In this document: one piece after another, positions 1 to 64,000 of the stretch | Layout: each line of letters opens with the position of its first letter | Position numbering within the stretch: the first letter of the stretch is position 1 | NCBI GenBank assembly: GCA_017883205.1 | Contig: JADGNZ010000010.1 | Coordinates: 62,001 to 126,000, forward strand | DNA from: Thermoanaerobaculia bacterium | Lineage (GTDB): Bacteria > Acidobacteriota > Thermoanaerobaculia > Gp7-AA8 | Direction of reading: 5' to 3' | DNA: 64,000 nucleotides | The notes under the pieces: generated by a model | Database searches by the model: none | Told to the model about the DNA's origin: nothing | The model's input: the letters and a program-made list of their open reading frames with translations, nothing else | Made by a program: the position numbers and the translations under genes

Positions 1-1
1 T

Positions 2-853
2 GCTGAGACCTACGCCAGCATGATGCAGACGCCGGCGCGCAACTTCGACCGCGTGCTGAAGAACGTCCGCCACGTCATCGAAGAGAGGACCCGGCGCAAG
101 AGCGCCACTCCCAAGGTCAACCTGCAATTCCTCGTCTGGCGCGACAACTTCCGGACGATCCCGCGCATGTACGCGCTGGCGCGCGAGCTCGGCGCCGACT
201 CCATCATCTTCAACGGCCTGTCGTTCCTGAAGCCGGAGGAGAAGATGTCGGAGGCCGAGATTGCCGAGATGCTGCGCCTTTACGAAGAGGTCGTGCGCAT
301 CGACGAGCTACGCCGCATCACCTCGATCGAAAGCTTCGAGAGCGACATCCGTCCGATGCTGGCCGAGATGAGCGCGCGCCTCGATGCCGAGCGCCGCGCC
401 CGCAATCCGCTGGCGCGTCTCATTCACCTGGCAGCGCGGCGCGACCTGACTCTGCGCGAAAAACTCGCGCACCGCCGCCGCGTCGCGGAGATGCGGCGCG
501 TCGATCGCGAGACCGCGGGACTCGATGAGCCGTGCATCATCGGCTGGCACTCCATGCTGGTCCGCACCAGCGGGATGGTCGCGCCATGCTGCATCCTGCA
601 GGGCGCGCCCCTCGGCAATGTCTACAAGCAATCGCTCCGCGACGTCTGGCTCGGCGCCGGGTACCAACAGTTCCGCGCCGAGCTCTCCCGGATCATGAAG
701 GCCGGCGACGATTGGTCGCTCGATGCCTCCGGCGATCACACGGTCGTGGCCATGTGCGGGGGGAAGGGCTCCGAGGTTTGCCCGATCAAGAGCTTCTACT
801 TCCGGCCGGATGTGGGGTTCATGAAGGAACTGCACTCGTCGCTGCCGCGGTGA
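2..853 (+). CDS. Radical SAM/SPASM protein, C-terminal part (5' end outside window)
   Basis: The frame is open to the left edge, so the N-terminal half, where the CxxxCxxC iron-sulfur motif would lie, is not in the window. What remains is the end of a radical-SAM barrel followed by a SPASM-like auxiliary cluster region: a Cys in EPCIIGWHSM, a CC pair in MVAPCCILQG, then GNVYKQSLRDVW, the usual 'G.v....l.eiW' run, and later Cys residues near the C-terminus (VAMCGG, EVCPIK). SPASM enzymes modify peptides or other substrates using extra Fe-S clusters; the substrate cannot be inferred here. A long hairpin follows the stop codon directly and may act as terminator. Confidence 0.75.
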   Translation, partial: AETYASMMQTPARNFDRVLKNVRHVIEERTRRKSATPKVNLQFLVWRDNFRTIPRMYALARELGADSIIFNGLSFLKPEEKMSEAEIAEMLRLYEEVVRIDELRRITSIESFESDIRPMLAEMSARLDAERRARNPLARLIHLAARRDLTLREKLAHRRRVAEMRRVDRETAGLDEPCIIGWHSMLVRTSGMVAPCCILQGAPLGNVYKQSLRDVWLGAGYQQFRAELSRIMKAGDDWSLDASGDHTVVAMCGGKGSEVCPIKSFYFRPDVGFMKELHSSLPR

Positions 854-920
854 TCACGCGAAGACGCGAAGACGCGAAGACGCGAAGGTGCTTTTTTCGC
901 GTCTTCGCGTCTTCGCGTGA
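854..920. repeat. Hairpin of GCGAAGAC repeats
   Basis: A perfect 25-bp inverted repeat (arms 854-878 and 896-920) made of the short direct unit ACGCGAAG repeated. A T6 run lies in the loop. It begins right after the radical SAM stop codon. It resembles, with different wording, the CGCGGAGAC hairpins at 3789 and 48559. It could terminate transcription, but similar elements elsewhere in the window suggest a dispersed repeat family. Confidence 0.85.
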
Positions 921-975
921 AACAGGTTCGAACCTCGTTGATATAGTCTGCATCGTCGTCACAAGGGGTGTTCCG

Positions 976-2316
976 ATGCTCGCAAATCGTCTCGCCATCG
1001 CGCTGGTCGCACTCGCCCCGCTGGCGTTCGCGGCCACTCCGGCCAAGGGCCCGGCCGTCGCGCCGATCAACTACCAGCACCGCTCGCTCGCGAACGGACT
1101 CGAGGTCTACTCGATCGAGAATCACGCCACGCCGACCGTCTCGATTCAGGTCTGGTATCGCGTCGGCTCGAAGAACGACCCGGAAGGGCGCAGCGGTTTC
1201 GCCCATCTCTTCGAGCACATCATGTTCAAGGCGACCGCGCACATGAAGTCGGAGATGCTCGACCGGCTCACCGAAGATGTCGGCGGGATGAACAACGCGT
1301 ACACGCATCCCGATCGGACGGTCTACTACGAGATCGTTCCGTCGAACTACCTGCAGACGCTGCTGTGGGCGGAAGGTGAGCGGCTCGGATCGCTCAAGAT
1401 CGACGAAGACACGTTCAAGTCGGAGCGCGACGTCGTCAAGGAAGAGTACCGATCGCGGATCCTGGCGCCGTCGTACGGCCGGCTGAGCTACGCGATCACG
1501 AAAGACTCCTTCGCCGTTCATCCGTACCGGCGCCCGGGCATCGGCTCGATCGAAGAGCTCGACGCGGCGACCGTCCCCGACGTCACAGCCTTCCACGCGA
1601 CGTACTACCGGCCCGACAACGCCGTCGTCATCGTCGCCGGTGACTTCGATCCCAAACAGCTCGACACCTGGGTGGACCGCTATCTCGGAACGATCCCGAA
1701 ACCATCCACGCCGATTCCTCGGGTCACGGTGCAGGAGCCGGCGCGCACCGAAGAGAAGCACTTCGCTGAACATGGCGCGAACGTGCCGCTGCCGGCCGGA
1801 GCGCTGACGTGGCTTATCCCATCGGCCCGAAGCGACGACGCCGAACCGCTGGAGATCGCCGCGACGATCCTTTCCGACGGCGATTCATCGCGGCTCTATC
1901 AATCGCTCGTCTATCGGAAGCAGTTGGCGCAGAGCGCGGGAGCGTCGGCGAATCTGCAAGAGGATGTCAGCCTCTTCACTGCCAGAGCGATCATGGCCAG
2001 CGGAAAGAAGCCGGAGGATGGCATCGCCGCGCTGCGCGAAGAGATTGCTGCGCTGGCAGCGAAGCCGGTCACCGCCGCGGAGCTCGAGAAGGCGAAGAAC
2101 CTCATCATCACCTCGGCACTGCGCGAGCGCGAAACGAACGACGGCAAAGCAGGCGCGCTCGGTGAAGCTATCACCCAAAATCACGATGCCACCTACGTGA
2201 ACCGCGGTCTGGCCCGTCTTCAGGCGGTGAGCGCCGCCGACGTGCAACGCGTCGTCAAGAAGTATCTGGTCGACGGGAAAGCCGTCGTCATCACATACAC
2301 CTCGGAGGCGAAATGA
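976..2316 (+). CDS. M16 family zinc metallopeptidase (catalytic partner)
   Basis: A 446-residue exported M16 peptidase (pitrilysin/processing-peptidase type). The frame is open much further upstream, but the ATG at 976 has an AAGGGG ribosome site and starts a signal peptide (about residues 1-20). The inverted zinc motif HxxEH is present (H77, E80, H81), with the third ligand expected near E157 in VVKEEYRSR. Two M16 domains follow in order, including the 'FHATYYRPDNAVVIVAGD' block. The next gene overlaps by four bases and encodes an M16 protein lacking the zinc motif, the usual heterodimer arrangement. Likely a periplasmic peptide-degrading protease. Confidence 0.92.
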   Translation: MLANRLAIALVALAPLAFAATPAKGPAVAPINYQHRSLANGLEVYSIENHATPTVSIQVWYRVGSKNDPEGRSGFAHLFEHIMFKATAHMKSEMLDRLTEDVGGMNNAYTHPDRTVYYEIVPSNYLQTLLWAEGERLGSLKIDEDTFKSERDVVKEEYRSRILAPSYGRLSYAITKDSFAVHPYRRPGIGSIEELDAATVPDVTAFHATYYRPDNAVVIVAGDFDPKQLDTWVDRYLGTIPKPSTPIPRVTVQEPARTEEKHFAEHGANVPLPAGALTWLIPSARSDDAEPLEIAATILSDGDSSRLYQSLVYRKQLAQSAGASANLQEDVSLFTARAIMASGKKPEDGIAALREEIAALAAKPVTAAELEKAKNLIITSALRERETNDGKAGALGEAITQNHDATYVNRGLARLQAVSAADVQRVVKKYLVDGKAVVITYTSEAK

Positions 2317-3779
2317 AGAACGCCACTGTCATCGGCGTCATCGCCGCCGTCGCCGCTTCGATGTTCGTGATGAAGACCGCTGCCTTCGCGCAGGTCGAGA
2401 CCACGCCTCCGCCGCCCGCGGCACCGCGCGAAGTACAGATCCCGAAGCCGGCCGAGAAGACGCTCGCGAACGGCTTGCGCGTCATCGTCATCGAGAAACA
2501 GGGCGTGCCGCTCGTCGCAGCGCGCGTGCTGATCAAGAACGGGGGCGAAGCCGATCCCGCTACGCTGCCCGGTCTCGCCGACACGACCGCATCCCTCCTC
2601 ACGCAGGGGACGGCGACACGCAGCGCGGAAGAGATCGCGCGCGGCGTCGAGGCGCTCGGCGCCACACTCGATACGGGCGCAGGGTGGGATGAATCGTCGG
2701 CCGACATCAGCGTCATGTCGTCGAAGCTGCCGCAGGCGCTGGCCTTCATGGCCGACGTCCTCCTCCATCCGGCGTTCAAACAGGAAGAGATTGACCGTCT
2801 GCGCAAACGGAACAGCGACGCGCTTGCTGTGGCGATGAAGCAGCCCGGCCGGCTGGCCAGCTTCGTGGCCACGCACGTGATCTTCGGCGACGCGCCGTAC
2901 GGTCACAACCTCGGCGGCACTCCGCAATCGCTCGCACGCATCACGCGTGACGACATCGTCTCGTTTCATCGCGACTACTACCGTCCCGACAATGCCATCC
3001 TCATCATGGGCGGCGACATCACGCCGGCGAAGGCGTTCGCGGTGGCGGAGGAGTTGTTCGGCGGATGGAAGCCTGCCGCCGGCTCGCACCTCGGGGAGAC
3101 GGCTCCGCCGAAAGCTCTTCCAGCCTCGCGTGTCGTCGTCGTGGACATGCCATCGGCCGGACAGGCAGCGGTCGTCGTCAGCCGCCCGGGGCTGCGCCGG
3201 GCCGATTCCGCTTATTACCTCGCGCTCGTCACGAATTCAATCCTCGGCGGCGGGTTCTCGTCGCGGCTCAACCAGGAGATTCGCATCAAGCGCGGCCTCA
3301 GCTACGGTGCGGGGAGTTCTTTCGACCTTCGCCGCGACACCGGTCCCTTCACCGCCACCGCCCAGACGAAGAACGAATCGGCAGGCGAGGTAGCGGGATT
3401 GATGATCGACGAGATGAACAAGCTCGGCACGACGATCGTCGATCCGCCGGAGCTCGGTCCGCGAAAGGCCGTGCTCATCGGAAGTTTCGGCCGCCAGTTG
3501 GAGACAAACGCAGGCCTCGTCAACCGCCTCGGCACGCTGGCGTTGTACGGATTGAACCTCGACGAGGTCAATCGCTACATCAGCGGCGTGCAGGCCGTGA
3601 GCGCCGACGATGTGGAGAAGTTTGCCGCCTCTCACGTCGCCGGCAACGACGCCAGCATCGTCATCGTCGGCGACGCGAAGAAGTTCCTGCCAGCGCTGCA
3701 GGCGCGTTTCAAGACCATCGACGTGATCCCGATCGACGATTTGGATGTGAGCGCTGCGACGTTGCGGAAGACTCGTTAG
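2313..3779 (+). CDS. M16 family peptidase-like protein (non-catalytic partner)
   Basis: 488 residues, translationally coupled to the preceding M16 gene by an ATGA overlap. A signal sequence ends near AFAQVE. The core domain is clear (TLANGLRVIVIEKQGVPLV; FHRDYYRPDNAILIMGGD), but the HxxEH site is replaced by the sequence LADTT, so it cannot bind catalytic zinc. The C-terminal half keeps a GLSYGAGSSFDLRRDTGPF stretch resembling the R/Y substrate-binding pair of M16B beta-type subunits. It probably completes the protease chamber with its partner. A CGCGGAG hairpin lies just downstream. Confidence 0.9.
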   Translation: MKNATVIGVIAAVAASMFVMKTAAFAQVETTPPPPAAPREVQIPKPAEKTLANGLRVIVIEKQGVPLVAARVLIKNGGEADPATLPGLADTTASLLTQGTATRSAEEIARGVEALGATLDTGAGWDESSADISVMSSKLPQALAFMADVLLHPAFKQEEIDRLRKRNSDALAVAMKQPGRLASFVATHVIFGDAPYGHNLGGTPQSLARITRDDIVSFHRDYYRPDNAILIMGGDITPAKAFAVAEELFGGWKPAAGSHLGETAPPKALPASRVVVVDMPSAGQAAVVVSRPGLRRADSAYYLALVTNSILGGGFSSRLNQEIRIKRGLSYGAGSSFDLRRDTGPFTATAQTKNESAGEVAGLMIDEMNKLGTTIVDPPELGPRKAVLIGSFGRQLETNAGLVNRLGTLALYGLNLDEVNRYISGVQAVSADDVEKFAASHVAGNDASIVIVGDAKKFLPALQARFKTIDVIPIDDLDVSAATLRKTR

Positions 3780-3788
3780 CTGTTCGTG

Positions 3789-3856
3789 TTTTTTTCACGC
3801 GGAGCCGCGGAGACACGGAGGATTCTCTCCGCGTCCTCCGCGTCTCCGCGTGAAAA
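3789..3856. repeat. CGCGGAGAC-type hairpin repeat
   Basis: An imperfect inverted repeat built from CACGCGGAG / CTCCGCGTG units, with a T-run on the left. It lies between the convergent ends of the M16 operon and the VapB-like gene. Same family as 48559-48626, with a half copy near 59818-59851. A bidirectional terminator role is possible. Confidence 0.8.
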
Positions 3857-3868
3857 GGGTTTTGGGAC

Positions 3869-4114
3869 TCACACCGCCGCTGGTTGTAACTCACCGCGGT
3901 CGACCATCTCTGGTTGTTCCAGCGCAGCTTCGACGAAATCCGCATCCAGTGGCCCTGCGATCTCGTCGAGCCACGCCCAGGTGTCCGGCAGCGGTTTGAG
4001 GATGATCTCGTTCCCGCGTTTGCTGATTCGCACTTCTCGAGATTCCAGTCGAAATTGTTTGGGCAGTCTCACCGCCTGCGAGCGGCCCGACCAGAATACT
4101 TTGGCAGTTTGCAT
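3869..4114 (-). CDS. VapB-like AbrB-type antitoxin, orphan
   Basis: 81 residues. The N-terminus AKVFWSGRSQAVRLPKQF is the classic swapped-hairpin AbrB/VapB DNA-binding segment; the C-terminus (PLDADFVEAALEQPE) is the acidic toxin-binding tail. The ATG at 4114 is preceded by GGGAGG, so the longer upstream frame is not used. A VapC toxin gene would be expected immediately downstream on this strand, but only the hairpin and the convergent M16 gene are there. It lies downstream of a complete Phd-VapC pair with about 105 bases between, and is either an orphan or a decayed second module. Confidence 0.85.
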   Translation of the reverse strand: MQTAKVFWSGRSQAVRLPKQFRLESREVRISKRGNEIILKPLPDTWAWLDEIAGPLDADFVEAALEQPEMVDRGELQPAAV

Positions 4115-4218
4115 GGCAACCTCCCTGAGATTTGAATGAGATGTAGCACGACCTCGGTACATGGAACAGGCCGAAGGTAAGCGCAGTTTTGACGGCTTGA
4201 TCTGCCGGTCCTCAACCG

Positions 4219-4626
4219 TTAAGTCCACCACGACTCGGATGTGAGGCCGGGGATTCTCCTGAAATGTTTCAGATTTCGGGTCACCACCTGTAGGCCATAC
4301 TCGAGGGCCGTCGCACCGATCCATACGTCTTCGATTCCGATCGGCTCGCCTCGTGCTTCGAGTGTGGCGAGAAGATCTCCCGCACGAATGGCCTCCGCCT
4401 CGCCCAGAGGGAGCACGTTGACTCGGCTCAGAATCTCATCACTAATCCGTTTCCAAAGGCGTGCACCGTGAGCAACGCGGGATGCTCCGTGACGCAGTTC
4501 GCCCACGCAGACCACCGAAGTCACCAAGTCCCGCGACGCTAGTCCGTTCAATCGCTGCAAAACCCCTCCGTTCGGATCTTTGCGGATCACCTCAGAAAGG
4601 ACATTGGTGTCAAGAAGGTATTTCAT
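4219..4626 (-). CDS. vapC: VapC family PIN-domain toxin
   Basis: 135 residues, the normal PIN toxin length. The acidic catalytic residues are in place: D6 in LLDTNVLSE, E43 in VGELRHG, D100 in IEDVWIGA, and a downstream TRNLKHF motif. PIN toxins are Mg-dependent RNases that usually cut tRNA or rRNA. The start overlaps the upstream Phd-type antitoxin stop by four bases, so the pair is co-translated. No frame damage is visible, so the module appears functional. Confidence 0.92.
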   Translation of the reverse strand: MKYLLDTNVLSEVIRKDPNGGVLQRLNGLASRDLVTSVVCVGELRHGASRVAHGARLWKRISDEILSRVNVLPLGEAEAIRAGDLLATLEARGEPIGIEDVWIGATALEYGLQVVTRNLKHFRRIPGLTSESWWT

Positions 4627-4937
4627 CGCTTGCTAATCCCGCGCGGTTTGCGCAACGTCCGAGGACGGTGTCGGACGCGCGCGGCGACAATCTGCTCCAC
4701 CTCAGCCAGGAAAGGATCATCGTCGGACAGCCATCCCCGCACTGCACCGAGTCCCTGGTCAGCAGGTTGCTCATCCGGAGGAACGAGTCTTGCCATCGGA
4801 CGGCCTCGCCTCATGATCAGAATGGTTTCCCTACCAAACGCCACGCGTCCTAGCAGGTTCGAAAGCTGCTTCTTTGCTTCAGCGACGTTGATCGTCTCTT
4901 CGCGTGGTCTTTCCATGGGGTTCGTCTCCGTCGGCAT
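4623..4937 (-). CDS. Phd/YefM-type antitoxin of the VapC pair
   Basis: 104 residues; an internal Met (codon 8) is an alternative start at 4916. The sequence TINVAEAKKQLSNLLGRV followed by GRETILIMRRGRPMARLVP is the standard Phd/YefM fold, which binds its own promoter and folds onto the toxin through the C-terminal region. It is the first gene of the pair and overlaps vapC by four bases. The basic tail (RHRPRTLRKPRG) is a little unusual. Confidence 0.9.
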   Translation of the reverse strand: MPTETNPMERPREETINVAEAKKQLSNLLGRVAFGRETILIMRRGRPMARLVPPDEQPADQGLGAVRGWLSDDDPFLAEVEQIVAARVRHRPRTLRKPRGISKR

Positions 4938-4985
4938 GATTGATCCAGATAGTCATCTAGGTCAAGAAGGTCAACAGCAATGCTA

Positions 4986-6038
4986 TTACTTTTTCATCCC
5001 CCGCCCGGTGGTCAGATACACCGCAAACGACCCCAACCAATGCCCGCCCTCGTAGTGCTCGCCCGTGACCGAGGCCAGACCGGCATCGCGATGTGCGGCC
5101 GCGACTTTGCGGATCAGAGAAGCGCGCGGATCGGACTTCGGCAAACCGGACGCGATCCCTTCCAGCATCCAGGAGCGGCTGAGATTCAATCCATCGAGGT
5201 GTGCGAGTTTCGGATCGCTTGGGTCGGTGACGATCTCCGGATGCAGCGACGAGAAGCGAGGCAGAAATGCGCGCAACCACGTCGCGTACTCCTTCGGCGG
5301 CATCACGCGGCGCATCACGTCGGCTTCGGCGATGCACGGCGACAGAAAGTCTTCGCCCGAGGGCTCGTAAGTAAGTGGGCATGCTTTGTCGCTCGAGAAA
5401 AAGCGTCGCGCGGCATCGCGTGCGAGTTGTTTCAGCGCGGGATCGCTCGTCGAATCGATGATGAGCCCGAGCGCGAAGGCGGACTGACTGTGCTCGCCGG
5501 AGCGTACAGGATGCGAGAGTTTCGGCAACCATGTCGCCAGACGCTCGTTCGCCGCCTGCTCGAGCGGCTTCAGATTCGCTGACAACTCGCGCCCGAGCGG
5601 GTCATCCCACTCGCGCAACTCCGCGGCCAGTTGAAGCAGCCACGCCAGTCCGTACGGCCGCTCGAAGCTGGCCCGCCCATCGCCGCGAAGATACACCGCC
5701 TCCTGCGCGACGTTCTCCGGCGTCAGACTCTGTTTCAGAGCGGCCCGCGCATTCGCCGCGAACGGCGCATCCGGAAACGTTCGCGCCAGCCGCGCCAGCA
5801 GCCAATGACCGTGAACCGACGAGTGCCAGTCGTAACACCCGAAGAAGGCCGGTGTCAGCATTCGCGGCGGCGCGACGTCCTTGTCGCTGTTCAGGTTGTG
5901 CCCGATCTTGTTCGGATACTCCTTGTGCACGCACGCCAGCGCAAGGTTTGCAAATCGTTCCGCAGCTTTGGCATCGAATTCCGCAGCGTGGAGGGAGGTG
6001 GATAGCAAAAGGAGTGCAGCGAGCGCAAAGCGATTCAT
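4986..6038 (-). CDS. DUF2891 family exported protein
   Basis: 350 residues with a clear signal peptide (MNRFALAALLLLSTSLHAAE). The core matches DUF2891: 'FYGCYDWHSSVHGHW'-like sequence near residues 65-80 (FFGCYDWHSSVHGHWLL here), ERPYGLAWLL, SGEHSQSAFALGLI and CPLTYEPSGEDFLSPC. The fold is predicted as an alpha/alpha toroid; no biochemical function is established. It stands alone between the TA pair and a divergent hypothetical pair. The conserved Trp-His-Ser-x-His run suggests an enzyme active site. Confidence 0.88.
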   Translation of the reverse strand: MNRFALAALLLLSTSLHAAEFDAKAAERFANLALACVHKEYPNKIGHNLNSDKDVAPPRMLTPAFFGCYDWHSSVHGHWLLARLARTFPDAPFAANARAALKQSLTPENVAQEAVYLRGDGRASFERPYGLAWLLQLAAELREWDDPLGRELSANLKPLEQAANERLATWLPKLSHPVRSGEHSQSAFALGLIIDSTSDPALKQLARDAARRFFSSDKACPLTYEPSGEDFLSPCIAEADVMRRVMPPKEYATWLRAFLPRFSSLHPEIVTDPSDPKLAHLDGLNLSRSWMLEGIASGLPKSDPRASLIRKVAAAHRDAGLASVTGEHYEGGHWLGSFAVYLTTGRGMKK

Positions 6039-6064
6039 GTAGAGGAATGTACCATTGTGAGGTC

Positions 6065-6421
6065 ATGCCTACTACGAAAGCGCAGCGACTTGTCGAGTTC
6101 TTGCGACGGTTACGGTGGGCCGCTCCGGCATCAAGTGCGGAGGAAGCTTTCGAGCTCATCGGGCGCACCCTCAACGCGGTCGAGAATGAGTTCTCAGAAA
6201 CTCGGTTTAATCCGATTGCCTGGCAAACAGATGGCCGACTTTATCCGCCTCAGGCTGACAGCCGGCGCGAAGTTCCGGGTAGATCGGACGTGACTAGATA
6301 CCGCAGCCGGTCGCACAATACGTACATCGCAGAAAACGGCGCGATCGAAATTCAGACAATCGATGGCATCGTTCTACTTTCGAAACCAGGTGTGGACGGA
6401 GAGAGCATATGGAGAAGATGA
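6065..6421 (+). CDS. Hypothetical protein, first gene of an overlapping pair
   Basis: 118 residues from the ATG at 6065; the longer upstream frame is antisense to DUF2891. Not recognised. The N-terminus is helical (TTKAQRLVEFLRRLRWA), the C-terminal half looks beta-rich with SRSHNTYIAENGAIEIQ and IDGIVLLSKPGVDG. It overlaps the next gene by 13 bases, an arrangement typical of toxin-antitoxin or toxin-immunity couples, but no known toxin motif is visible. Confidence 0.6.
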   Translation: MPTTKAQRLVEFLRRLRWAAPASSAEEAFELIGRTLNAVENEFSETRFNPIAWQTDGRLYPPQADSRREVPGRSDVTRYRSRSHNTYIAENGAIEIQTIDGIVLLSKPGVDGESIWRR

Positions 6422-6696
6422 ACGACATTGAGATCATCGAGCGCGATCTTCGCAGGCGCTTTCCTGGTGCGACCGTCACGGTCGATGCTCCCGCCGATCC
6501 GGCCGGCACCTGGTACGTCGATGTTAGAGACGACGACCAAGCACTGACGATTCAATGGCGCCGCGATCGAGGCTTTGGAGTCTCTGCTACATCGGATGCC
6601 TATGGTGAAGGCGCGGAAGAGATTTACTCGACGATCGCACAAGTCGAAAATCGCGTAGCCGAACTCCTCCATGGTACCTACGACTACGAAATGTAG
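6409..6696 (+). CDS. Hypothetical small acidic protein, second gene of the pair
   Basis: 95 residues. GGAGAGAG lies just upstream of the ATG at 6409; the ATG at 6418 (ATGA overlap with the upstream stop) is an alternative. The protein has a beta-rich middle (GTWYVDVRDDDQALTIQWRR) and a final helix (YSTIAQVENRVAELLHG). The pattern resembles small immunity-type proteins, but that is only shape and context. Co-transcribed with the preceding gene. Confidence 0.6.
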   Translation: MEKMNDIEIIERDLRRRFPGATVTVDAPADPAGTWYVDVRDDDQALTIQWRRDRGFGVSATSDAYGEGAEEIYSTIAQVENRVAELLHGTYDYEM

Positions 6697-6701
6697 AGCT
6701 C

Positions 6702-6911
6702 TCACCGATGCATGTGCATCAGGATGTACCCAACCAATATCAGCGCCAGCACCACGATGACGATGATCGTGATCGAAGCCGATTGCGATGATCCGCTCGT
6801 GGCGGTGTGCTCGTAGACCACTTTCCGCGAGACGCGTTCGTCGTCGTCGCCTGCGTTGGTCGTGATCGTTTCGCGGTCGCGAAGGCGTTCGTCTTCAGTT
6901 GGCTCGGGCAT
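6702..6911 (-). CDS. Small single-pass membrane protein
   Basis: 69 residues from the ATG at 6911 (a start six codons earlier is possible). A charged N-terminal part (EDERLRDRETITTNAGDDDERVSRK) precedes one strong hydrophobic segment (ASITIIVIVVLALILVGYIL) and ends in HMHR. The start overlaps the end of the upstream MFS transporter by about 17 bases, so the two are probably translated together. Function unknown. Confidence 0.55.
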   Translation of the reverse strand: MPEPTEDERLRDRETITTNAGDDDERVSRKVVYEHTATSGSSQSASITIIVIVVLALILVGYILMHMHR

Positions 6912-8085
6912 GCTCCGGTTGGGTAGCAAATGAACTGCCAGTGAGGCGCGCCGAGGCCCAGGCGAAGATCGGAATGGAGAAGCAGCTCAGCGCTGCCGCC
7001 ACGAGGAACGCATTCGTCAGGCCGTAGTGCTGGCCGATCGCGCCGATCGCGAATGACCCGAGTCCGATACCGGTGTCGAATGCCCAGACGATCGAGCCGA
7101 AGGTGCGGGCGCGCCGCGCGGGATCGGTGCTGCCGAGGATGATCGTCACGAATGCCGGGTAGGCTGCACCGAAGCCGATCCCGAAGAGCGTGGCCGACGC
7201 GATCATCTCCCAGCGTGTGTGCGCGATGCCGAGCCAGGCGAATGCGAGAGGTACGAGCACGAGTGCCGGATAAAGCACACGCTTCGGTCCGATGCGGTCG
7301 CCGAGGTGCGAGAAACAGACGCGAAAGAGAACGATCGAGATCGCGTACGTCGTCAGATAGATCGCTACCGGTGTGATGTGGCGCTCGACGGCGATGATCG
7401 CGGCATAGCTGGTCATCCCGCCGTAGCCGAACGATGCCACGGTCAGCGAGAGCGCGGTGGCGATGACGCGCCAGTCCCACGCGTCGGACACGGCGAGGCG
7501 GCGCGGGCTCGCAGGTTTCTCGTCCACGCGTAGAAGGAGCGCTCCGAACACCATCACCACGGAGATCGCTGCCAGCTCGAAGCAAAGCGTCATCCAGCCG
7601 AAGTGGTAGACCCAGAGACCGACCGCGGGAGCGATGGCGATCGCGCCGGTGCTGGCCAAGCCCCAGTAGGCCATCCCCTGTGTGCGCCGCGATTCCGGAA
7701 TGTACTCGCTCATCAGGGCCGAGGCCGAGGCGAGGATGCCCGACCAGATCGCGCCGTGAATTGCGGCGATGAGAAAGAGGAGCGGAAGATTGCGCACCAG
7801 ACCGTACGCGACGGAAAAGCCGATGAAGAGAATCGACGCGGTGATGAGCAGGCGTCGCCGCCCGAGGTGGTCGGCGATGCTGCCCATGACCGGCGCGGCG
7901 AAGGCGCTGGAGAAGGTGTAGACGGAGAGGAACCACCCGGCCTCCGCCTTCGATCCGCCCAGCTCCAGGATCCGAAACGGAATGGCTGGAAGGAGTTGGA
8001 ACGCAGAAAAGAACGTCACGAACGCGTATACCCACAGCATCGCAAAGCGAGGGGTGAAAAGGGGTTCGTTGGGGACGGTGGGCAT
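6895..8085 (-). CDS. MFS transporter
   Basis: 396 residues with about twelve hydrophobic segments and the major facilitator A-motif in loop 2-3 (GSIADHLGRRRLL) repeated in weaker form in the second half (HLGDRIGPKRVL). The first segment begins FTPRFAMLWVYAFVTFF. The substrate is unknown; similar proteins are drug or metabolite exporters. The small membrane protein at 6702 overlaps its 3' end. Confidence 0.88.
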   Translation of the reverse strand: MPTVPNEPLFTPRFAMLWVYAFVTFFSAFQLLPAIPFRILELGGSKAEAGWFLSVYTFSSAFAAPVMGSIADHLGRRRLLITASILFIGFSVAYGLVRNLPLLFLIAAIHGAIWSGILASASALMSEYIPESRRTQGMAYWGLASTGAIAIAPAVGLWVYHFGWMTLCFELAAISVVMVFGALLLRVDEKPASPRRLAVSDAWDWRVIATALSLTVASFGYGGMTSYAAIIAVERHITPVAIYLTTYAISIVLFRVCFSHLGDRIGPKRVLYPALVLVPLAFAWLGIAHTRWEMIASATLFGIGFGAAYPAFVTIILGSTDPARRARTFGSIVWAFDTGIGLGSFAIGAIGQHYGLTNAFLVAAALSCFSIPIFAWASARLTGSSFATQPEHARAN

Positions 8086-8194
8086 CGGAAGGCGGATTGT
8101 ATTCGCCGTGCCGATGCATTTTCAGACGAGGCGAACGGATTAGCTCGTGCGAGGTCGAGAATCAACGGTGCTTAGACGAGAGGTGATCATCGAA

Positions 8195-8425
8195 TCACTT
8201 CCGTGTCAGTACCAGGATCTCGTCGGTCGACATCTTCACACTGGCACGGCTGGCCAAACGACGAACGATCGTCTGACCGCGCGTGGGCCGCGGCGGGTTC
8301 TTCGATTTCACGATTTGAACTGAGTGCCTGTTCGCAACAAACTCCACGTCCGTGCCCGGGAGAAGTCCGAATCGCTCACGGATTTCCTTCGGAATGGTCA
8401 CCTGTCCCTTCGAGGTGATGCGCAT
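8195..8425 (-). CDS. AbrB/MazE-family antitoxin, orphan
   Basis: 76 residues beginning MRITSKGQVTIPKEIRERFG, the textbook SpoVT/AbrB DNA-binding hairpin. LLPGTDVEFVANRHSVQIVKS continues the barrel. The usual PIN toxin does not follow: downstream on this strand there is only about 110 bases and then the MFS gene start. It may be a leftover antitoxin that still regulates, or a stand-alone regulator. Confidence 0.88.
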   Translation of the reverse strand: MRITSKGQVTIPKEIRERFGLLPGTDVEFVANRHSVQIVKSKNPPRPTRGQTIVRRLASRASVKMSTDEILVLTRK

Positions 8426-8542
8426 GGTCGTGTTTCCTTCTTGCTCCTACTGACAAAAGTGGGGTGTGTCGATCCGATTGCGTTTGCCGACGGTTCGCGA
8501 TTGACTGCAAGAAGTCAGTCAGATCAGACTAAGTCGTCGGCA

Positions 8543-8779
8543 ATGAGCGAGACTATCAATATCTCCGACGCCAAGACCCGGTTGGCGGAGCTTGTCGGCC
8601 GGGCAGCCAGCGGCGAGGATGTGATCATTGCGCGAGCCGGCCGGCCTCTGGCGCGGCTTGTTGCGTTTCGTCCAGAGCGGGCGGTTCGCAAAGCTGGCCG
8701 GATGCGCGGCGCAATCCGCGTGAGCCGCGATTTTGATGCTCCGCTGCCTGGCGATCTCTTTGATGACAGCAACAAGTGA
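8543..8779 (+). CDS. Phd/YefM-family antitoxin, orphan
   Basis: 78 residues from the ATG at 8543. SETINISDAKTRLAELVGRA and DVIIARAGRPLARLV are the Phd core; the tail RVSRDFDAPLPGDLFDD is the segment that normally wraps a PIN toxin. No toxin gene follows: ispH starts 55 bases downstream. It lies back to back with the AbrB-type orphan at 8195, so two different antitoxins without toxins are adjacent. Confidence 0.88.
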   Translation: MSETINISDAKTRLAELVGRAASGEDVIIARAGRPLARLVAFRPERAVRKAGRMRGAIRVSRDFDAPLPGDLFDDSNK

Positions 8780-8834
8780 GACCGACCCCATTACCCCAGA
8801 ATGTCCCGCCCATTCGATGCGTTCCCACCCTCCG

Positions 8835-9677
8835 ATGAATGTCAAACGCGCGGCCAAGTACGGTTTCTGCTCCGGCGTCCGCATCGCCGATCTGAAGGTG
8901 AAACGCTTCGCTGCCGGCGGCGGCCGCGGCGCGATCCTCGGCCAGGTCGTTCACAACGAGCGCGTTGTGGAAGAGATGGAGCAACTCGGCGTGCGAACGA
9001 TCGACGAGATCGAAGAAGTCGCGGAGCCGACCATCGTCTTTTCCGCTCATGGCGTGCCGCCGTCGTTTCACGAGCGTGCCACCGCGGCCGGGCTGCAGGT
9101 GCTCGATACGACCTGCAAGTTCGTGTACGACATCCATCGCGAGTCGAAGCAAGCCCTTGCGAACGGCTACCACCTCATCTTCATCGGCGACCCGAAACAC
9201 CGCGAAGTCATCGGATATACGCACGACCTCGATCCCGTGTCGTACCACATCGTGACGAAGGTCGATCAGGCCGATGCCATCGACTGGTCGCAGTATCCGA
9301 AACTGAAAGTCTTCTACCAGACCACGCTCAACGCCGAAGAGTTCGAAGATGTCGTCAAGGCGATCGAGCGTCGTGCGGCTCAGGTGGAGCGCGGAGACAC
9401 GATCTGCTACGCAACGAAAGAGAATCAGGATGCCGCGCGCGTGCTGGCTCTCGATCCCGAAGTCGATGCCATCGTCGTCATCGGCGGAAAGATGAGCGCG
9501 AACACGAAGCATTTGTGGGATATCTGCCGCGAGGCCAAGCCTTCGTTCCTCGTGCAGGGAGCGAGCGATCTCGATCCGGCATGGTTTGCGAATGCACGAA
9601 CGGTTGGCGTGACCGCCGGCTCGTCGACTCCCGACTACGTGATCGTCGAGGTCGAAGAACGGCTGAGCACGATGTAG
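8835..9677 (+). CDS. ispH: 4-hydroxy-3-methylbut-2-enyl diphosphate reductase
   Basis: The last MEP-pathway enzyme, reducing HMBPP to isopentenyl and dimethylallyl diphosphate with a [4Fe-4S] cluster. 280 residues, slightly short for the family. All three cluster cysteines are present (C12 in GFCSGV, C94 in DTTCKF, C191 in DTICYAT), as are the substrate residues H40 (GQVVHN), H72 (SAHGVP) and E124 (KHREVIG), and the late TAGSSTPD motif. The ATG at 8835 is chosen because the conserved KYGFCSGV begins right after it; the longer frame runs through the Phd gene. Confidence 0.95.
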   Translation: MNVKRAAKYGFCSGVRIADLKVKRFAAGGGRGAILGQVVHNERVVEEMEQLGVRTIDEIEEVAEPTIVFSAHGVPPSFHERATAAGLQVLDTTCKFVYDIHRESKQALANGYHLIFIGDPKHREVIGYTHDLDPVSYHIVTKVDQADAIDWSQYPKLKVFYQTTLNAEEFEDVVKAIERRAAQVERGDTICYATKENQDAARVLALDPEVDAIVVIGGKMSANTKHLWDICREAKPSFLVQGASDLDPAWFANARTVGVTAGSSTPDYVIVEVEERLSTM

Positions 9678-9735
9678 CGGCTCCGGCACAAAGCCAGCAA
9701 TAGCAACCTTCTGCAGCGTGTTTCCCATCGCGTTC

Positions 9736-10530
9736 ATGAAGCATTCTCGCCTCGGGGCCGTAGTACTCGCCCTCGCGTGCACGATTCCTCCGGCGGGGGC
9801 GGTCGAGCTCAATTGCCGCGGCCCGGCGAACCTCGAGTCGTTTCGCTACGCCTGGCATCTTCGCGGCGGACTCTCCTGGGTCGCCGGGATCATGTTTCCC
9901 ACCACAGGCGTCGGCGAGCTCAAGACGACCTACCAGACCGCGGGCCCGAAGACGATCGACAGCTCGCTCCTCATCACAGCCGCGGATGGAAAGAGCGGTT
10001 TCTTCGCCTACGAGACGCAGATGGATACGGCCGGTCTGCGGACGCTGATGACGTATCACGCGTATTCGTGGAAGGACAAATCACGCAAGGACCGTACGCT
10101 CTTCGATTATCCGGCCGGCGTCGCGCACCGGCACAAAGAGACGCAGGAGAAGGCGTGGGATCGTACCGACCCGATTCCGAGCAGTGCGTTTCATGACGTC
10201 GTGAGCGTGATTCACTTCCTGCGGTTGAGCGCCGGCAACATCCCCGGCCCTCTGGCAACGGCGATCTACTCGGATGGAAAGTCGTATCCGGTGATCGTCC
10301 GGCCGGCGGGGCGGCAAACGTTTCCGATCGGAGGGCAGCAGATCGCTGCGATCGGATTCGAGCTGCTCGACGCTCCGGGCGGAAAGAAATGGCCCGGCGG
10401 GATGAAGATCTGGCTTTCCGATGACCCGCGCCGCATCCCGTTCCGTATCGAGATCATCCAGAGCATGGCGTCGCTGCAACTCGATCTGCAATCGATCGAT
10501 GCCTGCTCGTTCCTGCACGCGCCGAAGTAA
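9736..10530 (+). CDS. DUF3108 exported protein
   Basis: 264 residues with a signal peptide (MKHSRLGAVVLALACTIPPAGAVE); a GTG six codons upstream is an alternative start. The body fits DUF3108: ESFRYAWHLRGGLSWVAGI, a beta-rich middle, 'AFHDVVSVIHFLRL', then GKSYPVIV and a late WLSDDPRRIPFRIE strand. DUF3108 proteins are predicted periplasmic beta-barrel-like proteins of unknown function, often with roles near lipid or envelope genes. No operon partner is visible. Confidence 0.75.
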   Translation: MKHSRLGAVVLALACTIPPAGAVELNCRGPANLESFRYAWHLRGGLSWVAGIMFPTTGVGELKTTYQTAGPKTIDSSLLITAADGKSGFFAYETQMDTAGLRTLMTYHAYSWKDKSRKDRTLFDYPAGVAHRHKETQEKAWDRTDPIPSSAFHDVVSVIHFLRLSAGNIPGPLATAIYSDGKSYPVIVRPAGRQTFPIGGQQIAAIGFELLDAPGGKKWPGGMKIWLSDDPRRIPFRIEIIQSMASLQLDLQSIDACSFLHAPK

Positions 10531-10536
10531 GCGGAT

Positions 10537-10881
10537 CTACTCCCAGAACACGCCGGACGTATCCGACTTCACGGCCGCCAGCAGCGTGCGGATGTCCTTC
10601 GCCGCCTTCGAGTTCGACAGCCTGTGCCAGCGCTCGTTCGTATCCGGCCAGTAGAGCGACCAGACGAGCTTGGCAGGCGAGTAGCGGAACTTCGCCACAG
10701 GAACCGTGGTCCATTCGAGGTGGCTCAGAAAGCCAGCCCGGCGTTCGACCAGGAGCGCATGGTTTTCGAGGATCTCGTACTCGTAGCGCGACTGGTCGGC
10801 GACCGCCTCACTCGAGTTCTGTTTGCAAAACTCGGCAAGGGCGATTTCGGCATCAGCGCGGACGTCAGGAGGAATGGCCAC
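10537..10881 (-). CDS. DUF3024 family protein
   Basis: 114 residues from a GTG start; no better ATG exists. The pattern 'Y...ILENHALLVERRAGF....EWTTVPVAKFRYSPAKLVWSLYWPDTNERWH' is typical of DUF3024, a small domain of unknown function common in bacteria. Convergent with the DUF3108 gene, six bases apart. Confidence 0.75.
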   Translation of the reverse strand: MAIPPDVRADAEIALAEFCKQNSSEAVADQSRYEYEILENHALLVERRAGFLSHLEWTTVPVAKFRYSPAKLVWSLYWPDTNERWHRLSNSKAAKDIRTLLAAVKSDTSGVFWE

Positions 10882-11123
10882 AGCTAATCGTAACTCATGC
10901 GGGCCGCCGGGAGGTTTCCGTCGCCACGCGCCGCAGACGTCCCGCGAAAAAATTAACGCATATCGTTTTCGGTCCTTCTCGACATCATGAACGCAGATGC
11001 TGCGTATTGAAGTCGCGCCGTTGTCATCCCTTCGGGATGTTCCGCCATGAGATCAGCCATTCACCGCGTTAGAGGGGGGAGGGATCCAAAATCCTTCCTT
11101 CGATCCGAGGATAGACTTAAAGC
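10882..11123. other. Non-coding spacer
   Basis: About 240 bases without a credible gene. It contains an A/T-rich patch near 10947-10960 and the short segment TCATCCCTTCGGGAT near 11025, a small hairpin. It probably holds the promoter of the BrnT module at 11124. Confidence 0.4.
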
Positions 11124-11405
11124 ATGAAGCCGTTTCGGTATCACCAGCACAAGGCATTGGCGAACTGGCGCAAACATCGAGTTAGCTTCGCTGAGGCGGA
11201 AACGGTCTTTGTCAACGAGTTAGCCCAAATTCACGACGATCCAGATCACTCCGAAAGTGAGGGGCGTGAGATCATCGTAGGTCACTCCGCCGTCGATCGG
11301 CTGCTCCTCGTAGTTTTCGTGGAGTATTCTGATCACGTTCGGATCATCAGTGCACGAAAGACAACCTCCTTCGAACGAGAAGACTATGAAGAAAGAATCT
11401 CCTAA
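11124..11405 (+). CDS. brnT: BrnT family toxin
   Basis: 93 residues with the BrnT pattern: an N-terminal 'KALANWRKHRVSFAEAETVF' block, a D-x-x-H-S-E-x-E-G-R-E middle, 'GHSAVDRLLLVVFVEYSD', and 'VRIISARKTTSFEREDYEE' at the end. BrnT toxins are RelE-fold RNases. The next gene overlaps by 20 bases and sits where the antitoxin belongs. Confidence 0.9.
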   Translation: MKPFRYHQHKALANWRKHRVSFAEAETVFVNELAQIHDDPDHSESEGREIIVGHSAVDRLLLVVFVEYSDHVRIISARKTTSFEREDYEERIS

Positions 11406-11637
11406 AAGAGGATTTGGTGGAACGCGCTCGGAATACCGTTTCGATTACGCGGCCGCAAAACCGAACCGGTTCGCGTCGCGGATCAAAGAAGGCTCCGTAG
11501 CAGTCCTGCTCGAGCCGGACGTCGCTTTAGTTTTTGACAATTCCGAATCAGTGAATCAACTACTTCGCTCGGTGATTGCTGCACTTCCTCACCCACCGCA
11601 GCCCCGCAGGAAACGCGCTACCGCTAAGCGCGACTAG
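11386..11637 (+). CDS. Putative antitoxin of the BrnT module
   Basis: 83 residues from the ATG at 11386 inside the end of brnT. A basic N-terminus, then 'YRFDYAAAKPNRFASRIKEGSVAVLLEPDVALVFDNSESVNQLLRSVI' and a basic tail RRKRATAKRD. This type of protein is often found directly after BrnT, though it is not the classical BrnA. The VLLEPDVA..F..S..VN..LR segment may form a ribbon-helix-helix-like DNA-binding dimer; assignment rests mainly on position. Confidence 0.75.
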   Translation: MKKESPKRGFGGTRSEYRFDYAAAKPNRFASRIKEGSVAVLLEPDVALVFDNSESVNQLLRSVIAALPHPPQPRRKRATAKRD

Positions 11638-11700
11638 GTGTGCCAAATCGCCAGCGAGCATCTGGTGGTTCCAGCCGCGGCGCTGGCGGCGCTACGGTGG

Positions 11701-14700
11701 TTATCGCGATAGCTCAATTGTGTCGGACAACTTCCGGATGACGCGCTCGCGAACGCCCGGCAGCCGTAACACAATCCCCCCCTTCGGCACGCGCACGCCG
11801 CTGATCTCAACAACGACGCGCTTCCCGAATCGTTGTGCAGAGAAACTGAGCGGGCCGTAGATCGTGCTTAGTCCCCGCACCCGCACGCCTTTGTCGAGCC
11901 AAGAGTCGGGGATACCGGCGCCGAGGACGAGGGCATCGTCTTCTTCGCGCTCGTACGCCAGCATGTCGATGAAGGAGCGGGCGAAGTCGGAGCCGACCCA
12001 GAGGTGGGGGATGTCGCCGAGGTACGCCGGGGCCCGATAATCCTGCGCTACGACCTCGGCCCACTGATTCCATCCGCGCGGGCGGCGGTCATCGAGAAAG
12101 AATTGGAGGAGTTGCTGCGCGCGGTCGCGCCATCCGAGGCGAACGAACGTGCCGACCTGGCGCAGCTCGTACGGCGTGTAGTCCTTCCATTCGCGTCGGC
12201 CTTCCATCCGCGACAACGACTCGTTCCATGCGCGCGTGAACTCGTGGATGACGGCGTCGTGCGGCAGGTTGGCGAGGTCGCCGCCCGGCTCGATCCCGAT
12301 CGTGGTCGAAGTCGGATCGAAATCGCCGAGGTCGGCGGAGCCGGGGATGTAGTCGATGTGATGCAGCGCGATAGCATTGCGGATCGATGCGTGAAAGTCG
12401 CGCGCGAGCTCATCGCGCACGATGGCGAAGCGCGACGCCGCCTTGTGCTTGCCGAGTTGCTCCGCGAGCCAGGTCGCGTCTTTGAGACCGCGCAGCGCGA
12501 AGAAATCGTCCCAGTACGAATGCATCGGCTTCGCGGAGTAGCCCTCGTGACTGATGGATGGGGGGAGGATGCCTTCGAAGGGAGTGGGGAGTGGGGGGTG
12601 GGGAGTGGTAGCGGGCTCGGCGTGCGGATTTGCGACCTTTGATTCAATGGTTACCGTGCTCGTTCCCGCCGCGGATTTATCTCCCACCCCCGACCCCCCA
12701 CTCCCCACGCCCCGCAGCGCATCAATGTAATTCGCCGCCGCGAACACATGCGGCCAGATCTCGCGCGCGAGCGTGAGGTCGCCGGTGAGCCGCGCGTACT
12801 CGGCGACGAGGTAGATGAATTCGCCGTGGCTGTCGTGCTCGGCAACCGGGTCGGCTCCTCGGCTGTCAACGCAGCAGGGGATCTTGCCGTCGGCGAATTG
12901 ATACGGCGCGAACCAGCGGATGTAGTCGCGGACGTCGTCGTCGAGTCCGAAACGCAGCAGCATCGTCGAGGCCAGCGAGCCGTCGCGGATCCAGCTTCGT
13001 CGATAGTTGCGCGCGCCGCCGCGGATGGCCGGACCGTCGCGCCCGAGGAGGTTGTAGGCGACGTTGGCGCGAGCGGTGTCGACGAGATCGCGTGCGGCAG
13101 GGATGTCGATCTGGATGTGATCGACGATCTTGCGCCAGTAGGCGATCGCGCTTGTGCGCTGTTGCGCGACGTCGGTCGGGATCGCTTGCGCGTCGTGCGC
13201 GTGAAGCGGCGTAGCGATGTCGATGATGCGCTCCGCGCCGGGTGCGAGAGTGAGGTCCCACATCATGACGGCCGAGGCGTGGCGTTGGGGATCGAGGACG
13301 GGGGGGGTGGGGGGTGGGGAGTGGGGTGTGGGATTCGCGGGAGTCGTTTGTCGGGAGTCGGGGGGCGTAGACGAGGCGTCCAGATTTGACGCGGTTTTTT
13401 TCTCCCACCCCCCACCCCCCACTCCCCACCCCCCAAACATCGCATCCCCGCCATCAAACGTCGACGCCCTGACAGCCGTCGGTTTCGTCAGCGGAACAAC
13501 GCGCGTGTCATCCACTGCGAGCTCTGTTCCATTCCAATGGATGCTTCGAATCGGCGCCGTCAGCTCAGCGATATTCAGCTCGTGCCACGGCGGCGTCACG
13601 CGAAGCGGGCGGACGGCGACGAAGAACTGCGCGTGCTCGATATGAGTGCTGCTGTTGCGCAGTCTGTAGCGCGCGTAGCCGATGGGTGCGGCGGGCGAGC
13701 CGGCGCCAAACGGTGCGATCTCGAGCGTGAACTTTGGATGTCGCCACGTCGTCGACGGGAGCGGCAGCGAATTCTGTTCGAGCGATTGCGTCGTCGTCAC
13801 GTCCGCCCAGGTCATGAGGCGTCCGTCGATGCGCACGAACGGCTCGAGCGTGAATCCGGCCGGCGTCTCGATCGCGCCGTCTTCCGACAGCAGCGGTTTG
13901 GCCCCCTCGTCGCGATCGACGCCGAAGATCGTCCAGTACGCCAGCTCACCGATCAGGCCGCGCGGGTAGCGTCCGCGAAGCGCATCGTGCGCGATCGCCT
14001 GATACACATTGATCATCCGGTCGCCGAAGCGGGGAGGCTCAATCGTGATCTCGCTGATGGCGTAATCGGCGGCGCCGCTCTTGAAATCGAGCCGCACGTA
14101 GCGCGCCGCGGCGTTCGGCGTTTGCAGATAATCGCGTCCGCCGTTGTTTCCCGTCACGGTGCGAACTGACGTCCACTCGTTGCCGTCGGTCGATGTGGCC
14201 ACCTCGTAATTTGTCGCGAAGGCGCCGGCGCCCCACTGAATCGTCAGCCCGCCGAATTGGCGCACGTTGCGGAAGTCGATCGTCAGCGATTGCGATCCTC
14301 CGGCTGCCGAGCGCCACGCGGTATCGGTGCGGCCGTCCATGGCGCGATCGGGCGTCTCTCCCGGCGCCGAGCTGCTTGCCGTCATGATCGGGATCGATGC
14401 GTCCACAGGCAGTTCGTCGAACGTGATCCGATCGAGCCAGACGCTTCCTTTGCCGCCGCTCGCCGCCGTGACGGTCACCTCGATCGCGCCAATCTTCGTC
14501 AGCACATGATTCGGCGACGGCCCCCACGCGAACTCGATGTTGCGCTTGTCCGCGATGACCTCGGTCCAGTCGCGCGGAAACTCCCACGCCACCCGCCGCA
14601 CCCACCAGACGTTCTCGCCCGACGGATCGATGAATTTGATCTCGAGCGTGTTCGGCGGCGTTTCCCCGCGCAGGCGGAAGGCGAAGCGATAGTTGTCCGG

Positions 14701-14919
14701 CAACGCGATATCGAAACGCCGCCGCGCCGCCGCCCACCCACCGTGGCCGCGAAAGTCGAAATCCATCCGCATCGCGCCATGATCGGGAACCAGGTTCAGC
14801 GACACACCATCCGACGGAGCAGCAGTCCATTTCGCGACGTCATCGAGGTCGTCGACGATTCCTGCGGACGCGGTGGCGGCGACGAGAAAGAGGACGCTTA
14901 GAGCAAGCCGAGTACGCAT
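11701..14919 (-). CDS. Exported discoidin-domain / six-hairpin glycosidase-like protein
   Basis: 1072 residues from the ATG at 14919 (the frame also offers a TTG three codons earlier). Order: signal peptide; a beta-sandwich carbohydrate-binding-like region (WAAARRRFDIALPDNYRF); an F5/8-type discoidin domain (about residues 190-295, GETPDRAMDGRTDTAWRS to AARYVRLDFKS); an intermediate beta domain; and an (alpha/alpha)6 catalytic-type domain beginning near RSWIRDGSLASTMLLRFGL and including ADGKIPCCVD, AEHDSHGEFIYLVAEYAR and MHSYWDDFFALRGL. Likely acts on glycans outside the cytoplasm. Two G/P-rich segments are encoded by hairpin repeats inserted in frame (12580-12713 and 13299-13434). Confidence 0.82.
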   Translation of the reverse strand: MRTRLALSVLFLVAATASAGIVDDLDDVAKWTAAPSDGVSLNLVPDHGAMRMDFDFRGHGGWAAARRRFDIALPDNYRFAFRLRGETPPNTLEIKFIDPSGENVWWVRRVAWEFPRDWTEVIADKRNIEFAWGPSPNHVLTKIGAIEVTVTAASGGKGSVWLDRITFDELPVDASIPIMTASSSAPGETPDRAMDGRTDTAWRSAAGGSQSLTIDFRNVRQFGGLTIQWGAGAFATNYEVATSTDGNEWTSVRTVTGNNGGRDYLQTPNAAARYVRLDFKSGAADYAISEITIEPPRFGDRMINVYQAIAHDALRGRYPRGLIGELAYWTIFGVDRDEGAKPLLSEDGAIETPAGFTLEPFVRIDGRLMTWADVTTTQSLEQNSLPLPSTTWRHPKFTLEIAPFGAGSPAAPIGYARYRLRNSSTHIEHAQFFVAVRPLRVTPPWHELNIAELTAPIRSIHWNGTELAVDDTRVVPLTKPTAVRASTFDGGDAMFGGWGVGGGGWEKKTASNLDASSTPPDSRQTTPANPTPHSPPPTPPVLDPQRHASAVMMWDLTLAPGAERIIDIATPLHAHDAQAIPTDVAQQRTSAIAYWRKIVDHIQIDIPAARDLVDTARANVAYNLLGRDGPAIRGGARNYRRSWIRDGSLASTMLLRFGLDDDVRDYIRWFAPYQFADGKIPCCVDSRGADPVAEHDSHGEFIYLVAEYARLTGDLTLAREIWPHVFAAANYIDALRGVGSGGSGVGDKSAAGTSTVTIESKVANPHAEPATTPHPPLPTPFEGILPPSISHEGYSAKPMHSYWDDFFALRGLKDATWLAEQLGKHKAASRFAIVRDELARDFHASIRNAIALHHIDYIPGSADLGDFDPTSTTIGIEPGGDLANLPHDAVIHEFTRAWNESLSRMEGRREWKDYTPYELRQVGTFVRLGWRDRAQQLLQFFLDDRRPRGWNQWAEVVAQDYRAPAYLGDIPHLWVGSDFARSFIDMLAYEREEDDALVLGAGIPDSWLDKGVRVRGLSTIYGPLSFSAQRFGKRVVVEISGVRVPKGGIVLRLPGVRERVIRKLSDTIELSR
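12580..12713. repeat. GGGGAGTGGGG hairpin repeat inside the glycosidase-like gene
   Basis: A G-rich arm (GGGAGTGGGGAGTGGGG) at about 12580-12609 and a C-rich complementary arm (ACCCCCCACTCCCCAC) at about 12681-12713 enclose about 70 bases. The element reads through in frame as Gly/Ser- and Pro-rich residues on the minus strand. A related element lies 590 bases away in the same gene. Confidence 0.8.
13299..13434. repeat. Second GGGGAGTGGGG hairpin repeat inside the same gene
   Basis: A G-rich left arm (13299-13327) and a C-rich right arm (13401-13434) with a central part that itself repeats GGGAGTCG. It encodes GGWGVGGGGW and PTPHSPPPTPP type sequence in the protein without a stop. Same family as 12580-12713, but the loop differs. 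Confidence 0.8.
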
Positions 14920-14947
14920 CGAGTGCAAGTCTAAGGCGAAGCGAAGC

Positions 14948-14994
14948 GGAACGCCGCCGTCTCGGCGGCTGGCCCGGCGGCGTCCTCGCCGCCG
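14948..14994. repeat. GGAACGCCGCCG...GGCGTCCTCGCC dispersed repeat
   Basis: A GC-rich partly palindromic element between the divergent glycosidase-like and MFS genes. Near-identical copies are at 37581-37628 (inverted), 37676-37722 and, with changed bases, 46923-46970. It is too close to both starts to exclude an effect on their promoters. Confidence 0.8.
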
Positions 14995-15034
14995 ACCACG
15001 ATGGCTTCAGGTTCCGTTAGACTCCGCGCCGTCC

Positions 15035-16297
15035 ATGCCCGATCAATCCGAAGACGCCCCCGCCTACTCCTGGTACGCGCTCGCTGTCCTCACCGCGGTC
15101 TACGTCCTGAACTTTCTCGATCGCACCCTCATCTACATTCTCTTCAGCCCGATCAAGAAAGAGCTGCATTTCACCGACTTGCAGCTTGCGCTCCTCGGCA
15201 CCACGTCGTTCGTCATCTTCTACACGCTCCTCGGCGTTCCGTTCGGCCGCCTTGCCGACCGCACCAAACGCAAGGTGATCATCGGAATCGGTCTCGCGGT
15301 CTGGAGTCTCTTCTCCGGCCTGACCGGATTCGCCAGCAGCTTCTGGACGATCTTCTTCTGCCGTCTGATGGTCGGAGTGGGCGAGGCCACGCTCGGGCCG
15401 GCAGCGCTTTCGCTGCTGAGCGATTACTTCCCGACGCGGATGCGCGCCACGGTGCAGTCGATCTACTCCTCGGGTATCGCCATCGGCGGCGGTCTGGCCT
15501 TCTTCCTCGGCGGCTGGATCGGCCAGACGCACGGCTGGCGGTGGGCGTTCTATCTCCTCGGCTTTCCCGGCCTGATTCTCGCCGCGCTGGTTTTCGGATT
15601 ACGCGAAATGCCGCGCGGCCGCACTGAGTCGTCCGCCGCACTCGCCAGCAGCAGCGACTGGACGCTGCTCTTCCGATCCAAACCGCTGCGCTATCTCTTC
15701 GCCGGCTACGCGTTGTTCGCGCTCTCCTCGAACAACCTCGGCATCTGGGGTCCCTCGTTCTTCGTGCGCGTGCACCATCTCAGTCTGGCCGTCGTTGGCG
15801 TTGCCGCCGGCATCCTCTCGATCGTCATCGGCATCCCCGCCATGATTCTCGCCGGTTATCACTCCGACAGTTTCAGCCAGCGCTTCGCCGGCGGACGCAT
15901 GGCCTTCAGCGCACTCGCCGCCGCGATCTCGATTCCCCTCTGGATCGTTGTGCTCTTTGCCAACAATCTGACTGCGATCGTGATGGTCAACATCGTTCTC
16001 TATGGACTCGCCCTCATGTGGGTCGGTCCTGCCACCGCCGACGTCCACGACATCGCCGGCCCCAACCTCCGCGGTCTCGGCATCGGCATCTTCTTCTCGA
16101 TCGTCAACATCGTCGCCTACGGCGTCGGCGCGCCGCTCATCGGCAAGATCAGCGACCTCCTCGGCGTAACGAAGAATCCCGATCAGATGCGGCTGTCGCT
16201 TCTCGTTTGCCCAATCGCGTGCGGCCTCGGCGCGCTTCTACTATGGATGGGAAGCAAAGCGCGGATGGGCGAACGGACGCCGCGGCACATTCACTGA
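15035..16297 (+). CDS. Spinster-type MFS transporter
   Basis: 420 residues from the ATG at 15035; the frame is open upstream through the repeat. The first segment YALAVLTAVYVLNFLDRTLIY and the motif GRLADRTKRKVIIGIGLAVWS, followed by RLMVGVGEATLGPAALSLLSDYF, are characteristic of the spinster/sphingolipid-transporter-like MFS group. About twelve membrane segments. Likely exports or imports an organic anion or lipid-like compound. It is followed 75 bases later by an efflux adaptor gene on the same strand. Confidence 0.88.
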   Translation: MPDQSEDAPAYSWYALAVLTAVYVLNFLDRTLIYILFSPIKKELHFTDLQLALLGTTSFVIFYTLLGVPFGRLADRTKRKVIIGIGLAVWSLFSGLTGFASSFWTIFFCRLMVGVGEATLGPAALSLLSDYFPTRMRATVQSIYSSGIAIGGGLAFFLGGWIGQTHGWRWAFYLLGFPGLILAALVFGLREMPRGRTESSAALASSSDWTLLFRSKPLRYLFAGYALFALSSNNLGIWGPSFFVRVHHLSLAVVGVAAGILSIVIGIPAMILAGYHSDSFSQRFAGGRMAFSALAAAISIPLWIVVLFANNLTAIVMVNIVLYGLALMWVGPATADVHDIAGPNLRGLGIGIFFSIVNIVAYGVGAPLIGKISDLLGVTKNPDQMRLSLLVCPIACGLGALLLWMGSKARMGERTPRHIH

Positions 16298-16372
16298 TTT
16301 CGACGGGCTATCTTGCCCTCGCAACTCCGCGCCAGCGTTCCCGTATAGCTCTTTCACCAAGGAGATCCATTC

Positions 16373-17611
16373 ATGCGGCGTCGTACCAAGATCATTACCG
16401 GTGTGGTCGTGCTGGGCATCGCCGGGCTTGTCGCGGAGGGCCTTGTCTCGCAGCGTGGCAAGGACGTTACGCCTGTCACGTTCGGCAAAGTGGCGCGGCA
16501 GGATCTGACCAGCAAAGTCTCGGCGAACGGGCGCATCGATGCGAAGCGCAAAGTCGACCTCTCCGCGAACGTGATGGGTCAGGTCCTCAATCTCGCCGTG
16601 CGCGAAGGCGACGTCGTGAAGAAGGACGACTTCCTCCTGCAGATCGATCAGAAGCAGCTCGCCGCTACGGCCCGAAGCGCCGATGCCGCGCTGCAAGCTG
16701 TTTTCTCGGACCGCGACGCCGCAAAGGCGATGGCCATCGCCGCGGACCAGGATTTCCAGCGCGCCCAGAAGAACTACGATCAGAAGATCATTCCGCGCGC
16801 CGATCTCGATCGTGCACAAAGTGGGCGCGACTCCGCGCGCGCCAACGTGATGGCGCTCGAGCAGCGCATCAGCCAGGCGCGCGAGAATCTCAATGCTGCG
16901 CGCGACACGCTGTCCAAGACCACGATGCGCGCGCCGATGGCCGGCATCGTCACCGCCCTTCCGGTCGAAGAGGGCGAAGTGGCCGTGATCGGCACGATGA
17001 ACAACGCCGGCACCGTGCTCATGACCATCGCCGATATGAGCGTGGTCGAAGCGGTGATGGAGGTTGACGAGACGGACGTGCCTTCCGTGAAAGTCGGTCA
17101 GCGCGCCAGCGTCACCATCGACGCCTATCCGAACAAGACGTTCCCGGGCCTGGTCACCGAGGTGGCGTCGAGTCCCATCAAGCGTAATGGCCTCACGGCA
17201 AGCGGCAGCACGGAGGCCGTGAACTTCGAGGTCAAGATCCAGGTCGAGAATCCGCCGCCGGACGTGCGGCCCGGATTCTCCGCCTCGGCCGACATCATCA
17301 CCGGCACGCGGGCGAAAGCGCTGGCGATCCCGATACAGGCTCTGGTCGTGCGCGAAAAACCGGGCAACAAGACTGGCAAGCCGCAGGATGAAGAAGGCGT
17401 GTTCGTCAATGAAAACGGCACGGTGAAATTCGAGACGGTGAAGACAGGACTCTCCGGCGACAGCATGATCGAGCTCGTGAGCGGCGCGAAAGAGGGACAA
17501 CAGATCGTGACCGGCCCGTTCCGCGCACTTCGGGAGATCAAGGATGGGACGAAGGTGAAGGAGCAGAAGGATGCTGGAGCAGACGGGACAGCCGGAGATA
17601 AGAAGGGCTAG
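16373..17611 (+). CDS. HlyD/MacA-type membrane fusion protein
   Basis: 412 residues with a strong AAGGAG ribosome site. One N-terminal membrane segment (IITGVVVLGIAGLVAEGL), a lipoyl/biotinyl-like hairpin split by a coiled coil (about residues 95-185, QDFQRAQKNYDQKIIPRADLD), then the second lipoyl half (TTMRAPMAGIVTALPVEEGE) and beta-barrel domains. Periplasmic adaptor of a tripartite efflux pump, linking an inner-membrane transporter to an outer-membrane channel. Two MacB-like permease genes follow, which supports MacA-like function. Confidence 0.9.
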   Translation: MRRRTKIITGVVVLGIAGLVAEGLVSQRGKDVTPVTFGKVARQDLTSKVSANGRIDAKRKVDLSANVMGQVLNLAVREGDVVKKDDFLLQIDQKQLAATARSADAALQAVFSDRDAAKAMAIAADQDFQRAQKNYDQKIIPRADLDRAQSGRDSARANVMALEQRISQARENLNAARDTLSKTTMRAPMAGIVTALPVEEGEVAVIGTMNNAGTVLMTIADMSVVEAVMEVDETDVPSVKVGQRASVTIDAYPNKTFPGLVTEVASSPIKRNGLTASGSTEAVNFEVKIQVENPPPDVRPGFSASADIITGTRAKALAIPIQALVVREKPGNKTGKPQDEEGVFVNENGTVKFETVKTGLSGDSMIELVSGAKEGQQIVTGPFRALREIKDGTKVKEQKDAGADGTAGDKKG

Positions 17612-17678
17612 CCGGTGATGAGTAGCTGATTGAACAACGGCTCCGACACCCGACCAGCGACTCCCTACACCGAACACC

Positions 17679-18890
17679 ATGGACACCCTCCGCATCGCCC
17701 TCGCCGCTCTTGCCGCGCATAAGCTTCGCAGCTTCCTGACGCTGCTCGGCGTGATCATCGGCGTCATGACGGTGATCTCCGTCGTCTCGATCATTTCCGG
17801 TCTCAACGCTTACATTGCTGAGAAAGTGTTCACGCTCAGTCCGGACGTTTACATCGTCACGCAATTCGGGATCATCACCAGCCGCGAGCAGCTCCTCGTA
17901 GCAGTGAAGCGCAAGAAGCTCGATTGGCACGACTACGAGGCCATCCGCCAGCAGTGCACGCGCTGCGCGGCGGTGGGCGCGCAGGAAAACACGCGCATGA
18001 CTGTCAAGAACGGCTCGCAAAAACTCGGCGGCGTTCGTATCCAGGGCGGGACTGCAAACATCGGAGAGATCAGCAACGTCGATATCGAAGAGGGACGGTT
18101 CTTTACGCGCACCGAGGACGAGCATGCCGCGATGGTGGCCGTGATCGGATCGGACGTGAAGGACGAGCTTTTCGGCAAGCTCGATCCCCTTGGCCGCACG
18201 ATTCACATCGCAGGACATCCGGCGCGTGTGATCGGACTCTTACGAAAGCAGGGCTCGGTCCTCGGGCGGAGTCAGGACAGCCAGCTCTACATCCCGCTCT
18301 CGGCGTACCAGAAAGCCTTTGGTGCGAGAGGCGGCTTGAATCTCTTCGTGCGAGCGTCGGGCGGCGTTCCGGGGCTCGAGAAATCGCTCGATCAGATTCG
18401 CGTGATCCTACGCGGCCGGCGCAAGACGGGATTTCGCGCGGACGATCCGTTCGCGGTCGTTTCCGCCGAGGCGCTGCAAGCATTGTGGAAGAGCATCACG
18501 GCGGCCGGCTTCGCTGTGATGATCTTCATCTCCGGCATCTCGCTCGTCGTCGGCGGCATCGTGATCACGAACATCATGCTGGTCTCGGTCGTCGAGAGGA
18601 CGCGCGAGATCGGCATCCGCCGCGCGCTCGGCGCACGCAAGCGCAACATCCAGTTCCAGTTTCTGACCGAGGCGATTCTGCTTTCGCTCGGCGGCGGCAT
18701 CGTGGGCGTACTCCTCGGCGTCATGGTCAGCTTCGGGATTTCGGCGGCCTTTCCGCTGCCGACGCGCGTGACTCCGTCGCTCGTTGTGAGCGGGCTGATG
18801 ATCGCGGTCATCACCGGCGTCGCTGCCGGCTTCTTCCCGGCCATGCGCGCCGCGAACCTGCCGCCAATCGATGCGCTGAGGTCGGAGTAA
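17679..18890 (+). CDS. MacB-like ABC transporter permease (first)
   Basis: 403 residues: an N-terminal membrane segment (LRSFLTLLGVIIGVMTVISVVS), a large periplasmic MacB_PCD domain (about residues 45-270, with GRFFTRTEDEHAAMVAVIGSDV) and a C-terminal FtsX domain with three membrane segments (MLVSVVERTREIGIRRALGARKR). It lacks the ATP-binding domain of full-length MacB. The next permease begins six bases after its stop. The ATPase is expected from elsewhere in the genome. Confidence 0.9.
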   Translation: MDTLRIALAALAAHKLRSFLTLLGVIIGVMTVISVVSIISGLNAYIAEKVFTLSPDVYIVTQFGIITSREQLLVAVKRKKLDWHDYEAIRQQCTRCAAVGAQENTRMTVKNGSQKLGGVRIQGGTANIGEISNVDIEEGRFFTRTEDEHAAMVAVIGSDVKDELFGKLDPLGRTIHIAGHPARVIGLLRKQGSVLGRSQDSQLYIPLSAYQKAFGARGGLNLFVRASGGVPGLEKSLDQIRVILRGRRKTGFRADDPFAVVSAEALQALWKSITAAGFAVMIFISGISLVVGGIVITNIMLVSVVERTREIGIRRALGARKRNIQFQFLTEAILLSLGGGIVGVLLGVMVSFGISAAFPLPTRVTPSLVVSGLMIAVITGVAAGFFPAMRAANLPPIDALRSE

Positions 18891-18896
18891 ACCGGT

Positions 18897-20162
18897 ATGC
18901 GCGCACGTGATCACATCCTTGCCGCCCGCGAAAATATCCGCTTCGCCACGCGCGCGCTGACAACGTACAAGCTCCGATCCGCGCTCACGGTCCTCGGCAT
19001 CGTCATCGGCGTCACCACGGTCATCGCCATGGTCTCGATCATCGTAGGCTTCAACAACAGCGTCACGCGCGATTTCCAATCGTTCGGCGCGACGCTCGTG
19101 CAGTTCCAGAAATTCGATCCGCGATTCGGACCCGGCAGTAACGAGGAATCGCAGCGTATGCGCAAGGAATTGACCTATGAGGATGCGCTGGCGATGAAAC
19201 GGCTGTGCCCTTCGATGCTGGCCGTCTCCCCGGAGCGTTATTGGGCGGGCGACAACGCCGGGCTGGAAGTGATCTACAAGAGCCAGCAGGCGACGCCTGA
19301 CGAGTTCGGCGGTGTGACGCAGGATTACGTCGTCGCCAACAACCACTTTGTCGCCGAGGGACGCTTCATTACCGACAGCGATGTGCGCTCGGCCGCGCCG
19401 GTCATCGTGATCGGTTCCGGCATCAGCGACTCGCTCTTCCAACGCAGCGATCCCCTCGGCAAAGACGTCACGATCTTCGGCCGCAAGTTCACGGTCATCG
19501 GCGTCATGGAAAAACAGGGAGCGACGTTCTTCGAGTCGACCGATTCACACATCTACATTCCGATCACGACGTTCGACACGCACTTCCCGGCGATCAAACG
19601 GACGACCGGCGTCAATATCGCCACGGTGCCGCGCAAGCCTGAGTGGGTCGACCGCATCACCGAGGAAGGAACCGCGGTTCTGCGCGCGCGGCGGAAAGTG
19701 CCGTTCAACAAACCGAACGACTTCGGCCTGCTGACGCCCGACAAGCTGATCGGCAACTTCAAAGCGATCACCGGCGGCATCACCCTGGCGATGCTCTTCA
19801 TCTCATCGATCGCTCTGTTGGTTGGCGGCGTCGGCGTGATGAACATCATGCTCGTCTCGGTGACGGAGCGGACGCGTGAGATCGGTGTGCGCAAGGCAAT
19901 CGGCGCCGTCCGCCGCGACATCGTCATGCAGTTCCTGACCGAGGCGATGACGTTGTCCGGAGTGGGGGGCGTGATCGGCGTCGCCGCCGGCATGCTGATC
20001 GCGCTGATCGTGCGAAACGTCAGCCCCCTGACCACCGAAACCCCACTCTGGTCGATCGTCGTCGGCCTCGTCGTCTCCATCTCGATCGGCCTCTTCTTCG
20101 GGATCTACCCTGCGTACAAAGCGGCGAAACTCGATCCGATCGACGCGCTAAGGTACGAGTAG
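18897..20162 (+). CDS. MacB-like ABC transporter permease (second)
   Basis: 421 residues with the same architecture as its neighbour: KLRSALTVLGIVIGVTTVIAMVSI, a MacB_PCD periplasmic domain (EGRFITDSDVRSAAPVIVIGSG) and a C-terminal FtsX region ending YPAYKAAKLDPIDALRYE. The two genes look like an old duplication that now forms a heterodimeric permease. Co-transcribed with the adaptor gene; no ATPase is in the operon. Confidence 0.9.
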   Translation: MRARDHILAARENIRFATRALTTYKLRSALTVLGIVIGVTTVIAMVSIIVGFNNSVTRDFQSFGATLVQFQKFDPRFGPGSNEESQRMRKELTYEDALAMKRLCPSMLAVSPERYWAGDNAGLEVIYKSQQATPDEFGGVTQDYVVANNHFVAEGRFITDSDVRSAAPVIVIGSGISDSLFQRSDPLGKDVTIFGRKFTVIGVMEKQGATFFESTDSHIYIPITTFDTHFPAIKRTTGVNIATVPRKPEWVDRITEEGTAVLRARRKVPFNKPNDFGLLTPDKLIGNFKAITGGITLAMLFISSIALLVGGVGVMNIMLVSVTERTREIGVRKAIGAVRRDIVMQFLTEAMTLSGVGGVIGVAAGMLIALIVRNVSPLTTETPLWSIVVGLVVSISIGLFFGIYPAYKAAKLDPIDALRYE

Positions 20163-20201
20163 CTTGCGTGTTCGGGTCTGATCCGACATCCTCCCCATCG
20201 C

Positions 20202-21572
20202 ATGCCTGCCGGACGAAACGATCCCTGCCCTTGCGGCAGCGGCCTCAAATACAAGAAGTGCCACCTCTTGCTCGAGTCGGCTGAAGCCGCAGCGGCGGAA
20301 CCGCATCGTGCGCCTGTGCACGATGCGGGCTTACGGCTCGTTCAGCGCATCGGACAGTGGGCGTTTGACCGGTTCGGCAGTGAATTCGAGGAAGCGGGGA
20401 GCGGCCTCGGTCTCGAGGATATGCAAGCTGGCCTGCAGTTCATGGTCCCCTGGGCCATCTTTCATCACCCGATCCGGGGAAAGCCCGCCGTCGAGTGGTT
20501 TGCGCTGGAAGAGGCGGACAACATCTCCTGGCGCGAGCGCGCATTGATCGATGGGCAGCGCCAGGCATGGGTCGGCATGTGGGAAGTACGCGAAACCGTC
20601 CCCGGCAAGTCGATGATCCTCGCCGATCTGCTCTCCGGCGAGAAGCGCCTCGTGCAGGAGGCCAGTGCATCGCGAACGCTCGTCGCACGCGATGTGATCT
20701 TGAGCCGCGTCGTCGACTTCGGGGATACGTCGGTGATCGACGGCATGCATCCCTATAACCTTCCTCCCGAGGAGGCTTCGCATGCAGTCGGGGTCGTGCA
20801 AGATCTGTTGAAGTCGAAGCTGCCCATTGCCATCGAGCGTCTTCGCGAGATCACCACCGCGCTCGTGATCGTTGACGTATGGAGAAAGGTGGTCGATCGC
20901 TACATCGAACGCCGCAGCACGCCCCCTCGGCTCACAAACACCGACGGCGATCCCTTCCGTCAGACGGTCGACCGGTATCGCTTTGCTCCTGCCGATCGCA
21001 ACACGATCGAAGCCGCGGTCGGAGCGCTGAAGAGCTCTTTCCCGATCGAAGAACATGACGACGGTACCCGCTCGATCACGTTTTTCAAGAGCGGCAACCG
21101 CCAGCACGAAGATTGGGACAACACCACGATCGGCGTCGTCATCACATCGCCGGACGAGCTCCGAATCGAAACGAACTCCACCCGCCGCGCCAACGCCTTG
21201 CGAAAGCGCATCGAGAAGGCCTGCCGGGGATTGATCACCGACCACCAGCGCACACAGACCGATGCAGCGGACTTATTCGCGGCATCCGCGGCATCTCGTG
21301 ATGATGAAGGCCGGCGCCCTCGTGCCGAGGCGGTGGATCCGGAGTTTCAAGCGGTGATCCTCGACCAGAAAATCAGCTTCTACACAAACTGGACCACCAC
21401 CCCGATCCCCGCCCTCGGCGGCAAGACCCCGAAACAGGCCCTCCGCAGCCTCCGCGGCCGCGAGGCGCTGAGCGCCCTGCTGAAGACAATCGAGAACCAT
21501 GAAGCACGCGAGCCCGCCGCCACGCGCTACGACGTCAACATCCTGCGGCGCGCGCTGGGGATGGAGGATTGA
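20202..21572 (+). CDS. SEC-C metal-binding domain protein
   Basis: 456 residues. The N-terminus has the SEC-C zinc motif (C9, C11, C20, H21 in DPCPCGSGLKYKKCH), as at the C-terminus of SecA. The rest is a mostly helical domain without a recognised enzyme motif, ending with a short TPIPALGGKTPKQALRS block seen in several SEC-C proteins. It follows the efflux operon by 39 bases but has no evident link to it. A perfect hairpin repeat starts eight bases after the stop. Confidence 0.8.
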   Translation: MPAGRNDPCPCGSGLKYKKCHLLLESAEAAAAEPHRAPVHDAGLRLVQRIGQWAFDRFGSEFEEAGSGLGLEDMQAGLQFMVPWAIFHHPIRGKPAVEWFALEEADNISWRERALIDGQRQAWVGMWEVRETVPGKSMILADLLSGEKRLVQEASASRTLVARDVILSRVVDFGDTSVIDGMHPYNLPPEEASHAVGVVQDLLKSKLPIAIERLREITTALVIVDVWRKVVDRYIERRSTPPRLTNTDGDPFRQTVDRYRFAPADRNTIEAAVGALKSSFPIEEHDDGTRSITFFKSGNRQHEDWDNTTIGVVITSPDELRIETNSTRRANALRKRIEKACRGLITDHQRTQTDAADLFAASAASRDDEGRRPRAEAVDPEFQAVILDQKISFYTNWTTTPIPALGGKTPKQALRSLRGREALSALLKTIENHEAREPAATRYDVNILRRALGMED

Positions 21573-21579
21573 GCGGCGA

Positions 21580-21674
21580 GAGGGGTCAGGTCGAAACCGA
21601 AACTGACGACACCTCGCTACGACCATTCCTCTCGATGCAAGCGGTCGTCAGTTTCGGTTTCGACCTGACCCCTC
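21580..21674. repeat. GGGGTCAGGTC-ended hairpin element
   Basis: A perfect 31-bp inverted repeat (21580-21610 and 21644-21674) with a 33-base loop. The outer GGGGTCAGGTC is shared with the element inside the oxygenase gene at 54877-54967, while the inner arm sequence differs. The ends also resemble those of the 267-bp repeats at 28698, 29635 and 32945. Could act as terminator for the SEC-C gene. Confidence 0.9.
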
Positions 21675-21718
21675 GGCCAATGGCAAGGGAATCTGCATCC
21701 ATCTGCGTCATCTGCGGA

Positions 21719-22171
21719 TTACCCTCTTCGCTTCCTGCGCCGTCCCAGCGCCTTTTTCCGGAGGCGGTGGATGCGCCGGACTTTCTCTGCCACCGGGCTC
21801 TCCGGATCGGCGGCCTTGGCGGCTTTCTTGAGACGGTGGAAACCGGCCACGGCGCGTTTGGCGCGCTCGGCTTCTCTCCTCTCGCGCTCGATCTCCGTCT
21901 GGCCGCGAGTTGCCATCGTTAGGTCTCGCATCAACCTGTCCTGATTCATCGACGCTTCGAGTAAGTCGGCGAGCTCGTTCGGCGGGATCCGAGGATCCAC
22001 GCGCATCTTGCCGGACCGCAGCCGGGCCACGTTCCGGCGCATCTGGGCATAGGTCACCGAGCTCGGGAGCCACGGGAGGTCGTCCCGCACCAGCCCCCAT
22101 TCGCGGAGTACCTCCTGGAGACGCAACCCGTCCTCGGTGGTATTGAGAAACTCGAGATCTTTGTCTCTCAT
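21719..22171 (-). CDS. Hypothetical basic helical protein
   Basis: 150 residues from the ATG at 22171 with a GGAGAG site; the frame is open further upstream. Not recognised. The N-terminal part has 'LNTTEDGLRLQEVLREWGLV' and 'TYAQMRRNVARLRSGKMRVDPRIPP', then a long charged helix (QTEIERERREAERAKRAV) and a very basic tail (RRIHRLRKKALGRRRKRRG). The tail suggests nucleic-acid contact. Next to, and on the same strand as, another unrecognised gene at 22279. Confidence 0.65.
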   Translation of the reverse strand: MRDKDLEFLNTTEDGLRLQEVLREWGLVRDDLPWLPSSVTYAQMRRNVARLRSGKMRVDPRIPPNELADLLEASMNQDRLMRDLTMATRGQTEIERERREAERAKRAVAGFHRLKKAAKAADPESPVAEKVRRIHRLRKKALGRRRKRRG

Positions 22172-22278
22172 GGCGTTCTCTCCTATCGCAGCGTTCGCGG
22201 AGGAAAACGACCGGGCGCGCTTGCACGCGCCCGGTCTCACTTCCTCCTTTCACTTAGACGATTGAGAACTGCCGGAAG

Positions 22279-22905
22279 TTACTTACCCGCCGGCTCCGGC
22301 GTCGCTGGCGCGGACGGCGCCGGCGTTCCGGATGCCGGTGACTGCGGGGTAACGGGTGCCGGCGACTGCGACGTACCGGATGCCGAAGACTTCGGTGTGG
22401 GAGCCGGCGCCGCCTTCTTGCGGCGGGCAAAGCTCTTCAACCGTTTGATCTCCTGCACGTGTGGCACGAGGACGGCGTTCGCCGGGTCTCGCGCCAACTG
22501 CGAGCCGATGGTGTAGGCCTGCCCGGCGACGAGTGCGATGCGCTGGCGGCGGATGAGGTTCGCGCCGGACACGCCGTTCAGCATGCCCCGGAGCTCATCC
22601 TCCACCGCCGTCCAGCGGTTAGCCTCGTCGTACAACTGGCGCATTCCGTCAGCCGGTTGGCCGACCGCCTGCGAGACGTTATCGAGCGCACCGATGACGT
22701 TGATCGACGCCTGCAGGATCGGATTGGAGGTCCGGACCTGACGGCGCAGCACTTTTGCCTGTGCGGTCGTCAACGGCGCAACTTCGCCGATCTGCGCGCG
22801 CGTGGCGCGCAACTGTTCGACGACCGCCTCGGGTGACAATGTGGGAGCCGGCTGCGGAAGGTCCGCGGTGGCCGGCGGATTCCCGGTTTCCTGATTGGTA
22901 TTCAT
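22279..22905 (-). CDS. Hypothetical protein with Pro/Ala/Ser-rich tail
   Basis: 208 residues. Residues about 25-165 are helical (SPEAVVEQLRATRAQIGEVAPLTTAQAKVLRR; NPILQASINVIGALDNV), the last 40 are a low-complexity tail built of repeated SAS/GT/PAP units. Not recognised. It sits upstream of the basic helical protein at 21719, about 107 bases apart on the same strand, so the two may form one unit. Confidence 0.65.
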   Translation of the reverse strand: MNTNQETGNPPATADLPQPAPTLSPEAVVEQLRATRAQIGEVAPLTTAQAKVLRRQVRTSNPILQASINVIGALDNVSQAVGQPADGMRQLYDEANRWTAVEDELRGMLNGVSGANLIRRQRIALVAGQAYTIGSQLARDPANAVLVPHVQEIKRLKSFARRKKAAPAPTPKSSASGTSQSPAPVTPQSPASGTPAPSAPATPEPAGK

Positions 22906-23301
22906 GATTCACCTCAGAAGTAGAGGCCGGAGGGAACGACGAGCACTTGTGCACGAGTGCAGGCGGCCACCGGCTGGAAGAGAACGGCCATGGGCCGGCT
23001 CCTCCGGTTGATGTTCCCCGAAGTGCGCGCGCACTTCGAGAGCCCGCGGCAGGAGGAGCACCACTCAACTCCCGCAGGGATGAGAACAGTCGCACTTATC
23101 CAGCGCCGTCGTTCTCACCCGTTGGCCGCCAGGAGCGTGGGGCTCTCACGAGCGCCGGCTCCGTCCTCGATGAGCCTGCTGACAGGCTTAACGAGGCCAT
23201 GGAGACTATCATGAGCTTGGTGGGGATGTCAAGGGGGGTTGCGGTCGGCTGGTGTCCTAGTTTCATTTTTGGTGGTTTTTGCGATCACGGCGGGGCTGAC
23301 C
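22906..23301. other. Spacer of about 400 bases without a gene
   Basis: No credible coding sequence. Contains small inverted repeats such as GCACTTGTGCACGAGTGC near 22943 and a GT/T-rich stretch near 23245-23282 just beyond the end of the next minus-strand gene. Presumably the promoter region of the 22905 gene. Confidence 0.4.
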
Positions 23302-24216
23302 CTAGCCGCGGTGAGCAATGTTAAATCTTCCGCTTGCTGGAAGGAAATCGCCGCGACCTTGGACCTCATGCGGGTTTGCGAAAACATCCTCGTATGCAAT
23401 GTCGACATCTACGAAGAGATTAGCCCGACCTGCGTTAATTTCGTCGATCGATTCTTGGCTAAAACCACGGCCGAACTCCCCAAAGGACAACGGCGCGCGC
23501 TCGCCAGCGCCCAGAATCGCAGGCACGCTCACCACGTGCATACTGTCGTATTTTTTAGGATCGCTGAATTCGGTGCTGATGATTTGACATTGGAATGCCA
23601 AATTCTCCGCGCGGGTACGACCATAGTTCTTCACGGTAACCGTGCATACCGTATTTGCATAGAATCTTGTCGTGTCTTGTACCGGTTTCCCCTCGAAGCG
23701 GAAGCCCGGACCACCACTCAAGTCAATCTTCTCAATCAGTACGTCGGCCCGTTCCAATACCTCAAGGGCGCGCTTCGCGGTGTCGGCAGAACTCTTCGCG
23801 GCATTTGCGGCCTTTTTGGTCTCTCGATTACTCGCAAGAGAAAGCAAAAGCGCGCGGCGGTTGAAGCGTCTCATCTCACAGAGAATCCATACCGTAGCGC
23901 CGAAGTAGAGGCATGTTGCGAGTGCGGTAGCCCCCTGGAAGCGGTTCGGCCACGGGTCTACCGGTGGGTTCGTTGGGTTGCCTCCGCCGTTTGCTTTGGC
24001 TCCGCCGTACCACTCAGCCTTATTGGTGTTGACCTGCTTCACCGTCCCGGCAACTTCGGGTTGTGGTGTGGTTTTGGGTGCTGGGGGTTGATGCTGGTTG
24101 CCTGCTGCGGCGGGTTTGGCGCGCTGACCTATCGTGGGCGTAGCCGGAGTCGGGGATGGTGACCGTGATGTTGTCGCCGCAACCACTAGGGCCAAAACCG
24201 CTACGGCGCGAAGCAT
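23302..24216 (-). CDS. Hypothetical membrane-anchored protein
   Basis: 304 residues. N-terminal signal-like segment, a Pro-rich linker (about residues 18-60), one membrane segment (TALATCLYFGATVWILCEM), a helical coil (ETKKAANAAKSSADTAKRALEVL) and a beta-rich end with TVKNYGRTRAENLAFQCQI. This coil-plus-beta arrangement is common in bacterial hypothetical proteins of unknown role. A plus-strand frame over the same bases is a shadow: it lacks start signals and protein-like composition. Confidence 0.7.
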   Translation of the reverse strand: MLRAVAVLALVVAATTSRSPSPTPATPTIGQRAKPAAAGNQHQPPAPKTTPQPEVAGTVKQVNTNKAEWYGGAKANGGGNPTNPPVDPWPNRFQGATALATCLYFGATVWILCEMRRFNRRALLLSLASNRETKKAANAAKSSADTAKRALEVLERADVLIEKIDLSGGPGFRFEGKPVQDTTRFYANTVCTVTVKNYGRTRAENLAFQCQIISTEFSDPKKYDSMHVVSVPAILGAGERAPLSFGEFGRGFSQESIDEINAGRANLFVDVDIAYEDVFANPHEVQGRGDFLPASGRFNIAHRG

Positions 24217-24242
24217 CGGGCAATGATATCGCCAGCCCGTCG

Positions 24243-24491
24243 CTAAATCTCCAGCAGCATCTTCACTCGCGTCACCGTACCGTCAGAGTCCATCCGCCGG
24301 AGGATGTCATCGCGGTTCTCATCAAGGAACGCCTGCGCCGGTTCCTTGAGTTGCTTGCGCGCGTCTCTCAGGTTCTTCCCGCGAACGGTGACGCCCCAGA
24401 ACTCCTCGATGAAGCCGGTGACTCCTCCGTCGTCATCATCGAGAAAGACCGCCGTCAGAACTGCCCTCTTCGCATCATCGTCAGACATCAT
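24243..24491 (-). CDS. HicB-like antitoxin-fold protein
   Basis: 82 residues starting at the ATG that overlaps the upstream stop (ATGA, 24488-24491). The core 'GVTGFIEEFWGVTVRGKNLRDARKQLKEPAQAFLDENRDD' is the HicB pattern: a degenerate RNase-H-like fold taking part in toxin neutralisation. No HicA gene accompanies it; its partner is the upstream small DNA-binding-like protein. Confidence 0.75.
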   Translation of the reverse strand: MMSDDDAKRAVLTAVFLDDDDGGVTGFIEEFWGVTVRGKNLRDARKQLKEPAQAFLDENRDDILRRMDSDGTVTRVKMLLEI

Positions 24492-24727
24492 TCGCCCCCG
24501 TACTCTTTCGCGACTTCTGACCGTATCCATGCTTTCGCGACTCGTGCGAAGTCTGGCGACCGCTCCGCCATGCGCTGCACTTCGTCAAGCATGATGCCGT
24601 CGAGAATCGACTCCTCGACCACGGCAGACACCGTTAGTTCCCGTTCCTTCGCGCGGCGCTGGAGGATGCGAACTACGAACGCCGGTAGCGTGACTCGGAG
24701 GGTGGAATCGTGCCTTCGTTCGATCAT
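24488..24727 (-). CDS. Small ribbon-helix-helix-like protein
   Basis: 79 residues from the ATG at 24727 (an earlier ATG at 24754 would put the 24735-24748 inverted repeat inside the gene, which argues against it). 'STLRVTLPAFVVRILQRRAKERELTVSAVVEESIL' fits a ribbon-helix-helix DNA-binding start. It is the first gene of a two-gene unit with the HicB-like protein and is divergent from an XRE regulator. Confidence 0.65.
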   Translation of the reverse strand: MIERRHDSTLRVTLPAFVVRILQRRAKERELTVSAVVEESILDGIMLDEVQRMAERSPDFARVAKAWIRSEVAKEYGGE

Positions 24728-24734
24728 GACAAGC

Positions 24735-24748
24735 GACAGCATACTGTC
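24735..24748. promoter_or_regulatory. Inverted repeat upstream of the RHH/HicB-like pair
   Basis: GACAG-CATA-CTGTC, eight bases upstream of the ATG at 24727. A candidate operator for self-repression by the RHH protein or the divergent XRE regulator. Confidence 0.4.
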
Positions 24749-24765
24749 TGTCATTCAGCAACACA

Positions 24766-24792
24766 ATCGTGTCTCCTCACTTTCGACACGAT
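24766..24792. promoter_or_regulatory. Inverted repeat over the XRE start codon
   Basis: A perfect 8-bp inverted repeat, ATCGTGTC and GACACGAT, with an 11-base spacer; the right arm covers the first bases of the XRE start codon at 24791. A likely autoregulatory operator in the divergent promoter region. Confidence 0.45.
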
Positions 24793-25003
24793 GGCCTCTG
24801 ACGCCGCCATGCTTCGCGCCCTCGGGAAGAGAGTCCGCGAGCTACGGCACGAACGCGGTTTCTCTCAGGAACGACTCGCCGAACTCGCGAACATCCACGA
24901 GAACCACGTCCGGCGCATTGAGGGCGGCACGGCAAATCCGAGCTACTTGGTTGTCGCCCGGATCGCACGTGCGCTCGGAGTCGATCCCGGCGGCTTGTTC
25001 TAG
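24791..25003 (+). CDS. XRE-family helix-turn-helix regulator
   Basis: 70 residues, a bare HTH domain: 'LGKRVRELRHERGFSQERLAELANIHENHVRRIEGGTANPSYLVVARIARALGV' is the lambda-repressor-like fold. The ATG at 24791 follows an inverted repeat. It is divergent from the RHH/HicB-like genes and 81 bases upstream of the duplicated-domain membrane protein gene, so it could control either side. Confidence 0.88.
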   Translation: MASDAAMLRALGKRVRELRHERGFSQERLAELANIHENHVRRIEGGTANPSYLVVARIARALGVDPGGLF

Positions 25004-25084
25004 GCGTGACGGATGGTCCCACCAATTACGGTGCCGCAAAATAACTTCCGAGCGGCTCGCGCGGAGCGAGAGTAGGGTAGCGGG

Positions 25085-26377
25085 ATGCCATTCGTTCGCA
25101 AGGTCGGTACTTTCCTTGATGAGGTTTTGGAATTCCTCCTCTCGGTCGTTCATCACTGGAGGGGCGCCTTGACTAGCAGCGTCGTAATCAGCGTTGGCCT
25201 CACGGTGTATCAACTGGCGACTAACGAGGCGCTTAAGTTGAAACCGTACCTCTGGACGCTAGTCGGCGTGGGACTTCCGGTGGCAGTATTCCTAGCGTGG
25301 GCAGAAGAGTATCGGGGACGCGAGCGGGGACAGCTCGAAATCAATCAGTTGAAGTTGGCTCCAGCGCCAGACGTGTCCGCAATGCAGGAAGCCTTAATGC
25401 ATTCTCGAAACGATACAGATAGGCAGCGAGAAGAAATCGGCCGTTTGACGAAGCAGGTAGAGATACTCACGGTTGAGCGCCCCAGGATCATCACACCAAA
25501 CCAAATTCGGCAGATCGCGGAGAGCCTGAGGGCGTGGCCCGCATATAGGGATATGCCATACAACAGGCGCGCGATTGTGTTTGCATCTCCACAGGGGTTC
25601 GACGCCAAGAATTATGCCGGTCAAATTCGCCTAGCGCTCGAACGCGGATTGATTTGGACTGAAGAAGTAATCGACTTTACACATGGCGATGAGACATATC
25701 TTGCCGGAGAGCACGCAGAACTTAATCAACACCTCCTGAACGCTCATGACGCGAACGTAACCATATGGGGTTCCGACACGATAGAGCACTCAGGCGATCC
25801 GCTAGATCAGGCGCTGTTAGATGCTTTTCGTGTTGCTGGCGTTGACGCCGTGCACCATCCCGGCCCTACGTCATTCGGTGGCATGGTTGCCGTCATTGTG
25901 GGCAGGGGGACGGCTACGCGGTCTTCACGGCAGGAAGAAGAGATCGCGCGGTTAAACGAGGAGTTGAATAGACTCAAGCCGAGGTCTATCACGGATCGGC
26001 AGCGCGAAATCATAGTGGCGCACCTCGCGCCAGTTATTGCGGATTACGTAAGTGCTGGACGCCACTTGCAGGTGACCGTTAACGCGATGCCAAGCAGTGA
26101 CTGCGCGGCATATGCGCGCGACTTCGAGGAATTACTGTCTAGTAGCGGTCTGAGCGTACACCGCTATCCCAAACCGCCCATAACGTACATAGGTTCGCTA
26201 GATAATGCCGATGATCTGCGCATAGGAGTAACGGTGCTCTTTAACCCGGAGCGGTTCCGGGTGCCTTATCCACAAGCCTTGATCGCAGGGCTAGAGGAAG
26301 CAGGAATCACCGTGAACGTTCTGGAGCGGGATGGAGCCGGAATCTTCTTTAACGTCATCATCGGAGATCGTGCTTGA
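25085..26377 (+). CDS. Membrane protein with coiled coil and duplicated C-terminal domain
   Basis: 430 residues. Two hydrophobic segments near the N-terminus (about residues 30-50 and 58-75), a coiled coil (RQREEIGRLTKQVEIL), then two related domains. The first starts RIITPNQIRQIAESL, the second RSITDRQREIIVAHL, each preceded by a short coil. Each ends alike: QALLDAFRVAGVDAV...VAVIVGRG and QALIAGLEEAGITVN...FNVIIGDR. The duplicated domain is not one I can name. The layout, membrane anchor plus sensor-like repeats next to an XRE regulator, recalls accessory defence or stress proteins, but that is inference only. Confidence 0.7.
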   Translation: MPFVRKVGTFLDEVLEFLLSVVHHWRGALTSSVVISVGLTVYQLATNEALKLKPYLWTLVGVGLPVAVFLAWAEEYRGRERGQLEINQLKLAPAPDVSAMQEALMHSRNDTDRQREEIGRLTKQVEILTVERPRIITPNQIRQIAESLRAWPAYRDMPYNRRAIVFASPQGFDAKNYAGQIRLALERGLIWTEEVIDFTHGDETYLAGEHAELNQHLLNAHDANVTIWGSDTIEHSGDPLDQALLDAFRVAGVDAVHHPGPTSFGGMVAVIVGRGTATRSSRQEEEIARLNEELNRLKPRSITDRQREIIVAHLAPVIADYVSAGRHLQVTVNAMPSSDCAAYARDFEELLSSSGLSVHRYPKPPITYIGSLDNADDLRIGVTVLFNPERFRVPYPQALIAGLEEAGITVNVLERDGAGIFFNVIIGDRA

Positions 26378-26459
26378 GACGCCTCCGCCGCTCGCACCGC
26401 CTTGCAGTTCGGCCCGTAGTCTCAAAACTGTAACACACGGTAGTTGGTCAGTTTGATAG

Positions 26460-26804
26460 TTATTTAGGATCGTCCTGAATAACGTGGATCGGTCCTCGGC
26501 TGTTCGGGCCAATCTCCACCACGATTCGTCCATTGGCGACTACTCGGGTCGGGGCCTGTTTTTCGACTGCCTGCCAAGTCGTGTCATCTACCTTGCCGAT
26601 CGACTTGCATTCTTGGATGAAAGATCCCCTGTTGTGGTTGAAATGATCGTGAATCGAATTCTTTGCGTCTGGGTACGTCCGCTCAACCCCGCTTCCTGAC
26701 GACCGGAATGTGTGTACGTTGCCGACCAACTTAACCGTCTGTCCGCAGAAGGGACAGGCGAACTGCCCGGAGAGGTCCCCGCTGTCGTATTCAACTCGAA
26801 TCAT
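26460..26804 (-). CDS. Hypothetical protein with a CxxC pair
   Basis: 114 residues. The CPFCG motif (C17, C20) near the N-terminus resembles half of a zinc ribbon; a second Cys is at ECKSIG and several His occur (DAKNSIHDHFNHNRG). The C-terminal part (NGRIVVEIGPNSRGPIHVIQ) is beta-rich. Function unknown. It is followed upstream on the same strand by a lipoprotein gene 17 bases away. Confidence 0.6.
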   Translation of the reverse strand: MIRVEYDSGDLSGQFACPFCGQTVKLVGNVHTFRSSGSGVERTYPDAKNSIHDHFNHNRGSFIQECKSIGKVDDTTWQAVEKQAPTRVVANGRIVVEIGPNSRGPIHVIQDDPK

Positions 26805-26821
26805 TTATTTTTACTCCTCCG

Positions 26822-27208
26822 CTACTTTGCGCAGAGCGCGAACAGTCGCTCCCTTTCCTGCTTGTAGTTCGGATCTTTGGACTCGCCATCCGCCAGGACG
26901 CGACCGGCGAGCAAGTCCTCCGTAGTCATGAATGACTTCGACGATTTCAATTCAAGAAAGCCGGATTCATAGATGCAGGTGTTCATCGTCGGGACGTAGC
27001 ATAGCTCTGCTTGCAGATGAACAACGTCAGGAGTGTTGCTCTTTGCGCTCGCTTCGTCGTCCCGCGCCTGTCGTTTGGTGACTAGCTCGTAGCACTCGTG
27101 TTTCTTGGCGAAGTAGTCAGGCTGTTGCGGCGTCTCGGCTGGTCGCCGGTCGCACGCAGCGCCCGTGACCACGAACACGATGAAGGCTGCCCGGAGACTC
27201 TTCGTCAT
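26822..27208 (-). CDS. Small lipoprotein
   Basis: 128 residues. The N-terminus has a typical lipoprotein signal ending VVTGAAC with lipobox C19. The mature part has four further Cys residues (HECYEL, AELCYVP, NTCIYE, FALCAK), probably two disulfides. No family recognised. Located 17 bases before the gene at 26460 on the same strand and next to the 21-bp repeat array. Confidence 0.65.
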   Translation of the reverse strand: MTKSLRAAFIVFVVTGAACDRRPAETPQQPDYFAKKHECYELVTKRQARDDEASAKSNTPDVVHLQAELCYVPTMNTCIYESGFLELKSSKSFMTTEDLLAGRVLADGESKDPNYKQERERLFALCAK

Positions 27209-27362
27209 GACCAGATGCTACACCGGCCAAAGATCCTAGGTCGGATGACTGGCTGACGTTGGAGTTATTTTGATGAGGCTGGTTGCACTGCTCGCGCGTG
27301 GGTTGCTTGCCAGGTTGTGCGCAAGCGCGATCGAGGACTCTCTGCGTGCGCGCGGGGTGGCG

Positions 27363-27963
27363 TTTCGTGTGCACCCGATGATGTTCCGCGTCCCCGCGAT
27401 TGATTTTCTTGTGCTCGCGATGATTCTTCGCGTGCACACGATGGTTTTTCGTGTACACCCGATGACCCTCGGCGCGCACCCGATGATTTTCCCTGGGTTC
27501 GCGATGATTTTGCCTGGGTTCGCGATGGTTTTCTGTGTGTCCGTGATGTCTTTCCGTGCGCCCCAATCGTCTTTCCGCGCGCACCTGACGATTCCCCGCG
27601 CGCACCGAATGATCCACCGCGCGCGCTGACCGATCCACAGTGCGCGCTGACCGATCCGCAGTGCGGGCTGACCGATCCACAGTGTGGGCTGACCGATCCG
27701 CAGTGCGGGCTGACCGATCCACAGTGCGGGCTGACCGATCCACAGCGCGGGCTGACCGATCCACAGTGCGGGCTGACTGATCCACAGTGCGGGCTGACCG
27801 ATCCACAGTGCGGGCTGACTGATCCACAGTGCGGGCTGACCGATACGCCGCGGGGCCGACCCGTTCTCGACCGGGGCCGACGTGTTCACCGCCGTGACCG
27901 GAGGTTTCACCGTCCTGACCGGACGATTCTCCGCCCGCACCTGCCGATTCCCCGTGTGTGCTG
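27363..27963. repeat. Array of about 28 tandem 21-bp units
   Basis: The stretch can be cut into 21-bp units throughout. Central units (about 27620-27850) are nearly identical, of the form CTGACCGATCCACAGTGCG plus two bases; units become increasingly diverged toward both ends (for example CCCGATGATTTTCCCTGGG on the left, CTGCCGATTCCCCGTGTG on the right). Because 21 is a multiple of three, every frame reads as a heptad repeat, producing several long frames on both strands; none has a convincing start or a recognisable protein. Confidence 0.85.
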
Positions 27964-28019
27964 CCTGGCGCACAGCTCCGCCCAGGTGGTGACAAGCAAT
28001 ACCCGGCTAGAATCGCGGC

Positions 28020-28724
28020 ATGAAACGCCTTGCCGCTTCGCTCATTCTGCTCGCTGCCTGAACGACCACGCCGACACCGCCTCCGCAAGCGCTCAGTGTA
28101 GCTCCGGCGGCACCGCAGGCGGCCGTTGCGGAAAAATCGACGATCGAATCGAAGACTGCGAAGCTTCAGAAGTTCGATGGGTTCATCCCGCTCTTTTGGG
28201 ACGCCGAGAACGGCAAGCTGTTCATGCTGCTTTCGCGGTTCAACGAAGAGTTGCTTTACCAGGTCTCGCTTCCTGCCGGCGTGGGATCGAATCCGATCGG
28301 GCTTGATCGCGGGCTACTCGGGCAGACGCAGATCGTCACGTTCGAGCGCATCGGGCCGAAAGTGTTGATGACGGCGACGAACACTCGGTTTCGTGCGCTG
28401 AGCAACGATGATGCGGAGCGGCGTGCGGTGGCCGACTCGTTTGCGCGGTCGGTGCTCTGGTCGTTCAAAGTCGAGGCGAGCGACGGGACGTCCGTCCTCG
28501 TCGATGCCACCGACTTTTTTCTCAGCGATCAGCAAGGCGTAACGCGCTCGCTTCGCAACACGCAGCAGGGCAACTACTCGCTCGACAAGAACCGCAGCGC
28601 GATTTACCTGCCGCGCACGAAGGTCTTTCCGCGCAACACCGAGGTCGAGGCGGTGCCTGACCTTTCAGACGGGGGAGAGGCCGGACGACGTGTCCTTGGG
28701 GTCACGACCTTCGGTCGTCGCTAA
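28020..28724 (+). pseudogene. Truncated DUF5117-type peptidase remnant with a stop at the lipobox
   Basis: Reading from the ATG at 28020 gives KRLAASLILLAA then TGA (28059-28061), then the frame continues for about 220 codons. The stop stands exactly where a lipobox Cys (TGC) is expected. Downstream, 'KFDGFIPLFWDAENGKLFMLLSRFNEELLYQVSLPAGVGSNPIGLDRG' matches the N-terminus of DUF5117/DUF4953 zinc-dependent metalloproteases, usually over 800 residues. Homology ends where the 267-bp repeat begins near 28690, so the catalytic part is gone. The last codons come from the repeat. Confidence 0.8.
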
Positions 28725-28965
28725 TCTCCTCGAGGGTGGGCATAACTCGCGCAGCATCATTGACTTGCGTCAGCCACACTCGGAAAGGTACCGCCGCGCG
28801 CTTAGCACGAATTCGTGCATAAGTTGCTGCAAACGCATCGCTTGGCTGCTTTGTGGATTCTCTTAGGCCGCAGGGCCGTGAATTGTGTCCGAGGTGTAAG
28901 TCACTCCCAGACTGAGACTTGCGCGAGCATGATCCGGAACGACCGAAGCGCGAAGGTGTGACCCC
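28698..28965. repeat. 267-bp repeat, copy 1
   Basis: Begins GGGGTCA and ends TGACCCC. The interior matches copies 2 and 3 closely, including TTGCTGCAAACGCATCGCTT and GAATTGTGTCCGAG. It interrupts the DUF5117 remnant on its left. The conserved sequence extends a few bases left to GTGTCC. No intact transposase is encoded. Confidence 0.9.
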
Positions 28966-28986
28966 TGACGATGTCGCGTCGTTGAA

Positions 28987-29568
28987 CTATCCGGTCTTCA
29001 AAGGCCCGGCGACCTTGTACGTGCTGAGGATGATGCCGGACGGCATTGCGTTCGTGCTGACGAGCTCGAATGAGCGTGCCGGGGTTCCCTCCGCAAAGAA
29101 GCGCTTCCCCGTGCCCAACAGGAGCGGATAGACGATCAGCAGGACTTCATCCGCGAGCCCATGCTCGAGCAGCGTCGATGTCAGCGTGGAGCTACCCCAG
29201 AGGATAAGGTTCGGGCCGTCCTGCGACTTGATTCGGCGAATGCCCGCGACGATGTCCGGTCCAAGGCCCTCGACCGGGCCCCATTCAAGACTCTCCGGAC
29301 GGTGGGTAGCGATAAATTTTGTAGCCGCATTGATGCCGTCCGCCATCGGACTGCTCGGCGCTTTCGGCCAGAAGCCCGACCAGATATCGTAGGTGCGACG
29401 GCCAAGCAGCAGATCGAAGCTCTCGCCCTGTGCGGCGAGCACCGCGTCCCGGCCAGCGGGGGTTCGATAGGGCGCGGTCCAGTCGCTGTAGGGGAAATCG
29501 CCGTCATCGGCGGAGTGCTGGATCACGCCGTCCAGCGAGATGTGTTCCATGATTTTGAGCTTTCTCAT
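28987..29568 (-). CDS. Dihydrofolate reductase / RibD C-terminal family protein
   Basis: 193 residues with the RibD_C pattern: MRKLKIMEHISLDGVIQ at the start, 'DLLLGRRTYDIWSGFWP', a middle 'GPNLILWGSSTLTSTLLEHGLADEVLLIVYPLLLGTGKRFF' and a final 'GIILSTYK'. These NADPH-dependent reductases are common stand-alone enzymes of unknown substrate, often called DfrA-like or YyaP/YwjB. It lies between repeat copies 1 and 2. Confidence 0.9.
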   Translation of the reverse strand: MRKLKIMEHISLDGVIQHSADDGDFPYSDWTAPYRTPAGRDAVLAAQGESFDLLLGRRTYDIWSGFWPKAPSSPMADGINAATKFIATHRPESLEWGPVEGLGPDIVAGIRRIKSQDGPNLILWGSSTLTSTLLEHGLADEVLLIVYPLLLGTGKRFFAEGTPARSFELVSTNAMPSGIILSTYKVAGPLKTG

Positions 29569-29634
29569 TCGATGGGTTACCTGCCGATGGAATTGTAATC
29601 ACAGTGGCTCCCCAGAAAGGGACTGCGTGTCCCT

Positions 29635-29900
29635 GGGGTGACATCTTCGGTCTTCGCCAATCTCCTCGGACGTGGGCACAACTCGCGCCGCTTCATTGAC
29701 TTGCGTTAGCCACACCCGGAAGGCATCGCCGCGCGCCCAGCTCGAATTCGCGCCTAAGTTGCTGCAAACGCATCGCTTGGCTGCGTTGTGGATTCTCGTA
29801 GGGCGCTGGGCCGTGAATTGTGTCCGAGTTGTAAGTCACTCTCAGGCAAAGACTTGCGCGAGAGTGATCCGGAACGACCGAAGTGCGAAGGTGTGACCCC
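29635..29900. repeat. 267-bp repeat, copy 2
   Basis: Begins GGGGTGA and ends TGACCCC, 266 bases, same orientation as copies 1 and 3. It lies about 100 bases upstream of the TIR gene and may contain or displace its promoter. Confidence 0.9.
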
Positions 29901-30003
29901 ACCTGCTCCCACATGTTCCTTCAGCGTCCCATCGCGCCATGACCGATTCCCGGATATCGCTCCCTCCGGCAGTACACTAAGGTAGGTCCCTGCGAATCCA
30001 TCC

Positions 30004-32830
30004 ATGAGCGAAGAACAAACGACGGCACCACCGTCATTCGACTACGACGTCTTCATTTCCTATAGCAGCAAGGATAAGGCGTGGGTTCGGGGCGAGCTGC
30101 TGAAGCGGATCGAGAAAGCCGGCCTCCGCGTGTTCATCGACTATCGCGATTTCATACCAGGCGCCCCGAGTATCAAGGGAATCGAGCGGGGAGTGACGCG
30201 GTGCAAAAAGACGGTGCTCGCTCTGACACCCGACTACGTCGAGAGTGAATGGTGTGAGCTCGAAAACAACATGAGCCTGACCCGCAGTCCGGCCAATCGC
30301 GACGGGCGCAGGATTCCGTTGCTGAAGTCTCAATGCGAAACGCCGCTCCATGTCGCGCACCTGACTCAGATCGATTTCACGGTAGGCGCGGATCTTGACC
30401 TCGCGTGGCTCCAACTTCTCACCGCCCTCGGCGCGCCGCCGGAGCCGCCGCAGGTCGCGCTGCCATCGCGCGACGATTGGTATCTCGCCCATCCCTACGC
30501 CATGCCATCGAACTTCACCGGCCGCATGGCTGAGCGGAAGATGCTTACCGATTGGCTGACTAACGATGCCGCGCATCCGCTGCTCGTGCTCCGCGCGCTG
30601 GGCGGCTTCGGTAAGAGCGCCCTCGCCTGGCATTGGCTCCTGCACGACGTCGATCCCGCCAAATGGCCGCGAGTAGTATGGTGGAGTTTCTACGAGGTCG
30701 ACGCCAGCTTCGAGACCTTTGTCGCGAAGGCACGAGACTATCTGAATGATGGGCGGATTGATACCGGCGCAGTTTCTTCGCGCGATCAACTCGACATACT
30801 TCTGCAGAGACTCCATTCGCGCGGAACACTTCTGATCCTCGACGGCTTCGAGCGTGCCTTACGTGCTTTCGGCGGTCTCGAGGCTGCCTACCGGAACGAC
30901 GAAACCGTCGGCACCGAGAGTGGCGACCGCGACTGCATTTCGCCGCTGGCCGACAGGTTTCTGCGCGACGTGGCCAACCATCCCGCGATGCACGGCAGAG
31001 TCCTGCTCACCACTCGGCTACGGCCTTCGCCAATGGAGACGCGCAGCGCAATCCTCCTGCAGGGCTGCCGCGAGGAGGAACTTTTTTCAGCTCCAGCCAG
31101 CGGACGCAGTTACGTTTTTCCAAGCCCAGGGCATTCGCGGCGGACGCGCGGAGATTGAGGCTGCCTGCGAGCCGTATGGCTATCACCCGCTCAGCCTTGG
31201 TCTGTTGGCCGGTTTGATCGTGGGCGACCTCCAGCAATCGGGTGACATCGCTGCAGCGCAGCGGCTGGATGTGAGCGGCGACTTGGTTCAGCGGCAGCAT
31301 CACGTGCTCGAACAGGCATACGCGAGCCTTGGCCCAGCACGACAGAAGCTCCTCAGCCGCATCGCTTGCTTCCGCAGCCCCGTGAAGTACGACGCATTAA
31401 ATGCTCTGGCGGGGACCGGATCGGCGGAATTGAGCGCCGCAACTGCCAGTCGGGAGGAGCGGGGTCAGATCGCCGGAGAAGGCTCCATCGACGCCGATAT
31501 CCGGGATCTTGTTAGCCGCGGGCTCCTACATCGCGATCTAGAGAACAACAGATATGACCTCCATCCAATCGTGCGCCGCTACGCGTATGACCGGCTGGCA
31601 GCGCCGGACCGAACTGGCGCTCATATCCGGCTGCGGAATTACTTCGCCACAGTACCATGCTCGGACACCCTGCGTAGTCTGGACGACCTTGCGCCCATAG
31701 TAGAGCTGTATCACCACACGGTCCGAGCGGGGCAATTTGATGAAGGAAGCAAACTACTCCTCGACCGCCTTTGGAAGCCCTCGTACTTCCAATTTGGTGC
31801 ATACCAGTTACTCCTCGACCTGTTGCGGGCTCTTTTCCCGGACGGCGAAGAGCAACCGCCTTTTCTGAAGAACGAAAGTCTTCAGGCCTTGACGCTTGGC
31901 TTGATGGCAAGTTCCTATTGCCTTAGCGGTCGGCCCGCTCGCGCCGTGAAACTGATCGAGCGCTCTCTTGCAATTAGCGAGAAGCAAGGCCTTAGGCAGA
32001 ATGTTGCCATGGAATTGGCTTCCGTTTCTTCAGGCGCCTTACTGCCATTGGGGCGCCTGGGTGAAGCCGAGGCGAACCTGCGCCGAAGCGTCGCCATCTC
32101 CAAAGAGATTAGGGATGAGGTCCGCGAAGCGATTGGTCACGCGGACCTAGGACGATTACTGGTGTTTCGTGGCGCCTTGGCACAGTCGGACAGAGAACTG
32201 GCGAGAGCGCTTGAGCTTCTGGAAAAGCATAAGAGGATCCAGTGGCAGGGGGTGGTTTGGGCATACCGTGCTCACCGTGAACTCGTCCGCCTGCGGTTCA
32301 TGTCGCACAACAGCGTCGCGAAACCTCGGATGGCAAAGTTCACATTTGCTATTTCGTCGGCGCGCCGCGCTCTTGATCTGGCAGACAAGACGGCTGAATC
32401 AAAATATCCCTTTGAGCGTGACTACATCCGCGCCTACTGGCTGATGGGAGCGGCCTATTGCGTGGCCGGCAAAATGAATGAAGCCGAGTATCATCTCAAC
32501 GCAGCGCTACAGCGCTGTCGTCGCAACAACACCGTAGAAACCGAAGCCGAGATCCTCGTCGACCTAGCACGCCTTAGTATTGCCACCTCTGCGCCGGACG
32601 AGGCTAAGCGACTGGCCGAAGAGGCGCTGCTCATCACCGAACGCTGTGGTTACGTCATGCAAGGCGCCGACGCACATCTAGTGTTGGCGCAACTGGCGAA
32701 GGATCGGGACGATGCGAAGGCACTTCGCGGGCACGCCACCGAGGCGCTACGCCTCGCCACTTGCGACGGGCCACCGGATTACACCTACAAGGTGGCGTTT
32801 GACGAGGCGACTGCTCTAGTGAAGGGATGA
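30004..32830 (+). CDS. TIR - P-loop NTPase - TPR protein, split by a one-base frameshift
   Basis: Two overlapping frames (30004-31158 and one continuing to 32830) join at the T6 run 31082-31087; with one T fewer the reading passes smoothly from EEEL to FQLQPADAVTFF, giving about 941 residues. Order: TIR domain (residues 12-140: DYDVFISYSSKDKAW; SEWCELE with the probable NAD-cleaving E87), a STAND-type NTPase (Walker A GGFGKSA at 200-206, Walker B TLLILDGFE near 275-283, later HPLSLGLLAGL), a winged-helix-like LHPIVRRYAYDRL, then TPR-like helices to the end. TIR-NTPase-TPR proteins are NLR-like defence candidates: NAD depletion after sensing phage. The break may be a real mutation, a sequencing error in the homopolymer or slippage. 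Confidence 0.85.
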
Positions 32831-32944
32831 GTGCCCCGATAGGTCGCCGCCGTGCCGGCGGCTGGCCAGCGTCGGGCCGCGAGCGCTCGGATCGATTGGC
32901 GCTCGAACTGGTCGCGGCGCGACGATGGTGCGCGACGTGTCCCT

Positions 32945-33210
32945 GGGGTCAGACCTTCGGTCCTCGCCAATCTCCTCGAACGTGGGCATAACTCGTGCGG
33001 CTTCATTGACTTGCGTCCCACACCCAGAAGGGCATCGACGCGCGCTCTGGCTCGAATTCGCGCCTAAGTTGCTGCAAACGCATCGCTTGGCTGCTTTGTG
33101 GATTCTCGTAGGCCGCAGGGCCGTGAATTGTGTCCGAGTTGCAAGTCGCTCCCAGACAGAGACTTGCGTGAGCATGATCCGGAACGACCGAAGTGCGAAG
33201 GTGTGACCCC
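32945..33210. repeat. 267-bp repeat, copy 3
   Basis: Begins GGGGTCA, ends TGACCCC; same orientation as copy 2, so the TIR gene lies between direct repeats about 3.3 kb apart. Starts 115 bases after the TIR gene stop. Confidence 0.9.
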
Positions 33211-33224
33211 ACCGGCTCCCTTCG

Positions 33225-33285
33225 TCGCAGACAGGGACTTGCGCGAGCATGATCAGGAGCGACGGAATTGCGAAGGTGTGACCCC
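33225..33285. repeat. Right-end fragment of the 267-bp repeat
   Basis: A solo copy of the right terminal 60 bases (GACTTGCGCGAGCATGATC through GTGTGACCCC) directly after copy 3. It adjoins the truncated gene at 33300 and ATGACCCCC sequence at 33297. Confidence 0.8.
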
Positions 33286-33299
33286 ATGACCACCCCATG

Positions 33300-33493
33300 A
33301 CCCCCACCTTTTTGATGGTCTCCTTCATGAGCGGGACGCTCACGCTCTGCAGCTGCGTGAGCCGGTTCACGATGACCGTGTCGCGGCAGAGTTCGTAGTT
33401 CGAAGTCCACTGCGGATGCCGGCACTCGCGGAAGTACCTGTCGGAGAGAAGCTCCTTCTGGAGCGTTTCGATCGAGACGGTGGGTTGCGGCAC
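33300..33493 (-). pseudogene. N-terminal remnant of an unrecognised gene cut by the repeat
   Basis: About 65 codons from the ATG at 33493 (PQPTVSIETLQKELLSDRYF; HPQWTSNYELCRDTVIVN; LMKETIKKVG) look like genuine protein, helical and well balanced. After KKVG the frame passes into repeat sequence and reads junk (WSWGHTFAI). The remainder of the gene is missing. Family not recognised. Confidence 0.55.
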
Positions 33494-33579
33494 GGAAGGG
33501 GTTGGCCTTCATCGTAACGCGCGCATGTCTAGGGGAAAGAGAGAGGGTGTGGATAAGTCGAGATCGCGTCGCTGGTTCG

Positions 33580-34716
33580 CTACGCGCGTTGTTTGTTACG
33601 GAGCGCCCACGCGAAGTACCATGGACTATCCCTCAAGGCCAATAGATCCGCTCGGTATTCGGCGTATTCGCGAGCAAGCAACCCTAGCCCGCTCCCTCCC
33701 AGCGCTGTTTGCATAATGGCCGACAACGGCTGCACGGCAGAAGCGGTAAGCGCAAGACCTACTGTGCCGATCGTTGCGCCCGCGAGCCGTATAGCGCGAG
33801 TCTGCACTAGACGCTTTAGGGAGCGTGTAAGGGCTGCGAGTTGTGGTTCGATAACGTCGCGTCGTATAGATAAGCCAGCACGTCGGACGTTGTCTGGAGA
33901 TTCTTCGGCCGAAAGTTTGCCAACGTGCTCATTGAATACTGTCACCAAGGACGACCTAAATGCCGCTAAAGTATCCTCCTCATCTTGAAGGAACTTGTGC
34001 AGGTCCTGAAGTGAGGTGTTTGCGATAAATGGAAGAGCGATCTCAAAGAGTGTCGCCGTGGCGTCTGTTTGGGGTGAAAGTGACTGCAAGGCAGTTGAAC
34101 GGTTACTCAGAAACTCGAAATGCTCGTCCGTCACCGTCCAGTAATCGTTGTCTTCGAGGTCAACACAGGGCATCGTCGCACTGAGATCCACAAGTGTGTC
34201 CTCGGAGGGTGTGTCAATAGGCTCAGGCTCGGGCTCATCGTCACCTTCCTCTACCACCAGTCTAACTCGTGCGTTTAGATCTTTGACGATCGATCTTGCA
34301 ATACCGCGTTTCGGTAGAAAAATGACGCGCCCGTCTAAAATGAAAGGCGCGGCCTCTTCAGCCCACTGCTGAATTGCTTCCCAGTCGAAGAACCAAAGCA
34401 ATCGTCGAGTGAACGCATCGGTACTGACCTTCGTACATATGTAGTCGCCAATTCCCATGGAGCCAACTGGGGCGGTGCCACTCAGAAGCGTGACATCACT
34501 CAAGATCGCGCCAATCCGCGTAAATCTCCACAGACTGTCCGCATCTTCGACAGTGGCGTTCAGTTTGTTGACGGGTGAGTCGCGGATTATCCGGCGAAGG
34601 TGCTCGTATGAAGAGAAGCGACCGGACGACGCTGAAGACGCCGGAGGGTAAAGACGGTATTCACCGTCTTCGCGATCCAGGACTGGTTGAAAATCTGACG
34701 CAAGCGCGGTTTTCAT
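33580..34716 (-). CDS. Hypothetical protein with C-terminal hydrophobic segment
   Basis: 378 residues from the ATG at 34716 (an earlier ATG exists seven codons upstream). Not recognised. The middle holds an acidic stretch (EEGDDEPEPEPIDTPSED); the C-terminal third has a helix and one hydrophobic segment (AGATIGTVGLALTASAV) followed by LAREYAEYRADLLAL. Codon use is noticeably less GC-rich than in neighbours such as ispH, in line with an acquired gene beside the TIR locus. Confidence 0.65.
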   Translation of the reverse strand: MKTALASDFQPVLDREDGEYRLYPPASSASSGRFSSYEHLRRIIRDSPVNKLNATVEDADSLWRFTRIGAILSDVTLLSGTAPVGSMGIGDYICTKVSTDAFTRRLLWFFDWEAIQQWAEEAAPFILDGRVIFLPKRGIARSIVKDLNARVRLVVEEGDDEPEPEPIDTPSEDTLVDLSATMPCVDLEDNDYWTVTDEHFEFLSNRSTALQSLSPQTDATATLFEIALPFIANTSLQDLHKFLQDEEDTLAAFRSSLVTVFNEHVGKLSAEESPDNVRRAGLSIRRDVIEPQLAALTRSLKRLVQTRAIRLAGATIGTVGLALTASAVQPLSAIMQTALGGSGLGLLAREYAEYRADLLALRDSPWYFAWALRNKQRA

Positions 34717-34720
34717 GACC

Positions 34721-34923
34721 CTAAGCAAGATTAGCACGGCAGGGCGTGGACGTCAGGTGGCCGAGTTGCGGGGTTATATGCCAAGCCCAGGATAGAACGG
34801 CTTCACGAGGCCCTTCCGCTACATCCGAGAGTTGTTCTCCGTAGACGTGCTCGACGTCATGTCCTAGCGTGCCGAGCTCCGCGATGAACTCGAGCGGGAG
34901 ATCTCGTCGAGCTTGATCCGCAT
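34721..34923 (-). pseudogene. DUF5615 PIN-like toxin, frameshifted and truncated
   Basis: The ATG at 34923 overlaps the DUF433 stop by one base (TGATG) and starts MRIKLDE, the usual DUF5615 N-terminus. One base is then missing: adding a G after GACGAG restores DLPLEFIAELGTLGHDVEHVYGEQLSD, the next conserved block. After that the sequence no longer follows the family. The toxin is therefore doubly broken. Confidence 0.8.
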
Positions 34924-35159
34924 CAGATCGCCGGGATTTCCGGGATCGGCAGATCCTCCTCGGCGGCGGTGGCCGCGAAGGCGATGGCTGCACGAATATC
35001 TTCCGGGGTCAGTGCCGGAAAGCTGCGGATGATTTCTCCCTCGCCGGCGCCCTCAGCGAGGCTTGCCAATACCGTCCGCAGCATCACCCTCGTCCCTCGG
35101 ATGACGGCCTCACCTCCGCAGATCTGCGGGTCGCGCGAAATGTGGTCCTGATAGTTCAT
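34923..35159 (-). CDS. DUF433 family antitoxin
   Basis: 78 residues: HISRDPQICGGEAVIRGTRVMLRTVLASLAEG and 'IIRSFPALTPEDIRAAIAFAA' are typical DUF433, a helix-turn-helix-like antitoxin paired with DUF5615 PIN-like toxins. The toxin gene directly downstream is frameshifted. The tail (EEDLPIPEIPAI) is intact. Confidence 0.9.
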   Translation of the reverse strand: MNYQDHISRDPQICGGEAVIRGTRVMLRTVLASLAEGAGEGEIIRSFPALTPEDIRAAIAFAATAAEEDLPIPEIPAI

Positions 35160-35259
35160 GTCCTGCCTGCTGACGGAATTGTAACCAGAGTGGCTGCCCA
35201 GAAAGCATGCAACCGGCGAATCCCCGAACGAAACGCCCTTCACCCGTGTTGTTAGCAAT

Positions 35260-35892
35260 ATGAAGAACAGTTGGACAGTCGGCGAATTGGCGGGCGAGCC
35301 TGACCGGCGCGAGGGGGGCGACCTCGCGGTGGCCGTCCATCGCTGCGAGCCGGGGGCGTTCGAGCGGCTCATCGATCGGTTCGAGCAACCGCTCTTCGGC
35401 TACGCCCACGGCATTCTGCAGAACGCGTTCGATGCGCAGGAGGTCGTGCAGGACGCGATGATGCGTGCGCACAAGGCTCTCACGCGGCAGTACGACGAGG
35501 CGCGGTGTGCGGCGCTGGCGTTGCGTCCGTGGCTTTTCAAGACCGTGCGCAATCTTTGTCTCAACAAGCGGCGCTCGAAACGCAGCTCGCTCGAACAACC
35601 GCTGGAGACGTTCGACGATGGCAGGATCGGGCCGTTCGTCAGTCTCGAGGGATCGGATCTCGAGCGGAAGGAAGAGATCGAGCTGCTGCGGCGGGCCATG
35701 GCCTTGCTGCCGGTCGACGCACGCGAGCTGATCGTGCTGCGGTTCATGGAGGAAATGTCCTACGCGGAGATCGCGAAGACGGTAGGCCAGTCCGAGGCGG
35801 CGCTTCGCGGCAAGGTGTTCCGGTCGCTCAAGCTGCTGCGCGATGCGCTGGAGAAACCGGCAACCCAGAAGGGGGTGGCGTATGCAATGTAG
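35260..35892 (+). CDS. ECF-type RNA polymerase sigma factor
   Basis: 210 residues. Sigma region 2 lies at about residues 30-105 (AFERLIDRFEQPLFGYAHGIL; DAQEVVQDAMMRAHKAL; WLFKTVRNLCLNKRR), region 4 at about 145-200 (ALLPVDARELIVLRFMEEMSYAEIAKTVG, the -35 binding helix-turn-helix). Regions 1 and 3 are missing, as in ECF factors. The next gene overlaps its last 11 bases and starts with a zinc anti-sigma motif, so the pair is co-translated. Its regulon is unknown; context suggests alkylation stress. Confidence 0.92.
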   Translation: MKNSWTVGELAGEPDRREGGDLAVAVHRCEPGAFERLIDRFEQPLFGYAHGILQNAFDAQEVVQDAMMRAHKALTRQYDEARCAALALRPWLFKTVRNLCLNKRRSKRSSLEQPLETFDDGRIGPFVSLEGSDLERKEEIELLRRAMALLPVDARELIVLRFMEEMSYAEIAKTVGQSEAALRGKVFRSLKLLRDALEKPATQKGVAYAM

Positions 35893-36757
35893 AACTGTAT
35901 TGACGAGGATCGATGCGCTGCGGACACGCGAGCTTGCCTCGATCGAGAAGACGGCGGTCGAGCAGCATCTACTCACCTGCTACAGCTGCGTCGAGTCGCA
36001 GGCCGACGTGGTCGACCTCGCGGATGCGATCAAATCACTGGCTGTCGTGCCGGAGCGTTCCTGCCGCGAGGCTGTGAAGGAGCAGATTGCCGATTCTTTC
36101 GACCGCGTCGGCGATGCGTGGGTCGCGTTCTCCAACGGCCGCATCCGCATGATTGCTGAAGCGGAATCGATCGATGACGTTCGCGAGGCGTACGCGAAAA
36201 AGCATGGCCGCGTTCTCGAGCCCGGCACCATCCCCGAACCCTTGCGGCGGCAGGTTGAAGCCGCGGTGAACGGAGAAGGGGTGGCGACGCCCAAGGTCGA
36301 TCTCGATGCCGCGAACGATCTAGAGCACGACGTGATGCAGACGCTCGTGCGCATTCCGCGCGGCGAAGTGCGCACCTACGCCTGGGTTGCCCGCCAGGCC
36401 GGCCGTCCTCGGGCCGTCCGCGCGGTAGCCAGCATCATCGCCCGCAACGCCGTTCCGTACGTCGTGCCGTGCCATCGCGTCGTGCCGTCATCGGGCGGCG
36501 TCGGCAACTACATCTTCGGCAGTGCCACGAAGCGCGCGTTGCTGGAGCGCGAAGGCGTGAATGTCGACGAGCTCGACGCGCTGGCGCGGGAGCACGTCCG
36601 CTACATCGGTTCCCGCACGACGCACATCTTCTGCTTCCCGACCTGCCGCGACGCAAAACGGATTCAAGAGAAGAACCGGATGCCCTTCCGCGATGCCGAC
36701 GACGCGATGGAGCACGGCTACCGTCCATGCCGCCACTGCCAGCCGGTGGCGGCATGA
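35882..36757 (+). CDS. Anti-sigma (ZAS) - O6-alkylguanine methyltransferase - Ada zinc domain fusion
   Basis: 291 residues. Residues 1-50 resemble a zinc anti-sigma domain with HxxxCxxC (H29, C33, C36 in EQHLLTCYSC). Residues about 75-235 are an MGMT domain: IPRGEVRTYAWVARQAGRP, then the acceptor cysteine C197 in VPCHRVV and GNYIFGSATKRALLEREG. Residues 236-290 form an Ada-type metal-binding domain (C251, C255, C283, C286 in THIFCFPTC and RPCRHCQP); in E. coli Ada the Cys equivalent to C251 accepts the methyl of DNA phosphotriesters. No AraC helix-turn-helix is present, and the domain order is inverted relative to Ada. Overlapping the sigma gene, it probably both repairs DNA and releases sigma when alkylated; that mechanism is inferred. 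Confidence 0.88.
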   Translation: MQCRTVLTRIDALRTRELASIEKTAVEQHLLTCYSCVESQADVVDLADAIKSLAVVPERSCREAVKEQIADSFDRVGDAWVAFSNGRIRMIAEAESIDDVREAYAKKHGRVLEPGTIPEPLRRQVEAAVNGEGVATPKVDLDAANDLEHDVMQTLVRIPRGEVRTYAWVARQAGRPRAVRAVASIIARNAVPYVVPCHRVVPSSGGVGNYIFGSATKRALLEREGVNVDELDALAREHVRYIGSRTTHIFCFPTCRDAKRIQEKNRMPFRDADDAMEHGYRPCRHCQPVAA

Positions 36758-36833
36758 TTCACGGCTCTGGCCTTTGTCATTCCGAGCGGGCGGCGCGGCG
36801 GTGGGCGAGGAATCCCCTGCAACTGGAGAACAC

Positions 36834-37556
36834 ATGACTGCTTCAGCCTTCGAGCTTGACGTACCTACGAGACCGCGTACGCACGTGACCCCGCGACTGC
36901 AACCGCGACCCCAATTCGACGTCCACGCAATCTCCATCCCCGCGAAAACCTTCACCGGCGACTTCTGGTTCACGCATCGCGCCGCCGGCCGTCTCTGGTT
37001 CGCCCTCGGCGACGTAGCGGGGAAGGGACTCCCGGCCGCTCTGGTGATGGCGATGATCCAGGAAGAGCTGGAGCGCCGCATCACCTCGTGCGCGCGAGCA
37101 GGCTGCGATCCGGCGACGACGATGCAACGCCTGCACGAGTTTCTCAAACCGCTCCTGCCATCAAACCGCTTCGCCACCGCCGTCATCGGCTGGCTCGGCG
37201 ACGACGGCACGATGACGCTCGTCAACGCCGGCCACTGCCCGCCAATGCTCGTCCGCGCCGACGGCCGCATCGAAGAGATCGACTCGACTGGCCCGGTCGT
37301 CGGAATCATGGCGTCGTCGCGATGGATGTCGGCGACGTTCACGCTGAACGCAGGAGATCAGTTGATTCTCTACAGCGACGGCGTCATCGAAGCTGCGTCG
37401 CCGGACGGCGAGGAGTTCGGCGTCGAAGGGATCGTGCAAGCACTTCCGGCGTTGTCGTCTTCCCGCGACATCGCGTCCGCGATCCACGCCGCAGTCTCGC
37501 GACACGCCAACGGCGCGCGATACGACGATCTCACGCTGCTCGTGATCGGGCGGTAA
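36834..37556 (+). CDS. SpoIIE-type PP2C serine/threonine phosphatase
   Basis: 240 residues, a single phosphatase domain without sensor region. The family pattern is clear: AKTFTGDFWF, 'LWFALGDVAGKGLPAALVMAMIQ' (metal-binding D and G), NAGHCPPMLV, GDQLILYSDGVIEA and ARYDDLTLLVI. Such enzymes dephosphorylate anti-sigma antagonists in partner switching, but no such antagonist gene is visible. The gene lies 76 bases after the anti-sigma/MGMT fusion in the same direction; the gap contains a TCATTCCGAGCG...GAGGAATCCC repeat fragment. Confidence 0.88.
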   Translation: MTASAFELDVPTRPRTHVTPRLQPRPQFDVHAISIPAKTFTGDFWFTHRAAGRLWFALGDVAGKGLPAALVMAMIQEELERRITSCARAGCDPATTMQRLHEFLKPLLPSNRFATAVIGWLGDDGTMTLVNAGHCPPMLVRADGRIEEIDSTGPVVGIMASSRWMSATFTLNAGDQLILYSDGVIEAASPDGEEFGVEGIVQALPALSSSRDIASAIHAAVSRHANGARYDDLTLLVIGR

Positions 37557-37580
37557 TCGACGCAACGGCGGCGAGAACCC

Positions 37581-37722
37581 GCGGCGGCGAGGACGCCGCC
37601 GAGCCAGCCGGCGGGACGCCAGCGTTCCGCCGCAAGTGGCAAATGACGTCGTACGTGGCAAATGATCCTTTGGACGGAACGCCGCCGTCTCGGCGGCTGG
37701 CCCGGCGGCGTCCTCGCCGCCG
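37581..37722. repeat. Two inverted copies of the GGAACGCC...CTCGCC repeat
   Basis: One copy in reverse (37581-37628) and one forward (37676-37722), forming a large palindrome with a 47-base centre carrying two GTGGCAAATGA units. Same family as 14948-14994. The rest of the 37557-37966 spacer holds no gene I can support; the promoter of the oxidoreductase at 37967 must lie in its right part. Confidence 0.8.
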
Positions 37723-37966
37723 AGGTGTTGCGCTAATCGACCGGTTGCCTCCGAGCCAGCGGCGATATAGATTTCCTCACGGAAGCGGTTACGAATGATC
37801 GAAATACCGGGTTCGAGATCTATGTCCCGGGGCATCGATTAGCTCAAAGCTAGAATCCTGCTTCGGCAGGAGTGCCGATCTCATTATCGAACCGCTTCCA
37901 CTTTTCTTCTCTCGTCCCAATCGCTTGCCTCTGATCTCTTACTCCCCGTTGGTGTACGTTACGCGC

Positions 37967-38929
37967 ATGAAAGCGATACGTGTCACCGCGACTGGCGGTC
38001 CCGAGGTTCTCCAATACATAGACGTCGATGTGCCGGAGCCGGGCTCCGGCGAAGTGCTCGTTCGCATCGAGGCGATCGGGGTGAATTTCATCGATGTCTA
38101 TCACCGGACCGGGTTGTACAAGATGCCGTTGCCGTTTACGCCGGGGTCGGAGGCGGCGGGGACGGTGGAGCGGGTCGGGGCTGGTGTCGGCGACTTGAAG
38201 AAGGGCGATCGGGTGGCGTATGCGATGGTGCGCGGGGCATACGCGGAGTATGCGATTGCGCCGGCGAACTTGCTCGTGCATCTGCCGGACTCGATCGATT
38301 CGAAGACGGCTGCGGCGGCGATGCTGCAGGGGATGACGGCGCATTACCTGGCGATGAGCGTTCATCCGATCGCGGCCGGAGAGACGGTGTTGATTCAGGC
38401 GGCCGCGGGTGGGGTTGGTGCGCTGCTGGTGCAGATCGCGAAGATGCTGGGGGCGCGCGTGTTTGGGACGGCGTCGACGAAGCATCTGCATATTGCCGCC
38501 GAGGCGGGATGCGATGTCGTGATCGATTACACGAAGGATGACTTCGAAGCGATCGTGATGTCCGAGACGGACGGCAAGGGATGCAACGCCGTCTACGATT
38601 CGGTCGGGAAGACGACGTTCGACAAGAGCCTGAATTGCTGCGGTCTGCGCGCGACCCTCGGGCTCTTCGGGCAATCGAGCGGAGTCGTGCCGCCGTTCGA
38701 TCCGAGCCGTCTGGCGAAGAACGGGGTGTTCCTGACGCGGCCGAGCCTCGCGCACTACATCCACACGCGGGAGGAGTTGCTCGACCGCGCGCGCGAGCTG
38801 TTCGAGTGGATCGGCTCGGGACGGCTGAAGCTGCGCATCGATCGCGAGGTGCCGTTGCGGGACGTGGCGGATGCGCACCGAGCGCTGGAAGCGCGGGAGA
38901 CGACAGGGAAGGTGCTGCTGATTAATTGA
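37967..38929 (+). CDS. NADPH:quinone oxidoreductase (zeta-crystallin type)
   Basis: 320 residues of the zinc-independent MDR family. The ATG at 37967 starts MKAIRVTATGGPEVLQY, exactly as expected. GroES-like half first (GVNFIDVYHRTGLYKMPLPFTPGSEAAGTVERVG), then the Rossmann half with AAAGGVGALLVQIAKMLGARV (NADPH binding). Ends GKVLLIN. Reduces quinones or enones. The stop codon is directly followed by the TTGACAATTGACAAT repeat. Confidence 0.93.
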   Translation: MKAIRVTATGGPEVLQYIDVDVPEPGSGEVLVRIEAIGVNFIDVYHRTGLYKMPLPFTPGSEAAGTVERVGAGVGDLKKGDRVAYAMVRGAYAEYAIAPANLLVHLPDSIDSKTAAAAMLQGMTAHYLAMSVHPIAAGETVLIQAAAGGVGALLVQIAKMLGARVFGTASTKHLHIAAEAGCDVVIDYTKDDFEAIVMSETDGKGCNAVYDSVGKTTFDKSLNCCGLRATLGLFGQSSGVVPPFDPSRLAKNGVFLTRPSLAHYIHTREELLDRARELFEWIGSGRLKLRIDREVPLRDVADAHRALEARETTGKVLLIN

Positions 38930-39026
38930 CAATTGACAATGGACAATTGACAACGGTGGCCATGAGCAAGTCCCTTGTCAATTGCCGGTCTTCGTTGTCA
39001 ATTGTCAATTGTCCATTGTCAATTAA
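38923..39026. repeat. ATTGACAATTGACAAT palindromic repeat
   Basis: Left side carries tandem TTGACAA units (38925-38952), right side the complementary TTGTCAATTG units (38995-39022). The repeat touches the quinone oxidoreductase stop on the left and supplies the stop codon of the minus-strand PqqB-like gene on the right (39019-39021). May serve as a bidirectional terminator. Confidence 0.85.
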
Positions 39027-39918
39027 GGTTGATCCGCTCCCCATCTCTGGCGACGACGACGCCCGGCCTGCTCCCGCGAAGCAGTGGGTTCGATTGGTTC
39101 AGATGAATGAACCGCACTCTTGCAAGCATCGGCGACGCCGCGAGGCGTGACAGGGTCTCCGTCATCAGCGGATGCGGGATCTCGCGCAGATCGCGTCCCG
39201 GCAGCTCGCTGGCATCGTAGAACGTGCCGTCGATGTAGGCGACATCGACACGGACGAGGATCGATTCGAGCGGCGTCGACCATCGCTCCCATTTGTCGAT
39301 GTCCGGCAACCACAGGATCGAGCGCGATGGGCCGCGCACGATGAACCCGACCGTCTCGGAGTACTCATCGCGATGCGGTACACGGATCGGTGTCACGTGG
39401 ATCCGCTCGTTCAGCGCCACTTCGACGCCATCCTCGATCGGGGCTATCTCGATGTTGTGCAGCGTCACGAGCTGATCCCATGGGCCGTTGTGCGTGAGGA
39501 ACTCGCGCATGCGCGGCATCGCATAGACGCGCACCGAATGCGCGCCGATGACTTCGCGGCCGAGTTGGGCAAGCCCGAGGTAGTGGCCGATGTGGGCGTG
39601 GGTAAGGAGAATGCCGTCGAGAAGCGGAGACGCCTCCGCACGCGGCGCGGCCTCGTCGAGCGTTCGCAGTTGCGATCCGAAATCGGGCGTGGCGTCGATG
39701 ATCCAGCGCTGGTGCGACTGCGGATCGACAATCGCCAGCGACGCGACGCGCTGCCGCAATTTCGGGTCGCGCCAGGCCGCAGCGCAGTCGGGACGATTGC
39801 ATCCCGCCTGCGGATACCCGCCATCCTGCGCGATGCCGAGGACGATGGTGAAGGGTGCTGTCGCGGGCGGCGGAGCGGTTGCGCAGGCGGTGATGAGAAT
39901 GAGAAACAAAACCTTCAT
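39019..39918 (-). CDS. PqqB-like metallo-beta-lactamase-fold lipoprotein
   Basis: 299 residues from the ATG at 39918; the longer frame runs through a repeat. A lipoprotein signal (FLILITAC, C12) precedes a domain similar to coenzyme PQQ synthesis protein B: TIVLGIAQDGGYPQAGCNRPDC at the start, then WIIDATPDFGSQL and the HxHxxH motif LTHAHIGHYLGL. No other pqq genes are nearby, and export makes PQQ synthesis unlikely; a hydrolase role is more plausible. The last residues and the stop come from an intergenic repeat. Confidence 0.8.
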   Translation of the reverse strand: MKVLFLILITACATAPPPATAPFTIVLGIAQDGGYPQAGCNRPDCAAAWRDPKLRQRVASLAIVDPQSHQRWIIDATPDFGSQLRTLDEAAPRAEASPLLDGILLTHAHIGHYLGLAQLGREVIGAHSVRVYAMPRMREFLTHNGPWDQLVTLHNIEIAPIEDGVEVALNERIHVTPIRVPHRDEYSETVGFIVRGPSRSILWLPDIDKWERWSTPLESILVRVDVAYIDGTFYDASELPGRDLREIPHPLMTETLSRLAASPMLARVRFIHLNQSNPLLRGSRPGVVVARDGERINLN

Positions 39919-39974
39919 CCGCAGATGACGCAGATAGACACAGATATCTGCTTTCATCTGCGACATCTGCGGAT
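39917..39974. repeat. ATCCGCAGATGACGCAGAT hairpin
   Basis: Inverted repeat: ATCCGCAGATGACGCAGAT on the left and CATCTGCGACATCTGCGGAT on the right. It lies between the divergent PqqB-like and TPR genes and overlaps the PqqB-like start codon. Related half copies occur at about 21690-21720, 45874-45900 and 50998-51021. Confidence 0.8.
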
Positions 39975-39997
39975 CAACAAGTCCTATCATTCCAGCC

Positions 39998-41566
39998 ATG
40001 CGCGTCATTCTCCTCGCCTTCCTCTTCGCCGCCAATGCATTCGCCCAGAACGACGCGGGCGAGGTCGCCTTCGCAAACTCCGGCGCGCCTGACGCGCAGG
40101 CACCGTTTCTGCGCGGCCTCGCGCTGCTTCACGACTTCGAGTACGAATCGGCGGCGCAGGCGTTCAAGAGCGCGCAGACTATCGATCCTTCCTTTGCGAT
40201 GGCGTATTGGGGCGAGGCGATGACCTATACGCATCCGGTCTGGTTTCAGCAGGACGCCGATGCGGCTCGCGCGGCGCTGAAGAAATTGGCAGCGACGCCC
40301 GCCGAGCGTCTGGCCAAAGCGAAGACGGAGCGCGAGCGTGATTACCTTCGCGCGGTCGAGATCCTTTACGGCGATGGCACGAAGGATGAGCGCGATTTCA
40401 AGTACGCCGAGGCCATGAGAGGGGTGCACGAGCGCTATCCGGACGACGTCGACGCTACCGCTTTCTACGCCGTCGCGCTCCTCGGCACGTCGCATCAGGG
40501 ACGCGACTTCGCCATCTACATGCGCGCAGCGGCGTTGCTCGAGGAGGTCCTTCCTGCGCATCCGCAGCATCCCGGCGTGCTGCACTATCTCATCCACTGC
40601 TACGACGATCCGATCCACGCGCCGCTCGGACTGCGCGCTGCCCGCCGGTACGGACTTGTCGCGCCCGGCGCCGGCCATGCGCTGCACATGACGTCACACA
40701 TCTTCATCGCCATGGGCATGTGGGACGACGTGATCGACGCCAACCGCCGCGCCATCGACGTCGTCAACAAACAGCGCGCCGCACGCTCGAAACCCCCCTC
40801 GGTCTGTGGCCACTATCCGCTCTGGCTTCACTATGCCTACCTGCAGAGGGGGCGCTTCGACGACGCGCGCAACGCTCTCGATGCCTGCCGCGCCTCGGCA
40901 TTCGATGGGAAGTTCGAAACAGCCGGCCCGATGGATTCCGCCGCCGGGCGGATTGAATCGTTTGCCGACATGCGCGCGCATCAGATTGCCAGCCGAGGAG
41001 CGTTGACGGCCGCCGATAACGTGGCAATTCCTGATGGCTCGCAGTTCGCGAACGCCCGCTTCCTCATTGCTTATGGCGATGTGCTCGTGTCAGCAGCGCA
41101 CGGCGATTCTGCTGCGTTGAAAACCGCGGTGGTCCGGTTACACGCACTCCAGCAAGCAGCGCTGCAGAGCGTCGAACATCAGCACTCGATGAACACTATG
41201 AATCCGACGTTCCACATCCGCGCCGACGTGATGGTGCAGCAGGCGGATGCACTGCAGCTTGCGGCGGAAGGGAAACGTGCCGAGGCGATCACGATGCTGC
41301 AGAAAGCCGCCGCGGCCGAGACATCGATGCCGTTCGAGTTCGGCCCTCCCGTCATCGAGAAACCGACCTACGAGCTCCTAGGCGACGAGCTGCTCGCGGC
41401 GGGCCGGGCGTCCGAGGCGGCTGCCGCGTATCGCTCGGCACTGGAGCGAACGCCGGGACGGACCGCGAGTGTCGACGGACTGGCTAAGGCGCAGAAGAAG
41501 CCCGATGGATCGAAAACGCTTTCCGATCTCAAGGTTGTGCCTCGTGCGGCCACGCCGTCCATGTGA
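39998..41566 (+). CDS. Exported TPR-repeat protein
   Basis: 522 residues with a signal peptide (MRVILLAFLFAANAFAQ). Repeated helix pairs match TPR: 'PFLRGLALLHDFEYESAAQAFKSAQTIDPSFAMAYWGEAM' and the C-terminal 'YELLGDELLAAGRASEAAAAYRSALERTPGR'. Central conserved His/Asp residues (LHYLIHCYDDPIHAPLGLRAA; HALHMTSHIF) are typical of a large group of exported TPR proteins of unknown role. No operon partners. Confidence 0.82.
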   Translation: MRVILLAFLFAANAFAQNDAGEVAFANSGAPDAQAPFLRGLALLHDFEYESAAQAFKSAQTIDPSFAMAYWGEAMTYTHPVWFQQDADAARAALKKLAATPAERLAKAKTERERDYLRAVEILYGDGTKDERDFKYAEAMRGVHERYPDDVDATAFYAVALLGTSHQGRDFAIYMRAAALLEEVLPAHPQHPGVLHYLIHCYDDPIHAPLGLRAARRYGLVAPGAGHALHMTSHIFIAMGMWDDVIDANRRAIDVVNKQRAARSKPPSVCGHYPLWLHYAYLQRGRFDDARNALDACRASAFDGKFETAGPMDSAAGRIESFADMRAHQIASRGALTAADNVAIPDGSQFANARFLIAYGDVLVSAAHGDSAALKTAVVRLHALQQAALQSVEHQHSMNTMNPTFHIRADVMVQQADALQLAAEGKRAEAITMLQKAAAAETSMPFEFGPPVIEKPTYELLGDELLAAGRASEAAAAYRSALERTPGRTASVDGLAKAQKKPDGSKTLSDLKVVPRAATPSM

Positions 41567-41630
41567 GTGAGTCAATAGCCTCGCGGCGCGGGGAACGCTC
41601 ATAATTTCGCGCTTCGCGCACACTTGAATC

Positions 41631-41828
41631 GAGCGCCTTCTCCCCCACGCTTTTCAGTGGGGGAGAAGGTGGCGAAGCCGGATGAGGGGGCGTTGAACTC
41701 TCGCGGCAATGTTGCCGAACAGTAGTACTTCACGCAGGCCCGAAGTCCAAGCCAGACGATTGCGCGACACCCCTCATCCGCCTTCGGCACCTTCTCCCCT
41801 CGAAGAAGCCCGAGGGGAGAAGGCGCTC
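41631..41828. repeat. Long inverted repeat with CCTTCTCCCC hairpins
   Basis: Outer ends GAGCGCCTTCTCCCC (41631) and GGGGAGAAGGCGCTC (to 41828) are complementary; each side has its own inner hairpin (CTTCTCCCCCAC/GTGGGGGAGAAG and CTTCTCCCCTCG/CGAGGGGAGAAG) and a copy of a CATCCG..CTTCG motif. The whole 41567-41927 spacer has no gene. Confidence 0.8.
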
Positions 41829-41927
41829 GATGATAGTGCGTTGCGAGCCAGAACGAGGCATGGTGGTCGAGTGTGAGTGCTGACTCGGCCACGTTGATCG
41901 CGCGAAATCGAATTACCATTCCGCTCC

Positions 41928-42569
41928 GTGAAACGCTTTTTCGCTGTCGCCCTCTTCGCGGTTGCTGCGCGTGCCGAGGTGATGGTGACGGTTGATCACA
42001 ACCGGGGGGCGGCGGCGACCGCGTTCAAGTTCGCGCGGGTGGCCGCGCCGGCGCGCGACGATATTGCGGCGTCAGCGAAGATCGAAGTGATCGCCGGGAC
42101 CGTCGATCGCAACAGCGCGCCCATCGCGGCACTGACCGATGGCCGCCTTCCCGGGAACGAAGACGAGCCGGAAGCGAATCTCTTTTTTCGCGGCGATTCG
42201 TGGGGCGGACGTATTCGCTTCGACCTTGGATCGATCGTCGACATTGCGGCCGTGAACAGCTACTCGTGGCATCCCGATACGCGGGCGCCTCAGGTGTACC
42301 GGCTGTACGCGAGTGACGGCACCGATCCGAATTTCAATCCCAGTCCCGGTGTGAAGGTCGATCTGTCCACCTGCGGCTGGCGCGAGATTGCCTTCGTCGA
42401 TACACGGCCGAAGGAAGGGGAAGGTGGCGGACAGTATGGCGTGAGCATCGCGGACACGAGCGGCTCCCTCGGCCGCTATCGATACCTTCTCTTCGATGTG
42501 TTCGAGACCGAGAGCGACGATCCGTGGGGGCAGACGTTCTACAGCGAGATCGATGTGGTGAAGAAATGA
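41928..42569 (+). CDS. Exported beta-sandwich protein (discoidin-like)
   Basis: 213 residues from a GTG start; the signal peptide is VKRFFAVALFAVAARAE. The sequence 'ALTDGRLPGNEDEPEANLFFRGDSWGGRIRFDLGSIVDIAAVNSYSWHPDTRAPQVYRLYASDG' resembles a F5/8-type carbohydrate-binding domain. It overlaps the alpha-mannosidase by four bases (ATGA), so the two are co-translated and it may help bind the glycan substrate or host glycoproteins. Confidence 0.7.
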   Translation: MKRFFAVALFAVAARAEVMVTVDHNRGAAATAFKFARVAAPARDDIAASAKIEVIAGTVDRNSAPIAALTDGRLPGNEDEPEANLFFRGDSWGGRIRFDLGSIVDIAAVNSYSWHPDTRAPQVYRLYASDGTDPNFNPSPGVKVDLSTCGWREIAFVDTRPKEGEGGGQYGVSIADTSGSLGRYRYLLFDVFETESDDPWGQTFYSEIDVVKK

Positions 42570-45500
42570 TCCGGCGTCTGGTTCTCTTGCTCCTCGTTGC
42601 CTCCGCCACGTTCGCGCGCGCGGCAGATCCGCCCGACCTCACGAAGGAGCCGACGCTTTACGTCGTCGGTTACGCGCATCTCGACACGCAATGGCGGTGG
42701 GAGTATCCGCAGACGATCAAAGAATTTCTGCCCCGCACGATGCACGACAACTTTGCGCTCTTCGAAAAATATCCGCACTACATCTTCAACTTCAGCGGCG
42801 CCAACCGCTATCGGATGATGCGCGAATACTACCCGGCCGATTATGCGGTTTTGCAGGAGTGGGTACGCAAAGGCCGCTGGTTCCCGGCCGGATCGTCGAT
42901 GGAGGAGAGCGACGTGAACTCGCCGTCGGCCGAGTCGATCATCCGCCAGGTGCTCTACGGCTCCGAGTACTTCCGGCGCGAGCTGGGCCGCACCAGCGCG
43001 GAGTACATGCTCCCCGACTGCTTCGGATTTCCCGCGTCGCTGCCGAGCATCCTGCATCACATGGGCATCGCTGGATTCTCAACGCAGAAGCTGACGTGGG
43101 GATCATCCGCGCCGGTGGGCGGACCGGAGTCGCCGGAGAAAACGCCGGTGGGGACGCCCTTCAACGTCGGCGTGTGGGAAGGTCCCGACGGCAGCAGCGT
43201 TCTGGCCGCGTTCAATCCCGGCAGTTACAGCGCGGACATTCGCTACGACCTCTCACGCAGCGACACGACGCCGCCGAACGGAGTCGACTGGCCGAAACGG
43301 GTGCAGCGCAACGGCGAGGTCAGCGGCCTGTTCACCGACTATCACTACTACGGCACCGGCGACGTCGGCGGCGCGCCACGCGAGCCCTCGGTGCAACTCG
43401 TTGAGTCGATCGTGTCGAAGAACGACGGCCCGTTGCGCGTGATCTCCTCGACAGCCGAGGAGATGTTTCTCGACATCAAGCCGTCGCAGCGAGCGGGTCT
43501 TCCACGCTACAAGGGCGAGCTCGAACTGACCAATCACTCCGCCGGCTCGCTGACGTCGGAGGCGTATCAGAAGCGCTGGAATCACAAGAACGAGCTGCTC
43601 GCCGACGCCGCCGAGCGCGCCTCGGTGGCCGCAGAGTGGCTCGGCGGGCGTGCGTACCCGATGAAACGATTGAACGACGCGTGGACGCTGGTGATGGGGG
43701 GCCAGTTCCACGACATCGCCGCCGGCACCGCCACGCCGAAATCGTACGAGTATTCGTGGAACGACGATGTCATCGCCATGAACCAGTTCGCGGGTGTGCT
43801 GACGAGCGCGACGGAAGCGGTGGCATCGGCGCTCGACACGCGGGTGAAGGGGACGGCGATCGTTGTCTACAACCCGCTGAGTGTTGCGCGGGAGGATGTG
43901 GTCGAGGCGAAGATTGCGGGACTCCATGGCGTGCCCGTTGTGACTGGGCCTGATGGCCATGTCGTTCCCTCGCAGCGAGAAGGCGACGCGGTGATTTTCG
44001 TGGCAAAGGTGCCGTCGGTGGGATGGGCGGTGTACGGCGTGCGTGATGCGGGGGTCGGGAGTCGGGTGTCGGGGGTCGGAGAGTCGAGTCTCAAGGTCCG
44101 GCTCCGACAGCCGGTTGGGGCAACGCTCGAGAATGCTCGCTATCGAATATCGATTGGCGGCAATGGCGACATTGCCAGCATCCTCGACAAGAAGACGAAA
44201 CGCGAAGTCTTGTCGGCACCGGCGCGACTCGCGCTGCAGACAGAGAATCCGCACGACTGGCCTGCCTGGAACATGGATTGGGCCGATCAGCAGAAGCCGC
44301 CGCGCGGTTACGTCAGCGGACCGGCCGCGTTTCGCATCGTCGAGAACGGCCCGGCACGAGTGGCGCTGGAAGTGACGCGGGAAACGGAAGGCTCACGCTT
44401 CGTGCAGACGATTCGCCTCGCTGTCGGCGACGCCGGCAATCGCATCGAGATCGACAACGCTATCGACTGGAAGACGGAAGCTGCGGCGCTGAAGGCGACG
44501 TTTCCGCTGACCGCATCAAACAAGCTGGCCACGTACAACTGGGAAGTGGGTCCGATCGAGCGGACCACGAACGATGAGAAGAAGTTCGAGGTGGCATCGC
44601 ATCAGTGGCTCGATCTGAGCGATGCAAATGGCGGCGTGACCGTTCTTACCGACAGCAAGTACGGATCCGACAAGCCCGACGATCACACGCTGCGGCTCAC
44701 GCTTCTCTACACGCCCGGTCTCGGCGCAAACGGCCGCGCCTACAGCGATCAGGCGTCGCAGGATTGGGGACATCACGAGTTCGTTTACGGTCTTGCCGCG
44801 CACGGTGGCGACTGGCGATCGGAAGGGACGGACTGGCAGGCGATGCGTCTGAGCCAACCTCTGATCGCGTTCGTGTCGCCCAAACATGCCGGCAGGTTGG
44901 GGCGAACGTTTTCGTTACTGCGCGTCAGCAATCCACGCGTTCGCGTTCTGGCGCTGAAGAAGGCGGAGAGCGGCCACGAGGTGATCGTTCGGTTGGTGGA
45001 GCTCGACGGCAAGCGACAGAACGATGTTCGCATCGGCTTCGCGGCGAAGGTCATCGCTGCTCGCGAAGTGAACGGTCAGGAGATGCCCATCGGGAAAGCA
45101 CGCATCGTCGACGGACGCGTTGTGGCGTCATTCACGCCCTATCAACTTCGCACGTTCGCGGTGCGCCTGGCATCCGCGACGAAGGTGCGTATGCCGCGCT
45201 CGGAGTCCGTCGCACTTCCGTTCGATCGCAACGTGACGAGTCACGATGGCGCGAAGTCAACGCCCGGCTTCGATGCCGCGGGCCGCGCGATCCCTGCCGA
45301 GATGCTGCCTTCCGACCTCGACTACGCCGGAATCCACTTTCACCTCGGCGCCGAGAGCGCAGCGAACGCGGTCGTCGCGCATGGCCAGTCGATCGCACTG
45401 CCTGCCGGCGATCACAGACGACTTTACGTCCTCGCTGCTTCTTCCGATGGCGATCAGACGGCGAGCTTCGTCGCCGGCAGCAAATCCTTTCCGCTGACGA

Positions 45501-45883
45501 TTCAGGACTGGGGCGGCTACGTCGGCCAGTGGGACAACCGCCTCTGGACGACGAAGCAGGAGACGCTGCCGCCGCGGCCCGGCGCGCCACCGAACGCTCC
45601 CGCTCGCGTACGCACCGCGACCGTGTTCAACGGTCTCACACCGGGCTTCATCAAACGCGCGCCGATCGCGTGGTTTGCTTCGCATCGGCATACTGCCGAG
45701 GGTACGAACGAGCCGTACGCGTACTCGTACCTGTTCGCGTACGCCATCGATCTTCCGCCCGGCGCGCGAACGATCACGCTACCTGACAATGACAAGATCC
45801 GCGTGCTGGCGGCGACGGTCTCCGATGAGGATTCATCACTTGTCGAAGCGCAGCCGCTGTATGACACGTTGATCCGCAGATGA
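42566..45883 (+). CDS. GH38 family alpha-mannosidase
   Basis: 1105 residues with a signal peptide (IRRLVLLLLVASATFARA). The catalytic domain shows zinc ligands H38 and D40 in GYAHLDTQWRW and the nucleophile D151 in YMLPDCFGFP; 'LVMGGQFHDIAAGTATPKSYEYSWND' is the conserved active-site helix. Middle and C-terminal beta domains follow. It hydrolyses terminal alpha-mannosyl residues, here probably in the periplasm. A G-rich repeat (about 44048-44095) encodes the sequence GVGSRVSGVGE in frame. It heads a glycan uptake unit with the ABC genes that follow. Confidence 0.93.
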   Translation: MIRRLVLLLLVASATFARAADPPDLTKEPTLYVVGYAHLDTQWRWEYPQTIKEFLPRTMHDNFALFEKYPHYIFNFSGANRYRMMREYYPADYAVLQEWVRKGRWFPAGSSMEESDVNSPSAESIIRQVLYGSEYFRRELGRTSAEYMLPDCFGFPASLPSILHHMGIAGFSTQKLTWGSSAPVGGPESPEKTPVGTPFNVGVWEGPDGSSVLAAFNPGSYSADIRYDLSRSDTTPPNGVDWPKRVQRNGEVSGLFTDYHYYGTGDVGGAPREPSVQLVESIVSKNDGPLRVISSTAEEMFLDIKPSQRAGLPRYKGELELTNHSAGSLTSEAYQKRWNHKNELLADAAERASVAAEWLGGRAYPMKRLNDAWTLVMGGQFHDIAAGTATPKSYEYSWNDDVIAMNQFAGVLTSATEAVASALDTRVKGTAIVVYNPLSVAREDVVEAKIAGLHGVPVVTGPDGHVVPSQREGDAVIFVAKVPSVGWAVYGVRDAGVGSRVSGVGESSLKVRLRQPVGATLENARYRISIGGNGDIASILDKKTKREVLSAPARLALQTENPHDWPAWNMDWADQQKPPRGYVSGPAAFRIVENGPARVALEVTRETEGSRFVQTIRLAVGDAGNRIEIDNAIDWKTEAAALKATFPLTASNKLATYNWEVGPIERTTNDEKKFEVASHQWLDLSDANGGVTVLTDSKYGSDKPDDHTLRLTLLYTPGLGANGRAYSDQASQDWGHHEFVYGLAAHGGDWRSEGTDWQAMRLSQPLIAFVSPKHAGRLGRTFSLLRVSNPRVRVLALKKAESGHEVIVRLVELDGKRQNDVRIGFAAKVIAAREVNGQEMPIGKARIVDGRVVASFTPYQLRTFAVRLASATKVRMPRSESVALPFDRNVTSHDGAKSTPGFDAAGRAIPAEMLPSDLDYAGIHFHLGAESAANAVVAHGQSIALPAGDHRRLYVLAASSDGDQTASFVAGSKSFPLTIQDWGGYVGQWDNRLWTTKQETLPPRPGAPPNAPARVRTATVFNGLTPGFIKRAPIAWFASHRHTAEGTNEPYAYSYLFAYAIDLPPGARTITLPDNDKIRVLAATVSDEDSSLVEAQPLYDTLIRR

Positions 45884-45915
45884 CGCAGATGGACACAGAT
45901 TGAGGAGCTAACCGA

Positions 45916-46917
45916 ATGAAACGATTCATGATCGCTGCCGGGATCGCGATGCTCGTCATCGCTTGCGCAAAGCACGAGCAGACCAGCGCACCAAAATCCG
46001 GCAAGTCTTTCACCATCGCCGTCATCCCGCAGGGCTCTACGCATGAGTTCTGGAAGAGCATTCACGCCGGCGCGATGAAGACGGCGCAGGACGAAGCGAA
46101 GGGCGGCGTCAACGTCACCATCATCTGGAAGGGTCCGATGCGCGAGGACGACCGCGAGCAGCAGGTGCAGGTCGTCGAGGGCTTCGTCACGCAGCACGTC
46201 GACGGCATCGTCCTCGCTCCCTTCGACAAGAACGCCCTCGTTCGTCCCGTCGAAGAGGCGAAGCGCGCCGGCATTCCGACTGTCGTGGTCGATTCCGGTT
46301 TGGAATCGACCGATGCGATCAGCTTCGTGGCCAGCAACAACTATCACGGCGGCGAGCTTGCCGCCGACGAGATGGGCCGTCTCCTTGGCGGCAAAGGCAA
46401 AGTCCTGGCGCTGCGCTATCAGGAAGGGGTCTTCAGCACCGAGCAGCGCGAGAAAGGATTCATCGAGCGGATCAAGACGGCATATCCGGCGATCCAGCTC
46501 ATCTCCTCGAATCAATTCGCCGGCGCGACACGCGACACAGCGAAGACCGCCGCCGAGAATCTGCTGAATCGCTTCGGCAACGACCTCGATGGCCTCTTCA
46601 CGCCGAATGAATCATCCACCGCCGGTGCGCTGCTTGCGCTGGAAGACGCAGGCAAGGCCGGCAAGATCCGCTTCATCGGCTTCGACTCAAGCGAGGTTTT
46701 CGTCAAAGCGATGCGCGACGGCAAGCTTCACGGCATCGTGGTGCAGAATCCGTTTCGCATGGGGGAGCTCGGCGTCAAGACCGTCGTCGATCACCTTCTC
46801 GGCAAGCCTGTGGAGAAGCGCGTCGACACGGGCGTCACTTTGATCACGCCCGCGAACCTCGATGCGCCGGAGTCGCAGACGTTGCTGCACCCGCCGCTGG
46901 AGACGTATTTGAAGTGA
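45916..46917 (+). CDS. Sugar ABC transporter substrate-binding lipoprotein
   Basis: 333 residues, lipoprotein signal with lipobox C17 (MLVIACAK). Type 1 periplasmic-binding fold of the ribose/galactose group: FTIAVIPQGSTHEFWKSIHAGAMKTAQ, 'VDGIVLAPFDKNALVRPVEEAKRAGIPTVVVDSGLES', then 'DGLFTPNESSTAGALLALEDAGKAGKIRFIGFDSS'. GAGGAG lies upstream. It overlaps the ATPase gene by four bases (GTGA). Given the alpha-mannosidase upstream, mannose or a small manno-oligosaccharide is the likely ligand. Confidence 0.92.
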   Translation: MKRFMIAAGIAMLVIACAKHEQTSAPKSGKSFTIAVIPQGSTHEFWKSIHAGAMKTAQDEAKGGVNVTIIWKGPMREDDREQQVQVVEGFVTQHVDGIVLAPFDKNALVRPVEEAKRAGIPTVVVDSGLESTDAISFVASNNYHGGELAADEMGRLLGGKGKVLALRYQEGVFSTEQREKGFIERIKTAYPAIQLISSNQFAGATRDTAKTAAENLLNRFGNDLDGLFTPNESSTAGALLALEDAGKAGKIRFIGFDSSEVFVKAMRDGKLHGIVVQNPFRMGELGVKTVVDHLLGKPVEKRVDTGVTLITPANLDAPESQTLLHPPLETYLK

Positions 46918-48554
46918 CAGGAATGTGGAACGCTGGCGTCTCGCCGGCTGGCCCGCAGGCGTCCTCGCCTGCGCTGCGGCTGCATGCGATCACCAAACAC
47001 TTCGGCGCCACGATCGCCCTCGATGGCGTCGATCTCGAGGTCGCGCCCGGCGAAGTACACGCGCTCATCGGCGAGAACGGTGCGGGGAAGAGCACGCTGA
47101 TGAACGTTTTGTCGGGCACTGTCGCGCCTGACCGCGGCTCGATGATCGTCGGTGGAACGCCGTACGCACCGCGCGGACCGGCCGATGCGCGTAGCCGAGG
47201 AGTGGCGCATATCCATCAGGAGCTGGTGTTGTGTGCGCATCTTTCCGTCGCCGAAAACATCGCTATGGGCGTCGAAGCGTCGCGCGGAGGATGGCTGCGG
47301 CGCGACGTGATGAACGAGCGCGCGGCCACGCTCCTCGCTGAGTTCGGACGCAGCGAGATCAAGCCTTCCAGGCGCGTCGCTGATCTCTCGCTCGCGGACC
47401 GGCAGGTTGTCGAAGTCTGCCGCGCCCTGGCGCGCGACGCCCGGATCCTGTTGATGGATGAGCCGACCAGCAGCCTGCAACGAGCGGACGTCGAGCACCT
47501 CTTCGAAACTGTGCGCCGCCTGCGCGATCGCGGAATCGCCATCATCTACATCAGCCATTTCCTTGAAGAAGTGCGCGAGATTGCCAGCAGGTTCACTGTT
47601 CTGCGCGACGGCCGGAGTGTTGGCACTGGCGAACTTACCTCGGTGCGCGACGAGGACTTGATCGCGATGATGGTGGGGGCAGCACAGACAAGAGTGTCTG
47701 TGCCACATCAAGCTGCGCATGAGCCACAAAGCAGCCTCAATGGGACAAGAGTGCCTGTGCCACAAGAGGCAATGCCTGAGCCACAGAGCGGGCTCAATGT
47801 GGCACAGACACTCTTGTCTGTGCAGCCGTCGGTACAACCCGAAGTGCTCCTCGAAGTCGAGAACCTCTCCGCCCCTCCGCGCCTCCGCGTGGCAAGCTTT
47901 GTTCTCCATCGCGGCGAAATCCTCGGCATCGCCGGCCTCGTCGGCTCCGGCCGCAGCGATCTCGTTCGCACACTCTTCGGACTTCAGCGGGCAACCGGAG
48001 GTGTTGTGCGGTTGCGAGGGCAAGAGCTGAAAACGTTCGTCCATCAGATCCGCAACGGTTTCGGCTACCTCAGCGAAGACCGCAAAGGCGAAGGTCTCGC
48101 GCTGCAACTTCCCATCGCCGACAACGTCACGATGAGCCGTTTCGCAAGCTGTTCGCGCGGCGGATGGATCGATCGGGTTAAACAAAATGTTCAGACTGGA
48201 GAGGTCATGCAAAGGCTGCGGATCAAGGCGCCGGGACCGCGCGGGATCACTGGCCGCCTTTCCGGCGGTAATCAGCAGAAGGTGGCGCTGGCGCGGTTGC
48301 TCCATCAGGATCCCGACATCCTTCTTCTCGACGAGCCCGCGCGTGGAATCGACATCGGTAGCAAGGCCGACATCTACCGCGAGATCGCACGGCTTGCATC
48401 CGAAGGGAAGGGGATCGTGATGGTGAGCTCGTATCTGCCGGAGCTTCTCGCCGTGTGCGACTCCATCGCGGTGATGACGCGCGGACGTCTGTCGCCCGCG
48501 AAACCAGTGAGCGAGTGGACTGCCGACAGCATCCTGCAAGCCGCGATGGTTTGA
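46914..48554 (+). CDS. Sugar ABC transporter double ATP-binding protein (RbsA/MglA type)
   Basis: 546 residues with two ABC modules. The first has Walker A GENGAGKST (residues 53-61), a signature-type block at LSLADRQVVEVCRAL and Walker B RILLMDEPTSS; the second lacks a perfect Walker A (LVGSGRSD), as usual in this family, and has LSGGNQQKVALARLL and ILLLDEPARGIDIG. The start is GTG at 46914; the first 20 residues are encoded by a dispersed repeat. A 142-base palindromic repeat is inserted in frame between the modules (47682-47823). Confidence 0.92.
   Translation: MTGMWNAGVSPAGPQASSPALRLHAITKHFGATIALDGVDLEVAPGEVHALIGENGAGKSTLMNVLSGTVAPDRGSMIVGGTPYAPRGPADARSRGVAHIHQELVLCAHLSVAENIAMGVEASRGGWLRRDVMNERAATLLAEFGRSEIKPSRRVADLSLADRQVVEVCRALARDARILLMDEPTSSLQRADVEHLFETVRRLRDRGIAIIYISHFLEEVREIASRFTVLRDGRSVGTGELTSVRDEDLIAMMVGAAQTRVSVPHQAAHEPQSSLNGTRVPVPQEAMPEPQSGLNVAQTLLSVQPSVQPEVLLEVENLSAPPRLRVASFVLHRGEILGIAGLVGSGRSDLVRTLFGLQRATGGVVRLRGQELKTFVHQIRNGFGYLSEDRKGEGLALQLPIADNVTMSRFASCSRGGWIDRVKQNVQTGEVMQRLRIKAPGPRGITGRLSGGNQQKVALARLLHQDPDILLLDEPARGIDIGSKADIYREIARLASEGKGIVMVSSYLPELLAVCDSIAVMTRGRLSPAKPVSEWTADSILQAAMV
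46923..46970. repeat. Dispersed GGAACGC..GGCGTCCTCGCC repeat forming the ATPase N-terminus
   Basis: Matches the 14948 and 37676 elements with several substitutions (GGAACGCTGGCGTCTCGCC then GGCTGGCCCGCAGGCGTC). It lies between the start codon and the first conserved residues of the ABC ATPase. Confidence 0.75.
47682..47823. repeat. 142-base palindromic element inside the ABC ATPase gene
   Basis: Perfect 27-bp inverted ends (47682-47708 and 47797-47823), starting GCACAGACAAGAGTGTCTG. The interior has further partial copies of CTGTGCCAC and GAGCCACA. It reads through in frame as AQTRVSVPHQAAHEPQ ... NVAQTLLSV between the two ATPase modules. Confidence 0.92.
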
Positions 48555-48558
48555 GAGA

Positions 48559-48626
48559 CGTTTCACGCGGAGACGCGGAGGACGCGGAGAGAAAAACTCC
48601 GCACCTCCGCGTCTCCGCGTGAAACG
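48559..48626. repeat. CGCGGAGACGCGGAGG hairpin
   Basis: Arms CGTTTCACGCGGAGACGCGG and the complementary CCGCGTCTCCGCGTGAAACG, with an AGAGAAAAAC loop. It lies between the ATPase and permease genes of the sugar importer, so it may lower read-through to the permease. Same family as 3789-3856. Confidence 0.88.
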
Positions 48627-48660
48627 GTTTCTTTGCTCCCGCATACAATCCGCACCTCGC

Positions 48661-49620
48661 ATGAATCGTTGGCTCCGCGTCCTCGCGCCCCTGGCCGGCC
48701 TCGTTGCGGTCATCCTCCTCTTTGCGATTCTGACGGGATCGCCGGCGCGTTACCTCTCGGGTGCGAACCTGCGCGTCGTGCTCGCGCAAACCGTCATTGT
48801 CGCCATCGGCGCGCTCGGTATGACGATGATCATCGTCAGCGGCGGCATCGACCTTTCCGTCGGTGCCGTCATCGCGCTGACTAGCGTTGTTACCGCGTTG
48901 GCCTTACACGATGGATGGACGCCGATCGCCGCGCTGTTGGCTGGCGTCGTCGCCGGTGGCATCGTCGGCATCATCAACGGACTGGCCATTACCACGCTGC
49001 GCGTTGTTCCGTTCATCGCCACGCTCGGCATGCTCGGCATCGCGCGCGGCGTCGCCAAGTACGTCGCAAGCGAACAGACCGTTAACCCGCCGGCGACGTG
49101 GCTCAACGAACTGGCGGTGACCTTTCCGTCGCGCGACTGGATGCTCTTCGCGCCCGGCGTCTGGATCGCGATCATCCTCGCGGCGATGATGGCGCTCGTG
49201 CTGCGCAACACCGTCTTCGGCCGCCACGTCTTCGCCCTCGGCTCGAACGAAGCGGCGGCGCGCGCCTGCGGCATCAACACCAGCGCGCTGAAGGTGCGCA
49301 TCTACGCGCTGGCGGGATTGTTCTTCGGCCTCGCCGGCGTGATGCAGATGTCGCGTTTGCGGCAGGGCGATCCGACGGTCGCAGTCGGCGTCGAGCTCGA
49401 CGTCATCGCTGCCGTCGTCATTGGCGGCGCGAGCCTCAGCGGCGGGGAAGGTAGCATCGCCGGCGCGATGATCGGCGCGCTGGTCATGGCCTTTCTCCGC
49501 AACGGCAGCCAGCAGATGGGCTGGCCGAATTACGTGCAGGAGATCATCATCGGCGTCGTGATCGTACTCGCGGTCGCCGCGGACCGCTGGCGAGCCTCAC
49601 GCGCGGCCGAAAGGAACTGA
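48661..49620 (+). CDS. Sugar ABC transporter permease (RbsC type)
   Basis: 319 residues from the ATG at 48661; an earlier in-frame ATG lies in the hairpin repeat. Eight to ten membrane segments. The family blocks are present: 'GMTMIIVSGGIDLSVGAVIALTSV', 'VPFIATLGMLGIARGV', 'GRHVFALGSNEAAARACGI', and 'VVIGGASLSGGEGSIAGAMIGALVMAFLRNG'. Completes the importer with the binding protein and ATPase. Stops three bases before the next permease gene. Confidence 0.92.
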   Translation: MNRWLRVLAPLAGLVAVILLFAILTGSPARYLSGANLRVVLAQTVIVAIGALGMTMIIVSGGIDLSVGAVIALTSVVTALALHDGWTPIAALLAGVVAGGIVGIINGLAITTLRVVPFIATLGMLGIARGVAKYVASEQTVNPPATWLNELAVTFPSRDWMLFAPGVWIAIILAAMMALVLRNTVFGRHVFALGSNEAAARACGINTSALKVRIYALAGLFFGLAGVMQMSRLRQGDPTVAVGVELDVIAAVVIGGASLSGGEGSIAGAMIGALVMAFLRNGSQQMGWPNYVQEIIIGVVIVLAVAADRWRASRAAERN

Positions 49621-49623
49621 ATC

Positions 49624-51009
49624 ATGGCCGCACCGCTCTCCGCCTCACTTCGCCGCGACCTCGGTACGATCGAGTCCTACGCCACGCTGCTGGGCATGCT
49701 CATCGGCGCCGGCATTTTCAAAGTTACGAGCGATGCCTGGGCGCTGACCGGCCCGAGCGTCATTCTCGGCTACCTCGTGCTGGCGCCGGCGATTCTGGCG
49801 ACGTCGGTCGCGTATTCAGTTTTCCTCTCCACGCCGCTCGGACGCGAGCCCGGCGGCGAGTACACCCATCTTTCGCGGACGTTCGGCGGCTACGGACTCG
49901 CCTTCGTCGGCGTGTGGCTGAAAGTGATCTCGTACATCGGCGCGCTGGCCTATCTCTCGCGCGCGCTCGGCGACTACATGGTCGAGCTCTTCGCCGGCGC
50001 GTTGCCGAAGAGCGCCGCGATGCCGGTGGCGATCGTCAGCCTCCTTTTCTTTTATGTCATCCACGTTGCCGGCGTGCGCTGGTTCGGCCGGATTCAGGTC
50101 TGGATGTGCGTGCTGCTCGGACTGTCGATCGTTGTCCTCGTGGGTCCGGGCCTCTTCGCCATCCATGCGCACAACTACCAGCCGTTCTTCACGCACGGCC
50201 TCGGCGGATTCGCAGCGGCGCTTCCGCTGGTCTTCTTCGGCTACGCCGGCTTCGAGTCGCTGGCGCAGACCGCGGGCGAAGTGCGCGACTCCACACGCCG
50301 CCTGCCGCGCATCTTCCTTCGCGGCATTCTTGCGACGACGGTCATCTACTTCCTGATGTCGGTGGTCGCATTCGGCGTGCTTCCCGGCGCCGAGCTGCGA
50401 CAAGCCGCCGCGCCGATGGCCGCGGTGGCGTCGCGCTATCTGCCGATGGGGGCGGCGTGGTTCGTGACGCTGGGAGCGGTCATGGCGCTAACGACCTCGG
50501 TGAATGCGACGATGCTCGTTCCGTCGCGCGTCGGAATCATGCTGGCCGAGGATGGACTGGCACCGGGGTTCATCGGGTCGATCTCGAAGCGAACCGGCAC
50601 GCCGATCGTCGGATTGACCCTGACGTTGATCGTGACGCTGCTGCTCCTCGTCAGCGGACAGGTCTCGCTCGCGCTGAACATCGCCGTCTTCGCGCTGGTC
50701 TGCCTCTACTTCCTGCACAGCCTTGCGCTTCTGATGCTTCCGCGCGCGAATCCGTCGCTCTACGCCAGCGTGACCCTCGCGCTGCCGCGTTGGGTGCAGC
50801 AAGTCAGTGCGGCGATCTCGCTGCTGTTCATGGGCACGCTGATCGCCGTGCAACTCCGCGGCGACGTGGAAGTCCTGACGCGCCTCTCGTTCCGCGAGCG
50901 CGTCGAGCACGCCTCACTGACGACGATCGAGCTGGTGGTTTTCTGGGGGGTGATCGGCGGTGTGCTGTATGCGATTGCCGCACGGGGACGGAGAGCGATC
51001 CGCAGATGA
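49624..51009 (+). CDS. APC-family amino acid permease
   Basis: 461 residues with about twelve membrane segments. Begins with the APC signature 'LGTIESYATLLGMLIGAGIFKVTSDAWALTGPSVILGYLVLA' (glycine-rich first unwound helix) and has 'VFFGYAGFESLAQTAGEVRDSTRRLPR' in helix 6. Same strand and only three bases after the sugar permease, so transcribed with it; a functional link (for example amino sugar or glycopeptide use) is conjecture. Its tail runs into an ATCCGCAGATGACGCAGATG repeat. Confidence 0.88.
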   Translation: MAAPLSASLRRDLGTIESYATLLGMLIGAGIFKVTSDAWALTGPSVILGYLVLAPAILATSVAYSVFLSTPLGREPGGEYTHLSRTFGGYGLAFVGVWLKVISYIGALAYLSRALGDYMVELFAGALPKSAAMPVAIVSLLFFYVIHVAGVRWFGRIQVWMCVLLGLSIVVLVGPGLFAIHAHNYQPFFTHGLGGFAAALPLVFFGYAGFESLAQTAGEVRDSTRRLPRIFLRGILATTVIYFLMSVVAFGVLPGAELRQAAAPMAAVASRYLPMGAAWFVTLGAVMALTTSVNATMLVPSRVGIMLAEDGLAPGFIGSISKRTGTPIVGLTLTLIVTLLLLVSGQVSLALNIAVFALVCLYFLHSLALLMLPRANPSLYASVTLALPRWVQQVSAAISLLFMGTLIAVQLRGDVEVLTRLSFRERVEHASLTTIELVVFWGVIGGVLYAIAARGRRAIRR

Positions 51010-51110
51010 CGCAGATGCGCGGCGGCGTTTCAAGACCTTTGGCGAGACTGGCGTAACCGCTGGATCGCGTATCATCTTGTCTGCGACACTTGAGGCATAC
51101 ACTTCAGCCG

Positions 51111-51506
51111 ATGAGAGCTCCGAAACGCAAACGCCCCTTGGTCAGAACAGTAGGTCCACCACCAGTCGGTGTGAATCTCGCGCAGGTCGCTGAGCGCGCT
51201 CAGTATGTTGGCAGTCCTGAACACAAGGATGCACCTTCTTTCGCAGGACAACCGCGGCCGCGTTCTGATGCGTCAATATGCCCTCGAGATCTCACTCAGG
51301 AGATAGTTCAAGGATGGCTTCGAGCGGCGATTCTTCGCGGCGCGACGAGTGCCTTGTGGGAGGGCGACTTTCCGCGATACGTGTGGTTCAAGACCAGCAA
51401 CATGGCTTATGAAGGGCGTCTGATCAATTCGGCGAATGGCGAATACAAGGGGTGGCCGCTTGCCGGTGACGAGTGGCCTTCCAGTCTTGATTCAATCTAT
51501 GAGTGA
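51111..51506 (+). CDS. Hypothetical protein preceding the ImmA/IrrE-like gene
   Basis: 131 residues. The N-terminal 60 are basic, Pro-rich and probably disordered (RAPKRKRPLVRTVGPPPVG); the C-terminal part (LTQEIVQGWLRAAILRGATSALWEGDFPRYVWFKTSNMAYEGRLINSANGEYKGWPL) looks folded with many aromatic residues. Overlaps the next gene by eight bases. Such couples resemble antitoxin-like/ImmA modules, but this partner has no DNA-binding motif I can identify. Confidence 0.65.
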   Translation: MRAPKRKRPLVRTVGPPPVGVNLAQVAERAQYVGSPEHKDAPSFAGQPRPRSDASICPRDLTQEIVQGWLRAAILRGATSALWEGDFPRYVWFKTSNMAYEGRLINSANGEYKGWPLAGDEWPSSLDSIYE

Positions 51507-52818
51507 AATCCGTTTCGATTTTGAGTGGATCGATCCACAGGGCGCACGCGGGCCAGAACTGCGAGCAACATGGGCTCGTCTTGTCATTTGGGCGGGATCG
51601 AAATGCGTCAGCCGCGTTCTTGATCAGGACGTGAAGAGCGTGCGTGACGCTGTTTATCTTCCGTTGTATCCACTCGCCGAATGGCTGGCGACTCATTGGT
51701 GGACGTTGCAGGTCGAAGTACCTTCAGCTGAACGTCTTGCAGACCCCAGGTATGCGGAGCGGCATTCGCTTCGTGCTGCGAGGGATGGCTTCGCATTGCC
51801 GTCCGTTTCGATTGCTGGCGAGGGCGGTCACGTTCGCGTCCTCTGGCACAGGGAGGTACTGCCCAACTATCGTGTCGAATTCATCGAGGAAGGTTCTGCG
51901 CATATTCCCATTCAGGGTTTTCAGCAGAGCCTTTCGGCCTTTATTTCCGCAGTCATCGGCCGGCTCCACGCTGAAGGCATCGCGGGCACGTTGCTTCAAG
52001 AGGAATGGACTGCTCTACAGGCCCTTTCCAGTGAAGAGAAAGAATTCTGCGAAGCGGCCGCAGCGCTGGGGCTTGATCCATTCAGTCTCACTGCACCGGC
52101 AGAAGCCAGCATTGTCGAGGCGACCGCGGCCATTCACCTGAAGATGCGGCGCGATTTTTTTGTTGCTGCCTCAGCCGACAATTTGGCGCAGGAGGCGAAC
52201 GACGTTTCGAACGCTTACGAGTCTGCTCGCTGTAACGATACTGTTCTGACGTCGCTCCTGAGTTTGCGAAGCGAACTTGCCGCAAATGAACAGCAACCTG
52301 CTGCTCAACCTTGGGTCCATGGATATTTGGTGGCACAGCGCCTGCGAAAAGTCATCGGAGTCGTGGATGAGCCGATGCAATCATTCGATGACATAGCCAA
52401 GGCTCTGCGGGTAAGTAACGGCAATCTGCAAGCCGCTCTCATCGAAATGCCAAATGCCACCGGTGTCTACGATGTTTTAGTTGCCACGAACCGGCGCGAG
52501 AGCCCCTCATTCGCGCTTAGCACACGTCACAACAAAGCGGCCCATCGGTTCCATTTTTGTCGCGGCCTGTACGAGTTCTTACATGCAGAGGACGCCGGCC
52601 CCTGGCTGGTAACGAAATCCTTGTCCGATACGCAGAAACAGAGCCGCGCCTTCGCGGCGGAGTTTCTGGCGCCGGCGTCAGCGCTGCGCAAGCGTGTATC
52701 CGGTAGCACCGTTTCAGTAGACGAGGTAGATGACATTTCCCAGGAGTTCGGGGTCTCGCCTTATGTCATTAACCATCAGTTCGAAAACCACGCCATCGCG
52801 ACAGTGTTGCCTGGTTGA
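51499..52818 (+). CDS. ImmA/IrrE-like protein with degenerate active site
   Basis: 439 residues from the ATG at 51499 inside the previous gene. The C-terminal third looks like an ImmA/IrrE metallopeptidase: 'STRHNKAAHRFHFCRGLYEFLHAEDAGPW' followed by 'SDTQKQSRAFAAEFLAPASALRKRV' and 'VDDISQEFGVSPYVINHQFENH'. Where the family has HExxH the sequence reads FCRGLYE, so zinc binding and proteolysis are probably lost. The N-terminal 250 residues are unrecognised and mixed alpha/beta. It may work as a binding or regulatory protein with the upstream partner. Confidence 0.75.
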   Translation: MSEIRFDFEWIDPQGARGPELRATWARLVIWAGSKCVSRVLDQDVKSVRDAVYLPLYPLAEWLATHWWTLQVEVPSAERLADPRYAERHSLRAARDGFALPSVSIAGEGGHVRVLWHREVLPNYRVEFIEEGSAHIPIQGFQQSLSAFISAVIGRLHAEGIAGTLLQEEWTALQALSSEEKEFCEAAAALGLDPFSLTAPAEASIVEATAAIHLKMRRDFFVAASADNLAQEANDVSNAYESARCNDTVLTSLLSLRSELAANEQQPAAQPWVHGYLVAQRLRKVIGVVDEPMQSFDDIAKALRVSNGNLQAALIEMPNATGVYDVLVATNRRESPSFALSTRHNKAAHRFHFCRGLYEFLHAEDAGPWLVTKSLSDTQKQSRAFAAEFLAPASALRKRVSGSTVSVDEVDDISQEFGVSPYVINHQFENHAIATVLPG

Positions 52819-52861
52819 ACCACGTGTCGTTTCGCGCGAGGTTGAACGATGATGCGCGTGA

Positions 52862-53080
52862 TCATTCGTTCTTGAGCGACTTCTTCACTTCCTCCCACGA
52901 CTCGCCATCGTCGGGATTCTGTTGAAGCTCAACCCAACAGCGCTCGAGCTCGTCGCGCTGCGCCGCGGTAATCTCGACGTCGTCAGGATGTTCCAGTATG
53001 CTCTCCCAGATTTCCTGGACGATCGCAACGCGCTCCGCCGTCGGAAGTTCGAGGATGTGGTCGATCGGTACGCGACTCAT
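52862..53080 (-). CDS. Addiction-module component family antitoxin, orphan
   Basis: 72 residues of the putative addiction module component family: 'DHILELPTAERVAIVQEIWESILEHPDDVEITAAQRDELERCWVELQQNPDDGESWEEVKKSL'. These antitoxins normally precede a ParE/RelE-like toxin. Downstream on this strand only 40 bases separate it from the convergent ImmA-like gene, so the toxin is absent. Confidence 0.88.
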   Translation of the reverse strand: MSRVPIDHILELPTAERVAIVQEIWESILEHPDDVEITAAQRDELERCWVELQQNPDDGESWEEVKKSLKNE

Positions 53081-53098
53081 AGTGTGAATGTTACTCCG

Positions 53099-54304
53099 TC
53101 ACGTCACGATCGTCTGCTTCGCCGCCTGCCTCTTCCAGCGATCGGTTCGCAGAATCTCGTCGACTGTCGCGAAGGCGATCTCGAGCTCATCATCCGTCGT
53201 GTAGAAGTGCGGGGAGAAGCGGACGCCGGCGCCGGGGCGGAAGTCGCAGACGATGTCTTCGGCATTGAGCTCGTAGGCTACTTCTTTTGCGTGCGGCATG
53301 AGCACGGAAACCGATCCGCCACGGCGATCGGATTCGCGCGGTGTGCGCAGCTCGAAGCCGCGCGCATCGGCGAGGTCCATGATCCGCTGCGTTTGGCGCA
53401 GCGACTTCTCGCGGATGACGTTCATGTCGCCGCCGGAGGCTTCGGCGATCACCTTCGGACCTTCGCGTGCGGCGTAGAGCGCGGGGATGGGCGGTGTGCC
53501 GAGGGCGAAGCGGAGGGCGTCGTCGCGAAAGCGCATCGGAGGGGCTTCGAAGGCAAATGGATTTGCATGCGCCATCCAGCCGGTGAAGCTTGGCTCCAGC
53601 TTCGCCCGCAACGCGGGATCGACGTAGAGGAACGAGCCGCCTGGTCCGCCGCAGAGCCACTTCAGCACGCCGCCGACGGCGATCGGAACATCCCAGCCGG
53701 TCACGTCGACCGGGACGATGCCGGCGGATTGGAAGACATCGAGGACCAGCGTCGCGCCAACTTCGCGGCAGCGCCGTGCGATCGCTTCGACGTCGATCAT
53801 GTACGACGATTCGAAGAGGATGTGGCCGATCGGAACGATTTGCGTCCGCTCGTCGATCGCAGCCAGGAGGCGGTCGAGATCGAAGCCAAGACCTGTGGCG
53901 TCGTGCGGAACGGTGACGATCTCGGCGCCGAGGCGGCGGGCGAGGCGGTCGTAGATATAGCGGACAGATGGGAACTCGCCGTCGACGATGACGACACGGT
54001 TGCGTGGCGCCGTGTATTCGTACGACGACAACACGACCGCTTCCGCGGTGGTGACGTTCGGCAGCATGACCACCGAGCCGGGCGGCGCGCCGATCAGCGG
54101 CGCGATGATGTCGCCGACCTCGATCGACATCATCCACCACTTGTCGCCCCACGCGCGCACGCCGCGCGAGGCCCAGAGGTCGGCGTATTCGACCAGCGCC
54201 TCGCGCGTCGCTTCGGGCATCGCGCCGAGCGAGTGCGAGACGAGGTACTTCGTTTTGCTGAGGATGGGAAAGCGATCGCGATACTGCAGAAGAGGGTCGG
54301 TCAT
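53099..54304 (-). CDS. Kynureninase-like PLP-dependent class V aminotransferase-fold enzyme
   Basis: 401 residues from the ATG at 54304, which overlaps the oxygenase stop by four bases. 'YLVSHSLGAMPEATREAL', 'PNVTTAEAVVLSSY', 'LVLDVFQSAGIVPVDVTGWDVPIAVGGVLKWLCGGPGGSFLYV' (PLP lysine in VLKWLCGGPG) and RFSPHFYTTDDEL near the end follow the kynureninase subgroup. It would cleave or transform an aminoacyl-aryl or related amino acid. Kynureninase proper is possible but not proven; neighbours suggest a small oxidative pathway. Confidence 0.85.
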   Translation of the reverse strand: MTDPLLQYRDRFPILSKTKYLVSHSLGAMPEATREALVEYADLWASRGVRAWGDKWWMMSIEVGDIIAPLIGAPPGSVVMLPNVTTAEAVVLSSYEYTAPRNRVVIVDGEFPSVRYIYDRLARRLGAEIVTVPHDATGLGFDLDRLLAAIDERTQIVPIGHILFESSYMIDVEAIARRCREVGATLVLDVFQSAGIVPVDVTGWDVPIAVGGVLKWLCGGPGGSFLYVDPALRAKLEPSFTGWMAHANPFAFEAPPMRFRDDALRFALGTPPIPALYAAREGPKVIAEASGGDMNVIREKSLRQTQRIMDLADARGFELRTPRESDRRGGSVSVLMPHAKEVAYELNAEDIVCDFRPGAGVRFSPHFYTTDDELEIAFATVDEILRTDRWKRQAAKQTIVT

Positions 54305-55437
54305 TTCACCGCGTAGTCGTCTCCATAGAATTTGCTGGTGATGCTCGTGTGAAAGTTGATCGCTTTCACGGGGGGATATTTGGGGTTGGCAATGCACGGC
54401 AGCACTTCGAGCATCTCGTCTTCCCACAAATAGACCGCCATCGGGAAGGAGACGCGCGTCTTGTTTCTCTGTTCGGGTTCGCGCGGCTTGCTGACGCGAT
54501 GCGTGGTCGACGGGAAGACGTCGTTGCTGATGCGCTGCATGTAGTCGCCGGTGTTGAGGATGATGCTGCCCGGCGGAGCGGCGATGCGGACCCATTTCAT
54601 GTTGCGACGATTGAGGATCTGCAGGCCCTCGACGCGCGGAGCAGGAAGGAACGTGAACATGTCGATGTCCTCGTGGCCGAGGAGACGGGCAGCGCCGGAA
54701 GCGTCGTCGGAAGCGGAGACAGGTGGGTAGTAGTTGAGACGAAGGCCGAAGTTCGTGCCGGTCAGCTTCGCGTCGAAGAGATGCGCATCGCAGCCGAGGT
54801 AGGTGAGGAGGCTCTGCATGATCGGAAGGATCAGGCGCTCGTGGGCGTGGACGATCTGACCGAAGAACGCGGCGTTGGGGTCAGGTCTAAAGTCTAAAGT
54901 GCCGGTGCGTGCGTTTTCGAGGGAGGGATGGTCCTGCGTCGGCACTTTACACTTTAGACCTGACCCCATTTCCGGCCAGAACGTTGCCGGATCTTCGAAC
55001 GCGCGCCGGCAGAACACCCATCCCTCGACGAGATCGGGATGCATGTTGCTTGTCTCTTTGATCGGGAAGTAGCCTTGATTGACGGAGCCGAAGCGCTCGG
55101 CACGGAAGCGCATCTTCTCTTCGAGCGTCAGCGTGCTGAAGATCTCTTCGATCCTGCGCTCCGCCTCGGCATAAAGACTCGGATCGACACCGTGGCCTTC
55201 GATGATGGCGAATCCGATCTCGTGCAGAGCGTCGCCGAGTTGCATGGCGAATGCTCGCTTGTCGCCGGCGTTACCGTGCAGAAAGCGGCTGATGTCGACG
55301 GTGCGGACTTGGAAATCGTCGTCGAACTGATTCTCATCCAGCCCTTCGGCGAGCTGGTAGGTCTGGTGTTTCTCGACCTGGTCGTAACGGATGAAGTCCT
55401 GGTTGGTGGCGCGGACTCCTTCTTCCTTGCTGGTCAT
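54301..55437 (-). CDS. Isopenicillin-N-synthase-like Fe(II) oxygenase
   Basis: 378 residues from the ATG at 55437. N-terminal DIOX_N part ('VRTVDISRFLHGNAGDKRAFAMQLGDALHEIGFAIIEGHGVDPSLYAEA') and C-terminal double-stranded beta-helix with HxD in LLGHEDIDMFT, the distal His in FPSTTHRVSKP and the RxS pair in TRVSFPM that binds 2-oxoglutarate. It precedes the kynureninase-like gene in one transcript and is divergent from a bicupin. A 91-base hairpin repeat lies inside the coding sequence (54877-54967), adding about 30 residues without breaking the frame. Confidence 0.88.
   Translation of the reverse strand: MTSKEEGVRATNQDFIRYDQVEKHQTYQLAEGLDENQFDDDFQVRTVDISRFLHGNAGDKRAFAMQLGDALHEIGFAIIEGHGVDPSLYAEAERRIEEIFSTLTLEEKMRFRAERFGSVNQGYFPIKETSNMHPDLVEGWVFCRRAFEDPATFWPEMGSGLKCKVPTQDHPSLENARTGTLDFRPDPNAAFFGQIVHAHERLILPIMQSLLTYLGCDAHLFDAKLTGTNFGLRLNYYPPVSASDDASGAARLLGHEDIDMFTFLPAPRVEGLQILNRRNMKWVRIAAPPGSIILNTGDYMQRISNDVFPSTTHRVSKPREPEQRNKTRVSFPMAVYLWEDEMLEVLPCIANPKYPPVKAINFHTSITSKFYGDDYAVK
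54877..54967. repeat. GGGGTCAGGTC-ended hairpin inside the oxygenase gene
   Basis: Arms of 28 bases (54877-54904 and 54940-54967) complementary but for one base, 35-base loop. The outer 11 bases equal those of the intergenic element at 21580-21674. In the protein it gives MGSGLKCKVPTQDHPSLENA and so on to FRPDP. Confidence 0.9.
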
Positions 55438-55459
55438 GCGCGGAGCATAATCCCACGAA

Positions 55460-56206
55460 ATGGTTGCAAAACTCGACGGTGGTTGCCTGGTGGCCGGGTT
55501 GAAAGAGGGCGAGCCGGTGTGCAGCGGATCGTTGCGCATCTGGAAGCACTTCGGCCGCGAAGCGGGCGCCAAGGCGATCTCGCTGCGCGTGCTGGAGTTG
55601 CCGGCAGGTGAGAGTGTGAGGCTACGAAACGAAGTGGCGGATGAGGTGCTCTACGTCATCGCCGGCTCTGGAACCGCGGGCGGTTCAGCGATCTCTGTCG
55701 ACAACGGCATCTACGTGCCGCCCTCTGCATCATTAGATATTGTGGCTGGCGAGACGCTGATCATCGTCAGTTCGCAGTGTCCGGATGTCGAGGGTGGGGA
55801 AGTCGCCGCCGGGCCGGCGGCGGTACAGCCGGCGGGCCGCCGGCGCTACGACAGCGCGCTCGTCGTCGCAATGCGCGATCGCCCCGTCGAGCGCACAGGC
55901 GATCGTTGGTATCGCGAGATCATCAACGCGAACGACGGAAGCACGCAGGTCACGCAGTTCGTCGGCGGGATCCCGCCCGGTCGTTCGCCGGATCATTACC
56001 ATCTGTACGAAGAGGTGATCGTCATCCTCGACGGAAAGGGAGTCATGTGGGCAGGCACGTCGAACACTCCGATCGAGAGCGGCTCGTGCATTTTCCTGCC
56101 GCACGGTCAGGTGCATTGCGTCGAGAATCGCGGTGCCGGCGAGATGCGGCTCCTCGGTGTCTTCTATCCTGCGGGGAGTCCGGCGGTGCGGTATTCGGCG
56201 AAGTGA
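55460..56206 (+). CDS. Bicupin protein
   Basis: 248 residues with two cupin-like halves. First: 'AISLRVLELPAGESVRLRNEVADEVLYVIAGSGTAGG' to 'GIYVPPSASLDIVAGETLIIV'. Second: 'TQVTQFVGGIPPGRSPDHYHLYEEVIVILDGKGVMW', then 'SGSCIFLPHGQVHCVENRG' with metal-binding His residues (DHYHLYEE, HCVEN). The first half lacks the His set, so one metal site is likely. A GC-rich palindrome at 55804-55846 encodes VAAGPAAVQPAGRRR between the halves. Divergent from the oxygenase with only 22 bases between starts. Confidence 0.85.
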   Translation: MVAKLDGGCLVAGLKEGEPVCSGSLRIWKHFGREAGAKAISLRVLELPAGESVRLRNEVADEVLYVIAGSGTAGGSAISVDNGIYVPPSASLDIVAGETLIIVSSQCPDVEGGEVAAGPAAVQPAGRRRYDSALVVAMRDRPVERTGDRWYREIINANDGSTQVTQFVGGIPPGRSPDHYHLYEEVIVILDGKGVMWAGTSNTPIESGSCIFLPHGQVHCVENRGAGEMRLLGVFYPAGSPAVRYSAK

Positions 56207-56264
56207 TCTCACTTCGATCTCGTGCGAGAATGTCTCCGCAACTTGGACATGTTAGGCAGATCAA

Positions 56265-56570
56265 ATGGACAAGAACGGATGGAACGTCGGTGAAGCCAAG
56301 CAGCAGTTCTCCGAAGTTTTGAGACGCTCGGAGAGTGAGCCGCAACTGATCTATCGCCGGAATCAGTTGATTGCCGCCGTCGTCTCCGTCGACGAGACAA
56401 AAGGGCGCACACTCACGAAAAACAAAACCATCGCCGATCGCTTTGCGGAACTGCGCGAGATTCTTCGCCAGGAGAATTATCGCTTACCCAAGAGTCGCCC
56501 CACGATGCGAGAAAACGCTTTCGTGAAAGTCCTCGATGAACTGGCTGACGGACACAAACGTTCTAAGTGA
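56265..56570 (+). CDS. Phd/YefM-type antitoxin of second VapC pair
   Basis: 101 residues: 'WNVGEAKQQFSEVLRRSESEPQLIYRRNQLIAAVVSVDE' is the Phd fold, followed by a helical tail (IADRFAELREILRQENYRLPK) that should bind the toxin. The end overlaps the vapC gene by 35 bases, an unusually long overlap that forces coupled translation. Confidence 0.9.
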   Translation: MDKNGWNVGEAKQQFSEVLRRSESEPQLIYRRNQLIAAVVSVDETKGRTLTKNKTIADRFAELREILRQENYRLPKSRPTMRENAFVKVLDELADGHKRSK

Positions 56571-56937
56571 GTTAGCGCGTCCTCGACCTGACTCGGGAGT
56601 GCTCGATTGGGCAGCAGCAGTCGAGCGTATCGTGATCAGCGCCGTGACCGTCGAAGAGATCATGTTCGGACTTGCTTGGAAGCCAAATCCGAGAACTCAG
56701 AAATGGCTGGAGCAATTCATTGCGGAGTCGTGCGACGTCATTCCCGTAACCGAGATGATTGCGAGTTGGGCTGGCGCGATGCGCGGGAAGTTTCGTGCAC
56801 GAGGAATCACGCGCTCGCTGCCCGATACGCTCATTGCCGCGACCGCTCACGTTCAGCGTCTCACTCTCGTCACACGAAACGTTCGAGACTTTGAAGGATG
56901 CGGAATCGAGTTGTTGAATCCTTTCGGTGAGCACTAG
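56536..56937 (+). CDS. vapC: VapC family PIN-domain toxin
   Basis: 133 residues. Acidic residues D6 (LTDTNVLSE), E41 (VEEIMFG), D97 (SLPDTLIAATA) and D118 (TRNVRDFEG) make up the PIN site. Mg-dependent RNase toxin. Translationally coupled to the overlapping Phd antitoxin. Complete and probably functional. Confidence 0.92.
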   Translation: MNWLTDTNVLSELARPRPDSGVLDWAAAVERIVISAVTVEEIMFGLAWKPNPRTQKWLEQFIAESCDVIPVTEMIASWAGAMRGKFRARGITRSLPDTLIAATAHVQRLTLVTRNVRDFEGCGIELLNPFGEH

Positions 56938-56986
56938 GTTTTTCGGCCGGAAGAAACCATTAGTACTCCTCTTTCGTCAACAATAC

Positions 56987-59269
56987 ATGCGCTGGGCCAC
57001 TCTCGCACTTCTCGTCCTCTCGACGACGGCCGTTGCCGCGGATACCCACGTCACGCTGACAGGTGCCACCGAGGGGGCTGAGGTTTGTCGGTTCCAGGCA
57101 CGTGACCGGGAGAAACCGATCGAGCGTTGGTTGAGCGCGCAGGCGGTTACCTGCGTGGCGTCGGATGCGGCGCTGACGTTTCCGCCCGGACTTTGGAATG
57201 TCTTTGTTCGAGCGAAGGGGATGGTGTCGGTCGATCCGATGATCGTCGATGGTAAAAGCGCGCCGGCGAACCTGGCGATTTCCCTCGTTCCCGCGGCAAC
57301 GCTCGTGCTGCAACTTCCGCCGGAAGCGAGCGGTGTTCTGTACGCGCCGAAACATGCCATCGCCTTTCCAGCGGCGGAGCGGGCAACGGTGCCGGCGGGC
57401 GAAGAGCTCTGGCTCATCGTCATCTCGAAAGCAGTTCCGGTGGCCGTCGTCCCCATCGCGGCGCTCGAAGCGGGAATCGAGCGCGTTGTCGATGCGCGGG
57501 CCGTCAATGATGCGCCTGCCGTTCTCGGTTGGATCTACGTCTCCGATGTCGATCGTGCCGCGATCAAGGCGGCGCGCGGCGTCCAACTGCCGCGCATCGG
57601 GATCAGCGTCGCAGGCAAGGAAGTGGTTGCCGCCTCGCTGCCCATCCAGGATGCCTTGAGCGGCGCATTCGTTTTGTTTCGCGGTCTATCCGCGGGCAAT
57701 GCGGATCTTCGGCTCGATGGGCGGGGCTGGCTTCCGTTCCGGCGCTCGGTCCGCATCGCGCCGCAATCGGTGACGCTGCTGCGAGAACCGATCGCGGCGC
57801 GTGCATCAACGACAGTGATGGTGAACTGGAGCACGTTCGGCGATCTCCCTGCGCTCGATCGCTCGCTTGGATCATGCGAGACGCCGAAGGAACCTCCACC
57901 ATTCGAGCTCACGATCGCCGCGTGTCCGGAGCCAAAACCCGGCAAGTCACTCGACCCGGCAACCTGTTCCGTCATTCACAAGGAGACGCTTCGCACCGAC
58001 TTGAATTTCGGCTCGGTCCGGGTCGATGAGGTTCCGCCCGGGATGTACCGCGCGGAGCTGCGCTTCGGCCGCCTACCTCCGTTCGATGAAGTAGAGGAAG
58101 TGCCGCCGCTGCAGCAGCGGCCTATGGCGCCGTTACAGGCCAGGTATTTCGACGCGTACGGCAGTCTCACCCGCGGCGGAGAGCCGCTCCACGAGGACGC
58201 GCGAATCGACTTTCCGCAGGGCGGCGTCGGATTCGCGCCGCGCGAGACGGGAGAATATCGCGGCGTCGTAAAGGACGGGTTTCTCCACTCGGATGCGAAG
58301 ATCGACATCGTGACCTGCGGCGGGAAGCGGTCATACGTGATCACCGACCGGGAAATGGCGCCTAAGTCGCGGTTCGACATCGATATCCCCGACAACACGC
58401 TGACGGTGACCGTCGTCGATACGTTCACACAAAGGCCGTTGCCCACCGCGACGCTGAAGTACGTGGTCATGTCGCTGCGCGGGAGGTTTCCTCTGGTCAC
58501 CCGCGACGTCAGCCAGAGCGACGAGGGCGATGAACCGGGCAAGCACGTCGCGGGACAGTTCGTGATCAGGGAACTGCCGGAGCGCAAGCTGTTCCTTACT
58601 GTGAGCTGCCCCGGGTACAAGAAGAAAGAAATCGATGCCTTCACGATGACGAAGAGCGAGAAGAAGGAGATCGACGTCGATCTCGTTCCCCTCGGCGGGT
58701 CGGAGGCGAAGGTGATCTCCGCCCGTCCCTTTGCAAACGGCATGATCTTCTGGTTCTCATCGGCGGGCGCGGAGACGGAGCGCGCCGAGCTCGCTCCCGA
58801 CGGAACGTTCCATTTCGAGCAGACGCACTATCGCGACGAGACCATGACCGTCGTCTCTGCCTCGCATCCGCTGTGGATCCTGCGCGCTCCGCCGGTCGAG
58901 AAAGCGACGCCACTGCAGGTCCGGTTCCCTGATGCCGCGGCGCAGCGTGATGCCGAGGTCACGATCTACAACATGCCGCCGCAGTTGCTGACGCCGATCG
59001 GCGTGGCCATCGGCGGACTGCGCGTTCCGCAGCCGGCGCTGGCGCAGCACCTTGCGCTCCGAGGGACTGCGCCGCTGGTCAAGGGAGGGGGACCGTTGCT
59101 CATCCCCGGCCTTGCCGAGAGCGGCCCGATCGACATCCTGCGCGGACCGCCGAGTGTGCAACGGCAGGCGCAGTTCATGGAACCAGCGATCCGCAACTTT
59201 GCTCCGGTGGCGACGCAACGGCTCGAGCCGGGGAGTGCGGCGGTGTCATTCGACGGGGCGGCGAAGTAG
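56987..59269 (+). CDS. Large exported protein with carboxypeptidase-regulatory-like regions
   Basis: 760 residues from the ATG at 56987 (frame opens 60 bases earlier inside vapC). Signal peptide RWATLALLVLSTTAVAAD. The body is beta-rich with several Ig-like/carboxypeptidase-regulatory-like stretches (GSLTRGGEPLHEDARIDFPQGG; TLTVTVVDTFTQRPLPTATLKYVV; ERKLFLTVSCPGYKKKEIDAF). No catalytic motif seen. The C-terminal 100 residues are Pro/Leu/Ala-rich. Probably a cell-envelope protein of unknown role. Confidence 0.75.
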   Translation: MRWATLALLVLSTTAVAADTHVTLTGATEGAEVCRFQARDREKPIERWLSAQAVTCVASDAALTFPPGLWNVFVRAKGMVSVDPMIVDGKSAPANLAISLVPAATLVLQLPPEASGVLYAPKHAIAFPAAERATVPAGEELWLIVISKAVPVAVVPIAALEAGIERVVDARAVNDAPAVLGWIYVSDVDRAAIKAARGVQLPRIGISVAGKEVVAASLPIQDALSGAFVLFRGLSAGNADLRLDGRGWLPFRRSVRIAPQSVTLLREPIAARASTTVMVNWSTFGDLPALDRSLGSCETPKEPPPFELTIAACPEPKPGKSLDPATCSVIHKETLRTDLNFGSVRVDEVPPGMYRAELRFGRLPPFDEVEEVPPLQQRPMAPLQARYFDAYGSLTRGGEPLHEDARIDFPQGGVGFAPRETGEYRGVVKDGFLHSDAKIDIVTCGGKRSYVITDREMAPKSRFDIDIPDNTLTVTVVDTFTQRPLPTATLKYVVMSLRGRFPLVTRDVSQSDEGDEPGKHVAGQFVIRELPERKLFLTVSCPGYKKKEIDAFTMTKSEKKEIDVDLVPLGGSEAKVISARPFANGMIFWFSSAGAETERAELAPDGTFHFEQTHYRDETMTVVSASHPLWILRAPPVEKATPLQVRFPDAAAQRDAEVTIYNMPPQLLTPIGVAIGGLRVPQPALAQHLALRGTAPLVKGGGPLLIPGLAESGPIDILRGPPSVQRQAQFMEPAIRNFAPVATQRLEPGSAAVSFDGAAK

Positions 59270-59281
59270 CGAACCCCTTCC

Positions 59282-59345
59282 ACCACAGAGACGCAGAGGT
59301 CGGCAGAGTACGGCTTCACCTCTGTGTCCTCAGTGCCTCTGTGGT
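59282..59345. repeat. CCACAGAGACGCAGAG hairpin
   Basis: Imperfect inverted repeat: ACCACAGAGACGCAGAGG on the left, CCTCAGTGCCTCTGTGGT on the right, with CACCTCTGTG in the middle. Lies between convergent genes and may terminate both. Confidence 0.75.
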
Positions 59346-59359
59346 TCAATCTTGTCAGA

Positions 59360-59719
59360 TCATTCGAAGCCGGTCACCCGAGGCGCGTTCTGGAGGCCGT
59401 GAAGCCGTTCGAGGACGTGCGAGACGCGCTCGCGCTCTTCACCCGGCGGAAGACGCTCCAATGTTCCGGCGACGCTCTCGCGAATCGTGTGGCGGCCGTC
59501 CTCGTCCGCGTGGCGAAACTTGGTCGCCAGCACGTAGGCAATGATCGACGCCTTCGACTCCGACAGCCCCACGAGATCGGGAAGGTCGCGCAGCAGGCGG
59601 TCGGTCGGACGCGCTTCGAGATCTTTGACGAAGGCCTCCAACTCGCTGAAGGTCTTCGCGTCGATCGCTTTCATCACGATCGAGGACGTCGGTATCTTGT
59701 CGTTTCTGTCAGGTGCCAT
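59360..59719 (-). CDS. Hypothetical helical protein
   Basis: 119 residues from the ATG at 59719; the longer frame runs through repeats. 'IDAKTFSELEAFVKDLEARPTDRLLRDLPDLVGLSESKASIIAYVLATKFRHADEDGRHTIRESVAGTLERLPPGEERERVSHVLERLHGL' is all-helical and amphipathic. Not recognised. Confidence 0.6.
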   Translation of the reverse strand: MAPDRNDKIPTSSIVMKAIDAKTFSELEAFVKDLEARPTDRLLRDLPDLVGLSESKASIIAYVLATKFRHADEDGRHTIRESVAGTLERLPPGEERERVSHVLERLHGLQNAPRVTGFE

Positions 59720-59871
59720 AAGTGCGTCGATCGTACATGAATCGCGCCGAGTCCTGACCTCATGCTGATCCGCGCTTGACAAGAATCGGTTACGAAGCCG
59801 CTGGCGTCGGTTCTCTCCCGCGTCCTCCGCGTCTCCGCGTGAAACGCTTTTCCTCAAACATCGCAGGCTCG

Positions 59872-60399
59872 CTACCGTTTCTTCTTGAGCGCTTTCCCGA
59901 TCGTGAGCTTGAATCCGTCTGGATCGTCGACGGAGAGCTCGCGGTAGCCCCACGATTGATCCGCTGGCTCCTGCGCCAGCGTTCCGCCTGCGGCTTTGAT
60001 TCGTGCTGCGATCTTGTCGATGTCCTGATCAGTTTCGCAATACAGGCGTACTCCGACGCCTTTGACGCGGTCGCGTCCTTTCTGCCAGTCGTCCTGCCCG
60101 ATCATGAACAGCACATCGCCCGCGGAGAGCTCGACGCCGCGCAGCACGCCATCCATCTCCCAGCGATCGCCGACAGTGAATCCGAGGACGTCGCGATACC
60201 AGGCCAGACTCTTCTCGATGTCGTTGACAGTGAAGCTGGGACTTGCGGAGAGGAGACGGAGGCCGCCATCCTTTTTCGCACTCGCCGTCTTCCCTGCGCT
60301 CTTTTTCGTAGCCTTTTTCGCGGCTGGTTTGGCGATCCGCTTCGCGCTCTTCGCCTTCGCAGCGGGCTTCTTTGCTTTGCTCGTTTTCTTTGCGGCCAT
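59872..60399 (-). CDS. VOC-fold protein with histone-H1-like N-terminal tail
   Basis: 175 residues from the ATG at 60399 with a GGAGG site. Residues 2-45 are Lys/Ala-rich (AAKKTSKAKKPAAKAKSAKR and on), like bacterial histone-H1-type tails. The remainder is one VOC (glyoxalase/bleomycin-resistance) module: 'FTVNDIEKSLAWYRDVLGFTVGDRWEMDG', 'GDVLFMIGQDDWQKGR', and 'YRELSVDDPDGFKLTIGKAL'. The fold usually binds a metal and small molecules; the tail may tether it to DNA. Confidence 0.85.
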   Translation of the reverse strand: MAAKKTSKAKKPAAKAKSAKRIAKPAAKKATKKSAGKTASAKKDGGLRLLSASPSFTVNDIEKSLAWYRDVLGFTVGDRWEMDGVLRGVELSAGDVLFMIGQDDWQKGRDRVKGVGVRLYCETDQDIDKIAARIKAAGGTLAQEPADQSWGYRELSVDDPDGFKLTIGKALKKKR

Positions 60400-60520
60400 G
60401 GGGTTTCCTCCTTCGTTGTTTGAGGCTGGAACTATCCCTCCGGGAATGCTTGCAGTCAACGAGGAGGGCCTTACCGTCTCGTTTGTGCGACGATACCGAA
60501 AGACAATTTGAGGTTTAGCG

Positions 60521-60748
60521 ATGCCGACCGCCACGATCACCGTAGATGTCACCCTGAAAGCACGCCTCGCCGAACTGGCAAAGCAGACCGGACAAGGTGT
60601 CGATGATTTCGTCGAAGCATTTCTTCGCCGTGTAGCGGATGCCGACATCCGTTTTGATCGAGGCGTTCCGGTGTTTCCGCCACGGCCCGGAGCCCCTCTG
60701 CTGACCGTCGAAGATGTTGATCGAATCGAAAATGGGGGCGAGGCGTAG
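60521..60748 (+). CDS. CopG/RHH-like putative antitoxin, orphan
   Basis: 75 residues: 'TATITVDVTLKARLAELAKQTGQGVDDFVEAFLRRVADAD' is a ribbon-helix-helix pattern, followed by a Pro-rich, toxin-binding-like tail. No toxin gene follows; the next 300 bases hold only repeats. Divergent from the VOC gene. Confidence 0.7.
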   Translation: MPTATITVDVTLKARLAELAKQTGQGVDDFVEAFLRRVADADIRFDRGVPVFPPRPGAPLLTVEDVDRIENGGEA

Positions 60749-61053
60749 TTCCCATCGTGGCCTGGGTCTTGTTTCAGCTCGGGCTCGTCTCAACTTTAGG
60801 AGCTATCACGCCGGGTCCAACCACCGAGGCGGGACGCCCCGATGGCCGCGGGCGAGACGCCCACACTCCTCCGTCGCAAGGAGTGCGGTCGTCTCGACCG
60901 CGGGCACTCGGGCGTCCTCGCCTGAGTGCTGTCGGGCGGCGGCCGAAATCCGTCGACCGCTCTCTCTTGCGTGAAATACGGCCGCGGATCTTCTACCGCG
61001 CAAACTCCTAGTTCCCGATATGGCGGACGTATGCCCGGAACGACTTTGATATC
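60749..61053. other. Repeat-bearing spacer
   Basis: No credible gene. A GC-rich stretch at about 60827-60930 (GAGGCGGGACGCCCCGATGG to GGGCGTCCTCGCC) contains the GCGTCCTCGCC word of the dispersed repeats and small palindromes around CACTCCTCCGTCGCAAGGAGTG. Confidence 0.55.
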
Positions 61054-61287
61054 TCACAACGCGCCGGTCGATTCAGATTCAATGGGAACGAAGAATCCCT
61101 TCTCCGGACAGGCGAGCAGCCAATCGAGAGCACCTTCGTTTGGCTTTGGTGCGCGGCGCACCAGACGGTATTCACCGCGGTCCAGCCGTTCGATGGTGAA
61201 TTCATCCCCTGGCTCGATCCTGTCCTGCTTGCGCAGCAGGGTTGGCAGCAGGATCCGGCCTTTGGAGGAAACGATCGTCTTCAACAT
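61054..61287 (-). CDS. AbrB-family antitoxin, orphan
   Basis: 77 residues from the ATG at 61287: 'LKTIVSSKGRILLPTLLRKQDRIEPGDEFTIERLDRGEYRLVRR' is the AbrB/MazE fold, with a VapC-binding-type tail (EGALDWLLACPEKGFFVPIESES). No PIN gene follows on this strand; the next bases are the repeat spacer. Probably an orphan antitoxin. Confidence 0.85.
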   Translation of the reverse strand: MLKTIVSSKGRILLPTLLRKQDRIEPGDEFTIERLDRGEYRLVRRAPKPNEGALDWLLACPEKGFFVPIESESTGAL

Positions 61288-61332
61288 ATGCCGTCGCATT
61301 TCGTTCTTCGCTTTGATTCACAGTCGCGCGGC

Positions 61333-62364
61333 CTACTTCTTCAGTGTCGCCACCACCAGATCACTCAGTTTTCCCAGTCCCGAGTGTGCCAGGTAGACCG
61401 TGCCGTCGCTCGTGACCGCGGGATTGCGCGCGCCGGTGTGCACCGCTACCTTCGCTACGATCGACAAGATCCCCTTCGCATCGACGCGTGCGACCGTGAG
61501 CAGCCCTGCCTTCGCCGCGCCGACGTAGACCGTGTGCGTGGCGGCGGCGTAATCGAGGTCATCGGCACCATCTCCGGTGTCGATCGACGAGAGCACCGCA
61601 CCGTCATGCGCCACATCCATCACCTCGGTGCGCGTGCTGCAGGCGATGAACAGATGTCCTGCTTTCTCATCGACGCGCAACCCGTGCGGACCGTCTGCGC
61701 CGCACGTCGATTTCCATGTGGCAACGGTCTTGTGCGTTGCCAGATCGATCGCCAGTGTCAGGTCTTTGTCTTCCATGTTCGTGTAGAAGCGGCCGCGTTT
61801 TGCGTCGACTGCGAAGCCTTCCGGGTTGCCCTCGAAGGTCAGCTTCGTCTTTTCGTTCAAGGTTGCGGCATCGAGGATGCGGATCGATTTGTCGCGCGGC
61901 GTCGTCACCCACACTTCCTTCGTCCCCGCGACATAGGCAAGTCCGTCAGGCATCGAGTCAACCTTGTGGCAGGTGCCGCGAGCCAGCGTCTTCGGGTTTA
62001 CGGCGCAGACGGTGGAGTCGCCGCGGTTGCCGATGTAGATCACGCCGTCGCCGATCGTCACGGAGCTGGGGCCAACGACCCGTTTGCGGTCACCACTACC
62101 CATCTCCGCAGTCGGAAAGCCGGTGATCTGACGAACCTTGCCGGTGGCTGGATCGACGACGTCAACGGCGCCGGTGTTCCCGGCGGGAACCCACACGGAA
62201 TGTGTCGCCGGATCAAAGATGATGTAGTCCATCCCGATGCCGGCGTCGCTCGCGCCTGGCAGTGCCTGCATCGACACCGCGTAAGTTGGGTCGGCGGCGC
62301 GGAGGGTCTGTGCGGCGAAGAGGAACGTGCCGCCGAGGGCCAGGATGGCGAGGCGCGAGGCCAC
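61333..62364 (-). CDS. Exported YncE-like beta-propeller protein
   Basis: 343 residues from a GTG start with a signal peptide (ASRLAILALGGTFLFAAQTLRAAD). Repeated blades such as 'YIIFDPATHSVWVPAGNTGAVDVVDPATGKVRQI', 'VIYIGNRGDSTVCAVNPKTLA' and 'HLFIACSTRTEVMDVAHDGAVLSSI' are typical of YVTN/YncE propellers that bind other proteins or DNA in the envelope. No catalytic motif. Confidence 0.82.
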   Translation of the reverse strand: MASRLAILALGGTFLFAAQTLRAADPTYAVSMQALPGASDAGIGMDYIIFDPATHSVWVPAGNTGAVDVVDPATGKVRQITGFPTAEMGSGDRKRVVGPSSVTIGDGVIYIGNRGDSTVCAVNPKTLARGTCHKVDSMPDGLAYVAGTKEVWVTTPRDKSIRILDAATLNEKTKLTFEGNPEGFAVDAKRGRFYTNMEDKDLTLAIDLATHKTVATWKSTCGADGPHGLRVDEKAGHLFIACSTRTEVMDVAHDGAVLSSIDTGDGADDLDYAAATHTVYVGAAKAGLLTVARVDAKGILSIVAKVAVHTGARNPAVTSDGTVYLAHSGLGKLSDLVVATLKK

Positions 62365-62410
62365 CGTGGCTGCAGCAGAAGCATTAGAACGAAGCCGCTA
62401 CGGTCGATTA

Positions 62411-62652
62411 CACAGCATCAATGGTGGGGAACACAGCATCGGCGGTGGGAAGCACAGCATCGATCGTGCGAAACGCAGCATCGACGGCAGGAGACATAGC
62501 GTCGGTGGTACGAAACACAGCATCGATGGTAGGAAACACAGCATCGAAGGTGGGAAGCACAGCATCGATCGTGCGAAACGCTGCATCGATGGCGGGAAAC
62601 GCAGCGTCGGTGGCGCGAAACGCAGCATTGATGGTAGGAAACGCAGCGTCAG
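62411..62652. repeat. Array of about 11.5 tandem 21-bp units
   Basis: Units of the form CACAGCATCGATGGTRGGAA plus one base, with two or three changes between neighbours; units 3 and 8 are identical. Same 21-bp period as the array at 27363-27963. Every frame reads as a heptad repeat on both strands. Confidence 0.9.
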
Positions 62653-63056
62653 GGCTTCTTTTCTTCCGGTCAGCTCTGCCCGTGGTAAGCGTCGATGATT
62701 GTTTTTCTTGCGTTGGCTCTTACCAAGGTAAGCATCGATGCTAGCTTTCTTTTCTCCCGCTCCTTCCAAGGTAATCATCATCGCTTCCATTGAAACCATC
62801 GTTGAATCGCCCAGGACCTCCGATGCTCGCTGAAGATCGCTGAACTGTTACCTTGGTTTGAGCAATCGATTCGAACTGAACTGCCGGCTCTTACCGAGGA
62901 AAGAGCCGACGATTCGAAACGTAGGAACGACGCTAGCCTGGGTAATTGCGCATGGGTCATTTCAATCAAGGGTGCTTCAGATCTGAGCATCGGTGGTAAT
63001 AAACCCAGCCCCGGCTCTTTCCATGGTTTGAGCTGGAGGTGAGTTATGATGCATCG
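62653..63056. other. Spacer of about 400 bases after the 21-bp array
   Basis: No gene supported. Scattered words such as TTACCAAGGTAAGCATCGATG, TTCCAAGGTAATCATCATCG and TTACCTTGGTTTGAGCAATCG recur and may be strongly diverged members of the neighbouring array. GGAGGTGAG at 63035 lies ahead of the XRE gene. Confidence 0.4.
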
Positions 63057-63347
63057 ATGCCACGCGCGATGCGAATCGAACCTGATGCGGCACGCTTCGG
63101 CGCGATCCTGAAGCGACTGCGCGAGACGAAAGGGTGGACGCGGCAGAAACTCGCACAGCGCGCGGGCATGACGCCGACGTACATCGGTATTCTCGAGTAC
63201 GGCGGCAACACTCCGAGTCTGCCGACTGTCCTGGAACTGATCGAAGTCCTCGGCGGCGACATCGCCGACATCATGCGCCGCCTCGCCGCCGCGCGCGTGA
63301 CGCCGGCCCCCGTTCTGCCGCCCCAACCGCCGGCCTCCGAAACGTAG
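63057..63347 (+). CDS. XRE-family helix-turn-helix regulator
   Basis: 96 residues from the ATG at 63057 (a GTG six codons upstream is possible). 'FGAILKRLRETKGWTRQKLAQRAGMTPTYIGILEYGGNTPSLPTVLELIEVLGGD' is the lambda-repressor-like HTH; the C-terminal 20 residues are Pro-rich. A stand-alone regulator; the target is unknown. Convergent with the GH1 gene. Confidence 0.88.
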   Translation: MPRAMRIEPDAARFGAILKRLRETKGWTRQKLAQRAGMTPTYIGILEYGGNTPSLPTVLELIEVLGGDIADIMRRLAAARVTPAPVLPPQPPASET

Positions 63348-63386
63348 TTCGTGGCGTTTAGTGCGAGCTGCGAGTGCGTCGAAGAA

Positions 63387-64000
63387 TTACCCCACCGCCC
63401 CACCGTTCGTCCTCGCAATCTCCCGATAGAACTTCGCGCTCTCCTTCAACGTCCGTTTGAGCGTGGCGAAGTCGACGTGGACGATACCGAATCGTTTGGT
63501 GTAGCCGTGGCTCCATTCCAGGTTGTCGAGGAGCGACCAGACGAAGTAGCCGCGGACGTCGGCGCCCTGTTCGATGGCACGATGGACAGAAAGGATGTGC
63601 TCGCGCAGGTAGTAGATACGCAGCGGATCGTTCACCGTGCCGTCGATGGCCGTTGGAGGGTCGTAGAACGCGGCGCCGTTCTCGGTGATGTAAATCGGCG
63701 TCGGTCCGTAGCGCTCTTTGAACCAGAGCAGGACGGCGGTGAGGGCGGGGGGGTACACCTCCCAGCCGGTCTCAGTGTAGATCGCTCCTGGCTGCCGGAC
63801 ACGCGTGGCGCGCTCGATCGGAATGGACGGATCGGCTTTCGTCACCGCGCGTAAGTAATAGTTGATCCCGACGAAATCGAGCGGTTGTTTGATGAGGTCG
63901 AAGTCGGCGTCCGGAAAATCCGGCCACGCCGCGCCGAACATCTCCTTCATCTCGTCGGGGTATGCGCCTTTGAATGCGGGATCGAGATACTGCCGGTTCA
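63387..64000 (-). CDS. GH1 family beta-glucosidase, C-terminal part (5' end outside window)
   Basis: The frame stays open to the right edge of the window. About 200 C-terminal residues of a GH1 barrel: 'LDFVGINYYLRAVTK', the nucleophile motif PIYITENGAAF, 'VNDPLRIYYLREHILSVHRAIEQGADVRGYFVWSLLDNLEWSHGYTKRFGIVHVDF' (aglycone and glycone site Trp/Glu residues), then 'RTLKESAKFYREI'. Hydrolyses beta-glucosides or beta-galactosides. The acid/base half lies outside. Confidence 0.93.
   Translation of the reverse strand, partial: NRQYLDPAFKGAYPDEMKEMFGAAWPDFPDADFDLIKQPLDFVGINYYLRAVTKADPSIPIERATRVRQPGAIYTETGWEVYPPALTAVLLWFKERYGPTPIYITENGAAFYDPPTAIDGTVNDPLRIYYLREHILSVHRAIEQGADVRGYFVWSLLDNLEWSHGYTKRFGIVHVDFATLKRTLKESAKFYREIARTNGGAVG

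Follow-up and report, generated by a model that had tools for sequence, protein, structure and literature searches.

The window, a stretch of 64,000 nucleotides from the genome of a soil bacterium of the phylum Acidobacteriota (6.37 Mb in 105 contigs), contains a pair of overlapping genes that is read here, with a probability of about two in three, as an alkylation-damage switch, in which an ECF sigma factor would be held by an inhibitor that repair spends. The reading draws on domain architecture, conservation, gene pairing, a promoter motif, predicted targets and repair-gene neighbours, as seen in sequences and models; from these we infer that the fusion protein binds the sigma factor and lets go of it on alkylation, as well as which cysteine acts and what becomes of the protein once modified.

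In the undamaged cell, the N-terminal class I anti-sigma domain of a fusion protein would hold the ECF sigma factor, and the same protein would also patrol DNA. Cysteine C197 would take an alkyl group from O6-alkylguanine, and/or C251 would take a methyl group from a methyl phosphotriester. Transfer of an alkyl group to the acceptor cysteine is irreversible, as established for MGMT and Ada. The irreversibly modified fusion protein would change its conformation and stay on DNA or get degraded, and the sigma factor would thereby be freed. Free sigma factor would transcribe its own operon, restocking both the repair enzyme and the inhibitor, as well as a small set of protective genes. Since each inhibitor molecule could be used only once, the number of sigma molecules released would report the number of lesions, and fresh inhibitor would end the response.

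If this reading is true, bacteria can sense alkylated DNA by spending an inhibitor rather than by making an activator, a mechanism through which many Acidobacteriota, Chloroflexota and Actinomycetota might achieve an adaptive response. It would also provide a DNA-damage input for ECF sigma factors, assign a mechanism to an ECF group listed with MGMT neighbours, and give the first functional lead for DUF1203.

Gene layout and domains of the fusion protein

The gene of the ECF sigma factor (210 aa) is located at positions 35260–35892 of the forward strand, with the sigma2 and sigma4 regions at residues 37–108 and 141–193 of its product. The ORF matched Pfam families Sigma70_r2 (E 1.4e-10) and Sigma70_r4_2 (E 3.2e-11); the protein matched NCBIfam TIGR02937 (E 3.4e-24), and its relatives in the PDB are ECF factors such as SigE, SigH and SigW. 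The second gene, encoding the anti-sigma/alkyltransferase/Ada-Cys4 fusion protein of 291 aa, is located at 35882–36757 of the same strand; its start codon, ATG at 35882, lies within the end of the sigma gene, and the two genes overlap by 11 nt, in agreement with the overlap given in the first-pass annotation of this DNA. The Pfam scan showed the domain order anti-sigma domain, MGMT, Cys4, and no HTH family, AraC-type included, was detected by it in the fusion protein; the earlier remark that the AraC-type HTH is missing and that the order of domains is reversed relative to Ada is thus borne out. The AlphaFold2 model of the whole fusion protein has a mean pLDDT of 92.6 and a pTM of 0.76. Upstream of this locus, the window contains the start of a TIR-like protein (30004–31158) with a possible continuation in another frame (30854–32830); by eye, the region 30004–32830 may represent a frameshifted signalling NTPase.

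Residues 1–70 of the fusion protein (35882–36091, forward strand) were assigned to the class I anti-sigma domains by sequence profile, topology and structural neighbours, which supports the anti-sigma identity initially proposed for the HxxxCxxC domain. Helices are predicted in the AlphaFold2 model at residues 3–14, 20–32, 34–53 and 59–69, which is the class I layout of three bundled helices followed by a fourth; HxxxCxxC spans helices 2 and 3. The class I complexes known so far show helix 1 bound to sigma4 and helix 4 to sigma2 (PMC7406223); counterparts of both helices are present in the predicted domain of the window. The zf-HC2 profile matched residues 3–36 with 21.7 bits on the whole protein, against a cut-off of 22.2, and with 22.3 bits when only the N-terminal 80 aa were scanned; it was matched in 17 of the 18 family members. 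An alignment of 18 N-termini, with 32–75% identity to that of the window, showed that C3, D11, R14, E17, H29, C33 and C36 are invariant. Residue C3, absent from the initially named H29, C33 and C36, is a fourth candidate zinc ligand, and the four residues together possibly form a four-ligand zinc site.

A profile built from the 18 N-termini had anti-sigma factors as all of its top three PDB matches, namely RsiW (E 0.001), DdvA (E 0.027) and RslA (E 0.09). The domain modelled alone has a pLDDT of 85.8, and its six best structural neighbours are MucA, RslA, RskA, RseA and two ChrR entries, with Z from 6.6 to 3.6; Foldseek E-values for this lone domain of 73 aa exceed 1, and Z of 4–7 is weak by itself for a small helical bundle. 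The structural neighbours are accordingly supporting, not decisive, for the anti-sigma identity.

The O6-alkylguanine-DNA alkyltransferase domain occupies residues 71–226 (36092–36559, forward strand), with the match to Pfam DNA_binding_1 at 148–226 (E 1.6e-26); the MGMT fold was recognized by Foldseek on the model (1yfh, E 1.2e-9; 1sfe, E 9.5e-9). Its acceptor cysteine C197, located in PCHRV (codon 36470–36472, forward strand), as well as N189 of the Asn hinge, R180 of the Arg finger and E224, are invariant in 36 of 36 sequences. The Ada-type Cys4 domain, residues 241–288 (36602–36745, forward strand), contains C251, C255, C283 and C286, of which C251 (codon 36632–36634, forward strand) is the equivalent of C38 of E. 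coli Ada. All zinc-site and acceptor residues named in the first-pass annotation, from H29 to C286, are therefore present as described. Pfam Ada_Zn_binding was matched at residues 241–288 (E 7.6e-12) with the first 17 of 65 profile positions unmatched; the Cys4 region of the model corresponded to N-Ada structures 1u8b and 1wpk with a Foldseek probability of 1.0, and the four cysteines are conserved in 33 of 33 sequences having the Ada domain.

AraC-type Ada is absent from the window genome. Besides the fusion protein, Ada_Zn was matched there by two proteins, an SNase fusion and a PAS/DUF4388 protein. The former, a Staphylococcal-nuclease-like protein (L002, 937–1644; G000:C100), has a C-terminal Ada_Zn_binding-like segment without full Cys4; in the latter (L003, 1–1647; G000:C64) an Ada_Zn_binding-like segment is located at the end of the protein.

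Conservation of the sigma factor and fusion gene pair

None of the 18 further genomes from the family and order of the window lacks the fusion, which is full in 16 of them and partial, at contig edges, in two. In each of the 17 loci examined within the family and order, the ECF gene overlaps the fusion gene; the overlap measures 22 nt in one locus and 11 nt in the other 16. Beyond this group, an ECF gene was found immediately upstream in 76 of the 80 best-scoring relatives of the MGMT-Ada part, out of 587 confirmed, a count that describes the closest relatives and not all MGMTs; they represent at least six phyla, and the overlap is mostly ATGA, of 4 nt. The four relatives without an upstream ECF gene are two at contig ends (L127 and L175), one from Nostoc (L169) and one from Methylomirabilota (L182). 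Among control MGMT/Ada loci, a small set, an ECF neighbour was present in 0 of 10. The pairing that had been noticed in the window is thus conserved in relatives within and beyond its family and order. In the Ktedonobacteria MAG locus L118 (3719–6473), one ECF gene is followed by two consecutive MGMT-Ada genes and then AlkA.

The phosphatase gene that follows the module is conserved within the group of the window. This gene, encoding a SpoIIE-type PP2C phosphatase without a sensor domain (36834–37556, forward strand; Pfam SpoIIE, E 2.2e-43), is probably the third gene of the operon, and within the family and order the next gene on the same strand encodes a phosphatase of this type at 16 of 17 loci. 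Such constancy speaks for a reading in which the phosphatase supplies the true signal, as it does in partner-switching systems, while alkylation signals nothing. This is very improbable, since in other phyla no such phosphatase was noticed adjoining the module, the inhibitor domain belongs to class I and not to the kinase-type anti-sigma factors, and the neighbourhood showed no anti-anti-sigma gene.

The domains attached to the alkyltransferase vary among the wider relatives. Among the best 80 of 587 relatives, the Ada Cys4 is present in 74 and the HxxxCxxC domain in nine; what zinc-less relatives retain is a single helix-4-like segment, in which the position of window residue 58 is a conserved proline (33 of 36 sequences). 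Since the zinc domain is missing from most relatives although the ECF/MGMT-Ada pair is kept, zinc chemistry is not the core of the proposed switch, and the zinc-less relatives, if they work in the same way, would inhibit via another surface. Their composition suggests that the alkyl acceptor, and not the zinc site, may be the constant sensor. Homologues from Eremiobacterota (L184–L186) contain the zinc domain and MGMT without the Ada domain; C251 is therefore not needed in every member, and these homologues suggest that C197 may suffice. In the tree, a Latescibacterota sequence with a degenerate zinc site falls together with the zinc fusions found in Eremiobacterota and in the class to which the window belongs (support 86/91), while HRbin23 is placed apart, on a long branch.

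Promoter motif, predicted targets and neighbouring genes

A predicted autoregulatory ECF promoter, CGAACG-N14-CGTGTT, was found at 35225–35250 of the forward strand, with the -35 element at 35225–35230 and the -10 element at 35245–35250. It ends 9 nt before the start codon of the sigma gene, a distance at which the mRNA would be nearly leaderless. The pattern is located 9–11 nt before the sigma start in all family loci with upstream sequence, including three with TGTGTT at -10; in 19 genomes, the exact pattern occurs at 39 sites, versus 1 for the reversed control. A related pattern, [C/G]AAC-N15-[C/G]GTGTT, precedes an in-frame start codon of the sigma gene by 5–16 nt at 34 of 73 loci of several phyla, against 0.08 expected from mononucleotide shuffles, and the distance to the start is most often exactly 9 nt (20 of the 34 loci). 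The conserved motif indicates that the sigma operon is probably subject to positive autoregulation. A sigma factor autoregulated across phyla needs to be restrained by an inhibitor, and the operon shows no second gene for one. The motif is duplicated in G008:C82, close to where that contig ends, and the duplication could have arisen in assembly.

The upstream regions also bear on the possibility that the alkylated MGMT-Ada part binds DNA near the target promoters and delivers the sigma factor to RNA polymerase, with the N-terminal domain serving as a tether and not as an inhibitor. In E. coli, Ada in its methylated form sits at promoters and touches the sigma subunit of RNA polymerase (PMC4437013), and the lone helix-4-like segment of most relatives might tether rather than inhibit. 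However, no conserved box was noticed by eye beside the -35/-10 motif in the upstream regions of the family, and in the AlphaFold2 model the domain of the window has the whole four-helix layout of an inhibitor. Activation of this kind is thus unlikely, slightly more so than the redox-sensing alternative considered below, and sigma release from an inhibitor is preferred.

Of the family genomes, six have a gene of DUF1203 (PF06718), and in all six the motif directly precedes it, as an exact match in five and with one mismatch in one; the spacers of these promoter motifs differ in sequence among the six genomes. In six other genomes of the phylum, the DUF1203 gene adjoins a gene of the Ada/alkyltransferase type. 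The DUF1203 loci are L050 (around 1501–2070, G000:C41), L077–L081, L202, L204, L210, L212, L215 and L216. Position of the motif and gene neighbourhood make DUF1203 a likely alkylation-response gene and a predicted target of the sigma factor. In Nonomuraea, a related motif precedes orthologous genes, of an SDR oxidoreductase in four genomes and of an MFS transporter in two (L240, L243, L244, L247, L248 and L249); these predicted targets are not DNA-repair genes.

The looser motif was found at 11 sites of the window genome, versus 5 in the control. These sites do not bear out a larger regulon in this genome: a suitably positioned start follows the motif only at the sigma operon and at DUF1203, and most of the remaining sites fall inside genes. 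In two genomes (L061, G011:C555; L067, G008:C370) the motif is near the starts of genes of SAM-dependent methyltransferases, which was not found in other relatives; these genes are weak candidates for sigma targets.

Alkylation-repair genes are located just downstream of the module in nine loci of other phyla, namely AlkB in L114, L128, L129 and L166; AlkA/HhH-GPD in L118, L163 and L169; and Oxygenase-NA in L138 and L168. These neighbours argue against sensing of thiol or redox stress by the anti-sigma domain via C3, H29, C33 and C36, as in RsrA or ChrR, with the alkyltransferase-Ada part being co-made repair cargo and not a sensor. Redox sensing is common among zinc anti-sigma domains that are soluble (PMC7406223), and the four residues are invariant in the family, but the ECF/MGMT-Ada pair persists without the zinc domain in about 90% of the wider relatives (best 80 of 587), and the promoter motif is common to the zinc and zinc-less versions, so that the constant partner is the alkyl acceptor and not the zinc site. 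A redox input is accordingly considered unlikely, and alkylation remains the preferred signal.

Relation to known alkylation-response and anti-sigma systems

No study of an anti-sigma/MGMT/Ada fusion was found in the open-licence literature, and the architecture looks like a previously undescribed way of sensing methylated DNA and turning on protective genes. In a review of ECF groups, 6-O-methylguanine DNA methyltransferase is given as the conserved neighbour of ECF122, exemplified by Cellulomonas sp. Root930, with regulation listed as unknown and no anti-sigma factor (PMC8999054). The family of the window is similar to ECF122 in having an ECF sigma factor with this methyltransferase as a neighbour and differs, in a comparison made by description only, in that its methyltransferase bears a complete anti-sigma domain of class I; a C-terminal Ada Cys4, the promoter and the targets are unmentioned for ECF122 in that review. 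The zinc-less actinobacterial relatives may well be the ECF122 group, and they fit its description as lacking an anti-sigma factor.

Canonical Ada (PMC4437013) and Cada2 of Caulobacter (PMC10957082) are DNA-binding activators. Like E. coli Ada, the fusion combines MGMT and Cys4 phosphotriester acceptors in one protein, and sensing by irreversible self-alkylation with raised synthesis of the protein itself is proposed for it as well; in contrast to E. coli Ada, it has no AraC-type DNA-binding domain, its domain order is reversed, and release of the sigma factor is proposed instead of promoter binding. Cada2 is a comparable case in that the E. coli Ada design is replaced by another methylation-dependent switch (PMC10957082), but Cada2 acts as a transcription factor and has a DNA-binding domain of its own, in place of which the window fusion has the anti-sigma domain. 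With the zinc-type class I anti-sigma factors ChrR, RsrA, RslA and RsiW the fusion shares HxxxCxxC, the four-helix layout, a gene overlapping just after the ECF gene and, by prediction, an autoregulated promoter; the part attached to its anti-sigma domain is a DNA-alkyl acceptor, unlike the redox, cupin or membrane parts of those proteins.

A third design of the bacterial adaptive response, in which the one-shot alkyl acceptor would be the anti-sigma factor of an autoregulated ECF and repair would release sigma stoichiometrically, is somewhat favoured over its absence. It would extend to at least six phyla, and its zinc-less members, including those of Thermobifida, Nonomuraea and Pseudonocardia, would inhibit via the single helix-4-like segment or via the repair domains themselves. 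The wider family is directly testable in culturable carriers, namely Thermobifida fusca, Nonomuraea and Pseudonocardia. New observations are the conserved autoregulatory promoter, the predicted targets (DUF1203, and SDR and MFS in Nonomuraea) and the downstream neighbours AlkB, AlkA and Oxygenase-NA.
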